A stretch of DNA of 46,343 bases, from positions 1 through 46,343 of the forward strand of contig NZ_AJLK01000146.1 of NCBI RefSeq assembly GCF_000317205.1, written 5' to 3'. The translations under genes and the position numbers were made by a program. This document shows, in pieces, positions 1-46,343 of this stretch. The DNA comes from Fischerella muscicola PCC 7414 (GTDB taxonomy: Bacteria > Cyanobacteriota > Cyanobacteriia > Cyanobacteriales > Nostocaceae). Each line of letters opens with the position of its first letter. Position 1 is the stretch's first letter. The notes below the pieces were generated by a model, which saw nothing but the letters and a program-made list of their open reading frames with translations, ran no database searches and was not told where the DNA came from.

Positions 1-1839
1 TTTATTACTAGGAATTTTGGCTAGATTGTTTTTGCACTCAGGACAACGAGTTCTGGAAGTTTCAAATTTGCGTGTAGTTACACCAGATGCTTTCGCACCA
101 TTTGCTGAAGAATTAACAGGTACAGTTTTGGCTTTTGCTAAGGCTGGTGCAAAGTAATTTTGGTTCCAATTTGTCAGATAATGCTGCCAGGGTTGTTTTC
201 CAGAAGCGATCGCATCCAGTGCATCTTCCATTTTGGCAGTAAATTCTGTTTCTAATAAATCTGGTAATGCTTTTTGCAAAAACGCATCAACTTCCAAACC
301 CAAAGATGTCGGCTGTAAGTTTTCCTTGGTGAGTTGGACGTAACCTCGTTTCTTTAAGGTTGCGATCGTGGGAGAATAGGTACTGGGACGACCAATGCCT
401 TTGCGCTCCATCAGTTGGACTAATTTTGGTTCGCTGTAACGTGGTGGTGGTTGGGTCTGTTTCTTCTCGTGTCCTGCATTCTCCAAAGTCAACATCTGTC
501 CCTGTTGCAAGTTAGGCAGAATTGTATCTTTGCTGAGGTTTGACCAGTAACGAGCATAACCGAGAAACTCTACTACTTGTCCTCTAGCTTGCCATAAAAG
601 TTCACCCGACTGAGTCACAACGAGGGTTTTACGGAGAATCGCCGGACGACATTGGGAGGCGATCGCTCGTTTCCAAATCAGCACATACAAGTTAAACTCA
701 TCGGTATCAAGTTCTACTCGCAATTGAGCAGAAGGACGAAAAACATCGGTGGGGCGAATCGCTTCGTGGGCTTCCTGAGCTATTTTACTACTGCGGTGTC
801 TAGCAGTTTGCTGTGGTACATTCTCCGGATCATTTTGCTCCAACCATTGACGCGCACTCTTGCAGAACTCTGGACTCAGCATGACTGAATCCGTCCGCAT
901 GTAAGTAATTAGACCCGCTTCATATAACTTTTGGGCTACAAGCATTGTCTTCTCAGGGGGAAATCGCAACCTAGAACCAGCAGCCTGCTGAAGAGTAGAA
1001 GTAATAAAGGCTGGAGGTGGTTGGCGGTTGACGATCTTTCCCTCATATTGGGCAACTTGATGAGGATGGCGTTTTGCTTGTTCAACTAAGCGTGTGGCTT
1101 CGGCTTCCGAAAGCACACGGGTAGACTCGGTTACTTCTGTATTATTTACAGCGGTATCATCATGCACCTCAGTTTCCTGCTTTGTTTCTTCCTTGGGAGC
1201 ATTGACAGTTCCTTTGTAGAAAGCGCGGAACCCTTCAGCGTAATCTACCCAAACACTCCAATAATCTTGGGGAACAAAAGAGACAATTTCCCGTTCACGC
1301 TGGCAAATCAAGTGTAAAGTAGCACTCTGGACTCTGCCAACACTTTTTGCTCCATTATTCAACGCCCAAACTAAAGGACTCCCCTTGTAACCTACCAACT
1401 TATCTAAGCAATCTCGACACAACCCTGCTCCGATCAAGTTAGAATCAAGTTTTCTGGGATGAGCGATCGCAGCGCGCACCGCAGACTCTGTAATCTCTGT
1501 ATAGACAACCCGTTTTGGTTCCTTTAATCCCAAAGCTTCTTTCAGGTGCCAAGCAATGGTTTCTCCTTCTCTATCAGGATCTGTAGCTAAGATAACTTCT
1601 TTAGCTTGTTTGGCAGCAGCTTTTAGCGATTGAATCGTTTCTTTTGCCTGCTGATCGCGGGGGATGTAGCGACACTCGACACTGTTACCATCCATAGTAA
1701 AGCCCAAGGAATCCTCGCCTTCATTGCTGAGTTCGCGGATATGACCGCAACTAGCACGCACAATCCACTCTGTTCCCAGGATTTGACTAAGCTTTTTGAC
1801 TTTACCGGGGGATTCAACTACTAGAAGGCGTTTAGGCAT
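1..1839 (-). CDS. topA: DNA topoisomerase I (type IA), 3' end outside window
   Basis: Relaxes negatively supercoiled DNA by single-strand passage. The reading frame is open from an ATG at 1839 to the left edge, giving 613 codons of an incomplete gene. The N-terminus MPKRLLVVESPGK begins the Toprim domain, and ATDPDREGE carries the Mg-binding acidic pair at about residues 87 and 89. ITYMRTDS contains the catalytic tyrosine at about residue 313. Next come the type IA core motif GIGRPSTY and, at the window edge, TRCPEC, the first half of a zinc ribbon. The middle has a Glu/Thr-rich insertion, about residues 218-240. A HIP1 site lies inside the gene. Identification is certain; only the C-terminal zinc/basic region is unseen. 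Confidence 0.97.
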   Translation of the reverse strand, partial: MPKRLLVVESPGKVKKLSQILGTEWIVRASCGHIRELSNEGEDSLGFTMDGNSVECRYIPRDQQAKETIQSLKAAAKQAKEVILATDPDREGETIAWHLKEALGLKEPKRVVYTEITESAVRAAIAHPRKLDSNLIGAGLCRDCLDKLVGYKGSPLVWALNNGAKSVGRVQSATLHLICQREREIVSFVPQDYWSVWVDYAEGFRAFYKGTVNAPKEETKQETEVHDDTAVNNTEVTESTRVLSEAEATRLVEQAKRHPHQVAQYEGKIVNRQPPPAFITSTLQQAAGSRLRFPPEKTMLVAQKLYEAGLITYMRTDSVMLSPEFCKSARQWLEQNDPENVPQQTARHRSSKIAQEAHEAIRPTDVFRPSAQLRVELDTDEFNLYVLIWKRAIASQCRPAILRKTLVVTQSGELLWQARGQVVEFLGYARYWSNLSKDTILPNLQQGQMLTLENAGHEKKQTQPPPRYSEPKLVQLMERKGIGRPSTYSPTIATLKKRGYVQLTKENLQPTSLGLEVDAFLQKALPDLLETEFTAKMEDALDAIASGKQPWQHYLTNWNQNYFAPALAKAKTVPVNSSANGAKASGVTTRKFETSRTRCPECKNNLAKIPSNK

Positions 1840-1967
1840 GGCGCCTGACCTCTGGATGCGACCTAACAGTAAGTTCTTAGTTTTTTATAGTACACTTGTT
1901 TGGCGTTTTGTTATTAATATCTGAATAGAATTTAAAGCGGTGAAGATAATTATTTTAGAAATCGAAC

Positions 1968-2036
1968 ACCTATGAACACAGATACACACCGATAATTTAT
2001 CTGTGTGCATCGGTGTGCATCTGTGTTTGACTTTTC
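1968..2036. repeat. Dispersed 'ctgtgtgcatcggtgtgcat' type repeat
   Basis: AT-rich spacer between topA and the next gene containing an imperfect inverted arrangement of short words such as GAACACAGATACACACCG and its near-complement. The same words recur at about 4845-4895 and in part at 18519-18545, so this is a dispersed intergenic repeat rather than a gene-specific signal. Confidence 0.6.
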
Positions 2037-2041
2037 AAACC

Positions 2042-3397
2042 TTACAGTGTTTGAAAGCCTTTTGCTGCTTTCTTTTGTCCCTTGTTTTTAGGTTTAGATT
2101 TATGGACTTCTCCTAAAGCCTCTTGGAATAAATTATGTAGATGTACAGGTACGCTAGCTATTTCTGGTAATTCTGGTTCTAGAGATTTATCATGTTCTTG
2201 CAAAAGTTCATCTAAGTCATTTTTCAAGTTAAAGTCTGGACGTTGTAGGACTGTTTGCAATATTTTTTCTAATGAATTTGGATACTCTGCTGCTAGGCGA
2301 TACCAAATGAAAGCATTGATATTTTTACTTTCTAAATAGTGGCGAATTAGCTTTTCGGCTCCTTCAATACTTTGCCAATCTTCTGCTACTAAAATAGTTT
2401 TGATTTTAGTGTAGGTTGGTAAAAACATCTGTCCCCAACGGGGATGAGAAAGGGCTGTTACTGCTTCTGCTTTTTTGAGTTCAGCAGGCAACTCTACTTT
2501 TGATGCTACCATTTTGGCTGTGGTAGTTTTGCTATTCAATAATTGCGATACTACCTTAGAGTCAGCACCCAAATCTGCTGCTGCGTTTTCGATTTCCTCT
2601 TCGTCAACTCCTGCTTCTTGAGCAATTTCGGCGAGGGATTTTGAGGAATCAATTCCTGCTGCTGCTAAGCTTTTTTCTGTATTTATTTCCTGGAGTTCAG
2701 CTATTTTTTTGTTGAGTTGGTATCCTGGCATGGTTACTTCATCACTACCAAAAAACTCAACAAACTGTTCATGATATCTGACTACCGACTGCCAAGCTTC
2801 TTCTAATAAATCGGGTGCATCACTATAAAGATGGTTTTTGTAGTTTTCTTTAAAATTACCAATAGCCACCGCTAATTTTGGTTTACCCAGTTTCCCCATT
2901 TGTGTATAGGGGCCAGAAAATGTCAAGTAGGATTCTGTTACAGGAGAAATGCGAGTCAGGAGAATTTCTCCTTCTTTTAACCGCGACATTTCCTGTTGTG
3001 TTTTAGCATTGTTGAATTTAACAATGTAGTTTTTGGCTGTCAGCCAGTTCATCAACTCAAAGCCATCATCTAATACTTTAACGATCGCAAATAAACCCAT
3101 AAAACTACGATGCCAACTATTGAGTAATTGGCGATCGCTTTCCGATAATTCAGGATGAGTTTGGATAAACATATCTATTGGTGAGTTATCCCCAACTTTG
3201 CCTTCCATAGCAAAGCTGTCTATTGTTAACTCTTGTTGGATAGTATCACCAGAACCACGACGCAACTGCGCTGCTGCATAAGTCTCCAGCGCTTGTGCTA
3301 GTTCATCATCTGCATCCAAAATAAAGTCAATTAACGCTTGCTTGAGTTGGTGCGATCGCTCTAATAGTGCATCCACAGTTTCATCTCTCGGTTTCAA
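2042..3397 (-). CDS. Conserved hypothetical protein, 451 aa
   Basis: I do not recognise a named domain. The product is soluble and strongly acidic in the middle, with no signal peptide or membrane segment. A helical N-terminus (residues 1-50) is followed by a mixed region. An alanine- and glutamate-rich stretch at about 245-285 (EIAQEAGVDEEEIENAAADL) is probably helical. The C-terminus is lysine-rich (KSKPKNKGQKKAAK). The only start in frame near the 5' end is TTG at 3397; upstream codons are open but offer no ATG or GTG, and the next Met is residue 65. So the TTG start is probable but uncertain. It lies downstream of topA in the opposite transcription sense of the PEP-CTERM gene. No function is proposed. 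Confidence 0.8.
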   Translation of the reverse strand: MKPRDETVDALLERSHQLKQALIDFILDADDELAQALETYAAAQLRRGSGDTIQQELTIDSFAMEGKVGDNSPIDMFIQTHPELSESDRQLLNSWHRSFMGLFAIVKVLDDGFELMNWLTAKNYIVKFNNAKTQQEMSRLKEGEILLTRISPVTESYLTFSGPYTQMGKLGKPKLAVAIGNFKENYKNHLYSDAPDLLEEAWQSVVRYHEQFVEFFGSDEVTMPGYQLNKKIAELQEINTEKSLAAAGIDSSKSLAEIAQEAGVDEEEIENAAADLGADSKVVSQLLNSKTTTAKMVASKVELPAELKKAEAVTALSHPRWGQMFLPTYTKIKTILVAEDWQSIEGAEKLIRHYLESKNINAFIWYRLAAEYPNSLEKILQTVLQRPDFNLKNDLDELLQEHDKSLEPELPEIASVPVHLHNLFQEALGEVHKSKPKNKGQKKAAKGFQTL

Positions 3398-3900
3398 CTT
3401 TTGTAGATTATAGGTTGCCGAAAGCTGGATGGATCTAACTATTGGCTTAATTTCTCAAATTGCGATCGTACATAAATTTTGCCTAAATCCTGGGAAAATA
3501 CTTAGTGCCTTTGTGGTGAAAATCTTGAACCACTGAGACTCCAAGACACAAAGAATTTTCATCCCTTTATCTCTAGAGAAGCCATCCTAAGAGCGTTTAC
3601 CCACTTCCTAGAGCTTAAATTCGCACTTTCAGCACTAATTACCTAAAATTTACAATAATATTGGTTTTTTGGTTGAAAATTTACATTAAATTACGTATAA
3701 TCGCTTAGCTGTCGGGTTAATAAATATCTTTGACTAAATGAGAGTATAGATAAATAAGCATTAATTTTTACTTAAAAAGTAAAAGCCGCAAAATAATTTT
3801 GAAAATTTACGAAATTAAAGTATCACACATAGTAGTATTTGTTATTACTCGAAAATTCAGGAAAATTAACTAAGATTCCACGACTAATAAAGAGGAAGAT
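3398..3900. other. Divergent intergenic region, 503 bp
   Basis: Gap between the divergent hypothetical gene and the PEP-CTERM gene. It should hold both promoters. Around 3503-3560 there is an interrupted inverted repeat made of words like CTTAGTGCCTTTGTGGTG and CACTGAGACTCCAAGACAC, resembling intergenic filler repeats of cyanobacteria. The part from 3640 to 3890 is very AT-rich. No ORF, tRNA or terminator is visible. Confidence 0.5.
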
Positions 3901-4803
3901 ATGAAGCGACATCTGGGATTTGCTAAGCAATGTTTACTGGTAATTACTCCGGTGGTAGCTAGTTCTGTCTTAGCAACCCCATCCAGCCAAGCTGCTACTC
4001 TAGCTTTTGCTCAAGAAGAATTAAATTTTACCAACTTTAGTGAAAGTTTTGGAATCATTGATAGACAAAATCAGGCTAACACCAATGCTTCAACTTTCAG
4101 TGAAGATGCAACAGTATTAACTCTCAATCAACAAACACAAACAGATTTCACATTTACTCCGCCACAAGCATATACTAAAGTAGGTTTGAGTCTCGCTAAT
4201 GGTCAGGGTACAAGTTATTTAGGAACAGCAGATACTCTGGGAAAAATTGTTGGTAATTTTGACATTGATGCAGGAGAATTGTTTTCTTTTGATTTCACAG
4301 CCTCTTTAAATTTGGGAACATCAATAGACGATCCCCTAGCAGAAAATGCCAGAGCAATTGGAGATATTTCATTCTTGTTATTTGATACGAGTGATATTGA
4401 CCCAGTAAATATCTCAGATTTGATCGCTGCTGTGGTCTCTGGCAATCAAAGCATTAGCATAAATCCTTTAGATTACTTTTCACTCATTGGCAATGTCAAC
4501 ACTGCTGGAAATGATGATTTTCTAGCATATCAAAACAGCCAAAGTATTAGCTTTTTGAATGAATTTCAAGAATCTGATTTTGTGGGAAATGAAGAACTAG
4601 CTAGAGCTGTTATTAATGGCTCTTACAAACGCTCTTTTGAGAATAAAACAAATCTGACTTTAGTAGCAGTAAGAAGAAGTCAAGTAAAAGTAGCAGCACC
4701 TGAGCCTTCAACCTATTTGGGTTCAGCTTTATTTTTTATGTTAGCTGCCATTGCTCTAAAAGCAAAACGTAGGGGAAATAAGCCAGTAAATATTATTAAA
4801 TAA
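3901..4803 (+). CDS. PEP-CTERM sorting-domain secreted protein
   Basis: Probable exported or surface protein of 300 aa. It begins with a Sec signal peptide (MKRHLGFAKQ, then a hydrophobic core, with likely cleavage after SQAA near residue 32). The body is low in Cys and rich in Asn, Asp, Thr and Ser, typical of extracellular beta-rich proteins. The C-terminus has the canonical tripartite tail: motif APEPSTY at about 267, a hydrophobic helix, then a basic cluster KAKRRG. In this family, exosortase (EpsH) recognises the tail and the protein is anchored or processed at the envelope. No exosortase is in this window. A Shine-Dalgarno AAGAGGA lies at about 3890-3896, seven nt before ATG. The ligand is unknown. 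Confidence 0.88.
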   Translation: MKRHLGFAKQCLLVITPVVASSVLATPSSQAATLAFAQEELNFTNFSESFGIIDRQNQANTNASTFSEDATVLTLNQQTQTDFTFTPPQAYTKVGLSLANGQGTSYLGTADTLGKIVGNFDIDAGELFSFDFTASLNLGTSIDDPLAENARAIGDISFLLFDTSDIDPVNISDLIAAVVSGNQSISINPLDYFSLIGNVNTAGNDDFLAYQNSQSISFLNEFQESDFVGNEELARAVINGSYKRSFENKTNLTLVAVRRSQVKVAAPEPSTYLGSALFFMLAAIALKAKRRGNKPVNIIK

Positions 4804-4844
4804 AAAATATATAGCGCTTCTCGTTTGGATAAATTACAACTTTA

Positions 4845-4895
4845 TCGGTGTGCATCATCGGTGTGCATCTGTGTACATCTGTGTTCGTTTTTCCC
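4845..4895. repeat. Dispersed 'ggtgtgcatctgtg' repeat
   Basis: Tandem-like run of CGGTGTGCATC and CATCTGTGTACATCTGTG words, related to the repeat at 1968-2036. It sits directly after the PEP-CTERM gene. Confidence 0.55.
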
Positions 4896-4923
4896 TATAA
4901 TCTCAAGGGCGCACTTAACATCT

Positions 4924-4975
4924 CGCCCTCAAATAAATTTGGGGCTAATAGCTTAAGTCGACTAAAGTCAGCTTA
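4924..4975. repeat. Interspersed repeat, copy 1 (partner at 22935-23032)
   Basis: The 25-bp segment at 4924-4948 (CGCCCTCAAATAAATTTGGG plus 5 nt) occurs in inverted orientation at 23008-23032 with one mismatch. It is followed here by an imperfect palindrome around AAGTCGACTAAAGTCAGCTT that resembles the palindrome at 22945-22965, so the two loci look like long and short versions of one element. Confidence 0.6.
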
Positions 4976-5011
4976 TCCTTGGATTAAGTCATCTTTAGTT
5001 GTAACAAAACG

Positions 5012-6172
5012 ATGAAAACCTACGATTGGATTGTGATTGGTGCGGGTTTTACGGGTGCTGCACTTGCCTATGAACTAGTAAGAACAGGCTTTTCAGTACT
5101 TTTGTTAGAACAAGATGCAAGCTTACGCAATGCCACTAATTATAGTTATGGTGGCTTAGCTTTTTGGTCTGGTACAACTCCCCTCACGCGTCAGTTGTAT
5201 GATGAGGGAATAGCGCGTTATCGCCTTCTGGCGCAAGAGTTAGAAACTGATATTGAATTTCGCGAGTTGGATTTATTATTAACCATCGCTAGCGATAGCG
5301 ATCCAGAAGTAGCTGCGGCGTCCTATAGTCATTTTGCGATTCCTCCCAAATTACTTAGTGTTGATGAAGCATGGGAGATGGAACCATTATTAAACAAAGA
5401 AGCGATCGCAGGCGCTTTAACTGTCAAACACGGTCATCTTAACCCAGAAAAAACAGCACAAGCTTACATTCAAGCATTTCTGCGCCTTGGGGGTGAAATG
5501 GAAATTACCCAAGTACAGAATTTCACCTCAAACAATTCTTCGCCAACTATCAAAACAACTACAAAAACTTATCACAGCGCTAACGTTGTCGTCTGTGCTG
5601 GTGGATTCTCTCGACAATTACTAAAAGCAGCCGGTATTCCTATACGTTTGTATTTCACCCATGCAGAGATGATCCAAACTCCACCCGTAGAAGTGCAATT
5701 GCGTACCTTAGTAATGCCGGCTAATCTGCAACGCTTTCAATTGGAAGCAGAGTCTAGCAAAGTTGATGAACTATGGAATGAACCCGGAAATGAACTAGCA
5801 GCGCCAATTTTAGATGCGGGTGCAATTCAGTTTCAAGATCGTAGTATACGCTTGGGTCAAATTAGCCGTCTTCTCACCGATGTAAATGCTGAGATAGATA
5901 GAAAAGTAAGTGAAAGCTGGCTGAGGCGGAGTATAGGAGAAATATTGCCAGCATTGTCTAATTTACCAGGAACGTGGCATCATTGTTTAGTGGCATTTAG
6001 TAGTGATCGCCTTCCCGTAATTGGTGCTATTCCCGAATATCGTGGAATCTACGTATTCTCTGGATTTAGCAACCCTTTAGTAATCGTACCACCTTTAGCT
6101 CAACGCTTTGCGAATTATTTAACTGGCAAAGAAGACGAAATTATTTCCCAATTATCTCCTGTTCGCTTGTAA
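5012..6172 (+). CDS. FAD-dependent oxidoreductase (DAO family)
   Basis: A 386-aa flavoprotein of the D-amino-acid oxidase/glycine oxidase superfamily. The N-terminal Rossmann motif IGAGFTGAALAYEL (G10, G12, G15) with the acidic end of strand 2 (LLLEQD, about residue 33) binds the FAD ADP moiety. A second FAD contact, NVVVCAGGFSRQLL, is near residue 195. The C-terminal SSDRLPVIGAIPEYRGIYVFSGFSNPL is the typical closing strand of the family. Substrate cannot be inferred: it could be a D-amino acid, sarcosine or another secondary amine. No strong Shine-Dalgarno precedes ATG 5012. Its 3' end overlaps the convergent membrane-protein gene by 32 bp. Confidence 0.88.
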   Translation: MKTYDWIVIGAGFTGAALAYELVRTGFSVLLLEQDASLRNATNYSYGGLAFWSGTTPLTRQLYDEGIARYRLLAQELETDIEFRELDLLLTIASDSDPEVAAASYSHFAIPPKLLSVDEAWEMEPLLNKEAIAGALTVKHGHLNPEKTAQAYIQAFLRLGGEMEITQVQNFTSNNSSPTIKTTTKTYHSANVVVCAGGFSRQLLKAAGIPIRLYFTHAEMIQTPPVEVQLRTLVMPANLQRFQLEAESSKVDELWNEPGNELAAPILDAGAIQFQDRSIRLGQISRLLTDVNAEIDRKVSESWLRRSIGEILPALSNLPGTWHHCLVAFSSDRLPVIGAIPEYRGIYVFSGFSNPLVIVPPLAQRFANYLTGKEDEIISQLSPVRL

Positions 6173-6608
6173 TCTCCGATTTAGCTAAAAGTTCTTTGGC
6201 TTCTTGCAAAAGTTCCTGTTGTTCCTTGTGAATTTCAGCTAGCCGTTGGCAAATCTCTTCTAATCTTTGTTGCTTTTGGACGTGCATCAGTTGAGAGTTT
6301 GCTGGTGGTAAAACAAGTAAATTATGGTCATTTTTTTGAGAATTAGTGAGCTTTTTGATTGCAACACTACCAATTTGAGTAAACGATACAAAACTAAACT
6401 TAACAACAGCTAAAATCAACTTCAAAGGAACTTGTAATATTGATTTACTAACTACTTCAACCAAACGGCTAATTGCTTGAATAATACTGCCAACTATAGC
6501 TAGGACAAACAATAGAATGATTAAACTAATAATTGGGTGATTAGCTGCCCAACTAATAACTTGTGCTAGTTGAAAAATAGAACGGTTCTGACTCAGCCAA
6601 TCATTCAT
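6141..6608 (-). CDS. Small membrane protein with C-terminal coiled coil, unknown
   Basis: A 155-aa protein starting MNDWLSQNRS at 6608. A longer in-frame start at 6656 lies inside the palindromic repeat and would add only repeat-encoded residues (Pro/Thr/Asn/Gln), so I reject it. Residues about 23-45 (IISLIILLFVLAIVGSII) form one membrane segment, and a second, weaker hydrophobic stretch follows at about 58-75. Residues about 112-150 are charged and heptad-like (LEEICQRLAEIHKEQQELL), suggesting a coiled coil in the cytoplasm. I do not recognise the family. It is convergent with the FAD oxidoreductase, overlapping its last 32 bp. Confidence 0.7.
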   Translation of the reverse strand: MNDWLSQNRSIFQLAQVISWAANHPIISLIILLFVLAIVGSIIQAISRLVEVVSKSILQVPLKLILAVVKFSFVSFTQIGSVAIKKLTNSQKNDHNLLVLPPANSQLMHVQKQQRLEEICQRLAEIHKEQQELLQEAKELLAKSEITSEQEIIGK

Positions 6609-6610
6609 AG

Positions 6611-6700
6611 TTGGTTGTTGGTTGTTGGTTGTTGGTTGTTGTACCAGACGTGCCATGGCACGTCTGGTACATTAGTTAGTAGTTAGTAGGGGCAGGTTTT
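6611..6700. repeat. Composite palindrome unit, copy 1
   Basis: Contains (GTTGTTG)n at 6611-6639, a perfect 32-bp palindrome at 6640-6671 (half-site TGTACCAGACGTGCCA) and (TAGTTAGT)n at about 6672-6690. Read on the minus strand, the order is (CTAACTA)n, palindrome, (CAACAAC)n, then the membrane-protein gene. The same order is found at 10755-10903 and 37345-37440. Confidence 0.9.
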
Positions 6701-6873
6701 GGTAGATATTTATAAGTGGCTAAACAGAATTAATTACACACATTGTTTCGCTGTTAAGAGTTCCCTACCTTTTTATACTAGTACTAATCCAAATTTCAAT
6801 TACTATCTAACATGCGATCGCCACAACTCATTGGTAGAGTGGTAAATAGAGGCTTGATACTGGATGAGTAAAA

Positions 6874-7197
6874 ATGATGACCCTAGAAGAATTCAAGCAA
6901 TTGATAGTAAAACAGCAAAAATGTCCCGATTCCTTGCCAAAAGCCTTGCAAGCTTTGTGGTTTGACTATAAAGGTAACTGGGATAGAGCGCATGAAATCG
7001 TTCAAAATGCCAATGATCTTGATAGTGCTTGGGTTCATGCGTACTTGCATAGAAAAGAAGGTGATTTGAGCAATGCTCGTTACTGGTATAGACGTAGTAG
7101 TAAGCCAGAATTTCATGCTGGACTTGATCAAGAATGGGAGGAAATTGCCTCTGATTTACTGATGAAGGTGAAACAATTATGGATGCCGATGAATTAA
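6874..7197 (+). CDS. Conserved hypothetical protein, 107 aa
   Basis: Small soluble protein (MMTLEEFKQLIVKQQ...). Its Trp-, Tyr- and Ala-containing helical segments (LQALWFDYKGNWDRAHEIVQ, then AYLHRKEGDLSNARYWYRR) look like two TPR-like helical hairpins. The pattern WDRAHEI...ARYWYRR resembles cyanobacterial proteins of this size that I know only as hypothetical. ATG 6874 is followed at once by a second ATG (6877); a GGATGAG stretch at 6861-6867 could serve as ribosome binding site for either. The 3' end overlaps the pentapeptide-repeat gene by 19 bp, so the two are probably translated from one mRNA and may be coupled. Confidence 0.75.
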   Translation: MMTLEEFKQLIVKQQKCPDSLPKALQALWFDYKGNWDRAHEIVQNANDLDSAWVHAYLHRKEGDLSNARYWYRRSSKPEFHAGLDQEWEEIASDLLMKVKQLWMPMN

Positions 7198-7547
7198 TAC
7201 GGCGTTACGCCGCCGGAGAAAGAGATTTTACTGCTGTCAATTTAGCTGGAGCTAAATTGATAGGAGCAGATTTAGTTGGCATCAATTTGTATGCAGCAGA
7301 CTTGAGTGGTGCTAACCTGGCAAAAGCTAAACTATGGGGTTCTAATTTAGGTGGAGCAAACCTAGCCAAAGCAAATTTAACCAGAGCTAACCTCAGTGGT
7401 GCAAAGTTGATAGAAGCAAATCTACGCGGAGCTAAACTACAATATACCAAGCTATTTGGAGCAAATTTAACAGGGGCTTGTTACGACGACAGCACCAAAT
7501 TTTCCTATGGCTTTAATCCACAAAGTAGAAATATGCGAAAGATGTAA
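7179..7547 (+). CDS. Pentapeptide-repeat protein
   Basis: A 122-aa protein made of tandem A(D/N)LxX pentapeptides from about residue 19 to 98 (AVNLAGAKLIGADLVG... through SGANLAKAKL...), predicted to form a right-handed quadrilateral beta helix. The N-terminus (MDADELIRRYAAGERDF) is the usual helical cap in cyanobacterial members and the C-terminus ends with YDDSTKFSYGFNP, another frequent cap. The family is very abundant in cyanobacteria and usually of unknown role. ATG 7179 lies inside the end of the preceding gene, a typical coupled arrangement. No signal peptide is visible, so it is likely cytoplasmic. Confidence 0.9.
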   Translation: MDADELIRRYAAGERDFTAVNLAGAKLIGADLVGINLYAADLSGANLAKAKLWGSNLGGANLAKANLTRANLSGAKLIEANLRGAKLQYTKLFGANLTGACYDDSTKFSYGFNPQSRNMRKM

Positions 7548-8229
7548 CGTTTGTAATCAGTTTTAAGCAATAGTTGGAGATGCAACAGTATAGGATGCAT
7601 AAGGTAACTTTAATTCCATTCGTTCATTGATATTTGTTAAAACTAATTAAATTGCAGCTTTAGTTGTTACCCAAGAAATCTCTTGTATATACTCAGCAAC
7701 TGTCGCCAACATATCTATACTGCCAGGAGCTAACTCCAGCAAAATTTATAATAGCACCTCAGTCATAATTGGCTTCCAGTAGACTCGCATAGATTTGCTC
7801 TGAACGGCAACCTACTAGTTCACCAAATTGATTTTGATTAAGTTAGCCAGATCCCTGACTTTTCTAAAAAGTCGGGGATCTTGTTTTTCACAAATGATTT
7901 AGGTTTGCAATAAATAATACACTTAATCCACACTTGTATATTAACAACAGTGGCAAGGAGTAAGGATACGATTAGTGTATATCAATAGACTCCAAAAGCA
8001 GGTGCTTGAATACAGTTTTATTTATTTGAGCCATAATCCTTCGTAGAACACAAGCTAGCGTGTTTCTCCAGCAACCACAACCAACTATTATCAAAGAAGT
8101 TTAAATTTCACATTTTTTGTGTCAGCTAATTCTGATAAGTTGTTAAATGAATATACTTGCAGAGCCTTCCCAACTTACTCATGCAGTGCGGGTGTTGATA
8201 AAGCAAGCACAATTCATTTAGTAAAAGTT
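7548..8229. other. Intergenic region with a gene remnant and a repeat
   Basis: 682 bp before the chosen lysC start. On the minus strand, 7647-7742 reads as a short open stretch ending in TAA (LLELAPGSIDMLATVAEYIQ and 11 more residues), preceded by a stop; it could be the tail of a decayed gene, but I cannot name it. An extended inverted-repeat element lies at 7816-7881 (listed separately). The lysC promoter should lie in 7890-8200; no clear element is seen. Confidence 0.4.
7816..7881. repeat. Inverted-repeat element, copy A
   Basis: An imperfect 33-bp hairpin at 7849-7881 (left arm AGATCCCTGACTTTT, right arm AAAAAGTCGGGGATCT) is preceded by TAGTTCACCAAATTGATTTT and a few more bases. A second copy in the opposite orientation lies at 21158-21222, where the hairpin is perfect. 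A T-rich tract follows, so it could also act as a terminator. Confidence 0.75.
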
Positions 8230-10098
8230 ATGTCGCTCATAGTTCAGAAATTCGGTGGTACATCTGTCGGTTCCGTTGAACGCATTGTCTCTGTTGCACA
8301 ACGCGTTTCTAAAACTGCAAAAGCAGGAAATTCCATAGTGGTGGTGGTTTCTGCGATGGGCAAAACCACTGATGGACTCGTGAAATTAGCTGCGGAAATC
8401 TCTAAAAATCCTTGCCGTCGGGAAATGGATATGTTGCTTTCTACGGGTGAGCAAGTATCTATTGCTCTAGTGAGTATGGCGCTGCAAGAGTTAGGACAAC
8501 CAGCAATTTCTCTGACTGGCGCTCAAGTAGGAATTGTAACCGAAGCTGAACATACCCGCGCTCGGATTTTACATATTCAAACAGAACGGCTCACCAAGCA
8601 TCTCCAAGAAGGCAAAGTAGTTGTTGTTGCTGGTTTTCAAGGTATTAGCAGTACTGATGCATTAGAAATTACTACCTTAGGGCGAGGCGGATCAGATACT
8701 TCTGCTGTAGCGATCGCTGCTGCTCTCCATGCAGATTTTTGTGAAATTTATACTGATGTGCCAGGTATTCTCACTACCGATCCTCGTCTAGTTCCTGAGG
8801 CGCAGTTGATGAGCGAAATCACCTGCGATGAGATGCTAGAACTCGCTAGTTTAGGGGCAAAAGTATTACATCCGCGCGCTGTGGAAATTGCCCGTAACTA
8901 CGGAGTGCCTTTAGTTGTACGTTCTAGCTGGACTGATGATCCCGGCACTTGGGTGGCTTCACCTCCAGTTAAAGAGCGACCGCTGATCAATTTAGAAATT
9001 GCGCGTCCGGTAGATAGTGTCGAATCTGATACTGACCAAGCCAAGGTAGCCTTATTACGTGTTCCAGATAGACCAGGTGTTGCAGCACGGCTGTTTGGAG
9101 AAATTGCTCGTCAGGATGTAGATGTAGATTTGATTATTCAATCAATTCACGAAGGTAATACAAATGACATAGCTTTTACTGTAATTACACCAATTTTACC
9201 AAAAGCCGAAGCCGTAGCTGCTGCCATTGCTCCTGTTCTCCGTAGTCACAAGAGTAGCCCAAATGAAGAAGCTGAGGTGATGGTGCAGCAAAATATTGCT
9301 AAAGTCAGTATTGCTGGTGCAGGAATGATTGGGCGTCCGGGAGTCGCCGCCAAAATGTTCGCCACCCTAGCAGCAGCAGGTGTGAATATCCAAATGATTT
9401 CTACCAGTGAAATTAAAGTCAGCTGCGTAATTGCTGCCCAAGAATGCGATCGCGCCGTCGCCGCCCTGCGGCAAGCATTTGAAATTGCAGAAATTGGGAA
9501 AGTACTAGACGATGGGGGGGTGGGGAGAACCGGAGGTGGGGAGAATTCGCCCCATCGCCCCATCACCCCATCACCCCATCATCCAACTACTCCTCCCGTA
9601 CGCGGTGTCGCCCTCGATATGAACCAAGCGCGTCTAGCGATTCGCCAAGTTCAGGATCGTCCGGGAACGGCGGCAAAACTTTTTGGACTTTTGGCAGACA
9701 ACAATATTAGTGTGGACATGATTATTCAGTCCCAACGCTGTCATCTAGTTAATGGTGTGCCAATGCGCGATATTGCTTTTACTGTAGCGCGGATGGATGC
9801 AGAAGCAGCACAGAAAATGTTACAAGCCAAAGCAGCAGAATATGGTTGGGGTGAAGTAGCCTTAGATCAGGCGATCGCCAAAGTCAGTATCGTTGGTGCC
9901 GGCATGGTAGGACAACCAGGCATCGCTGCAAAAATGTTTGAAGCCCTAGCACAGCATAATATAAACATTCAAATGATAGCTACTTCAGAAATCAAAATTA
10001 GTTGTGTAGTCACCCAAGAAGAAGGTGTGAAGGCACTACAAGTTATTCATGCAGCATTTGGACTCGCAGGTAGTGAGAAATTCATTGTACCTGCGTAG
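8230..10098 (+). CDS. lysC: Aspartate kinase with four ACT domains
   Basis: Phosphorylates L-aspartate, the first step toward lysine/DAP, threonine and methionine. The start is set at ATG 8230 because the protein then begins MSLIVQKFGGTSVGS, the conserved kinase N-terminus with the ATP-binding KFGGTSV; a GTG at 8119 would add 37 unrelated residues. Kinase domain about 1-265 (LLSTGEQVS; TLGRGGSDTSAVA; the family's PRLVPEA). Two pairs of ACT regulatory domains follow, each with a VSIAGAGM or VSIVGAGM strand, as in cyanobacterial enzymes regulated by lysine and threonine. Between the pairs, residues about 427-456 are a Gly/Pro/His-rich linker encoded by a G/C-rich repeat also present in lysA. 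622 aa. Confidence 0.96.
   Translation: MSLIVQKFGGTSVGSVERIVSVAQRVSKTAKAGNSIVVVVSAMGKTTDGLVKLAAEISKNPCRREMDMLLSTGEQVSIALVSMALQELGQPAISLTGAQVGIVTEAEHTRARILHIQTERLTKHLQEGKVVVVAGFQGISSTDALEITTLGRGGSDTSAVAIAAALHADFCEIYTDVPGILTTDPRLVPEAQLMSEITCDEMLELASLGAKVLHPRAVEIARNYGVPLVVRSSWTDDPGTWVASPPVKERPLINLEIARPVDSVESDTDQAKVALLRVPDRPGVAARLFGEIARQDVDVDLIIQSIHEGNTNDIAFTVITPILPKAEAVAAAIAPVLRSHKSSPNEEAEVMVQQNIAKVSIAGAGMIGRPGVAAKMFATLAAAGVNIQMISTSEIKVSCVIAAQECDRAVAALRQAFEIAEIGKVLDDGGVGRTGGGENSPHRPITPSPHHPTTPPVRGVALDMNQARLAIRQVQDRPGTAAKLFGLLADNNISVDMIIQSQRCHLVNGVPMRDIAFTVARMDAEAAQKMLQAKAAEYGWGEVALDQAIAKVSIVGAGMVGQPGIAAKMFEALAQHNINIQMIATSEIKISCVVTQEEGVKALQVIHAAFGLAGSEKFIVPA
9511..9598. repeat. In-frame low-complexity repeat inside lysC
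   Basis: A G-tract, then TGGGGAGAACCGGAGGTGGG and 6 more bases (9521-9546), then CCCCATCACCCCATC-type units. The 26-bp core matches the complement of 41289-41314 in lysA with one mismatch. It encodes the linker between ACT pairs and keeps the frame open. Confidence 0.85.
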
Positions 10099-10099
10099 A

Positions 10100-10230
10100 G
10101 GGGATTAGGGGCAGTGGGGAGGTGGGGTGATGGGGAGTGTGAGGAGTGTGATATTTCCCTTGTCTCCCTTGTCCCCCTTGTCTCCCTTGTCCCCCTTGTC
10201 TCCCTTGTCCCCCTTGTCCCCCTTGTCCCC
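10100..10230. repeat. G-rich repeat plus 9-bp tandem (CTTGTCCCC) repeats
   Basis: After the lysC stop comes GGGGCAGTGGGGAGGTGGGG, then from about 10157 to 10230 alternating nonamers CTTGTCTCC and CTTGTCCCC. They end four bases before the VOC gene start and, being a multiple of three, extend its frame upstream artificially. Similar nonamers recur near 43018-43080 and, complementary, at 14126-14176. Confidence 0.9.
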
Positions 10231-10233
10231 CAT

Positions 10234-10593
10234 ATGCAAATTACCCAGTGTGTTCATACAGCCATTCTCGTAACTGACTTAGAACGCTCCGAACATTTTT
10301 ATGGCACTGTGTTGGGATTACCCAAAGTAGAACGTCCGATGAAATTCCCTGGCGCTTGGTATCAAGTCGGCGAGTATCAAATTCACCTGATCGTAGCTTC
10401 CAGCGTTAAGGATGAACCCAAAAATGAAAAATGGGGACGCAATCCCCACGTTGCTTTTTTAGTTTCCGACTTAGATGCCGCTAAACAGCAGCTATTAAAT
10501 TATAACTGTCTAATACAACCCAGTGCTTCTGGTCGTCCTGCTGTTTTTACCCAAGATCCGGATGGAAATGTGATTGAGTTGAGTCAGGGGTGA
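10234..10593 (+). CDS. VOC (glyoxalase/dioxygenase-fold) family protein
   Basis: A 119-aa protein with two beta-alpha-beta-beta-beta modules of the vicinal oxygen chelate fold. Module 1 has CVHTAILVTDLERSEHFYGT (metal-ligand His near residue 7). Module 2 has NPHVAFLVSDLDAAKQQL and ends QDPDGNVIELSQ, where the final Glu is the usual metal ligand. Start placed at ATG 10234 (MQITQCVHTA); the longer frame from 10114 translates only the nonamer repeat (SLVPLV units) and is rejected. The reaction is unknown; members include glyoxalase I, dioxygenases and resistance proteins. It follows lysC at 135 bp but the repeat block makes co-transcription uncertain. Confidence 0.88.
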   Translation: MQITQCVHTAILVTDLERSEHFYGTVLGLPKVERPMKFPGAWYQVGEYQIHLIVASSVKDEPKNEKWGRNPHVAFLVSDLDAAKQQLLNYNCLIQPSASGRPAVFTQDPDGNVIELSQG

Positions 10594-10754
10594 TGGGGAA
10601 CTCACCGGCCCCCACTCCCCCAAAGGAGTGGGGATTAGAGGCAGTGGGGTGATGGGGCAGTGGGGTGATGGGGTGATGGGGTGATGGGGGGCTAGGGGTC
10701 CCCACTTTGTGGGGTTGGGGGGCAATGGGGAGTGTGAAGGGTGTGAGGAGTAGT
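10594..10754. repeat. GGGGTGATGGGG-type repeat block
   Basis: G-rich units (CAGTGGGGTGATGGGG) and short inverted words (CCCCACTCCCC with GGAGTGGGG), ending with GAGTGTGAAGGGTGTGAGG. Related units occur inside lysC, lysA and the CLC gene. Confidence 0.8.
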
Positions 10755-10903
10755 AAACAACCAACAACTAACTACTAACTACTAACTACTAACTACTAAC
10801 TACTAACCAATGTACCAGACGTGCCATGGCACGTCTGGTACAACAACCAACAACCAACAACCAACAACCAACAACCAACCACCAACCACCAACAACCAAC
10901 AAA
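10755..10903. repeat. Composite palindrome unit, copy 2
   Basis: (ACTAACT)n at about 10760-10806, the perfect 32-bp palindrome at 10811-10842, then (CAACAAC)n and (CAACCAC) variants to about 10903. It is identical in palindrome to copy 1 and has the same left-to-right order. It lies just upstream of the recombinase-like gene. Confidence 0.92.
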
Positions 10904-10914
10904 TTCCCATTCTG

Positions 10915-12213
10915 ATGAAAATTCTTGCTTACACCTACAGCGATCCTTTACTAGAAACTGCTGCCGATCCTCAGACTTGGGGATGGGATATAGATAGAGT
11001 GTATCAAGATTTAGGACAGCGCACGGAGTTACAACAGTTACTAATTGACTGTCAAAACGATCCGCCTGATTATGTCCTTGTCCGGCGTCTAGACGAATTG
11101 GGGGATAATGTTGAACAAGTGAGCGATCGCCTTTCCCAAATCGAAGCGATGGGGATAACGCTGGTTGCAATGGAGCAAGGTTACAATTCTGCCGAGAAAT
11201 CTCCTAATCTTCATGCTGATTTGTTGCAATTGCTACGTCAAATTCAACGACAGCAACACAGTCGCCGTATCCGTCAAGCTCATGCCCGCAACCGTTTAGA
11301 TGCTGCTCCCCCTCCTGGAAAAGCACCCTATGGTTATCGTCGAGGTAAAGATAAGTACATTCTTGACCGTAGTACTTCTCCTGTAGTCAAGGATTTTTTT
11401 GAACAATTTCTGCTTTATGGTTCCCTGCGGGGAGCAGTGCGTTACCTCGCGAAAAAATACGGCAAGAAAATTTCTGTCACCACAGGGCGTCGCTGGTTGA
11501 CTAATCCAGTTTATCGTGGTAATACTGCTTATCAAAATGGAGAAATTCTTGCCGATACCCACCCCCCTATCCTTTCTCAGGAAGAAGCAGCGCAAGTTGA
11601 CAGGCTTTTACGCCGTAACAGTCGTTTACCATCGCGAACTGCGAGTGCGCCACGTTCTCTAGCAGGGTTGGTTGTCTGTGGCGAATGTCAATCACCTATG
11701 GGTGTTGCTCGTGTTACTATTCGCAACCAAGACAAAGAGTATCTTTATTTACGACCAATTAGCTGTATAAAACGACCCAAGTGTCGGGCTATTCCTTATC
11801 AAGAAGTATTAGACCATACTATTCAAGCTGTTTGCCGCGACTTACCTGTGGCGGTGGACAAAATGAATTCTCCCCAATTAGATGCAGTTAAGAATAGCTT
11901 AGGGGATGCGATCGCTCGTCAGCAAGAAATACTCACACAATTACCAGCCTTAGTCGAAACTGGAGTACTAGATGCAGAAACAGCCAAATTAAGAGCATAC
12001 AAACTCCGCACAGAAATATCTACACTGCAAGCAAAGTTAGCGACTTTACCACCAGTAAACTTGCGTTCTGTTGCTGTTGCAGTTTCCATCCCTCAATTTT
12101 GGTTGGATTTATCAGAAGCAGAACGACGATTTTATTTTCGCGAATTCATTCGTCAAGTAAAAATTCTTCGTCAAGAGCAAAAGTGGGACTTACAAGTAAT
12201 TTTTATTTTTTGA
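10915..12213 (+). CDS. Serine-recombinase-like protein with degenerate catalytic site
   Basis: 432 aa with the layout of a large serine recombinase. A resolvase-like N-terminal domain spans about 1-90 and a Recombinase domain about 140-260 (GKAPYGYRRGKDKY; GRRWLTNPVYRGNTAY). A zinc ribbon follows at about 285-330 (CGECQSPMG ... CIKRPKCRA), then a helical coiled-coil tail at about 350-410. The N-terminus LAYTYSD keeps a serine (S9), but the usual Arg two residues before it is Thr. The normal LDRLGR motif is LDELGD (residues 59-64), so the two conserved arginines are Glu and Asp. It is probably inactive for strand exchange or a divergent clade. Start at ATG 10915; the upstream frame translates repeats. 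Related to XisF-type enzymes only by family layout. Confidence 0.85.
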   Translation: MKILAYTYSDPLLETAADPQTWGWDIDRVYQDLGQRTELQQLLIDCQNDPPDYVLVRRLDELGDNVEQVSDRLSQIEAMGITLVAMEQGYNSAEKSPNLHADLLQLLRQIQRQQHSRRIRQAHARNRLDAAPPPGKAPYGYRRGKDKYILDRSTSPVVKDFFEQFLLYGSLRGAVRYLAKKYGKKISVTTGRRWLTNPVYRGNTAYQNGEILADTHPPILSQEEAAQVDRLLRRNSRLPSRTASAPRSLAGLVVCGECQSPMGVARVTIRNQDKEYLYLRPISCIKRPKCRAIPYQEVLDHTIQAVCRDLPVAVDKMNSPQLDAVKNSLGDAIARQQEILTQLPALVETGVLDAETAKLRAYKLRTEISTLQAKLATLPPVNLRSVAVAVSIPQFWLDLSEAERRFYFREFIRQVKILRQEQKWDLQVIFIF

Positions 12214-12654
12214 TATATCATGTTTGCTGGAACACTTATACTATCGCTTAGGCTGGTAATTGGTAATTGGTAATTGGTAATTGGTAATTGGTAATTGGTA
12301 ATTGGTAATTGGTAATTGGTAATTGGTAATTGGTAATTGGTGAGCCAGCGCGCCCCAAGGGGGGTTCCCTCCCCCAACCCCAAAGGGGAGTGGGGACCGG
12401 TGAGTCCCCCATGAGCGTAAGCGCGAACCCGTAAGGGTAATTGGTAATGGGTAATTAAGATACTGATGATTTTCCCATCCCCAGTGCCCAATGCCTAAAA
12501 ACAGGGCATAATACCATAAACAATTAGCCTAATTCAGCCAAATACTTTAATATTTCTTTAAATTTCTCTGTGTGTAGCTAAATTTCAATTTCTTATCAGA
12601 GAATTTATAAAATATTATACATAATCAAACTTGATGATTGTATAATAACTTGCA
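12214..12654. other. Repeat-filled intergenic stretch
   Basis: Contains the heptamer array at 12256-12345, a modular G/C-rich repeat at about 12346-12435, a short second heptamer run (GGTAATTGGTAATGGGTAATT) near 12437-12458 and AT-rich sequence. No ORF is credible; a minus-strand frame across the heptamers encodes only repeated NYQLPIT. Confidence 0.7.
12256..12345. repeat. Heptanucleotide tandem repeat (TAATTGG)n
   Basis: About a dozen near-perfect copies of TAATTGG in a row. It is of the short tandemly repeated repetitive type known from heterocystous cyanobacteria. A variant array with TAATCGG and TAATGGG units is at 41955-42045. Confidence 0.95.
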
Positions 12655-12679
12655 AAGGGGCTTTAAGCCCCTTGTTTTT
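12655..12679 (+). terminator. Rho-independent terminator-like hairpin
   Basis: Perfect arms AAGGGGCTT and AAGCCCCTT separated by one T, followed by GTTTTT. It lies 440 bp after the recombinase-like gene and may end its transcript. Confidence 0.6.
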
Positions 12680-12818
12680 CACCCGCAAGCTAGTTATCAG
12701 GGTAGCCAAGTAATTACCAGGGTATCTACCTTTTTTATAGGCATCTACCGTCAATTTTAAATTTTACTAAGTTGCAGTAGCTGACCGATTAATTCTGTCA
12801 GTACTGTCATGCTAACAC

Positions 12819-12919
12819 TTGTCATTTTTTCATGTCAATGATTCATGTAAAAATGACAAAAAATCATGTCAATCAATTTAGATATCATGAGAGAGAATAG
12901 AAGACAAATGTGATATCTA
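12819..12919 (+). promoter_or_regulatory. Operator-like region with nested inverted and direct repeats
   Basis: Three precise symmetries lie within 101 bp before the RHH gene. Inverted repeat 1: TTGTCATTTTT (12819-12829) with AAAAATGACAA (12849-12859). Direct repeat: TCATGTCAAT at 12830-12839 and 12864-12873, 34 bp apart, about three helical turns. Inverted repeat 2: TAGATATCA (12879-12887) with TGATATCTA (12911-12919), ending 13 nt before ATG. This suggests binding of a dimeric regulator, most simply the RHH protein itself. Autoregulation is inferred. Confidence 0.6.
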
Positions 12920-12932
12920 TACAATTCACAAA

Positions 12933-13385
12933 ATGACCGACAGAAGGCGTTGTGAGGATTACAAACAAGTCAGCGGTTACGTCCCGGTAGAGTTGGCGCG
13001 GGAATTCAAAAGCATCTGCGCTCGTGAGGGTGTGTCTCAAAGCGACGCATTAGAAGAGATGATCCGTGAGTGGCTGGGCAAAAAAACAGCTTCCAACTCC
13101 TCCCAACTAGAACAGGCCAATCGCCTGATCACAATTGCTGATGTAGTTCGAGCCAACATGACAAAACTGAAGCGCTGTGGAGTCAAAAACCTACAAGCGC
13201 TTTCCAAAGGAGAAGTTCTACCTACACCAGGGGACTTCGCCATCATTATGTCTAGTTTGGCTATCCCTGAGGAAGAACAAAAAATGATTTGGCAAAAAAC
13301 TTTTAGTTCCCTAAACAATGATTTTGGTGGTGTGAATGAGTGCGAGCGTTCTGAAAGTCCTAAACCAACCGGGCTGGAACTATAA
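12933..13385 (+). CDS. Ribbon-helix-helix regulator with HTH-like C-terminal half
   Basis: 150 aa. Residues about 12-50 (SGYVPVELAREFKSICAREG, then VSQSDALEEMIREWL) fit a CopG/Arc-type ribbon-helix-helix: a short strand followed by two helices. Residues about 70-120 (ANMTKLKRCGVKNLQALSKG, EVLPTPGDFAIIMSSLAIPE) resemble an XRE-type helix-turn-helix core (GVKNLQALSKG, then a helix). The combination suggests a DNA-binding regulator. It lies directly behind an elaborate symmetric region and overlaps the next gene by 50 bp in another frame, so translation is probably coupled. ATG 12933 is the only sensible start. Located in a repeat-rich accessory stretch. Targets are unknown. Confidence 0.72.
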   Translation: MTDRRRCEDYKQVSGYVPVELAREFKSICAREGVSQSDALEEMIREWLGKKTASNSSQLEQANRLITIADVVRANMTKLKRCGVKNLQALSKGEVLPTPGDFAIIMSSLAIPEEEQKMIWQKTFSSLNNDFGGVNECERSESPKPTGLEL

Positions 13386-14016
13386 ATTGTCTTATGATGG
13401 GGTTTCTATCCTTGCCCCAACCAAGAAAGATGCGACCCACCTTGCTCAAAGCTACGGATATGCTTTAAGTGAAACCGCAGCAAAAATCAACGGTAAGGTA
13501 CGAATTGGGTGGAGACACTGCAAGCGACCTATCGAATTTTATGGGTGGATGGCATCTCAGAAACCCCCTACACCCGCCGAAACCGCTGAGCGCATGTTAC
13601 CTGTGGGAGGCGAAGTTTTTTGCAGTCAGCTGCAATTACCAGTAGGGTTGTTGAAACGTATGGTTGCCGCTGCTGAAAGTGAACGCCCGATTAGTATTAT
13701 CAGACAAGATAACAATAAACAAATAATTGTTAATCAACTAATGTCTGACATGCTACAAACTCCCCCGGAGGTTGCTACTCAAAGAGTGATGAATAGGTTC
13801 TGGCTACCAGAAGATTTGGCAGAACTGGAACGACGACTCAGTCAGCAGAGTAGATTCACTATGACTCACCGGGGTGGGTTAAACGAACAAACTTGGGCGA
13901 TCCTCACAACCCAATTCGAGAGTTTTGAGGTTGATGGCATCTGGTACAGACAAGCAACTACCTTAGCAACTCCTGAACTGATACCGATTCCACCAGAGGC
14001 TTTTGCTCCGATTTAA
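13336..14016 (+). CDS. PAS-like domain protein, partner of the RHH regulator
   Basis: 226 aa, soluble. Residues about 1-80 are of unknown fold (NQPGWNYKLSYDGVSILAPT; IGWRHCKRPIEFYGWMA). Residues about 118-220 read as a PAS domain: PISIIRQDNNKQIIVNQLMS (strands A-B and helix C), then WLPEDLAELERRLSQQ (the usual helix after the FG region), then FTMTHRGGLNEQTWAILTTQ and VDGIWYRQA (strands G-I). No kinase, GGDEF or other output domain follows, so it probably senses a ligand or redox state and acts through a partner. It begins 50 bp inside the RHH gene. Start at ATG 13336 could be later, but no better candidate is obvious. Confidence 0.68.
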   Translation: MSASVLKVLNQPGWNYKLSYDGVSILAPTKKDATHLAQSYGYALSETAAKINGKVRIGWRHCKRPIEFYGWMASQKPPTPAETAERMLPVGGEVFCSQLQLPVGLLKRMVAAAESERPISIIRQDNNKQIIVNQLMSDMLQTPPEVATQRVMNRFWLPEDLAELERRLSQQSRFTMTHRGGLNEQTWAILTTQFESFEVDGIWYRQATTLATPELIPIPPEAFAPI

Positions 14017-14490
14017 GTAGATAATTTGGCTTAACTTCAAGAAATGAAAAATCATCAGGTGCATAACATCAATATATTTATTCAGGGATGCACTACCTCA
14101 GTTGAGGATTGGGGAAGTGTGAGAAGTGGTGAGGAAGACAAGGAAGACAAGGCAGACAAAGAAGACAAGGAAGAAAAACGATTCATTAGTTCGCAACCAA
14201 CAACAATCAACCACTAACCCTACCCTTACCTTAAGCCACTACCCTGCGGGAAGCCCTCCGGGTACTCTACGAGAAGCCGGGCTTCGCCCGTCTACGGGGG
14301 TTCGCAATCGTGACGGGAAGCGGAGCCAGTGCGGTGGACGGGTCTCCCGGCATAAAGCACCTGGCGTCCAAGACTGCGACCCCCTCACCGCTTCGCGTCT
14401 ACGTGTCTACGGGTTCGTCAGTCGCTCATGGGAAAGACCCCCTTCTGCGCGCTGACTCACCACTAACCACTAACAAGCAACCACCAACAA
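14017..14490. repeat. Intergenic repeat block: nonamers and modular G/C-rich repeat
   Basis: AAGACAAGG-type nonamers at about 14126-14176 are the complement of the CTTGTC nonamers. A modular repeat spans about 14215-14465. Block beta at 14253-14285 (GCCCTCCGGGTACTCTACGA and 13 more) recurs at 28381-28413 with one mismatch. Block alpha at 14363-14380 (GGCGTCCAAGACTGCGAC) recurs inverted at 28288-28305. ORFs here translate repeats only. Confidence 0.85.
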
Positions 14491-16797
14491 TTAACTAACT
14501 TTATTCAAAACCGATATTTCCCGGATACGCCATCCATCAGGTTTGCGAACCAAGTTATATCTAACTCGCACCGTTTCTTTAGAGGACTTCTGCTGGTTTA
14601 GTAAACCGTTTTCATAAAAACTAGTTGCTTCTGTTACCGAAGCTTGCACCGCAGCATGTTCCTGATCTTTAGGATCAATTTCTAAAGATTCTATCTTAAC
14701 GCTATGTTCATACTTGCGATAACGGTTATCAGCTTTGTCTTGTTGGGCAACTCGTTGCCATTGAGTCAGGGCTGAGCCGATCAAAATATTCTCCAAACTA
14801 TCAATTTCATAATTTGGCCCTAAGGCAGCAGATTTAGTTGCTAACCAAGTCTGAATCACTTCTTCTGCTGTCGCTTCTGTTATAGCTCCTGTGGGAAACT
14901 GAGGTTTACTGTTACGGTCAGGAATAGTTAATGGTGGTTCATTTATTTGGATTGATAATTGTGAACCTTGTAGAGTTGGTGCTGGTCTCAATGCGTTATG
15001 TACGAATTTTACAGTTGTTGAAATCGCCAACCATAAAACTAATAGACTTGCCAAAGTAGTCACCACCACCCAAAGTAACCGCATTTTGGTATTGCCCCTA
15101 CGAGAAGCAGAACGCCTCCGCCGTGAAGTAGCAGGTGGACGTTGCTCTCTGTTGTGTCCTCTGGAATGAGCAGATGGGCTGGATGTGCGCCTTCTTGGGG
15201 TTTGTGGTTGAGGGGGTACACCAGGTCTCGCGGAACCATTCATGTAATAGTTATTACTTCTGCTTGCACGTTCCACACCAGAAACGGGAATAACGGGCAT
15301 GTCTACTCTTGTATCCTCAGTGGGTGAATGGGTTGGTGATGTCGGAGAGGATGAAGATGAATGGAGTGGAGATTTTGCTGAATTGGTTCTACTATTGGGA
15401 AATTGTCGGTAAACTATATTAGGGTCGTTGCGGTAACTTTGAGGATTGATCTCGGTTGGAGAATGTGAAGGTTGGTTAGTTGTTGACCCTTCATAATTAG
15501 TTTCTGGCTGCGTGGGTAGCTGTTCTAGATAAGTTTGTACCCGCTGGTCAGCAAAATAATCTTTCAGGGAAGCTTGCTGCTTGACTAAATCTCGGAAGTT
15601 AGGAAAAACATCGTTTTGCAACCAATGCTCACCGTATAAACACAAGCCTGGAAGCAAATCGGGAGAGTTTTGAGAATGTTCCCGAATAAAAGCTAAGGCT
15701 TCGTATTCCTGACTCAGTTCTAAAGCCCGGGTAGCTTCTTCTGTTTGACCCAACATCAAAGCACATAAAGACTGTTCTAAATGCACATCTTGGCGCTTGC
15801 CCAGGCGGATCAGCATCTGTTTTGCTTGCTGAATCAAAGCTGGTTGACGTTGGCTGAATCCGCGTGCTATCAATGCATAAACAGCCAAGTATATGGCTAC
15901 GCCAGAAGGACGCTTACTTTCCGCTTCAAATAATTGATGTTGTTCTGCTACTGTGAGGTGGTTACGCAGTTGCTGGATAAAGCGTAGAAAGTCATCGATG
16001 TTGAGACCAGAGTAGTCATTCCCTGTGCCATCAATACCGCCGCGATCGTCTAAGATATCTTGTAGTAATTGTAAGCCTTGCTTGCGTTCGGCAGTTTTTT
16101 CTAGGGGTAAGGCAAGTAACTCTAAAATTCTGTACGGTCGCAGTCTGTAAAGGTCTGCCTGAATTTCAGCTTGCACATTTGGGAAGAGACCAAAATGTGC
16201 TAATAACTGATCGCCTGTTTCTAGGGAAGCAGCTGCATTTTCGTAATGACCCTGTTGCCATTCTTCTCGACCTAGTTCTAGGCAAGCAAGCGCAACTGTA
16301 AGAACAACATCTGCTCTTTGGGAGTCTATATTACTAAATTCGCTAGTTTCTGAAGTTTTGCCTGCTTGGACACCAGTACTGTTATTGTTAGTCAGGTACG
16401 GATGACCTAGCTTTAGTACTAGTTCGTATTCTCCTAACTCTTGCAGAATCAGCAAAGCACCTGCTAATTCGTCTGGGTTAATTTCGATGCTGAGACCTTG
16501 AGACTCAATCGAGTCATGGTCAGCAGCACGGTTTTCCACTGCTACGGTAGGATTGTTTTCCCTCTCGGAACCATAGGCATGGGCAAGATAAATTTGATCG
16601 TAGGCTCTGCGTTCTTTGGGATCTGATAAAACCACGTAAGCTTCTTCAATAAGTTGTTTGCGAGAGTTTATCGCTACCTGAGAATACTCGCGTCGCGGCA
16701 ATTGCTGTCGGCGATCGCTATACGCCTGCCGCAATTGTTCCTCACTTGCTGCCAAAGGCAGTCCTAAAATTCGGTAGTAATCTAGCGGGATTCGCAC
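14491..16797 (-). CDS. ftn2: Cell division protein Ftn2/ZipN (ARC6 homologue)
   Basis: Membrane anchor of the cyanobacterial divisome that binds FtsZ and other division proteins. 768 aa. The N-terminal J-like domain (IPLDYYRILGLPLAASEEQL ... LSDPKERRAYDQ, residues 4-67) lacks an HPD motif, as in the family. A TPR-like helical region follows at about 95-440, then a Ser/Pro/Arg-rich cytoplasmic linker at about 450-570. One membrane helix is at about 572-595 (LLWVVVTTLASLLVLWLAIS). The C-terminal periplasmic IMS/DUF4101 domain (AEEVIQTWLATKSAALGPNY ... DGWRIREISVL) closes the protein. The start is GTG 16797, giving MRIPLDYYRILG, the expected family N-terminus. Transcribed divergently from pdhA. 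Confidence 0.95.
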   Translation of the reverse strand: MRIPLDYYRILGLPLAASEEQLRQAYSDRRQQLPRREYSQVAINSRKQLIEEAYVVLSDPKERRAYDQIYLAHAYGSERENNPTVAVENRAADHDSIESQGLSIEINPDELAGALLILQELGEYELVLKLGHPYLTNNNSTGVQAGKTSETSEFSNIDSQRADVVLTVALACLELGREEWQQGHYENAAASLETGDQLLAHFGLFPNVQAEIQADLYRLRPYRILELLALPLEKTAERKQGLQLLQDILDDRGGIDGTGNDYSGLNIDDFLRFIQQLRNHLTVAEQHQLFEAESKRPSGVAIYLAVYALIARGFSQRQPALIQQAKQMLIRLGKRQDVHLEQSLCALMLGQTEEATRALELSQEYEALAFIREHSQNSPDLLPGLCLYGEHWLQNDVFPNFRDLVKQQASLKDYFADQRVQTYLEQLPTQPETNYEGSTTNQPSHSPTEINPQSYRNDPNIVYRQFPNSRTNSAKSPLHSSSSSPTSPTHSPTEDTRVDMPVIPVSGVERASRSNNYYMNGSARPGVPPQPQTPRRRTSSPSAHSRGHNREQRPPATSRRRRSASRRGNTKMRLLWVVVTTLASLLVLWLAISTTVKFVHNALRPAPTLQGSQLSIQINEPPLTIPDRNSKPQFPTGAITEATAEEVIQTWLATKSAALGPNYEIDSLENILIGSALTQWQRVAQQDKADNRYRKYEHSVKIESLEIDPKDQEHAAVQASVTEATSFYENGLLNQQKSSKETVRVRYNLVRKPDGWRIREISVLNKVS

Positions 16798-17372
16798 AGC
16801 CTACTTCCCCTGCAGCGCGATCGACATAATTCTAAGAGAGCATTCCAAGAGTGTAAAACCGTGCCATAATAATAACTCGTTGTTTTCACACAACAAGTGT
16901 GTTTTGCAACAAGTTTTATTCTGCCCCTCCAATTTCTTCGAGAGCAGCACCAATCATATTCTGTTGGCAGATATTTACTATTTTTTCCCGGCTGGAATGT
17001 AGGAGTTAAACATTCCTGCGCCTGCTTCTGAACAGAGTTTCCAAACATGCCATCAGACAGACGCCGTTTCATAGGTTTGCCGCTGCTGGCGAGCGAACCG
17101 AAGTATAACATAGTTAGATATTTATGGCAATTATCTAGGGAAGTAAAAATATAAAAGATTCAATTTTTTAATTTGTTAATGGCTATGCAGAAAGCAAGCT
17201 ATCCTGGTTGATAGTCTTGGGTCTAGGGTTGTTATCTTAACTCCTCCAAGAAAAAACATAAAACAGTAATAGCAAAGGACTGTTTAATTTTTAACTCGTT
17301 TTTCGAGTCTAAATTATCCAATTCTTTTAAAAATGGTAACTTTAAGTGTTACTACAGGGATACTAAAAAGTA
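16798..17372. other. Divergent intergenic region ftn2-pdhA, 575 bp
   Basis: Should contain promoters for both genes. A short hairpin-like word pair (CAACAAGTGTGTTTTGCAACAAG) lies near 16890-16915. A minus-strand 109-codon frame at 16782-17111 overlaps the ftn2 start and has no recognisable features, so I do not annotate it. AT-rich near pdhA. Confidence 0.5.
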
Positions 17373-18407
17373 ATGGTTCAAGAACGCACTTTACCCAAAT
17401 TTGACGTTGCTACCGCGCAGATTGACAGAGAACAAGGACTGCGATTGTATCAAGATATGGTACTAGGACGCACCTTTGAAGACAAATGTGCCGAAATGTA
17501 TTACAGGGGCAAAATGTTTGGTTTTGTCCACTTGTACAATGGTCAGGAGGCAGTCTCCACAGGTGTGATCCAAGGAGCAATGCGACCAGGAGAAGATTTT
17601 GTTTGCAGTACCTACCGCGATCACGTTCATGCTTTGAGTGCGGGAGTACCAGCAAAAGAAGTAATGGCAGAGTTATTTGGCAAAGCCACAGGTTGCAGTA
17701 AAGGACGTGGCGGTTCCATGCATATGTTCTCTGCTGAACATCGTTTGCTGGGTGGTTATGCTTTTGTCGCAGAAGGTATTCCTGTAGCAGCTGGGGCAGC
17801 TTTTCAAAGTAAATACCGCCGAGAAGTGCTGGGTGATCCTAGTGCTGATCAAGTTACAGCTTGCTTTTTTGGCGATGGTGCTTGTAACAACGGTCAGTTT
17901 TTTGAAACCTTAAATATGGCTGCGCTGTGGAAATTGCCAGTCCTGTTCGTCGTTGAGAATAACAAATGGGCTATTGGTATGGCTCATGAACGGGCAACTT
18001 CCGACCCCGAGATTTATAAAAAAGCCAGCGTCTTCAACATGGTGGGTGTAGAAGTAGACGGTATGGATGTCATGGCAGTGCGTGCAGTGGCCCAGGAAGC
18101 TGTAGCCCGTGCGCGCGCAGGTGAAGGCCCAACATTGATTGAAGCACTGACTTACCGCTTCCGGGGTCACTCTTTGGCAGATCCAGATGAATTACGCAGC
18201 AAGGATGAGAAAGAATTTTGGTTTGCCCGCGACCCAATTAAGAAATTTGCTGCCTATCTTACAGAAAGAAACCTGGCGACAACGGAAGAATTAAAAGAGA
18301 TTGACCGCAAAATCCAGCAAGAAATAGAAGAAGCGGTGAAGTTCGCTGAGAGTAGCCCTGAACCAGATCCAAGCGAACTGTATCGCTACGTATTTGCGGA
18401 AGACTAG
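17373..18407 (+). CDS. pdhA: Pyruvate dehydrogenase E1 component, alpha subunit
   Basis: Thiamine-diphosphate enzyme subunit that decarboxylates pyruvate to feed acetyl-CoA synthesis; works as an alpha2-beta2 heterotetramer with PdhB (not in this window, as is common in cyanobacteria where pdh genes are scattered). 344 aa. The ThDP/Mg motif runs [16 protein letters not shown] to VVENN (residues 167-197). [14 protein letters not shown] (79-92) and [15 protein letters not shown] (106-120) are conserved E1-alpha segments. [19 protein letters not shown] is the phosphorylation-loop region of eukaryotic homologues, with serine present; regulation by phosphorylation should not be assumed here. ATG 17373 gives a usual N-terminus. 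Transcription appears monocistronic. Confidence 0.96.
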
Positions 18408-18415
18408 TAGAAATT

Positions 18416-18600
18416 ATGAATTATGAATTATGAATGCTGAGACATTTCATAACTTCATAATTCATTCTTTACGCCTAATGTGAATTAAAACTATGGCAAA
18501 AATCATGTTTTTAAGGTCGAATACAGATGAACACAGATAGATTATGGTGTACCCTGCCTTAAGCCGCCCTTAGGGGTGTCTACATCGTCTTGCACGTGTT
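18416..18600. repeat. Intergenic repeats after pdhA
   Basis: GAATTATGAATTATGAAT at 18417-18434 pairs with TTCATAACTTCATAATTC at about 18447-18464, forming a hairpin that could terminate pdhA. It is followed by the GAACACAGAT word (see 1968-2036) and a short module CTTAAGCCGCCC...GTGTCTAC near 18558-18582 similar to other modular repeats. Confidence 0.55.
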
Positions 18601-18697
18601 CGTTTATTAAAATCAAAATCTAGACAATTGCCAAAAAACCTGATATTGCTTCTTCAATTCACTTTAGACGTCATTTATAATTCATCATTCCAAAGCA

Positions 18698-19564
18698 GTG
18701 TTTTCTATCTCTATTCAACAAAAACAATACAAAACCTATATTCTCACTCAAACCGCCAACTCTCTGCTAGAAGTTGTTCCAGAACGCGGCGGTATCATCA
18801 CTCGCTGGCGTCTTCAAGGGCAAGAAATTCTCTACCTAGATACAGAACGCTTTGCTAACCCAGAGTTGAGTGTTAGGGGTGGTATCCCGATTTTGTTCCC
18901 CATCTGCGGCAATTTACCGGAAAATACTTACACTTACAACGGTAAGCAGTACACCTTAAAACAACATGGTTTCGCTCGTGATTTACCTTGGCAAGTAACT
19001 GATCAAGTTACTCAAGATGCAGTGAGTTTGAGTCTTACTCTTAATAGCAATGAACAAACACAAGCAGTTTATCCTTTTGATTTTCAGCTAATTTTTAATT
19101 ATAGAATCCAAGGCAATACCTTAGAAATCCAGCAACAGTATACAAATTTCTCCTTAGAAGCAATGCCCTTTTCCTTTGGGTTTCATCCTTACTTTTTCAC
19201 CCAGGATAAAACCCAATTGCAGTTTGAGATTCCTGCTCAAGAATACCAAGACCAAAGAAGCAAGAAAATTCACTCTTTTGCAGGTAAATTTGATTTCAAT
19301 CAAGATGAAATCGATGTGGCATTTAAACAACTAGCTAGTCAATCAGCTAGTGTGATTGACAACAGCCGGAAATTACAACTGACGCTGAAATACGACAATA
19401 TCTTTTCTACGCTCGTGTTTTGGACACTCAAGGGCAAAGACTTCTACTGTCTAGAACCTTGGAGTGCGCCCCGTAACGCCATCAACAGTGGTGAACATCT
19501 AACAGTTTTGCAACCAGGAGCCACTTGTACAGCGAATGTGAGCATTTCGGCAAAATTTTTCTAA
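18698..19564 (+). CDS. Aldose 1-epimerase / glucose-6-phosphate 1-epimerase-like protein
   Basis: 288-aa protein of the galactose-mutarotase fold, interconverting alpha and beta anomers of a sugar or sugar phosphate. Seen: the beta-sandwich pattern with VVPERGGIITRW near residue 26, VRGGIPILFPICGNLPE (residues about 59-75, a hallmark of the YeaD-like branch), KQHGFARDLPW with a conserved His, MPFSFGFHPYFF with the second conserved His, and LEPWSAPRNAIN near 255 with the catalytic Glu. The start is GTG 18698 (MFSISIQQKQYKTY); no ATG is available near the 5' end and no strong ribosome binding site is seen. Glycogen or glucose metabolism is the likely setting. Exact substrate is inferred only at family level. 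Confidence 0.88.
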   Translation: MFSISIQQKQYKTYILTQTANSLLEVVPERGGIITRWRLQGQEILYLDTERFANPELSVRGGIPILFPICGNLPENTYTYNGKQYTLKQHGFARDLPWQVTDQVTQDAVSLSLTLNSNEQTQAVYPFDFQLIFNYRIQGNTLEIQQQYTNFSLEAMPFSFGFHPYFFTQDKTQLQFEIPAQEYQDQRSKKIHSFAGKFDFNQDEIDVAFKQLASQSASVIDNSRKLQLTLKYDNIFSTLVFWTLKGKDFYCLEPWSAPRNAINSGEHLTVLQPGATCTANVSISAKFF

Positions 19565-19626
19565 ACCCCTTTACAAATTCCTAGCTATATGTGATATAGT
19601 GGTGAAGTTGCAAATTGCTTAGCAAC

Positions 19627-19698
19627 GGGTCGCTAACTCAAAGGTAGAGTACTCGGCTTTTAACCGATTAGTTCTGGGTTCGAATCCCAGGCGACCCA
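19627..19698 (+). tRNA. trnK: tRNA-Lys (anticodon UUU)
   Basis: 72 nt cloverleaf. Acceptor stem GGGTCGC pairs with GCGACCC. The D arm is ACTC-AAAGGTA-GAGT. The anticodon loop CTTTTAA carries TTT, with a C-T mismatch at the outer pair of its stem. The T arm is CTGGG-TTCGAAT-CCCAG. The discriminator is A and the CCA end is not encoded. It lies between the epimerase-like gene and the aldolase gene. Confidence 0.97.
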
Positions 19699-19885
19699 TA
19701 TAAAAAAGATAGATAATAAAGATAGACAACTATTAGGTAGGTTTATGTTGAGCCATAGGGCAAAGTTTTTCTACAGAAATCACCCATCACTAGTTATAAT
19801 TTCCTATAGGCTCACAATATTTTCTTAAGATTGGCGTAATATTTATTTACGCTAGATTCCAAACCGACTAGCTGACAACACAATT

Positions 19886-19891
19886 AGGAGG
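19886..19891 (+). promoter_or_regulatory. Strong Shine-Dalgarno of the aldolase gene
   Basis: AGGAGG located 7 nt before ATG 19899. Most genes in this window lack so clear a site, which fits high expression of the aldolase. A TATAAT word lies at 19795-19800, a possible -10 box, without a convincing -35. Confidence 0.75.
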
Positions 19892-19898
19892 ACTATCT

Positions 19899-20978
19899 AT
19901 GGCGCTCGTGCCAATGCGGCTGCTGTTGGATCACGCGGCTGAAAACAATTACGGTATTCCAGCTTTTAACGTGAACAACATGGAGCAGATTCAAGCGATT
20001 ATGCAAGCTGCCCATGAAACAGATAGCCCCGTGATTTTGCAAGCTTCTCGTGGCGCTCGTAAATACGCTGGTGAAAACTTCCTGCGTCATTTGATTTTGG
20101 CAGCAGTGGAAACTTATCCCCATCTTCCCATTGCTATGCACCAAGATCATGGTAACGAGCCTGCCACTTGCTACTCAGCAATTAAGAACGGCTTTACCAG
20201 CGTGATGATGGATGGTTCCCTGGAAGCTGATGCTAAAACCCCAGCTAGCTATGAGTACAACGTTAATGTCACTCGTGAAGTAGTAAAAGTTGCTCATGCT
20301 TTGGGTGTCAGCGTTGAAGGCGAACTCGGTTGCTTGGGTTCTCTAGAAACTGGTATGGGCGAAGCTGAAGATGGTCACGGTTTCGAGGGTAAACTTGATC
20401 ACTCCCAACTGTTAACCGACCCTGACCAAGCTGTTGATTTTGTTGAGCAAACCCAAGTAGATGCTTTGGCTGTTGCGATTGGTACTAGCCACGGTGCTTA
20501 CAAGTTCACCCGCAAACCAACTGGTGAAATTTTGGCAATCAGCCGCATTGAAGAAATTCACCGCCGTTTGCCTAACACCCACTTGGTAATGCACGGTTCC
20601 TCCTCCGTACCCGAAGATTTGATTGCTTTGATTAACCAGTACGGTGGTGCTATTCCTGAAACCTACGGCGTACCTGTAGAAGAAATCCAAAAGGGTATTA
20701 AGAGTGGTGTACGTAAGGTAAATATCGACACCGACAACCGTTTGGCAATTACTGCTGCTGTGCGGGAAGCTTTGGCAAAAGATCCTAAGGAATTTGACCC
20801 CCGTCACTTCCTCAAGCCTTCTATTAAGTATATGCAAAAAGTCTGTGCTGAACGCTACCAACAATTTGAAACTGCTGGCAATGCTAGTAAGATTAAGCAG
20901 GTTTCTTTGGAAGAGTTTGCTGCTAAGTATGCTAAAGGCGAACTCAGTGCTGCTATCAAGAAAACTGTTGCTCTGTAA
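19899..20978 (+). CDS. fbaA: Class II fructose-1,6-bisphosphate aldolase
   Basis: Zn-dependent aldolase for glycolysis, gluconeogenesis and the Calvin cycle (fructose-1,6- and sedoheptulose-1,7-bisphosphate). 359 aa, full length for the cyanobacterial type. Seen: [12 protein letters not shown] at the N-terminus; MHQDHGN (catalytic D83 and Zn ligand H84); VEGELGCLG and [10 protein letters not shown] (metal-binding Glu/His region); [13 protein letters not shown] (Zn ligand His); [10 protein letters not shown] (Zn ligand His with the phosphate-binding loop); [11 protein letters not shown] (phosphate-binding NIDTD). Strong AGGAGG ribosome binding site. Codon usage is biased (GCT, GGT, AAC), consistent with high expression. 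Followed by a clear terminator, so it is monocistronic. Confidence 0.97.
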
Positions 20979-21051
20979 TTTAGACAAATAAGTAAATAGG
21001 GACACAGCAGTAAGGTGTCCCTAAGCTGAGGATTCTCATCCTAGTAGACTG

Positions 21052-21083
21052 AACCGGGTAACAATTATGTTCCCCGGTTTTTT
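21052..21083 (+). terminator. Terminator of the aldolase gene
   Basis: Stem AACCGGG (21052-21058) with CCCGGTT (21073-21079), then a T run. A second hairpin without T tract (AGGGACAC ... GTGTCCCT) lies upstream at about 20999-21022 and may contribute. Confidence 0.8.
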
Positions 21084-21157
21084 AATTTGATGAAATTAAC
21101 TATTGTGGTGTTGGACTAGTACTCTACCACACAAGTTTTGACAGCTTGCCAGACGTC

Positions 21158-21222
21158 AGATCCCCGACTTTTTTAAAAAGTCGGGGATCTAGCCAAACTG
21201 TCAAAATCAATTTGGTGAACTA
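21158..21222. repeat. Inverted-repeat element, copy B
   Basis: Perfect 33-bp hairpin at 21158-21190 (arms AGATCCCCGACTTTTT and its complement around a single T), followed by AGCCAAACTG and TCAAAATCAATTTGGTGAAC. In opposite orientation to copy A (7816-7881). The fasciclin stop codon and its last codons lie in the shared part. It could terminate the fasciclin transcript. Confidence 0.82.
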
Positions 21223-21875
21223 CTAGAAGTAGGACTTACTTGAAAATTGGGAGGCAAAATTACCTTATCAACTACGTGAACAACACCATTGCTAGCCAAG
21301 ATATCGGCTTGAGTAACTTTCGCACCGTTAACTGATATTGTTCTGGCAGTACTATTAACATCGATTGTCACAGGAGTACCCTCAACTGTTTTTACGTCTC
21401 CAGATGTCAATTGACTTGAGGTGACTTGTCCAGGAATGACGTGATAGGTGAGAAGTTGCACTAGTTGTTGTTTGTTTTCTGGTTTGAGGAGATTTTCTAA
21501 AGTACCCTGTGGTAATGCGTTGAAAGCAGCATCAGTAGGTGCAAAGACTGTGTAAGGCCCTTGTGCTGTTAGTTGTTCTTCTAAACCTGCTGCTTTTGTT
21601 GCTTGTGTCAAAATTTTAAATGATCCTTGGCTGGCTGCTGCTTGGGCAAGTTCTGCAAAGTTTTTGTTTGCAGTTGTACCAGCAGGAGTTTGTGTTGCGG
21701 GTGCAGTGGTTGTGGGAGTTACTTCAGCTACGGGTGAAGTATTTTCTGTGGGTGTTTGTGCGGAAGGGGTAGTATTTTCTGCGTTAGGTTGACCACAGGC
21801 AGACAAGGCAAATAGGCTACCCACACCAACTATACTGAACAAAGCTTTTCGTAAAATGCCTTTGTTTGCTTTCAT
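21207..21875 (-). CDS. Fasciclin (FAS1)-domain lipoprotein
   Basis: 222 aa, predicted outer-surface or periplasmic lipoprotein. Signal peptide with lipobox LSAC (Cys27), then a Thr/Pro/Ala-rich spacer at about 30-75 (low complexity, TPTTTAPATQTPA). One FAS1 domain spans about 78-210: FAELAQAAASQGSFKILTQA; the H1 motif YTVFAPTDAAFNALP; LLTYHVIPGQVTSSQL; and the H2 segment ILASNGVVHVVDKVILPP. FAS1 domains mediate adhesion or matrix interaction, so an envelope role is inferred. ATG 21875. The last residues (PTSSSSPN) are encoded inside repeat copy B, so the repeat may have replaced the original 3' end. Confidence 0.93.
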   Translation of the reverse strand: MKANKGILRKALFSIVGVGSLFALSACGQPNAENTTPSAQTPTENTSPVAEVTPTTTAPATQTPAGTTANKNFAELAQAAASQGSFKILTQATKAAGLEEQLTAQGPYTVFAPTDAAFNALPQGTLENLLKPENKQQLVQLLTYHVIPGQVTSSQLTSGDVKTVEGTPVTIDVNSTARTISVNGAKVTQADILASNGVVHVVDKVILPPNFQVSPTSSSSPN

Positions 21876-22319
21876 GGCTTTTTCCCAAAATCAAGCTAAA
21901 TAGATTGCATATTTACAAAAGTTAAGATTTTTGGTGCAATGATCCCTCAACCCAGCGAGGTAGTTTTCGCAATCTAGATGAGTTTGTTGCGATCGCAAAA
22001 AGAAACTGAAGCAATTCAACATCTGTTGATAAATAACCTGAGTTCGGGTTAAGCACTTTGAGATAAAAGTTATTCCATCTGAAGGCTGGGTTTCTTCGGT
22101 TGATGGCAATAAGCGATGAATCCACACGGAAGTAAACGCAAAAATTAACAGGACTACGGTGCGGTGAATGTTCAATCTGTGAAATATTCTTGAGTTGGTC
22201 GTTAATGATTTCAATAATTAGTATCGGCAGAATTGCTTGGCTAGAGATACAAGCATTAACTCCAGGAGATTGCTTTAGAATCATTTCATCCTGATTGGTG
22301 GTACGAATTTGGTAAAATT
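21876..22319. other. Intergenic region, no credible gene
   Basis: 444 bp between the fasciclin gene and the TPR fragment. Two minus-strand frames (21891-22214 and 21922-22350) lack family features and overlap each other in different frames, so neither is annotated. On the plus strand, the TPR frame is open back to about 22260 without an ATG or GTG. Confidence 0.45.
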
Positions 22320-22571
22320 TTGGAAAAACACCAGCATTATTTAGATGCAATTACAGCTTATAAACAAGCAATAAAATTGGAACCAGATTTTGAGGAAGCT
22401 TGGTATCGTGTAGCAGTGAGTTATGCAGCGTGTGGTGATAAGAATAACTGCTTAGAATATTTGGCTGAGGCTTTGAAACTAGACCCAGATATGAGAAAAG
22501 ATGTAGTCAAGAATTTTGCTAAGTTTGCCAACGATGAAGATTTTCAAAGAATTATACGCGACACAAATTAA
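22320..22571 (+). pseudogene. Short TPR protein or 5'-truncated TPR gene
   Basis: 83 codons from TTG 22320. It encodes one full TPR unit (HYLDAITAYKQAIKLEPDFE with EAWYRVAVSYAACGDKNNCL) plus the first helix of the next (EYLAEALKLDPDM). The frame is open upstream to a TAA at about 22257 and still reads TPR-like (ESFHPDWWYEFGKIL), but contains no ATG or GTG. So the gene is either expressed from the weak TTG or is the 3' remnant of a longer TPR protein. The C-terminus KNFAKFANDEDFQRIIRDT resembles ends of cyanobacterial TPR proteins. A remnant seems more likely than an intact gene. Confidence 0.55.
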
Positions 22572-23331
22572 GTAAATCACCAGGGCGAAGGAAATCACCT
22601 ATTTTGTTGCAACAATTTTGTTCAACTAGCAAGTTTATACGATTAATAAATAATAATCGCAATTAGTAACAAGTAAATTCCCCAGCGCTCTGGTGGTTTT
22701 TTTAGCGGACAGCGCCGCTAAGATTACAAAAGTAAAGGGCTTTGAAATACTATCTTATTTATTATTTCTGTATCGTATCAATGCACACAATTTTGTCCCA
22801 AATTTGGGCATTTTTTTAACCTGAGCTTCCAACAAACAGCATTTATTATGCCTTAAGAAAAACTTTCTAGTCTCCCAGGAGTTCGATAAATATTGTCAGA
22901 CTAAACAATCACTTGAGCGCAAGTAAACCGCACCCTAATAACCTAAGTCTACTTTAAGTAGACTTATTGAATAAACCCTTCAACCCACTTGGAGTGAGTT
23001 TTGGTTATTAGTCCCAAATTTATTTGAGGGCGGGATTTTGGGCTAATTAAATCTATCGAAATCAGGTTTTTGAGTATTTCAGACCATTTTATATTTGAAA
23101 TTCAAGGTTCTTTCTTAAAGCAATTGTCAATCAAATTAACCAAATACTTGTGAGGGTGCAAAGCTTTGCGTCCTCACAATAAATATTGCCAATGAAATGT
23201 TTGCTACAACACAATTTATTCTATACTTTCTTGAGTTTTTACTAATTTTTTGTAAAAATACTACTTGGGATAGATGACCTATGAGAAAGTTTTAACAAAA
23301 TCAATGCAAGAGCATCTTGAGGGTGCAACTT
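22572..23331. other. Long intergenic region, 760 bp
   Basis: AT-rich and without a credible ORF. It holds an interspersed repeat at 22935-23032 (listed separately) and a G/C-richer patch near 22681-22725. The DUF3291 promoter should lie near its right end. Nothing else is visible. Confidence 0.5.
22935..23032. repeat. Interspersed repeat, copy 2, with nested palindromes
   Basis: Arms CTAATAACC (22935-22943) and GGTTATTAG (23003-23011) enclose a perfect 21-bp palindrome at 22945-22965 (AAGTCTACTT around T). Then comes a 25-bp segment at 23008-23032 that is the complement of 4924-4948 with one mismatch. It looks like a folded mobile or repeated element of about 100 bp. Confidence 0.65.
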
Positions 23332-23805
23332 ATGAAGCTAGAGCAGTACCATCTTGCCCAGGTCAATACTGCCATTTTACGTGCGCCACTCGATACCCCG
23401 GAGATGGCTGATTTTGTCGCTCAAATCAGTAGAGTGAATGCGATCGCTGATGCTGATTCTGGATTCGTGTGGCGTTTACGTAGTGAGGGTGCAGACGATG
23501 CTACCAGTATTCGTGCTTTTGAGGATGAGCGGATTCTCATCACTCTCACTGTTTGGAAATCTTTAGAAGCTTTATTAGATTACGTTTATCGTAGCGACCA
23601 CGCAAGTATCATGCGCGATCGCCGTCGTTGGTTTGAAAAATCTCACCAACCAAATATCGCACTGTGGTGGATTCCCGCAGGACACACCCCTACAGTCGCA
23701 GAAGCGAAGGAAAGACTAGAACTATTGCAACTTTATGGTTCAACTGTGCAAGCCTTCTCGTTTAGCAAGCCATTTCCTTGCCCCGATTTGGTTATGAGTT
23801 ATTAG
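23332..23805 (+). CDS. DUF3291 family protein
   Basis: 157 aa, soluble. MKLEQYHLAQVNTAILRAPL is the typical N-terminus of DUF3291 proteins, which have a ferredoxin-like (dimeric alpha-beta barrel) fold related to antibiotic-biosynthesis monooxygenases. Also typical: DSGFVWRLRSEGADDATSIR and ILITLTVWKSLEALLDYVYR, followed by HASIMRDRRRWFEK and NIALWWIPAGHTPTVAEAKE with a conserved Trp pair and Arg/His. Start chosen at ATG 23332 with GAGGG at 23319-23323 as ribosome binding site; a TTG five codons upstream is less likely. No catalytic role is established for the family. Confidence 0.88.
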   Translation: MKLEQYHLAQVNTAILRAPLDTPEMADFVAQISRVNAIADADSGFVWRLRSEGADDATSIRAFEDERILITLTVWKSLEALLDYVYRSDHASIMRDRRRWFEKSHQPNIALWWIPAGHTPTVAEAKERLELLQLYGSTVQAFSFSKPFPCPDLVMSY

Positions 23806-23902
23806 GTGAAGCTATACAATCGTATCAATTTCTTATGCGATTGTTTAGCTGATTTGGTGTATCCATATCGTTAGTTCTCTGATTATTCAATCTTGATAAT
23901 GT

Positions 23903-23930
23903 GGGTGTGTTAACGAAAGCTAGCACACCC
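23903..23930. terminator. Hairpin between convergent genes
   Basis: Stem GGGTGTG (23903-23909) with CACACCC (23924-23930), located between the ends of the DUF3291 gene and the convergent VOC gene. It has only short T/A tracts outside, so it is a weak, possibly bidirectional terminator. Confidence 0.45.
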
Positions 23931-23940
23931 TTCAAATTAA

Positions 23941-24336
23941 TTACCTCAGAGCATAGTTTTGGTTATATTCTACTAGCTCAATCTCATTACCATCGGGGTC
24001 ATTGACATAAATTCTATGCTTGGTTTCTGGTGCTGACATTGTGTAATACTCAATGCCTTTATCCTCAAGCAGCTTTTTCATGGTTTCGCCATCTTTAATC
24101 ACAAAACCAACGTGGTTTATGCCAGTGTTTTCGTAAGCATTATGGACACGTTCTTGATGATTTTCATCATTTAAAGCTAAATAAAATTGGCGATCACCAA
24201 GATGCATCCAACGACGACCATTAAATACACCTTCTGCACGTATGTACCAATCAGGAAACAAAGTTTGGTAAAAATTTCTGCTGTCGTCTATATTTTTACA
24301 AGATAGGTTAATGTGTTCAAAGCGAATAAAGTTCAT
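23941..24336 (-). CDS. VOC (glyoxalase/dioxygenase-fold) family protein
   Basis: 131 aa with two VOC modules: FEHINLSCKNIDDSRNFYQT at the start (metal His near residue 6), then GINHVGFVIKDGETMKKLLE and the closing IYVNDPDGNEIELVEY with the ligand Glu. The start MNFIRFEHINLSC at 24336 is preferred over an ATG eight codons upstream (24360), since the family begins with this strand. It is unrelated in close sequence to the VOC gene at 10234. The reaction is unknown. It is convergent with the DUF3291 gene and about 80 bp downstream of the split ZIP gene, with which it could be co-transcribed. Confidence 0.86.
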   Translation of the reverse strand: MNFIRFEHINLSCKNIDDSRNFYQTLFPDWYIRAEGVFNGRRWMHLGDRQFYLALNDENHQERVHNAYENTGINHVGFVIKDGETMKKLLEDKGIEYYTMSAPETKHRIYVNDPDGNEIELVEYNQNYALR

Positions 24337-24416
24337 ATGTTTGTCCTTTGATTTGATCATAATTACGTCTTCATGTATTTCTCTTCATCACCACATAATT
24401 AATAATTGTTATCTTT

Positions 24417-25189
24417 TCACCCTAAGGTGATATCTAAAAACATCATGACTACAAAACCAATCATCACACCGATTGTTCCTTCTTTTTCTAAACCTTTGCG
24501 ATGAGATTCGGGAATAATTTCATCACTGATGACAAACAACATTGCTCCGGCAGCAAAAGCCATCGCCCAAGGCAAGATAAAGTTAGCAATACTCACTAAT
24601 CCAGCACCAATCAATCCACCAATTGGCTCAACTAAACCAGTCAACAAAGAAATCCATAAAGCATAATTTGTTGAATAACGCTCGGCAACCAAAGACAATG
24701 CTACAACTAAACCTTCGGGAATATTCTGTAAACCAATACCCAAGGCAACGGGAATTCCTTCTGTAATATTATGATTGCCAAAATTTACTCCCACAGCTAA
24801 ACCTTCAGGAAAGTTATGGATAGTAATTGCGCCAATAAATAGCCAAATTTTCTGCAAATTTGCACCATTACAGTTTTCTTTCCCCTTAAAAAAATGTTCA
24901 TGGGGTAAAAACTTATGGACTAGTTGCAAAAAACTCCACCTAATAGTATGCCAATGACAATAGTCAAAGCTGCATAGGGTTTGGATGCTCCTTGAGCAAT
25001 AGCTGCCTCGGTTCCCGGTAAAATCAATGAGAATGATGTCGCTGCTAACATCACTCCTGCACCAAAACCCAGCATGATTCCTTGTACTCGTTGCGTTAGA
25101 TTAATGGGTAACAAAATCGGTAAAGCACCTACTACTGTCGCCAGTCCCGCGCCTAAACTGGCGATCGCACCGATAACAAGGCTGTCCAT
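24417..25189 (-). pseudogene. ZIP-family metal transporter, frameshifted
   Basis: Divalent-metal (Zn/Fe-type) permease, split in two frames. The upstream part (25189 to 24920, 89 codons) has two or three membrane helices (IASLGAGLATVVGALPILLP; GIMLGFGAGVMLAATSFSLI) and reaches a TAG soon after LLGGVF. The downstream part (24929 to 24417, 170 aa) resumes with LQLVHKFLPHEHFF. It carries the TM4 motif HNFPEGLAVG and the TM5 motif QNIPEG, where the family usually has HNIPEG or similar. A run of six A at 24928-24933 (T on the coding strand) lies exactly at the break; one extra base would fuse the frames into about 260 aa, normal for GufA-type ZIPs. Could be pseudogene, sequencing error or slippage. 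Confidence 0.88.
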
Positions 25190-25279
25190 ATCTGGGATTT
25201 TTGATTTAACTGTTTTAATTAAATCATAGTCGTTATGAGTTTAAGTTGCAAGTCCCTTGTCGCCAAATCAGACTTAGAT

Positions 25280-28000
25280 TCAATTATTTATCGCTCCCCT
25301 GACTAAAATCACGGTACTGTCTACACCAGAGGCGATCGCTTCGGGAATATTCCCTTTCATGGCCTGTTGTAGCAATCCCTCGCGGGAAGCACCCAAAACA
25401 ACTACATCATAATGTTCGGTTTTTACTAGGTTGATTACTCCTTCGGTGACAGAATCTGCTTGCACGGGTGCAGCTACTACAGTGCTGGATGATTTCTGGC
25501 GACGGACAAGCATCCGAATAGCTTCTTCTAAAACTTTCATGTCTGGTTCTGATTCGGATGGTTTAAATACACGGGTGAGGCGGATTTTTGGGTCATTTCC
25601 AAGCGTTACCAAAGCAGGTAGTAATTTAATCGCTGCCCTAGCATTGGGACCGCCAGCCATTGGCACTAGCCAACTGTTGAATTGGGGAGGAGGGAGGGGG
25701 AGATGGGGAGATGGGGGAATGGGGAGATGGGGAGATGGAGAGTGAGAGAGGGGAGGAGTAGGGAAAAGATGAAGTAGGGAGAGTTTTTGATTATTGATGA
25801 TTGACTCTTGAGTTTTCCCTAACTTCACTAACACCATCTCACAAGTGGCTTGCCGAATTACCGTGTCCACAACATCACCAAAAATGCGACCAGGGGTGGA
25901 AGTGCTGCCCTTCCACCCCATGAGAATAAGATCAATGTGTCTTTCTTGGATTGTCTCTAAAATTGCATGGGCAATATCATGAGTAACTCGGATCTGGGTA
26001 TGCACCGGAATTTTCCATTTTTTGCCTAAAACTTCGGCGTTTCGCAGTAATCGCCGACTTTTGGCTGTCCTAACAGGTGTTTCGGCTGGAGAACTTTGAC
26101 GAGAAACAAGGATTACTTGCAGACATTCTATTTCGTAGTGACGATCGCGGGCGATCGCAGCTGCCATTTGTAAAAGTGTGGCGGCTGTTTCGGGGTTGGC
26201 AACTGGTACTAATAATCTACCTCTACCGATGCTAGGCGATCGCGTTTGATAAACAACGTAAGAAGGTTCTGGTTGTGGCCCGTGTTCTCTAGTTTGACAG
26301 TTGAGACTGTCGGCTTCTGCCCGAATAATATCAGCACGAGTGATGATACCAATGATTCTGCGCCCTTCTACTACTGGCAAGCGACTGATTTGATGACGAT
26401 CCAATAAATACAGCACATTGCTTAAATTATGGGTGGGCGTGACTGTCACTGGCTGCGGTGTCATGATTTCCCGTAGGGGAGTATCTTTTGCTAAGTTGCG
26501 ATCGCGTATTTTTAATAAATCAGTTTGGGTGACAATTCCTACCAATTTACCTTGTTCAACTACAGGAAATCCTCGATGGTGAGAACGAGAGAAAGCTTGT
26601 ACTACTTCTTCCACAGACATCTCTGCATCCAGGGTTTCCACCCGGCGCTGCATGACATCTTTTGCTGTTAACTTAGTCAATGCACCCTCAACGGGAGGTG
26701 CGTTTTCGATGTTGATGCCGCTTAAGTGTAAAAGTTTGGTATACAGCGATCCTGGCATCAGTTTGTCAGCAACCAGGTAGGATGTGACAGAGCCAATCAT
26801 TAAGGGTAACACCAGATTGAAATCTGTTGTCATTTCAAAGACAATCACGATCGCTGTGATTGGTACTTTCGAGACGGCACTAAAAAATGCTCCCATACCT
26901 GCCAAAGCATAGGTAGTTGGGGAACCTAATCCAAATAACTGGAATTCAACGACACCGACGATATAACCCAAACAAGAACCTAAAATCAAACTAGGCGCAA
27001 ATAACCCTCCTGGCGCCCCTGAGCCAAATGCTACCAAGGTTAAGAGAAATTGAACCAAAAAGGCGATCACTGCTATAGGTGCGTTGGCCTGACCAGCGAT
27101 CACAAATTCTCTTAATCCCGTATTATCACGGAAAGATGGTGGTAAAAAGGCAATTACTATACCTGAAATAAATCCAGCCAAAGCCACCCTGAGGGGTAAG
27201 CTAATATGTAATCTTCGATATATTTTGATACTTTCAATTAATCCACGATTAAATAATGCTGCCAGTAATCCTGCTAAAACACCCAAAACCAGGTAAAAAG
27301 GAATTTCTATAATCGAAAAACTGCTAGAAGATCGAGTTAATTCCAAGTTCAATAGCAAACTACGACCACCCAACAGACGGGAAACAACACCACCAATAAA
27401 TGAAGCAATGATTGCAGTTCCTAATGTTAGCCCCGATAAATCTTGAAGTAACTCTTCTACCACAAACAAAACACCAGCAATGGGCGCATTGAAAGCTGCT
27501 GCTAAACCTGCACCCGCACCAGCGGCAATCATTTGCCGTCGATGATCTGGGGATGTGGGAACCCAGCGACTCATCCCTGCTGCCAAACCAGCCCCGACTT
27601 GCACAGTCGGGCCTTGCCTACCTAAAGTGATTCCTGAAGCCAAAGCGATCATGGCACTGAGTAACTTCACAATTGCTACTCGCCACGAAAGCTTGACTGG
27701 TATATTAGCAAGAGAAGCTTTCACGTGGGGAATACCACTACCAGAAGCTTCTGGTGCTAATCTTTCTACCAATAATCCAGCCAGAAACCCGAAACCTAAA
27801 CCAACTGCTGGTAGGAATAGCCATGCTGGCAAAACTTGGGAACCATGAACTCGCCATGTTCCTAGCCATCCCGAACCAAATTTTAAGCATACAGCACAGA
27901 GGGCGGCAACTAGACCAATAATACAGGCTTCTGCGATCGCTAAACCTCTTCTTGGTTGCCAGACAGTGCGAATATACTGATTCAGAAAAGGGAGCGACAT
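25280..28000 (-). CDS. CLC chloride channel/transporter with CBS and two USP domains
   Basis: 906-aa inner-membrane protein. CLC domain about 20-430: GSGIPHVKA (anion-binding Ser), LGRQGPTVQVGAG and LFVVEEL (internal glutamate). The gating glutamate of GREGP is Gln129 here, which in characterised CLCs abolishes gating or proton coupling. Two CBS domains lie at about 448-560 (VMQRRVETLDAEMSVEEVV; IMTPQPVTVTPTHNLSNVLY), which usually bind adenine nucleotides. Two universal-stress-protein domains follow (GRGRLLVPVANPETAATLLQ; NSWLVPMAGGPNARAAIKLL), separated by a Pro/His/Ser-rich linker from a G-rich repeat. ATG 28000. The three-part architecture is found in cyanobacteria; its role in ion homeostasis is inferred. 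Confidence 0.93.
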   Translation of the reverse strand: MSLPFLNQYIRTVWQPRRGLAIAEACIIGLVAALCAVCLKFGSGWLGTWRVHGSQVLPAWLFLPAVGLGFGFLAGLLVERLAPEASGSGIPHVKASLANIPVKLSWRVAIVKLLSAMIALASGITLGRQGPTVQVGAGLAAGMSRWVPTSPDHRRQMIAAGAGAGLAAAFNAPIAGVLFVVEELLQDLSGLTLGTAIIASFIGGVVSRLLGGRSLLLNLELTRSSSSFSIIEIPFYLVLGVLAGLLAALFNRGLIESIKIYRRLHISLPLRVALAGFISGIVIAFLPPSFRDNTGLREFVIAGQANAPIAVIAFLVQFLLTLVAFGSGAPGGLFAPSLILGSCLGYIVGVVEFQLFGLGSPTTYALAGMGAFFSAVSKVPITAIVIVFEMTTDFNLVLPLMIGSVTSYLVADKLMPGSLYTKLLHLSGINIENAPPVEGALTKLTAKDVMQRRVETLDAEMSVEEVVQAFSRSHHRGFPVVEQGKLVGIVTQTDLLKIRDRNLAKDTPLREIMTPQPVTVTPTHNLSNVLYLLDRHQISRLPVVEGRRIIGIITRADIIRAEADSLNCQTREHGPQPEPSYVVYQTRSPSIGRGRLLVPVANPETAATLLQMAAAIARDRHYEIECLQVILVSRQSSPAETPVRTAKSRRLLRNAEVLGKKWKIPVHTQIRVTHDIAHAILETIQERHIDLILMGWKGSTSTPGRIFGDVVDTVIRQATCEMVLVKLGKTQESIINNQKLSLLHLFPTPPLSHSPSPHLPIPPSPHLPLPPPQFNSWLVPMAGGPNARAAIKLLPALVTLGNDPKIRLTRVFKPSESEPDMKVLEEAIRMLVRRQKSSSTVVAAPVQADSVTEGVINLVKTEHYDVVVLGASREGLLQQAMKGNIPEAIASGVDSTVILVRGAINN
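25681..25760. repeat. In-frame low-complexity repeat inside the CLC gene
   Basis: Purine-rich GGGGAGATGGGGAGATGG units, coding in the minus sense for Ser/Pro/His/Leu-rich residues between the two USP domains. Related in composition to the inserts in lysC and lysA but without their 26-bp core. Confidence 0.8.
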
Positions 28001-28593
28001 AGCAATTAAAAATTAAAAATTAAAAGTTGAAATGTTAAATACAGCACATCATTGCTAATTTTGTAAGTAATTCTTACTCTTTTGCAGTTACACAGCAATT
28101 TATCCATAGAGGGATAGAGTTTCGTATTTTAGATATTTATAGGGAAAATTCTAACTTTTTACGCAACTTTTAAAACTTAGAGTAATTGGCGTAGACGCGT
28201 TCCCCAACAAAAGCATGTGGTATTACCTGGCGTAGACGTGTAAGCAACTTCTCGCAGAATACCCGTAGACGCGCAGCGGTGAAGGGAGTCGCAGTCTTGG
28301 ACGCCACGTGACGTCAGGTACTTTATGCCGGGGAAAGAGTCCACCCTTCGGGTTCAGCAGTCCCCCTACCCTGACCTTATGCCCTCCGGGTACTCTTCGA
28401 GAAGCCGGGCTTCAAGGTAGAGTAGGGCTTCTCGGAAAGAGATGCTCACCTTTACAAAATCTTTATCAAAATGCCTGATTATTACTGATATGTGTAACCG
28501 TGATTCCGAAATGCTGTATCTTCAACTAGTAACTAGATATAATACTCACCAAAGTTCAGGTTAACCCTCTTTATTCTATCAACTTTATTACTT
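28001..28593. other. Divergent intergenic region with modular repeat
   Basis: 593 bp between the CLC gene and the COP23 gene. From about 28190 to 28445 it holds a modular G/C-rich repeat: TAGACGCG words, block alpha GTCGCAGTCTTGGACGCC (28288-28305) and block beta (28381-28413), both shared with 14215-14465. The remainder is AT-rich and should contain both promoters; no clear element is seen. No ORF. Confidence 0.8.
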
Positions 28594-29181
28594 ATGAAGC
28601 TGGGGTTATTTAATCAAGGTTTGACAAAGGTAGTAGTCACCTCGCTGGCGACACTCACCACCGCTACAATCATTCATCAGCCAACTTACGCCCAAGGTAC
28701 AAGCTTCTACTGTGGTACGAGTAAATACCGTAATCAAAGTGTACCTGCAACTTTTGCTCGTACTCAAGATGGTAGAAATGTGGCAATGATTCGCTGGTTA
28801 CACACCAACTACTTTTCATCAAATTGGACTCCGCAAGTGCGTTGTCAAGAAGTAGCCCGCAGATTTCAAAAAAATTATGATAATGGGATGCTCAGACGTA
28901 TAAACACTGGGACACTCAAAGGACAACCGGTTGTATGTGCCGCCATCAAACAAAGTGATCCTTGTACGGACAGTACTTTGTTATTCACTCTCAACCGTAA
29001 TGTCAATCCAGAAAAAGCTTTAAAAATGCTCATGGATCGTCGTGGTTTGGCATCTGGAAACGCGTTCGTATCTAGAGGCAAAAAAAATAATAGTCCGTTT
29101 AGCGTTGAATTTGATAGTTATATTCAAGGTGCTACTGTTGAATCAAGTAATCCTAATCCGGAAAACAGTAGCACACCCTAA
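28594..29181 (+). CDS. COP23-domain secreted protein
   Basis: 195 aa. N-terminal signal peptide (MKLGLFNQGLTKVVVTSLAT ... YAQG, cleavage near residue 34). The rest matches the COP23 pattern (circadian oscillating protein of cyanobacteria): FYCGTSKYRNQSVPATFART, IRWLHTNYFS, RCQEVARRFQKNYDNGMLRR, then GQPVVCAAIKQSDPCTDSTL. Four cysteines are placed as in the family and may form two disulfides in the periplasm. NVNPEKALKMLMDRRG is another family segment. The function is unknown. It is followed 101 bp later by a trypsin-like protease gene in the same direction, a pairing that suggests a common envelope pathway. Confidence 0.9.
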   Translation: MKLGLFNQGLTKVVVTSLATLTTATIIHQPTYAQGTSFYCGTSKYRNQSVPATFARTQDGRNVAMIRWLHTNYFSSNWTPQVRCQEVARRFQKNYDNGMLRRINTGTLKGQPVVCAAIKQSDPCTDSTLLFTLNRNVNPEKALKMLMDRRGLASGNAFVSRGKKNNSPFSVEFDSYIQGATVESSNPNPENSSTP

Positions 29182-29282
29182 TGGGTTTATAATTAGGTAA
29201 TTATGTAGTCAATATTGCTAAGTTTTTATTAAGTGTTCACAGACTTGAATTTTCCAACCCCTATAAAAAGGGGCAATGGCAA

Positions 29283-30071
29283 ATGAAATGGCACAACCAA
29301 AAGTCAGTAACATTGGTTACTGGCTTGTTATTTATAATTTGTGTATCGGCAGTATATCTGAGATATTCGCCAAAGTGTACCAATATTAACTGTAACAGTC
29401 TAAACACTACGCAGCAAAATCGATTGTCAATAGAACAAATACGCCATACAGCTCAAGCTATGACTGTGAAAGTGATGTCAAAAGAATTCTTAGGTTCAGG
29501 AATTCTGCTAAAAAAGCAAGACTCAGTTTATACAGTTTTGACTAACGCCCATGTATTGCGTGCTGATGATCCTCCCTATCGGATTCAAACACCGGATGGG
29601 CGGATCTGGTCTGCGAATTTGCTGGCAAATGTCAAGTTTGGCACTAATGATTTAGCAATATTACAGTTTCGTAGCCTAGATAGAAATTATACTGTGGCAT
29701 CCATAGCTTTTAACACTGCCATAGGTGATGAAGTATTTGCTGCTGGATTTCCCTATGGAGATGACGGAAAAGACAAAGGCTTTACCTTTACAACTGGTAA
29801 AGTAGCACTAATATTACCGAAGGCTTTAGAAGGTGGTTATCAAATTGGCTACACAAATGATATTCAAAAAGGTATGAGTGGAGGGCCACTCCTCAATCAT
29901 CAGGGTGAAGTAGTCGGTGTGAATGGAATGCACGCATATCCTTTGTGGGATATTCCTTCAGTATTTGCTGATGGTTCCGAAGCAGATCAAAAATTGCATG
30001 AACAGATTGTTCGCCTAAGTTGGGCTGTGCCGGCGGAGAAATTTACGTTTAGAAAAAAGATAGGACAATGA
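29283..30071 (+). CDS. Trypsin-like serine protease, membrane-anchored
   Basis: 262 aa. An N-terminal hydrophobic segment (VTLVTGLLFIICVSAVYL, about 9-26) acts as signal anchor. The S1-type chymotrypsin fold shows a complete triad: TNAHV (H90), TNDLAI (D123) and GMSGGP (S199), plus the oxyanion region. No PDZ domain is present, unlike DegP/HtrA. It likely works in the periplasm or lumen. A short hairpin CCCCTATAAAAAGGGG lies just before the start (about 29259-29274); the GGGG may double as ribosome binding site. The gene ends one base before the convergent kinase gene. Substrate unknown. Cyanobacteria often keep such protease genes beside COP23 and Ser/Thr kinase genes. Confidence 0.9.
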   Translation: MKWHNQKSVTLVTGLLFIICVSAVYLRYSPKCTNINCNSLNTTQQNRLSIEQIRHTAQAMTVKVMSKEFLGSGILLKKQDSVYTVLTNAHVLRADDPPYRIQTPDGRIWSANLLANVKFGTNDLAILQFRSLDRNYTVASIAFNTAIGDEVFAAGFPYGDDGKDKGFTFTTGKVALILPKALEGGYQIGYTNDIQKGMSGGPLLNHQGEVVGVNGMHAYPLWDIPSVFADGSEADQKLHEQIVRLSWAVPAEKFTFRKKIGQ

Positions 30072-30072
30072 T

Positions 30073-31524
30073 CTAATTAATTTCAAAAGATTTGATCATT
30101 TCATTCACGGTTTTAATAAATTCATCATAATCATCTACCGCTGCTGTATAAGTAATTATGTATGCTTTATCGCCTTTTAAAGTCCAAATTTGTAAATTTT
30201 TTAACTTAGTATCCTCGTCTTTACCTGTGTAGATGATCTGATTTGCTTGTTTGAATGCCAAAGTTGTTGAACTCGTATTTATAATTTGGGCTTCTGGCAG
30301 AGTATTTTTAATTTCATCAACAAATAATTTTTTAGACTCAGCTAATGTTCCAGAAAACTTCTCAATATCTACATTTAACTTTTCTTGGAATTTATCTGTA
30401 TCACTTTGTCTTGGAGATATAAACGTTACTACTTCAGTAACGCCTAAAACATCAATTTCTTTGATTTGTAGCTGCCAACTGGCTGGATATTTGATTTTTA
30501 TACCATAATTAGAATTCTCATAGGGTATAAACTTTTCTGGTTCCTGCCCAGGTCGAATTGCTATAACTACACTAGCAAGCACTGCAACTATGCCTACAGG
30601 AATTAACCATTTCCAACCAGATGTGGAAGAACGAAGTTTCAGAATCGATGGGAGTCTTGTTTGCCCCTGTGTAAAAGTGTGATTTGAGTGTGAGATTTGT
30701 CTTAGTGCTTGTAGTGCTGAATCCGCTGACTGATAACGTCCACCGAAGTGATAGCGTACCATTCTATCTAGAATATTAGCTAGCTCAGGGCTAACCCGCG
30801 CTTGGTCACGCCAAACAATTTCTCCAGTTTGGGGGTCTCTTGGTAGTTTGCTTCCTTGGGAAGGGTCAGGATATATGCCTGTTAAGGCTTGGATACCAAT
30901 CACTCCTACGGCATAAACATCGCTGCTAAATTGTGGTTCACCAGCTGCTTGTTCACTGGGCATGTAGCCAAGAGTACCAATAGCCACGGTGACAGTTTGT
31001 CCCTGTTGATTAACTTCCAGACCTCTGACCTTTTTCACCGCACCAAAATCAATCAGGACAATTTTTCCGTCTTGTCGTCGCATGATATTGGCAGGTTTAA
31101 TATCTCTGTGAATTACTCCTTGACGATGGACAAAGGCTAAAACTTCTAGGATTTCCGTCAACAGCTTAATTGTCTCGGCTTCAGTTAGTCTATTAGCTAA
31201 TGGAGGTAATTCTTGCCTGAGGTCGTGACCTTCAATAAATTCTTGTACTAAATAAAATTCTTGATTCTCTTCAAAATAAGCTAAAAGACGCGGAATTTGG
31301 TCATGATTGCCTAATTCTTCTTGAATTTCTGCCTCTTGCTTAAAGAAGCGTTGTGCTATCTGTAGAGTATTCGGGTCGTTAGTTCTTGGTTTTAGCTGCT
31401 TAACCAGACACTTAGGATTACCCGGGCGGTCGGTGTCACACGCGATGTAAGTAGCCCCAAATCCTCCTCCTAATCCCAGTTGTTGGACAATTTGGTAACG
31501 TCCACGAAGCTTGTGACCCAACAT
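30073..31524 (-). CDS. Ser/Thr protein kinase with PsbP-like C-terminal domain
   Basis: 483 aa. PknB-like kinase domain at about 10-275: GLGGGFGATY (glycine loop, one substitution from GxGxxG), VKQL (Lys42), VIHRDIKPANIM (catalytic D141), LIDFGAVK (D159) and GTLGYMPSEQ (activation loop). A juxtamembrane region and one membrane helix follow at about 310-328 (LIPVGIVAVLASVVIAI). The extracytoplasmic tail FIPYENSNYGIKIKYPASWQ ... resembles the PsbP/Mog1-like fold used as a sensor in cyanobacterial kinases. ATG 31524 with ribosome site AAGGTGA is preferred to GTG 31533. The product is probably a membrane receptor kinase; its signal and substrates are unknown. Confidence 0.93.
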   Translation of the reverse strand: MLGHKLRGRYQIVQQLGLGGGFGATYIACDTDRPGNPKCLVKQLKPRTNDPNTLQIAQRFFKQEAEIQEELGNHDQIPRLLAYFEENQEFYLVQEFIEGHDLRQELPPLANRLTEAETIKLLTEILEVLAFVHRQGVIHRDIKPANIMRRQDGKIVLIDFGAVKKVRGLEVNQQGQTVTVAIGTLGYMPSEQAAGEPQFSSDVYAVGVIGIQALTGIYPDPSQGSKLPRDPQTGEIVWRDQARVSPELANILDRMVRYHFGGRYQSADSALQALRQISHSNHTFTQGQTRLPSILKLRSSTSGWKWLIPVGIVAVLASVVIAIRPGQEPEKFIPYENSNYGIKIKYPASWQLQIKEIDVLGVTEVVTFISPRQSDTDKFQEKLNVDIEKFSGTLAESKKLFVDEIKNTLPEAQIINTSSTTLAFKQANQIIYTGKDEDTKLKNLQIWTLKGDKAYIITYTAAVDDYDEFIKTVNEMIKSFEIN

Positions 31525-31728
31525 TACGTTCACCTTACATGCTAATAAGTTTAGAAGTTATGACTAAAAGCGTCTATGTGTTGATGTTATCTTGACATAG
31601 TTTGACACTTATACGATAAAAGTACCAGCAGCAGTTTTTGACGCACAATATTCAGGAAGTTTTTAGATTTATCGTCAAAAATAGGAGTGTAGGGGCTACC
31701 CTCATACCCTTACAAACTTCTTCGGTCA

Positions 31729-32760
31729 TCAACACAACCCACGACCTGTTAGCAAGTAAACTACAAAAGTCCCCAGCCAGTGACTACTAGAATAGTGTTC
31801 ACTGACGGCATCGATTGTGCTACTTTGACGATGTAGAACAGCAGCAGCACGAAGAGTTTCTATTCGAGGATCTGTATCAGGCAAACCAAAGATTATTCCT
31901 TCAAGCATCCAAGCGCGACTAAGATTTAAACCATGAAAATGAGATTGTAAATAGTCTTGAGGATTAGTTACTTTTATGGGTTGTAACCAATCTACTGACT
32001 CATCGACAGGTAATTGTGGCAGAAAATCAGTAAGCCAGTTGGCAAAATCTGTTGGTGAAAGAATTCGCCGCACCAGATCAGCTTCCGCCAGGCAGGGAGA
32101 GATAAAATCATAGCTCAATGGTTCAAAATGCAATGGATAATTTTGATCGCTCAAATAAAATTTTTGTGCTTTGTTATCAATCAAATTAGCAAAGTTATCA
32201 TTTTTGCTGATTCGTGTCCAATCCATAATTAAACCAAGTGCAAACGCTGTTTGACTATGCGTACCTGTGCGGTTGGGTAGTTCAAGGTTTTGCAGCCAAC
32301 GATGTAAGTTATCTACAACCAAGGTTTCTAGGGGTTCTAACACAGTTAGCCATTCTTTGGCTTGGGTATCATTCCATTCACGCAGTTCCGCAGCCAGTTG
32401 TAATAGCCATGCAAAACCATAGGGACATTCAAAGTAGGGATGTTTGTGTAGATGGGCAATTTCCCCTTGAATTTTTTCGGGTGTGAAACTTTGAGTAAGG
32501 GCTTCCCTCACTGTTGTCTGAAAGGAGGCTTCAGGAAAATAACGAGTTAGACGTGCGAGTAACCAATGTCCATGCACTGCTGAATGCCAATCCAAGCAAC
32601 CATAAAAAACAGGTGTTAATTCCCGTGGTGGCTTGATATCTTCATTGCTATCAAACCAGTAAATACCGCTATGGGGATACTCTTGATTGATACAGCTAAG
32701 TACCAATTGGACAAATTTTGCTGCGATCGCTAGGTCAATCTCCATAGCTTTGGTTTTCAT
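31729..32760 (-). CDS. DUF2891 family protein
   Basis: 343 aa, all-helical, soluble. DUF2891 members look like alpha/alpha toroid proteins of unknown function. Seen: FVQLVLSCINQEYPHS near the start; FYGCLDWHSAVHGHWLLARL (conserved WHSAVHGHW); YFECPYGFAWLLQLAAEL; RTGTHSQTAFALGL; YDFISPCLAEADLVRR; HFHGLNLSRAWMLEGI; and the end HWLGTFVVYLLTGRG. All are typical. Start placed at MKTKAMEIDL (32760), though MEIDL at 32745 is possible. A longer frame to 32910 is open but reads through a terminator hairpin and begins with repeat-like residues, so it is rejected. Enzymatic role not established. Confidence 0.85.
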   Translation of the reverse strand: MKTKAMEIDLAIAAKFVQLVLSCINQEYPHSGIYWFDSNEDIKPPRELTPVFYGCLDWHSAVHGHWLLARLTRYFPEASFQTTVREALTQSFTPEKIQGEIAHLHKHPYFECPYGFAWLLQLAAELREWNDTQAKEWLTVLEPLETLVVDNLHRWLQNLELPNRTGTHSQTAFALGLIMDWTRISKNDNFANLIDNKAQKFYLSDQNYPLHFEPLSYDFISPCLAEADLVRRILSPTDFANWLTDFLPQLPVDESVDWLQPIKVTNPQDYLQSHFHGLNLSRAWMLEGIIFGLPDTDPRIETLRAAAVLHRQSSTIDAVSEHYSSSHWLGTFVVYLLTGRGLC

Positions 32761-32878
32761 GGTGACTAGTTTCGGTTGGTGGACAGGTTTAATTGTCGCT
32801 TTTATTAGCTTGATTTCTAGTAGGCGATCGCACACCGAAAAAGTCTGATAATTACTAAATTCAGCCCATCTAGGTCTA

Positions 32879-32900
32879 AAACCCCACTTGGTTGGGGTTT
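32879..32900 (-). terminator. Terminator after the M28 peptidase gene
   Basis: On the minus strand the arms AAACCCCA and TGGGGTTT enclose a six-base loop (ACCAAG) and a short TTTTA follows. It ends the peptidase transcript about 50 bp after its stop and lies upstream of the chosen DUF2891 start. Confidence 0.65.
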
Positions 32901-32949
32901 GATTCCACATACTACGTCCCTTCTGCCCTCTGATTTCTGCCCTCTGCCT

Positions 32950-33798
32950 TCACAACCGTCGAATTCCCTTTTCCAAACCCTGACAAACACCAGTCAGAAA
33001 ATCTAAATCTAAGGTGGCAATTGTATCACTAGGTTTGTGATAGTGGGGATTTCGCAAAAAAGCCGTATCTGTAATCATAATTGCTGGATAACCCGCATCC
33101 CAAAAAGGGGCATGATCACTCTGTCGAGTTTGCCGGACTATATGACCTTTATTAGGTACTGGTAGCCACTGACTTGCTACACCAACTTTCCGAATACTGC
33201 GGCTAATGCTGATTAAATCTCTTAAGGTTCGCCAATTACCAATTAAACCAATAAAATCGCCACGACTAGGATAAATATGTTGTAAAGGTGGCGGGTAAAT
33301 TTGGGAACCAGGGTTAGAGTTACAGTAACCTAACATTTCGAGAGAAATCATTAAGCGTAGTGGTTGCTGTTCTTTTTGTAACTTCGCTGCATACTCAATG
33401 CTACCTAATAAACCATATTCTTCCATATCAAAAGCTACAAGTTGCAGGGGATATTTGATTGGTTCTGTTGCAAACATCCTTGCTAACTCTAGTAACACTG
33501 CTACACCTGTAGCATTATCATCAGCTCCTGGAGAACCAGGCACAGCATCATAATGGGCACCAATTAAAATTGGTGGCAAGTCTCTTTTTTGTGAATCCAC
33601 AGCAGCAGGTAAGTTCAAGACGAGATTTTTGCAAGCTTTACCACCCACATAAAAGGTGTGGATATCCACACTCCCCCACTGTGCAAATGAGGCGCGAATG
33701 TATTCTTGAACAAAAAAATGGCCAGCACTTGCCATGTAAGGGTCGCGATCGCGGACTATTTGAGTAAGATGAGTTTCCAGTTGGTGTTTTAAATTCAC
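32950..33798 (-). CDS. M28-family zinc metallopeptidase
   Basis: 282 aa aminopeptidase-like domain with a two-zinc site: IGAHYDAVPGSPGADDNATG gives H82 and D93; FDMEEYGLLGS gives the catalytic and metal Glu (E126/E127); further ligands come from RQSDHAPFWDAGYP and NPHYHKPSDT near the C-terminus. No signal peptide is evident (MNLKHQLETHLTQIVRDRDP), so probably cytoplasmic. The family removes N-terminal amino acids or acts on glutaminyl cyclase-type substrates; specificity cannot be inferred. ATG 33798. Transcribed divergently from dnaK, with only 115 bp between them. Confidence 0.9.
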   Translation of the reverse strand: MNLKHQLETHLTQIVRDRDPYMASAGHFFVQEYIRASFAQWGSVDIHTFYVGGKACKNLVLNLPAAVDSQKRDLPPILIGAHYDAVPGSPGADDNATGVAVLLELARMFATEPIKYPLQLVAFDMEEYGLLGSIEYAAKLQKEQQPLRLMISLEMLGYCNSNPGSQIYPPPLQHIYPSRGDFIGLIGNWRTLRDLISISRSIRKVGVASQWLPVPNKGHIVRQTRQSDHAPFWDAGYPAIMITDTAFLRNPHYHKPSDTIATLDLDFLTGVCQGLEKGIRRL

Positions 33799-33895
33799 AA
33801 GATGCTAACAGCGAACCTGGTTGAAGGTGTATTTATCAACAGCAAGATACAATAAATCAAGCATTAGTTCTAAACAAAAAATTTATATAGAAATA

Positions 33896-33903
33896 CTAGG
33901 AGA
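33896..33903 (+). promoter_or_regulatory. Ribosome binding site of the dnaK3-like gene
   Basis: CTAGGAGA, about 10 nt before ATG 33914. No CIRCE element (TTAGCACTC-type) is visible in the 115-bp gap to the divergent peptidase gene. Confidence 0.6.
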
Positions 33904-33913
33904 AACTTAACGC

Positions 33914-36058
33914 ATGGGCAAGGTAGTAGGCATCGACTTGGGTACAACTAACTCTGTAGTCGCCGTCATGGAGGGTGGCAAGCCGGTGGTTATTGCCAAT
34001 GCAGAAGGAATGCGAACAACTCCCTCCGTAGTTGGCTTTAGCAAAGACGGCGAACGCCTCGTAGGGCAAATGGCGAGGCGACAAACTGTCCTCAACCCTC
34101 AAAATACTTTTTTTGCAATTAAACGTTTCATGGGACGTAGGTACAGTGAACTGAGTCCAGAATCGAAGCGTGTACCTTATACCATTCGTAAAGATGAAGT
34201 TGGCAATATTAAAGTTGTTTGTCCCCGTTTAAATAAAGATTTTGCCCCAGAAGAAATTTCGGCAATGATTCTCAAGAAATTGGCAGAAGATGCCAGTAAA
34301 TACTTGGGGGAACCCGTCACAGGGGCAGTAATTACCGTTCCCGCCTATTTCAATGATTCCCAACGGCAAGCAACGCGGGATGCTGGGAGAATTGCTGGTC
34401 TGGAAGTTTTGCGAATTCTTAACGAACCAACTGCTGCTTCTTTGGCTTACGGTTTGGATCGCGGTGAGACGGAAACCATTTTAGTATTTGACTTGGGTGG
34501 CGGTACATTTGACGTTTCCATCCTAGATGTTGGTGACGGTGTATTTGAAGTGAAAGCTACCAGTGGTGATACTCAACTCGGTGGTAATGACTTTGATAAA
34601 AAAATAGTCGATTGGTTAGCAGAACAATTTCTCGAACAAGAAAAAGTAGATTTAAGAAGAGAACGACAATCTTTGCAGCGTTTGATGGAAGCTGCGGAGA
34701 AAGCCAAAATCGAACTTTCTGCTGTCAGCGTCACTGAAATAAACTTGCCCTTCATCGCTGCTACGGAAGAAGGACCTGTCCACTTAGAAACTCGCCTGAC
34801 TCGTTCCCAGTTTGAAGGCTTATGCGATGACTTGTTAGGGCGGTTACGTGTCCCTGTCAAACGCGCTTTAAAAGATGCTGGACTCACCCCTAATGATATT
34901 GACGAAGTTGTACTAGTAGGCGGTTCTACACGGATGCCTATGGTACAGCAGCTAGTACGGGCGATGATTGGCAGAGAACCCAATCAAAACGTCAACCCTG
35001 ATGAAGTTGTAGCAGTGGGTGCGGCTATTCAGGCGGGAATTCTCGCTGGCGAACTCAAGGATGTATTGTTATTGGATGTGACACCCTTATCTTTGGGACT
35101 GGAAACTATAGGTGGCGTCAAGAAAGTACTAATTCCCCGCAACACTACTATTCCTGTCCGCCGTTCTGACATCTTTTCCACGTCAGAAAATAACCAGAAC
35201 ACTGTGGAAATTCACGTAGTCCAAGGTGAACGGGAAATGGCAGCAGATAACAAATCCTTAGGGCGATTCAAGCTGTACGGTATCCCCCCAGCACCTCGCG
35301 GTATTCCCCAAATTCAAGTAGCATTTGATATCGATGCTAACGGCATATTACAGGTAACTGCTTTAGATAGAACCACAGGTAGAGAGCAGAGTATTACAAT
35401 TCAAGGTGCTTCTACCTTGAGTGAAAGTGAAGTTCAACAAGCGATTCGAGAAGCCGAGAAATTTGCTGACGTAGACAGACAACGTAAAGAAAAAGTTGAA
35501 AAACGTACGCGGGCTGAGGCTTTGATTTTACAAGCCGAAAGACAATTACGGGAAGTAGCACTAGATTTTGGTATGGCATTTGCCCGCAACCGTCGTCAAC
35601 AAATTGACAACATCTGTCGGGAACTGCGCGAGAGTTTAAAAGAAAATGACGATCGCGGCATAGATCAAGCTTACGCCGACCTACAAGATGCCTTGTATGA
35701 CCTCAACCGCGAAGTCCGCCAGTACTACGCTGAAGAAGAAGATGACGATTTGTTGGGTGCGATCAAAGACATTTTTACAGGTGGTGGTGATAAAGACCGG
35801 GATTATCCTAGAGACACTTTCCGCGATCGCGATTACTATGACAGAGACTATGACCGAGGCTACGGCAAAGATTACGACCGCAGTCCCAGTAAAGATTACG
35901 ACCGCAGTCCCAGCAGAGATTACGATCGCAGTCCCAGCAGAGATTACGACAGAAGCTATGGCCGAGACAGTCGTTCCTCTGCCTTTGACAACAGTGGTTC
36001 TTCACGCCGTTCTCGCCCCACCTATCAAGATAACTGGGATGATGACGATGATTGGTAA
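33914..36058 (+). CDS. dnaK3: Hsp70 chaperone, DnaK3 type with charged C-terminal tail
   Basis: 714 aa. ATPase domain 1 to about 385: [46 protein letters not shown]. Substrate-binding domain about 390-510 ([33 protein letters not shown]). The helical lid is followed by an unusual tail from about 635: imperfect 8-residue units ([16 protein letters not shown]) from 24-bp DNA repeats at 35870-35960, ending in an acidic cap DNWDDDDDW. Cyanobacterial DnaK3 has such extended, charged C-termini and is linked to membranes and polysomes; assignment as DnaK3 rather than DnaK2 rests on this tail. A dnaJ gene follows 299 bp later. Confidence 0.93.
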
Positions 36059-36357
36059 TCAAGCTTGTTAGGTAAAAAATTATCACTCCTTCGCTATTGA
36101 GATGTACTGCTAATGCAAAATACTGAATATTTAGTTAGAAAAAGGTGATAAATATTGATTTGAATTTCGGATTTAGTCAATATTGATAGGTAATTAGTAA
36201 TAGTTAGTGGTTAATGGTTAGTGGTTATTTGTTTTCCCCAACAACTACCAACCGCTAACAATTGATCATTCATTATCAACAACCAACAATCAACTACCAA
36301 CAACCAACAATCAACTACCAACTATCTTAAAAACTAAATCTTTAATCATAACTGATT
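36059..36357. repeat. Intergenic heptamer-like repeats
   Basis: About 36195-36230 holds (GTTAGTG)-type units and 36240-36325 (CAACAACC/CAATCAACTAC)-type units; these can pair with each other into a large hairpin. The first 120 bp are AT-rich. Similar units flank the palindrome repeats but no palindrome is present here. Confidence 0.75.
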
Positions 36358-37344
36358 ATGCAGAATTTGCGGAATTTTCGCGATTATTACGAAGTTTTGG
36401 GAGTATCTAAAGATGCCACCAATGAAGAAATTAAAAAAAATTACCGACGCTTAGCTAGGCAATATCACCCAGATTTGAATCCAGGGAACAAAGCAGCAGA
36501 GGAAAAATTTAAGGATATCGGTGAAGCTTATGAAATTCTCTCCGATCCTACAAAGCGGGCCCAATACGACCAATTTAGTCGCTACTGGAAGCAAAAAGGC
36601 TTCGACAAACAAGCACAGAAAAAACCTTGGGGCGCGGATAGCCGTAGCAATGGTCGCGGTACTCAGGATGTAAACCCTGGTAATTATTCGGATTTTACAA
36701 CCTTTATTAATGAAGTCATTGGTGTCAAAACAGGTCGAAACGCCACATCTACGACTGCCAATACTACCAATGCCGATCCCTTCCGTACCCCGAGAACAAA
36801 AGTTGCATACACCCCAAACCAACGCCCTACCCGGCGAGATATTGAAGCAAGATTATCTCTACCCCTAGAAAAAGCTTATCAGGGTGGTTTGGAAAGAATT
36901 CGCTTAGAGGATGGGCGATCGCTAGAAGTAGAAATGCCCGCAGGGATGGTAACAGGTCAAACGATTCGTCTCCGAAATCAAGGCATTAATGGCGGTGATT
37001 TATATTTAAAAATTACCGTCGAACCTCATCCTCTTTTTAAAATAGAAGGCACAGATATTCACTGTCAAATCCCCATTACTCCCAGTGAAGCTGTATTAGG
37101 AGGTCAAGTTGAAGCACCAACCCTTGATGGTTTGGTGAAAATGACCATACCTCCCGGAGTTAGGTCTGGACAAAGATTACGTTTAGCTGGTAAGGGTTAT
37201 CCCACCGACAAAGGTAAACGCGGCGACCAATTAGTAGAAATTCAAATAGTTACTCCTAAAAATATTAGCCAAGAAGAACGGCAATTATACGAAAAAATAC
37301 GGCAGATTGAAAATTTTAAACCCCGCGCTGATTTATTTTCATAA
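36358..37344 (+). CDS. dnaJ: DnaJ/CbpA-type J-domain co-chaperone
   Basis: 328 aa, type II J-protein. The J domain at about 8-72 has the HPD motif (residues 37-39) needed to stimulate Hsp70 ATPase. A G/Asn/Thr-rich linker follows (about 85-160), without a cysteine zinc region. The two C-terminal beta-barrel substrate domains are seen in [69 protein letters not shown] and [12 protein letters not shown]. Position directly after the dnaK3-like gene indicates it is its partner. ATG 36358 is preceded by an AT-rich leader without strong Shine-Dalgarno. Type II rather than type I, since the Cys-rich domain is absent. Confidence 0.94.
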
Positions 37345-37440
37345 GGTTGTTGTTTGTTGTTTGTTGGTTGTTAGTGGTTGTACCAGACGTGCCATGGCAC
37401 GTCTGTATATTGGTTAGTAGTTAGTAGTTAGTGGTTGATT
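37345..37440. repeat. Composite palindrome unit, copy 3 (degraded)
   Basis: (GTTGTTT)n tract, then the palindrome starting TGTACCAGACGTGCCA at 37379 region with the right arm decayed (GGCACGTCTG then TATAT instead of GTACA), then (GTTAGTA)n. In the minus sense the order is again (CTAACTA)n, palindrome, (CAACAAC)n. The element is inverted relative to copy 2. Confidence 0.85.
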
Positions 37441-37571
37441 GGTTATTTACTACTCCACCCTACCTTAAGCCCCGCAAAGCATGTCTACACACCCCCCACC
37501 TCCCCACCCCCTCTGCTTGGACCAGGAGTTACAGAGTAAGTTTAAAATATTAGAAAAAAGTTTAGCGCTAG

Positions 37572-38084
37572 GTGAATCAAACAGCCGTGAATCAGAATGG
37601 TGCAATGTCACAAAGCAGCGAGAATACATACTATACTCTGCTAGGACTGCATCCGAGTGCATCGCCAATCGAGATCCGTCGTGCTTATCGGGAATTGAGC
37701 AAACGCTATCATCCTGATACTACAAGCTTACCTACAGTTGTCGCCACTGCCAAATTTCAGCAACTCAACGAAGCCTACGCTACCCTAAGTAACCCAGAAC
37801 GACGGTTAAGTTATGACCTAAAAATTGGTTATTCTCGGTTTGGAGTAATTCAAGCACCTCCCGATTTAAATCGTCCCGTTTCCCGTTCCTACGACTGGTC
37901 TAAATCAGCTTATCTTGATGCTAGCGATCGCCCCCTCTCATCTGGTGAAATCTTCGCTTTGTTTATCCTGGGTTTAACATTTTTAGGTTGCTTACTGTTA
38001 GCGATCACCATTGGCTTAACTCGTGGTGAAGCTGCTTTCCAACCTGTAGGATTGATATTACAACTCTTTATTTTTAATTTTTAA
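37572..38084 (+). CDS. Membrane-anchored J-domain protein
   Basis: 170 aa. N-terminal J domain about 18-85 (YYTLLGLHPSASPIEIRRAY, HPD at 47-49, LNEAYATLSNPERRLSYDLK). A short linker follows, then hydrophobic segments at about 126-149 (IFALFILGLTFLGCLLLAIT) and a C-terminal hydrophobic stretch (PVGLILQLFIFNF), so the J domain is probably displayed in the cytoplasm on a membrane. The start is GTG 37572 or, equally possible, ATG 37605 (MSQSSENTYY), which fits a family-like N-terminus better. It lies between dnaJ and a DUF3143 gene, 5 bp upstream of the latter. A partner of the DnaK3-type chaperone is a reasonable inference. Confidence 0.87.
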   Translation: MNQTAVNQNGAMSQSSENTYYTLLGLHPSASPIEIRRAYRELSKRYHPDTTSLPTVVATAKFQQLNEAYATLSNPERRLSYDLKIGYSRFGVIQAPPDLNRPVSRSYDWSKSAYLDASDRPLSSGEIFALFILGLTFLGCLLLAITIGLTRGEAAFQPVGLILQLFIFNF

Positions 38085-38089
38085 TTGTT

Positions 38090-38362
38090 ATGTCTCTTCC
38101 CCCTTCTGACACACCACTATATAATCACCCTCTTCCTCAAATCGAGCAGTGGTTAAGAGAACAAGGTTGTGAACAAGATGAAATGCAACTACATTGTTGG
38201 CGCGTACAGCGTCCTAGTTGGCAAGCAGAACTTTGGTTAGACATTGAGCAAATTGTGGTTCGATATCTCAACGTAGGAGAAAATGGACAAGATATCCAAC
38301 GCGCCTTTAAATATTCTTTGAGTCGGCGAGATGTAGAACAGGCTGTGTTTTCCGGACCATAG
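38090..38362 (+). CDS. DUF3143 family protein
   Basis: 90 aa, small soluble protein of a cyanobacterial and plastid-lineage family. Seen: LPPSDTPLYNHPLPQIEQWL with the characteristic TPLYNHPL, then GCEQDEMQLHCWRV, PSWQAELWLDIEQIVVRYLN and FKYSLSRRDVEQAVFSGP. The start ATG 38090 is five bases after the stop of the membrane J-protein, so the two are almost surely co-transcribed. Function is unknown; constant association with a J-protein suggests a role in chaperone targeting or membrane protein folding, which is inference only. Confidence 0.9.
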   Translation: MSLPPSDTPLYNHPLPQIEQWLREQGCEQDEMQLHCWRVQRPSWQAELWLDIEQIVVRYLNVGENGQDIQRAFKYSLSRRDVEQAVFSGP

Positions 38363-38549
38363 TGAAGAAGAGTAGAGGAGTGGGGGGAGTGTGAGGAGTG
38401 GAGATGTGCTTGAAGTGAGCCTTACACTAGCGGCGAATACCACTAGCAACATATGAAATAAACACAATTTTTCTCCTACACCCTTACACCCCTATACCCC
38501 CTGTGTTTCTTGAGAGATAAATATTTTCTCCTCATACCCCTCACACCCC

Positions 38550-39299
38550 TCACACTTTCCCAAACCTTCTTTCCCGTTGCTGATACGCACACAAAGCGCG
38601 GTGGAATTCATGGCGATCAAAATCAGGCCAGAGAGTATCGGTTATATATATTTCTGAATAGGCTATTTGCCAGAGAAGAAAATTTGAAACTCGCATTTCT
38701 CCACTGGTGCGAATTAATAAATCAGGGTCACAAATACCGATGGTGTAAAGATGACGTTCAAACGTCGCTTCATCAATTTCATCTGGCTGGAGTAAACCTT
38801 GTTGGACTTTTTGGGCGATCGCTCGACAAGCTTGAATAATTTCTTGTCTGCCGCCATAATTGGTAGCGATCGTAAACTTGATCCCGCAATTATCTTTCGT
38901 TTCTTCCATCGCACGGCTAATTTCTGCTTGCAGCGATCGCGGTAAGCTACTCAAATTACCCACAAACCGAATTTGCACATTCTCTTCCACCATTTCCCGC
39001 AGTTCTTGACGCAAAACTCGCTGAAATAGAGTCATCAAAAAATCAACTTCTTCGTGCGGTCTTCCCCAATTTTCCGTAGAAAATGCATAAGCCGTCAGGG
39101 CTTCGATCCCCCAATCCTTACAACAACGAAGTAAATCTTTTAAGGCATCAACACCAGCTTTATGACCCATAATTCTGGGTAGCCCTTGATGCTTTGCCCA
39201 TCGACCATTGCCATCCATAATCACCGCAACGTGCTTGGGCAGTAGTTCTCGTTTTAAGTCAGGAGGCAGATATTGCAGTTCAGTTTGTTGTGCTGTCAT
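38550..39299 (-). CDS. uppS: Undecaprenyl diphosphate synthase (cis-prenyltransferase)
   Basis: 249 aa. Condenses isopentenyl diphosphate with farnesyl diphosphate to make the C55 carrier for peptidoglycan and other wall polymers. Seen: [14 protein letters not shown] (catalytic D29, phosphate-binding Arg/Asn), [40 protein letters not shown], and the C-terminal [20 protein letters not shown] followed by [15 protein letters not shown]. The ATG overlaps the cdaA stop (ATGA, 39296-39299), so translation is coupled with diadenylate cyclase. Last gene of the lysA-cdaA-uppS transcript. Gene order seen; the order is common in cyanobacteria. Confidence 0.97.
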
Positions 39300-40219
39300 T
39301 TTTTGTCTCGCGATGCGGTCGATGGTAATCCGAGTAAACGTGAAACCAATGCTAAGGCCTGACTACGAATCTGACGACCCAAACTGATCAAACCAGGGGC
39401 AACAGCCTCCCGATCCACAGTTGGTGAAAATCTCGCTTCTAAAGACTCTTTCAGCTTCGTAATCGTCAGTGGTCTATTTAGAGTTCCCTTTTCCGCTAAA
39501 GAAATAGAACCTGTTTCTTCAGATACAACGACACAAATGCAATTCTCGACTCGCTCAGTTATTCCCATCGCCGCCCGGTGGCGTGTTCCCAACTGGCGCG
39601 AAGCTGTACGTCCCGAAAGCGGTAAAATTATACCCGATGCCACGATCCGAGAACCTCGTATCAATGTAGCACCATCGTGTAAGAGAGTTTTCGGTTGAAA
39701 AATTGTTTGTATTAGCTCTTTGGACACTTCAGCGTTTAGTTTTACTCCTGGTACAGAAAAATCCCGTTCATCAATAGGGCCAGTCGTTTCCAAAATTAGT
39801 AGCGCACCTATCCGATTTTTCGACAGTTCTCTGACTGCTTCGACTATTTCATCAATTACACTATCAGATTTAGGAACTGCTAGACGGGACGGTTGAAATA
39901 ATTGCCAGAATTCGCCACGTCCCAATTGTTCCAAAAATCGCCGAAACTCGGATTGGAGAGCAACTGCCATTGCGACAGCACAGCCAATCACTAATTTTTC
40001 TAGTACAAAATTTAGCAATTGTAGCTGTAACTTCCCACTGATGGCTGATGCCAGCATCAGAATAATAAAACCTCGCACCATCCACAGTGTCCGGCGCTCA
40101 CTGATAATCATTAGTATCATGTACGTCAGCGCCAGTACTAAAACAATATCCAGAGTCTCAAGCAGCAAAGGCTGAGACCAACCTTGGTTTATCAGCCATT
40201 GCTTCCACCAATCTCCCAT
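39296..40219 (-). CDS. cdaA: Diadenylate cyclase (c-di-AMP synthase)
   Basis: 307 aa. Makes cyclic di-AMP from two ATP. The N-terminus has three membrane helices (about 20-95: [42 protein letters not shown]), then the DAC domain at about 120-250 with the active-site motifs DGA (182-184) and RHR (213-215, GTRHRAAMG). The C-terminal tail is basic (about 270-307). In cyanobacteria c-di-AMP affects potassium/osmotic balance, light-dark acclimation and cell-wall homeostasis. Placed between lysA and uppS, giving an operon that joins precursor synthesis (DAP/lysine, lipid carrier) to second-messenger production. ATG 40219. Confidence 0.95.
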
Positions 40220-40245
40220 GACATCTGGATTTTACCTTTCACCTC

Positions 40246-40335
40246 TAATAAAGTAAGTCAATAGTCAATAGTCAATAGTCAATAGTCATTAGTCATTAGT
40301 CAATAGTCATTAGTCATTAGCCATTAGTAAACAAC
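40246..40335. repeat. Heptamer repeats (AATAGTC)n between lysA and cdaA
   Basis: Tandem GTCAATA/GTCATTA units at about 40257-40325, then CTTGACTATGGACACTTGACTATGGACAATTGACGCTTGACT, which is complementary in part, allowing a long hairpin. It separates lysA from cdaA by 157 bp, so an attenuation or mRNA-processing effect is possible but unproven. Confidence 0.8.
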
Positions 40336-40376
40336 TCTTGACTATGGACACTTGACTATGGACAATTGACGCTTGA

Positions 40377-41840
40377 CTAATTTTTGAGTCTTTCTGGTAG
40401 GCAATCCTGTCGAATCAAATCCTGATAAGTTTCGCGTTGCAAAATCAAATTTGCTTCGCCATTTGCGACTACAACAGCAGCCGGTCTGGGCAGGCGGTTG
40501 TAGTTAGATGCCATACTGTAATTGTAAGCACCAGTTGCCATCACTACGAGAATATCTCCAGATTCAGTTTTGGGTAGTTGGGCATCCTTGATCAAAATAT
40601 CCCCTGATTCACAATGTTTACCAGCAATTGTGGCTGTTTCTGTCAAGGAAGCAGACATGCGGTTAGCAACTACAGTACGATACACTGACTGGTAAGTAAT
40701 CGGACGGGGATTATCAGACATACCACCGTCAACTGCTATGTAAGTGCGAATATCTGGAATAACTTTAGAAGAACCTATAGTGTAAGCTGTGACGCAAGCT
40801 GTGGCAATTAGCGATCGCCCTGGTTCACACAATAATTTTGGTAGTGGTAAGTTTTGCGCTGCGCACGCTTGTTGAATGACTTCACAAATTGGTTTTACCC
40901 ACTCTTCAATACTAGGGGGATCATCCGATTCTGTATACTTTATCCCCAAACCTCCACCAACATTTAACTCTGTCACAGTTAAACCATAACCAGCAGCTTT
41001 ACTCATCCACTGCACCATCACAGCTGCTAAATCCTGATGTGGTTGGCGTTCAAAAATTTGAGAACCAATATGAGCGTGTAAACCTACACAGTTTAAAACA
41101 GATTGCTGACTGACAAAAGCAAATAATTCATCTAAATCATTGGGATCAAAGCCAAACTTACTATCCAGGTGTCCCGTACGGATATATTCGTGGGTGTGAC
41201 ATTCAATACCCGGTGTTAAGCGCAGCATGATCCGGATGGGGTGGTGGGGTGGTGGGGTGGTGGGGTGGTGGGGAGAGTTTGATTCTACATTCTCCCCATC
41301 TCCGGTTCTCCCCATCTTTTCAGCTATCTCCACCAAACTCCGCAATTCATACCAGTTGTCCACAACAATCGTGCAACCTGATTGAATTGCCAGAGTTAAT
41401 TCTTCTCGAGATTTATTATTTCCGTGAAAGTAAATTTTTTCAGGACTCACACCCGCATTTAGGGCTGTGTAGAGTTCACCTCCAGAGACAACATCAATTC
41501 CCAAGCCTTCTGAGGCAGCGATCGCACAGACTGCTAAACAACTCCAAGCTTTGGAGGCATATAATACTTGAGATTCACCCTTGTAATAGTGCTGGAAACT
41601 TTCCCGGTACTGGCGGCAAGCTATTCGCAGGGTTTCTTCATCCAAAATATATAAAGGTGAACCAAACTGCTGCACAAGAGTAGTCACATCACAACCCCCT
41701 ATTTCTAGGTGGTCTTGATTATTTACTTTTGCAGTCAGCGGTAAAAGTTCTTGATTGGGTGAAAGATTAGTGTGACTACCTGTTTGCGGTAAATACTGTC
41801 TACCAGAAAGTTGAACCCCGGCAGGGTGAGTCGATACCAT
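40377..41840 (-). CDS. lysA: Diaminopimelate decarboxylase
   Basis: 487 aa, PLP enzyme (fold III) converting meso-DAP to L-lysine. Seen: YILDEETLRIACRQY; YASKAWSCLAV with the PLP lysine (K97); GIDVVSGGELYTAL; GLHAHIGSQIF; LNVGGGLGIKYTE (phosphate-binding); CEPGRSL; VAVDGGMSDNPRPITY and the dimer-interface CESGDIL with the active-site Cys. About residues 176-203 are a Gly/Pro/His-rich insert from the same repeat as in lysC, placed between the SVEIAEK helix and the IRIMLRLTPG strand. The insertion keeps the frame. Upstream of cdaA and uppS on the same strand, probably one transcript. ATG 41840. Confidence 0.96.
   Translation of the reverse strand: MVSTHPAGVQLSGRQYLPQTGSHTNLSPNQELLPLTAKVNNQDHLEIGGCDVTTLVQQFGSPLYILDEETLRIACRQYRESFQHYYKGESQVLYASKAWSCLAVCAIAASEGLGIDVVSGGELYTALNAGVSPEKIYFHGNNKSREELTLAIQSGCTIVVDNWYELRSLVEIAEKMGRTGDGENVESNSPHHPTTPPPHHPIRIMLRLTPGIECHTHEYIRTGHLDSKFGFDPNDLDELFAFVSQQSVLNCVGLHAHIGSQIFERQPHQDLAAVMVQWMSKAAGYGLTVTELNVGGGLGIKYTESDDPPSIEEWVKPICEVIQQACAAQNLPLPKLLCEPGRSLIATACVTAYTIGSSKVIPDIRTYIAVDGGMSDNPRPITYQSVYRTVVANRMSASLTETATIAGKHCESGDILIKDAQLPKTESGDILVVMATGAYNYSMASNYNRLPRPAAVVVANGEANLILQRETYQDLIRQDCLPERLKN
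41228..41316. repeat. In-frame low-complexity repeat inside lysA
   Basis: (GGGGTGGTG)n at about 41236-41273, then the complement of the 26-bp lysC core at 41289-41314 (one mismatch). Coding in the minus sense gives GRTGDGENVESNSPHHP and so on; the lysC insert encodes GRTGGGENSPHRP, so the same frame is used in both genes. Confidence 0.88.
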
Positions 41841-42144
41841 AACTATTAAGAGTTGTCCTTCGTACTAATTACAAGCGATGAGCGGATATGCCGATTCCCA
41901 GTTTACCGAATAACGTGCTTGTTCGCCCCTGTCTTTCGGCATTGATTGGGAATGGGTAATCGGTAATTGGTAATGGGTAATCGGTAATTGGTAATGGGTA
42001 ATCGGTAATGGGTAATTGGTAATGGGTAATCGGTAATTGGGTATGGTTAACAACCACCAACCAACAACCAACCACCAACAACCACCAACCACCAACCACC
42101 AACCAACAACCAACAACCAACCACTAACTATTGACAATTGACAA
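41841..42144. repeat. Divergent gap lysA-rimI filled by heptamer arrays
   Basis: TAATCGG/TAATTGG/TAATGGG units at about 41955-42045, then (CAACCAA/CCACCAA)n at about 42050-42122, then ACTATTGACAATTGACAAATG, which itself forms the rimI start region. Minus-strand frames here encode only repeated peptides. The true promoters of lysA and rimI are probably squeezed into 41845-41950. Confidence 0.85.
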
Positions 42145-42696
42145 ATGACTTTTGACCAATTAGAACTGAAATCAATAACAACAGATGATTTGAGTGCGGT
42201 TGTGGAACTAGATCAGGCTTGTTTTGGTGGTCTTTGGACACTAGATGCCTATCAACGAGAGATAGATAGTCCTAACAGCGTTTTACTCGGTTTATTTGCA
42301 CCTTTGTCTACTGTCAATCTGCTGGCGATGGGTTGCTTTTGGTCAATTTTAGAAGAAGCCCACATTACCATTTTGGCAGTTCATCCTCGATACCAAGGTC
42401 AAGGTTTAGGACAGGCTATTCTTTATTTCTTGCTTAAGGCTGCTTATGAACTGGGCTTAGAAAGAGCTACCCTAGAAGTCCGAGTATCTAACAAAGCTGC
42501 AATTTCTCTGTATCAAAAATTTGGCTTTAAAACAGCAGGACAGCGAAGGCGTTACTATAAAGATAACGATGAAGACGCCTTGATTTTGTGGTTAGGAAAT
42601 ATCCAATATCCAGAATTTCCAGATTCTTTGGAAAAGCTACGTATCAAAATGAGCGATCGCCTCAAGCTATACAGTTGGTCTATAGTTGATTGTTAA
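42145..42696 (+). CDS. rimI: Ribosomal protein S18-alanine N-acetyltransferase (GNAT)
   Basis: 183 aa GNAT fold enzyme. Seen: LKSITTDDLSAVVELDQACF at the N-terminus; AHITILAVHPRYQGQGLGQA (acetyl-CoA pyrophosphate loop Q/RxxGxG/A, about residues 84-90); LERATLEVRVSNKAAISLYQ and KFGFKTAGQRRRYYKDNDED, the RimI signature (VRxSNxxAxxLYxKxGF, RxxYY). RimI acetylates the N-terminal alanine of S18; assignment follows this signature, but a relaxed-specificity Nat cannot be excluded. The C-terminal 30 residues after LILWLGN exceed the usual length. ATG 42145 lies at the end of a repeat array, with no Shine-Dalgarno. Confidence 0.85.
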   Translation: MTFDQLELKSITTDDLSAVVELDQACFGGLWTLDAYQREIDSPNSVLLGLFAPLSTVNLLAMGCFWSILEEAHITILAVHPRYQGQGLGQAILYFLLKAAYELGLERATLEVRVSNKAAISLYQKFGFKTAGQRRRYYKDNDEDALILWLGNIQYPEFPDSLEKLRIKMSDRLKLYSWSIVDC

Positions 42697-43090
42697 TAGT
42701 TGTTTGTTGTTTGTTGTTTGTTGGTGAGACCAGCCCCCCAAAAAGGCGGTCTCCGTCACGTAGACACGAAGTGGTGAGACAGCGACTCTTACGCAGGGGG
42801 TTCTCCCCCAATCCCCACTCCCTGTCGGTCGTGGGGGCCGGTGAGTCCCCCATGAGCGACTGCGAACCCGGAGGGCTTAAGGTAAGGGTAGGGGGACTGG
42901 CGAACCCGAAGGGTAGTTAGTGGTTAGTGGTCAAAAGTCATTTGTCAATGGTCAATTGTTAGTAGTTAGTGGTTGCTAAGAGGGAACTCTTAACTCTTAA
43001 CAGGGAATAGGTAATTTCTTCCTTGTCTTCCTTATCCTCCAAGTCGTCCCCCTTGTCCTCCTTGTCTCCCTTCCCTTCTCCCCTATACCC
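42697..43090. repeat. Repeat block after rimI
   Basis: (GTTTGTT)n at about 42700-42722, then a modular G/C-rich repeat at about 42723-42915. Its segment CCGGTGAGTCCCCCATGAGC (from 42838) is identical to 12397-12416. GTTAGTGG units follow, then CTTGTCCTC/CTTGTCTCC nonamers at about 43018-43080. No credible ORF. Confidence 0.85.
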
Positions 43091-43368
43091 AATCCCCAAT
43101 TCCCAAAAATAATTAATTTTTGATAAAAATTCTTAATTTTATGCAGTTTTTACTACCTATAAAAAAATTCATAATGTTCAATGGAAAATTGACAGTTACA
43201 AAAAAATATGATATATATCTTTCCTTGGGATTGGCATTAAAAACATTGCAAGTCCAAACTCTTTTTCGCTTGTCAATCTCCACAAAGACAGTAAATTCAG
43301 ACTCCTCAATACACACTCAGTAAAAAGTAATAAAAAGTTAGCAATTTCCCATGAAGGCTGGGTGATCC

Positions 43369-43406
43369 CGATTGAATGTCTATTTCTTTATACAGACATT
43401 CAATCG
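43369..43406 (+). promoter_or_regulatory. Long hairpin upstream of clpC
   Basis: Perfect 13-bp arms CGATTGAATGTCT (43369-43381) and AGACATTCAATCG (43394-43406) around a 12-nt loop, ending 56 nt before ATG 43463. It is not a CIRCE element. Either an operator or a 5'-leader structure of the clpC mRNA; no T tract, so not a terminator. Confidence 0.6.
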
Positions 43407-43462
43407 ATTTGGCTGTGCTAAAATCAGCGTACCGGCACGACGCAGGTGATGGGAAAAATGCC

Positions 43463-45931
43463 ATGTTTGAACGCTTCACAGAAAAAGCCATTAAGGTAAT
43501 CATGTTGGCCCAGGAAGAGGCACGCCGCCTGGGACACAATTTCGTTGGTACCGAACAGATCCTCTTGGGTCTGATTGGAGAAGGTACCGGAGTGGCGGCT
43601 AAGGTGCTGAAATCTATGGGCGTCAATCTCAAAGACGCTCGGATTGAAGTAGAAAAAATCATAGGCCGGGGTTCAGGCTTTGTAGCCGTGGAAATTCCGT
43701 TTACGCCACGGGCAAAGCGAGTTCTGGAACTATCCTTGGAAGAAGCGCGCCAATTAGGGCATAACTACATTGGCACCGAGCATCTGCTGTTGGGCCTGAT
43801 CCGAGAAGGGGAAGGTGTAGCAGCCAGAGTGCTAGAGAATCTGGGTGTGGATCTTTCTAAGGTAAGGACTCAAGTGATCCGGATGCTGGGAGAGACCGCT
43901 GAGGTTACACAAGGAGGTCCATCACGCGGCAACAAAACCCCGACCTTGGATGAGTTTGGCTCGAATTTGACCCAAATGGCATTGGACGGCAAGCTCGATC
44001 CAGTGGTGGGACGCGCCAAGGAAATTGAGCGGGTGATTCAAATCTTGGGTCGCCGCACCAAAAATAATCCAGTCTTGATTGGGGAACCAGGGGTTGGTAA
44101 AACCGCGATCGCTGAAGGTTTGGCGCAGCGCATTGCCAACAAAGATGTCCCCGACATTCTGGAAGACAAGCGCGTAGTCACCTTGGATATCGGTTTACTC
44201 GTAGCAGGTACAAAGTACCGGGGTGAATTTGAAGAGCGCCTGAAGAAGATCATGGATGAGATTCGCCAGGCTGGAAATGTCATTTTAGTCATCGACGAAG
44301 TACACACCCTAATTGGTGCAGGTGCGGCAGAAGGTGCAATTGATGCAGCAAACATCCTCAAGCCAGCCTTGGCTAGAGGTGAATTGCAATGTATTGGTGC
44401 TACAACCTTAGATGAATACCGCAAGCACATAGAGCGAGATGCAGCCTTAGAACGCCGTTTCCAACCAGTGATGGTCGGCGAACCCTCTGTCGATGAGACA
44501 ATTGAAATTTTACGTGGTCTGCGTGACCGCTACGAACAACACCACAAGCTGAAGATTTCTGACGAAGCTTTGATTGCGGCGGCAAAATTGTCTGACCGCT
44601 ACATTAGCGATCGCTACCTACCAGATAAAGCCATCGACTTAATCGATGAAGCTGGTTCCCGGGTCCGTCTGATTAACTCCCAACTGCCACCCGCAGCCAA
44701 AGAGTTAGACAGAGAACTGCGGCAAATTTTAAAAGAAAAAGATGATGCAGTTCGCGCTCAAGACTTTGATCGAGCCGGAGAACTGCGCGATCGTGAAATG
44801 GAAATCAAAGCCGAAATTCGTGCGATCGCTCAAAGCAAAACTGGTACTGGCCGCACAGAGGGTGAAGAACCAGTAGTTACAGAAGAAGACATTGCCCACA
44901 TTGTCGCTTCTTGGACGGGTGTACCAGTCAACAAACTCACCGAGTCTGAGTCCGAAAAGCTGCTGCACATGGAAGACACCTTGCATCAGCGCCTAATCGG
45001 TCAAGAAGATGCTGTGAAGGCTGTTTCGCGGGCAATTCGTCGCGCTCGTGTCGGCTTAAAGAACCCCAACCGACCCATTGCTAGCTTTGTCTTCTCTGGG
45101 CCTACCGGCGTCGGTAAGACCGAGTTGGCAAAAGCATTGGCATCTTACTTCTTCGGTTCGGAAGAAGCGATGATCCGCCTGGATATGTCCGAATACATGG
45201 AACGTCATACCGTCTCCAAGTTAATCGGTTCGCCTCCAGGCTATGTTGGTTATAACGAAGGTGGTCAGCTTACTGAAGCAGTACGCCGTCGTCCTTACAC
45301 CGTGGTGTTATTCGACGAAATCGAAAAAGCGCACCCCGATGTCTTCAACATGCTGCTGCAAATTTTGGAAGACGGTCGTTTAACTGATGCCAAAGGTCGC
45401 ACCGTAGACTTCAAGAACACCTTGCTGATTTTGACTTCTAACATCGGTTCCAAGGTAATCGAAAAAGGTGGCGGCGGTATCGGCTTCGAGTTTGCTGAAG
45501 ACCAAAGCGAATCTCAATACAACCGGATTAAGTTCTTAGTCAACGAAGAACTGAAGAACTACTTCCGTCCAGAATTCCTCAACCGTCTGGATGAAATTAT
45601 CGTCTTCCGTCAACTGAATAAGGAAGAGGTAATGCTAATTGCCGACATTATGCTTCGAGAAGTATTTGGTCGTCTTACCGAGAAAGGAATCAATCTCGAA
45701 GTGAGCGATCGCTTCAAAGAGCGCTTGTTGCAGGAGGGTTACAACCCCAGTTACGGTGCAAGACCTTTACGTCGAGCCATTATGCGCTTACTAGAAGACA
45801 GCCTCGCAGAAGAGATTCTGTCTGGTCGCATCAAGGAAGGCGATACAGCCATTGTTGATGTCGATGAGAGCGGTAATGTCACAGTCAGAGGTGAACAGCG
45901 CCGGGAATTGATGACGCCTGGAGTTGAATAA
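43463..45931 (+). CDS. clpC: ATP-dependent Clp protease ATP-binding subunit ClpC
   Basis: 822-aa Hsp100 unfoldase that feeds ClpP/ClpR proteases. Two Clp-N repeats ([40 protein letters not shown]). AAA+ domain 1 with Walker [16 protein letters not shown] and Walker [15 protein letters not shown] motif region ([20 protein letters not shown] style, about 425-460). AAA+ domain 2 with [28 protein letters not shown] and the C-terminal [16 protein letters not shown] 43463 is chosen since [10 protein letters not shown] is the invariant N-terminus; a frame from 43376 runs through the upstream hairpin. Essential in cyanobacteria and highly conserved. Followed by a strong terminator. Confidence 0.97.
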
Positions 45932-45961
45932 GATTTTGGGTTGAATCTAAAATTTAAACTG

Positions 45962-45997
45962 AAAACGGTAGGGGATGAAAATCTTCTACCGTTTTTT
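45962..45997 (+). terminator. Terminator of clpC
   Basis: Stem AAAACGGTAG (45962-45971) with CTACCGTTTT (45986-45995), loop of 14 nt, T-run TTTTTT. Confidence 0.85.
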
Positions 45998-46053
45998 GCT
46001 GTCACTATTTTGGATTAATATTGAGAATTAACACCTCTCATCAAAAGCAAGCT

Positions 46054-46239
46054 ATGTTTGACATGCCAATTTTGCTTGCCCAAACAAGTAATACAATTCA
46101 AATAGGTATTAATATTAATGGAATTGTAGCGCTAATAGCAGGAATACTAATTCTTTTACTGCCTAGATTGCTGAACTATATAGTGGCAATTTATCTAATA
46201 ATTATTGGGCTGGTGCAGATTTTTAATTTGCAGATTTAA
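46054..46239 (+). CDS. DUF3096 small membrane protein
   Basis: 61 aa with two closely spaced membrane helices: GIVALIAGILILLLPRLLNY and IVAIYLIIIGLVQIF. The pattern INGIVALIAGILILL...P.LLNYIVAIYLIIIGL is typical of DUF3096, small two-helix proteins of unknown function found in many bacteria. Start at ATG 46054 (MFDMPILLAQ) or 46063; a TTG at 46021 would add 11 polar residues and is less likely. It lies beyond the clpC terminator and so has its own promoter. Confidence 0.85.
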   Translation: MFDMPILLAQTSNTIQIGININGIVALIAGILILLLPRLLNYIVAIYLIIIGLVQIFNLQI

Positions 46240-46343
46240 TAATATGAAAAATTATGAAAATGATTGAATTTGAAATAAAAAATATAAAATTCAGTTAGAG
46301 TTTTTTGAAAGAACTCTGTTTGTTAAAGCAGTTGAATTTCTTT

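Follow-up and report, generated by a model that had tools for sequence, protein, structure and literature searches.

In-frame copies of a dispersed repeat built on an 8-bp unit as probable linker fillings in LysC, LysA and other Fischerella proteins

Introduction

Heterocystous cyanobacteria carry short tandemly repeated repetitive (STRR) sequences, which consist mostly of 7-bp units, lie mostly outside genes in tandem, and have dispersed palindromes among them.

The accessible parts of PMC2229807 and PMC10969869 present the frequent occurrence of in-frame repeats in functioning bacterial proteins as a Rickettsia case. Palindromic elements are there fused in frame in 19 reading frames, with a Gmk product that is translated and active (PMC2229807, in part), and R. 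conorii holds ten palindromic element families with 44 insertions (PMC10969869, in part). G/C-rich triplex motifs, which may be relevant to the origin of such repeats, are numerous in Anabaena, Nostoc, and Microcystis according to the available portion of PMC4666352. Among the best-matching titles and abstract starts of the open-licence PMC literature, we found no description of in-frame repeats in Fischerella or other cyanobacteria.

Here we analyze a stretch of 46,343 nucleotides (the window), which is contig C146 in the 6.9-Mb genome of Fischerella muscicola PCC 7414. We propose, with a probability of about 0.7, that segments of its LysC and LysA proteins are in-frame, probably translated, and tolerated copies of a dispersed inverted repeat derived from an 8-bp unit. 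Like the Rickettsia palindromic elements, as far as the accessible parts of PMC2229807 and PMC10969869 describe them, these are short palindromic repeats that occur both in intergenic DNA and, read in frame, within conserved genes of unrelated kinds, with a recognizable peptide per family. They differ in being made up of 8-bp units, in occupying slots that are common to several genera with differing repeats, and in their host, a free-living phototroph with a large genome; the likeness is one of descriptions, not of sequences. By analogy, the inserts most likely work like Rickettsia palindromic elements. With STRR they share short tandem units between genes, dispersed palindromes, and many short-unit arrays per genome; the 8-bp form found here, unlike STRR, appears adapted to coding. 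The inserts also resemble MITEs and REPs inside genes, described in the available portions of PMC2759123, PMC3733652, and PMC10969869, in being small inverted repeats joined in frame to ORFs.

Results

The aspartokinase gene lysC occupies 8119..10098 on the forward strand as an ORF from GTG, with a likely true start at the ATG at 8230 (MSLIVQKFGG), and lysA, encoding diaminopimelate decarboxylase, occupies 40377..41840 on the reverse strand. An earlier note on this DNA had described a 26-bp core common to both with one mismatch, and the window letters bear this out: 9521-9546 in lysC reads TGGGGAGAACCGGAGGTGGGGAGAAT and the complement of 41289-41314 in lysA reads TGGGGAGAACCGGAGATGGGGAGAAT. 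Translation gives VGRTGGGENSPHRPITPSPHHPTTPP in LysC and MGRTGDGENVESNSPHHPTTPPPHHP in LysA, so the core is indeed read in the same frame in both enzymes. This core is the G-rich arm of the repeat (forward strand in lysC, reverse in lysA). The C-rich arm consists of CCCCATCR octamers at 9550..9588 (forward) in lysC and of CCCCACCA octamers at 41237..41276 (reverse) in lysA. By alignment, the repeat fills a linker between the two ACT pairs of LysC (9511..9598, forward) and a loop between a helix and a strand of LysA (41235..41318, reverse). The G-rich intergenic units that had been reported are likewise present in the window letters, as a relative of the repeat behind lysC (10097..10143) and as a cluster of octamers and palindrome (10594..10754), neither assigned to a strand. 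A third window gene, for a ClC channel/Usp protein (25280..28000, reverse), holds a C-rich octamer array read in frame (SPSPHLPIPPSPHLPLP; 25678..25740, reverse). This array falls between two Usp-like regions, in a stretch of 37-42 codons here versus 13 in genome G018 and 7 in G014.

Other repeats occur in the same window. The palindrome ACCAGACGTGCCATGGCACGTCTGGT has three copies (about 6643-6668, 10814-10839, and about 37382-37407) that adjoin (CAACAAC)n-type heptamer arrays. A second dispersed repeat, GCCCTCCGGGTACTCT..GAAGCCGGGCTTC, is found with its inverted partner at 14253-14285, 28381-28413, and 42866-42914, and its GGGAAGCCGCTTGCGCGTCTAC piece stands in frame in the ldcA slot of the window's genome. 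A serine recombinase gene (10810-12213, forward; Resolvase, Recombinase, and zinc ribbon), whose ATG at 10810 falls inside repeat sequence, follows immediately downstream of the stretch rich in repeats behind lysC. Comparison of the window with Rfam gave one tRNA.

Alignment to the Synechocystis structure 3l76 placed the LysC repeat in the inter-ACT linker, where the earlier note had put it; the linker of 3l76 itself is non-repeat and about 20 residues long. The expectation of a clean indel in relatives failed for LysC, as some linker is present in all 29 aligned relatives. On these alignments, the LysC repeat fills a linker and makes it longer, and clean insertion is not borne out. For LysA the placement between helix and strand stood, with 25 residues (179-203) aligned against 3 in 1hkv. 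Non-repeat linkers of equal length in other genera had been named as evidence against the proposal, and for LysC this applies in part because linkers are present at this place in other genera too, many being non-repeat and different in length; against such a refutation, at least 4 of 12 tested LysC/LysA slots are built from dispersed repeats of their own genome. The emphasis on one pathway was not upheld: lysine synthesis, common to both genes, looks incidental because hosts are of all kinds. No second full-length LysC was found in the window's genome, and no second LysA among the matches listed for it. The LysA insert is also present in G002, a Fischerella assembled as a single contig, and we rate an assembly artefact as improbable, G002 being one contig. 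LysA of G001 (F. thermalis) is without insert and diverges from the other two Fischerella more than LysC does; it may perhaps be a replaced allele.

Across the whole genome, allowing up to 3 mismatches, a 24-bp core is found at 34 places versus 0 for the reversed pattern, in support of the view that both genes carry the same dispersed repeat, and the GGGGDKRDGGGGDKRDGGGG octamer pattern occurs at 755 places versus 123 reversed. With up to 1 mismatch, the core was found in 3 of 291 genomes of the order (a draw without G001 and G002), in 16 copies here and in 1 copy in each of two others; the exact core is also in two Fischerella thermalis PCC 7521 records. We placed all 34 core copies against ORFs of at least 150 aa, read stop to stop with overlaps filtered, genes being called by ORF length. 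A copy with TGG at the triplet, as in a pure GGGGAGAT array, was termed pure, and one with another triplet there non-pure. The earlier note had asked how many genomic copies are genic and in which frame. In the non-pure class, 24 of 26 copies lie inside ORFs in sense, 1 is antisense, and 1 is in no ORF; of the 8 pure copies, 3 are in sense within ORFs and 5 lie outside any (Fisher p = 0.0035 versus non-pure). Copies outside long ORFs thus number 6 of 34, 5 of those being pure octamer. In G002, an exact core lies in a 62-aa frame (C1:2178295). The 24 sense copies correspond to 19 sites, and once two mixed-phase tandem sites are dropped, 14 of 17 single-phase sites are in one phase (roughly 5e-5 against a one-third expectation, calculated by hand with two paralogous genes counted apart). 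Phase 2 accounts for 18 of the 24 sense hits, three sense sites fall outside the main frame, and other frames are often open at single-phase sites.

A repeat-blind sample covered 326 kb of G000 (mostly contig starts, 18 of 20 stretches) and 400 kb of G002 (evenly spaced) under a loose array rule. It held 24 octamer arrays in G000 and 25 in G002, of which 18 and 14 lay outside ORFs. Among those in ORFs, the C-rich strand was sense in 2 (G000) and 9 (G002) and the G-rich strand in 2 and 2; arrays at ORF edges numbered 2 and 0. One 1418-aa ORF of G002 (L254) holds three separate repeat-derived segments.

Local expansion, in which each linker would be a hypervariable low-complexity stretch grown by its own slippage, accords with linker lengths that vary widely across the family, with a 24-bp difference, or three octamers, between lysC of G000 and of G001 (DNA alignment), and with a tandem copy in narB. 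We consider it improbable: the AACCGG core, which is no simple repeat, is found again in unrelated genes, second palindromes are nested within inserts, and near-identical dispersed copies occur in G011 and G034. The non-periodic sequence common to unrelated genes by itself makes slippage unlikely. In-frame nested palindromes were seen in DNA alignments of nirA of G002 (66 bp) and chlH of G000 (57 bp); the nirA copy is flanked by CCCCACCT(T/C)CC, perhaps a microhomology.

In its main frame, the insert reads E(M/V)GR(T/L)GDGE(N/K)..PHHPTTP, a conserved peptide with one main frame as in the Rickettsia elements. Profile A1 was built from 14 insert peptides and leans towards genes because these came from genic frames, a lean from which the placement of core copies is free. 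As the scan scored at most 57 candidates per genome, its counts are lower bounds: at E<=1e-5, at least 36, 24, and 21 matches in three Fischerella and at least 21 in G328, a genome of another genus, with matches of any number in at least 12 of 145 family genomes. By hand count, 22 of the 36 matches in the window's genome lie in stop-free frames of at least 200 aa. Several A1 matches of G328 lie in long frames, and one is inside a NarB-like gene.

The inserts are present in frame within several unrelated conserved genes. Hosts above curated NCBIfam cut-offs are MutS, MutS2, RsmG, NirA, RibF, ChlH, and a heavy-metal P-type ATPase, and a NarB-like reductase and an LdcA-like peptidase fall below them. 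Pfam adds histidine kinases, an Mfd-type protein, an ABC transporter, and a glycogen debranching enzyme, and in G002 a ChlD-type enzyme and a chorismate-binding enzyme. X747, X1338, and the LpxB-like protein gave no Pfam family at the cut used; the last gave no NCBIfam family either, its name being assigned by eye. Insert sites, judged by eye, are linkers or turns before core strands, for example before the Walker A motif of MutS.

The genetic code itself dictates that a pure octamer array gives an identical eight-residue cycle in all three frames, that (GGGGTGAT)n meets TGA in every frame, and that (CCCCATCA)n never stops. TGA units make up 6/144 on the ORF sense strand, 100/465 between ORFs, and 60/340 on the opposite strand. 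TG-type to AG-type units stand at 7:65 in sense, 124:151 outside, and 149:89 on the opposite strand (sense versus outside p = 5e-9, with units within one array and orthologues not independent in these counts). This depletion of TGA on the sense strand, together with the sense ORF copies, supports the earlier suggestion of selection for stop-free, in-frame copies. TGG units are also rare in sense (at most 1/144 versus 22/465 between ORFs); they bring no stop, so that stops cannot be the whole cause. Across three genomes, 28 phase-2 copies (counting orthologues) hold 0.14 tryptophan per insert in the used frame versus 1.4-2.1 in the other five where open. Their mean hydropathy comes to -1.05 in that frame; the two remaining sense frames give -0.99 and -1.31, and the antisense frames -0.37 to 0.01. 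Non-tryptophan triplets also break GGGG runs, so that avoidance of tryptophan and avoidance of G-quadruplexes or slippage look alike.

These signs bear on whether the inserts reach the protein at all. Their loss by ribosome skipping or RNA removal would suit the inverted-repeat structure and the location of sites near catalytic strands, such as that of MutS, but bypass would require neither the depletion of TGA in sense nor the favored, tryptophan-poor frame, and we regard it as very improbable indeed. Functional modules have been considered as well, either His/Pro-rich tails that bind metal, or hairpins or quadruplexes in the mRNA through which the translation of many enzymes would be adjusted jointly. 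The His-rich peptide in one frame and the strong RNA stem-loop of lysC (z -2.9, -45 kcal/mol) speak for such a role; the weak lysA stem-loop (z -0.6 as DNA, -1.3 as RNA), the rapid change in sequence and length, and the lack of an insert in the same enzymes of most relatives speak against it, and we give it little credence. Long stem-loops over the element vary from gene to gene: clear in mutS (z -3.4 as DNA), fair in lysC (z -1.8 as DNA), and weak in lysA, which also counts against the main proposal; HK783 has z -1.6 as DNA.

The part of the earlier proposal that saw a dispersed repeat which loops tolerate and which stays in frame gains support from slots whose change outpaces that of their flanks. 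Over 14 genes, 18 comparisons gave slots 84.6% identical (422/499) with 139 gap columns and flanks 96.7% identical (4950/5119) with 22 gap columns; slots were more alike than flanks in 2 of the 18. The DNA alignments that showed the nested palindromes were made without mfd of G001 and G002 and chlH of G014. We followed 13 slot genes, chosen, as were the peptide profiles, for or from inserts (those of the window's genome for the genes), in six genomes; the reading of orthologues left out MutS, RsmG, and most LpxB orthologues. Slot lengths were taken from alignment spans with hand-set insert bounds, filling 70 of 78 cells, a few values falling below zero and single cells being rough. Over the 13 genes, they averaged 29.0 codons here, 20.9 and 28.9 in two other Fischerella, 35.2 in G006, and, in three other genera, 13.3 (G018), 7.2 (G021), and 5.0 (G014). 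Loops at the slots of G018, G021, and G014 are, by eye, mostly shorter and non-repeat; in RibF of G018, a slot lacking the repeat equals the one here in length. X1338 of G001 is 28 codons shorter, the length of the insert, as expected of an empty site judged by length alone.

G006, of a related genus, fills such slots with a different peptide, EDTGTRGHGD..SPRLSLSASS, on an GGGGACAC unit. Profile A2, built from three G006 slot peptides with NarB, LdcA, and LysA as sources, gave 122 matches at E<=1 in G006; of the 35 there with E<=1e-5, 25 lay in stop-free frames of at least 200 aa, compared with 3 of 17 in G003 (hand count). Matches in G006 fall in the slots of NarB, X747, LdcA, LpxB, and X1338 (5/13) and, with LysA, in 6/14; those of LpxB (E 5e-4) and X747 (E 0.01) are weak. 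We also searched twelve LysC/LysA slots from ten genomes, each against its own genome, and among the matches listed at least 4 of 12 recur elsewhere in it: the LysC slots of G034 (dozens of matches) and G011 (several, 98-99% over about 80 bp) and the LysA slots of G019 (93-95% over about 60 bp) and G006 (82%). For the other eight, including the non-repeat-looking LysC slots of G031, G012, and G018, the gene itself was alone among the matches listed. One match to the G034 LysC repeat (8235710-8235841) falls in the NirA gene (8235388-8236116), at the position of the Fischerella insert. The palindrome GACGCGATTAATCGCGTC, in frame as DAINRVST, occurs twice in LysA of G022 (L099) and once in ChlH of G006 (L287); it is a candidate further coding palindrome of the family.

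As these alignments and searches indicate, some slots are common to several genera and their filling is private to each. Core enzymes of heterocystous cyanobacteria may possess ancestral in-frame slots whose repeat filling is overwritten in each lineage, a concerted evolution of peptides across non-homologous genes to which we give somewhat less than an even chance. Alternatively, a few tolerant loops may have been struck separately by the MITE-like repeat of each genus, with no ancestral slot overwritten. The near identity of the G011 LysC slot to other places in its own genome is what a recent insertion would leave, and the loops of G018, G021, and G014 are mostly short at these places. Coincidence of G006 and Fischerella in 6/14 slots would, however, need tolerant loops to be very few. 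In addition, DNA alignments revealed no clear target-site duplication around the inserts, though inverted arms are present; this counts against independent insertion and also against the main proposal, and may set the inserts apart from MITEs. We hold repeated independent insertion tentatively, below even odds.

Discussion

We propose that the LysC and LysA segments belong to an element in which a G-rich arm (GGGGAGA-ACC or TTG-GGAGRTGGGGAGAA) precedes a C-rich arm made up of CCCCAYCA units. In this genus, the element occupies linkers and the turns ahead of core strands in many enzymes; its orientation is nearly always the same, and so mostly is its frame, which is the frame almost free of tryptophan. 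Mobility of the repeat is likely, and one repeat could be copied into another through recombination, template switching, or transposition. The pattern of retained copies suggests that selection favors copies which remain open and lie where the fold can accommodate them. In slots used by several genera, the filling may be replaced while the slot stays.

If this is true, a free-living cyanobacterial genus carries many such inserts, some in enzymes with solved relatives (aspartokinase and diaminopimelate decarboxylase). Whether inserts cost anything, and whether they seed new protein segments, would thereby become testable questions. Shared slots with private repeats would mean that peptide linkers are exchanged naturally in many genes together, and annotators and tree builders would need to bear in mind that plain descent is not what makes such loops alike. 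Working proteins in these cyanobacteria seem to carry swappable pieces of repeat DNA.
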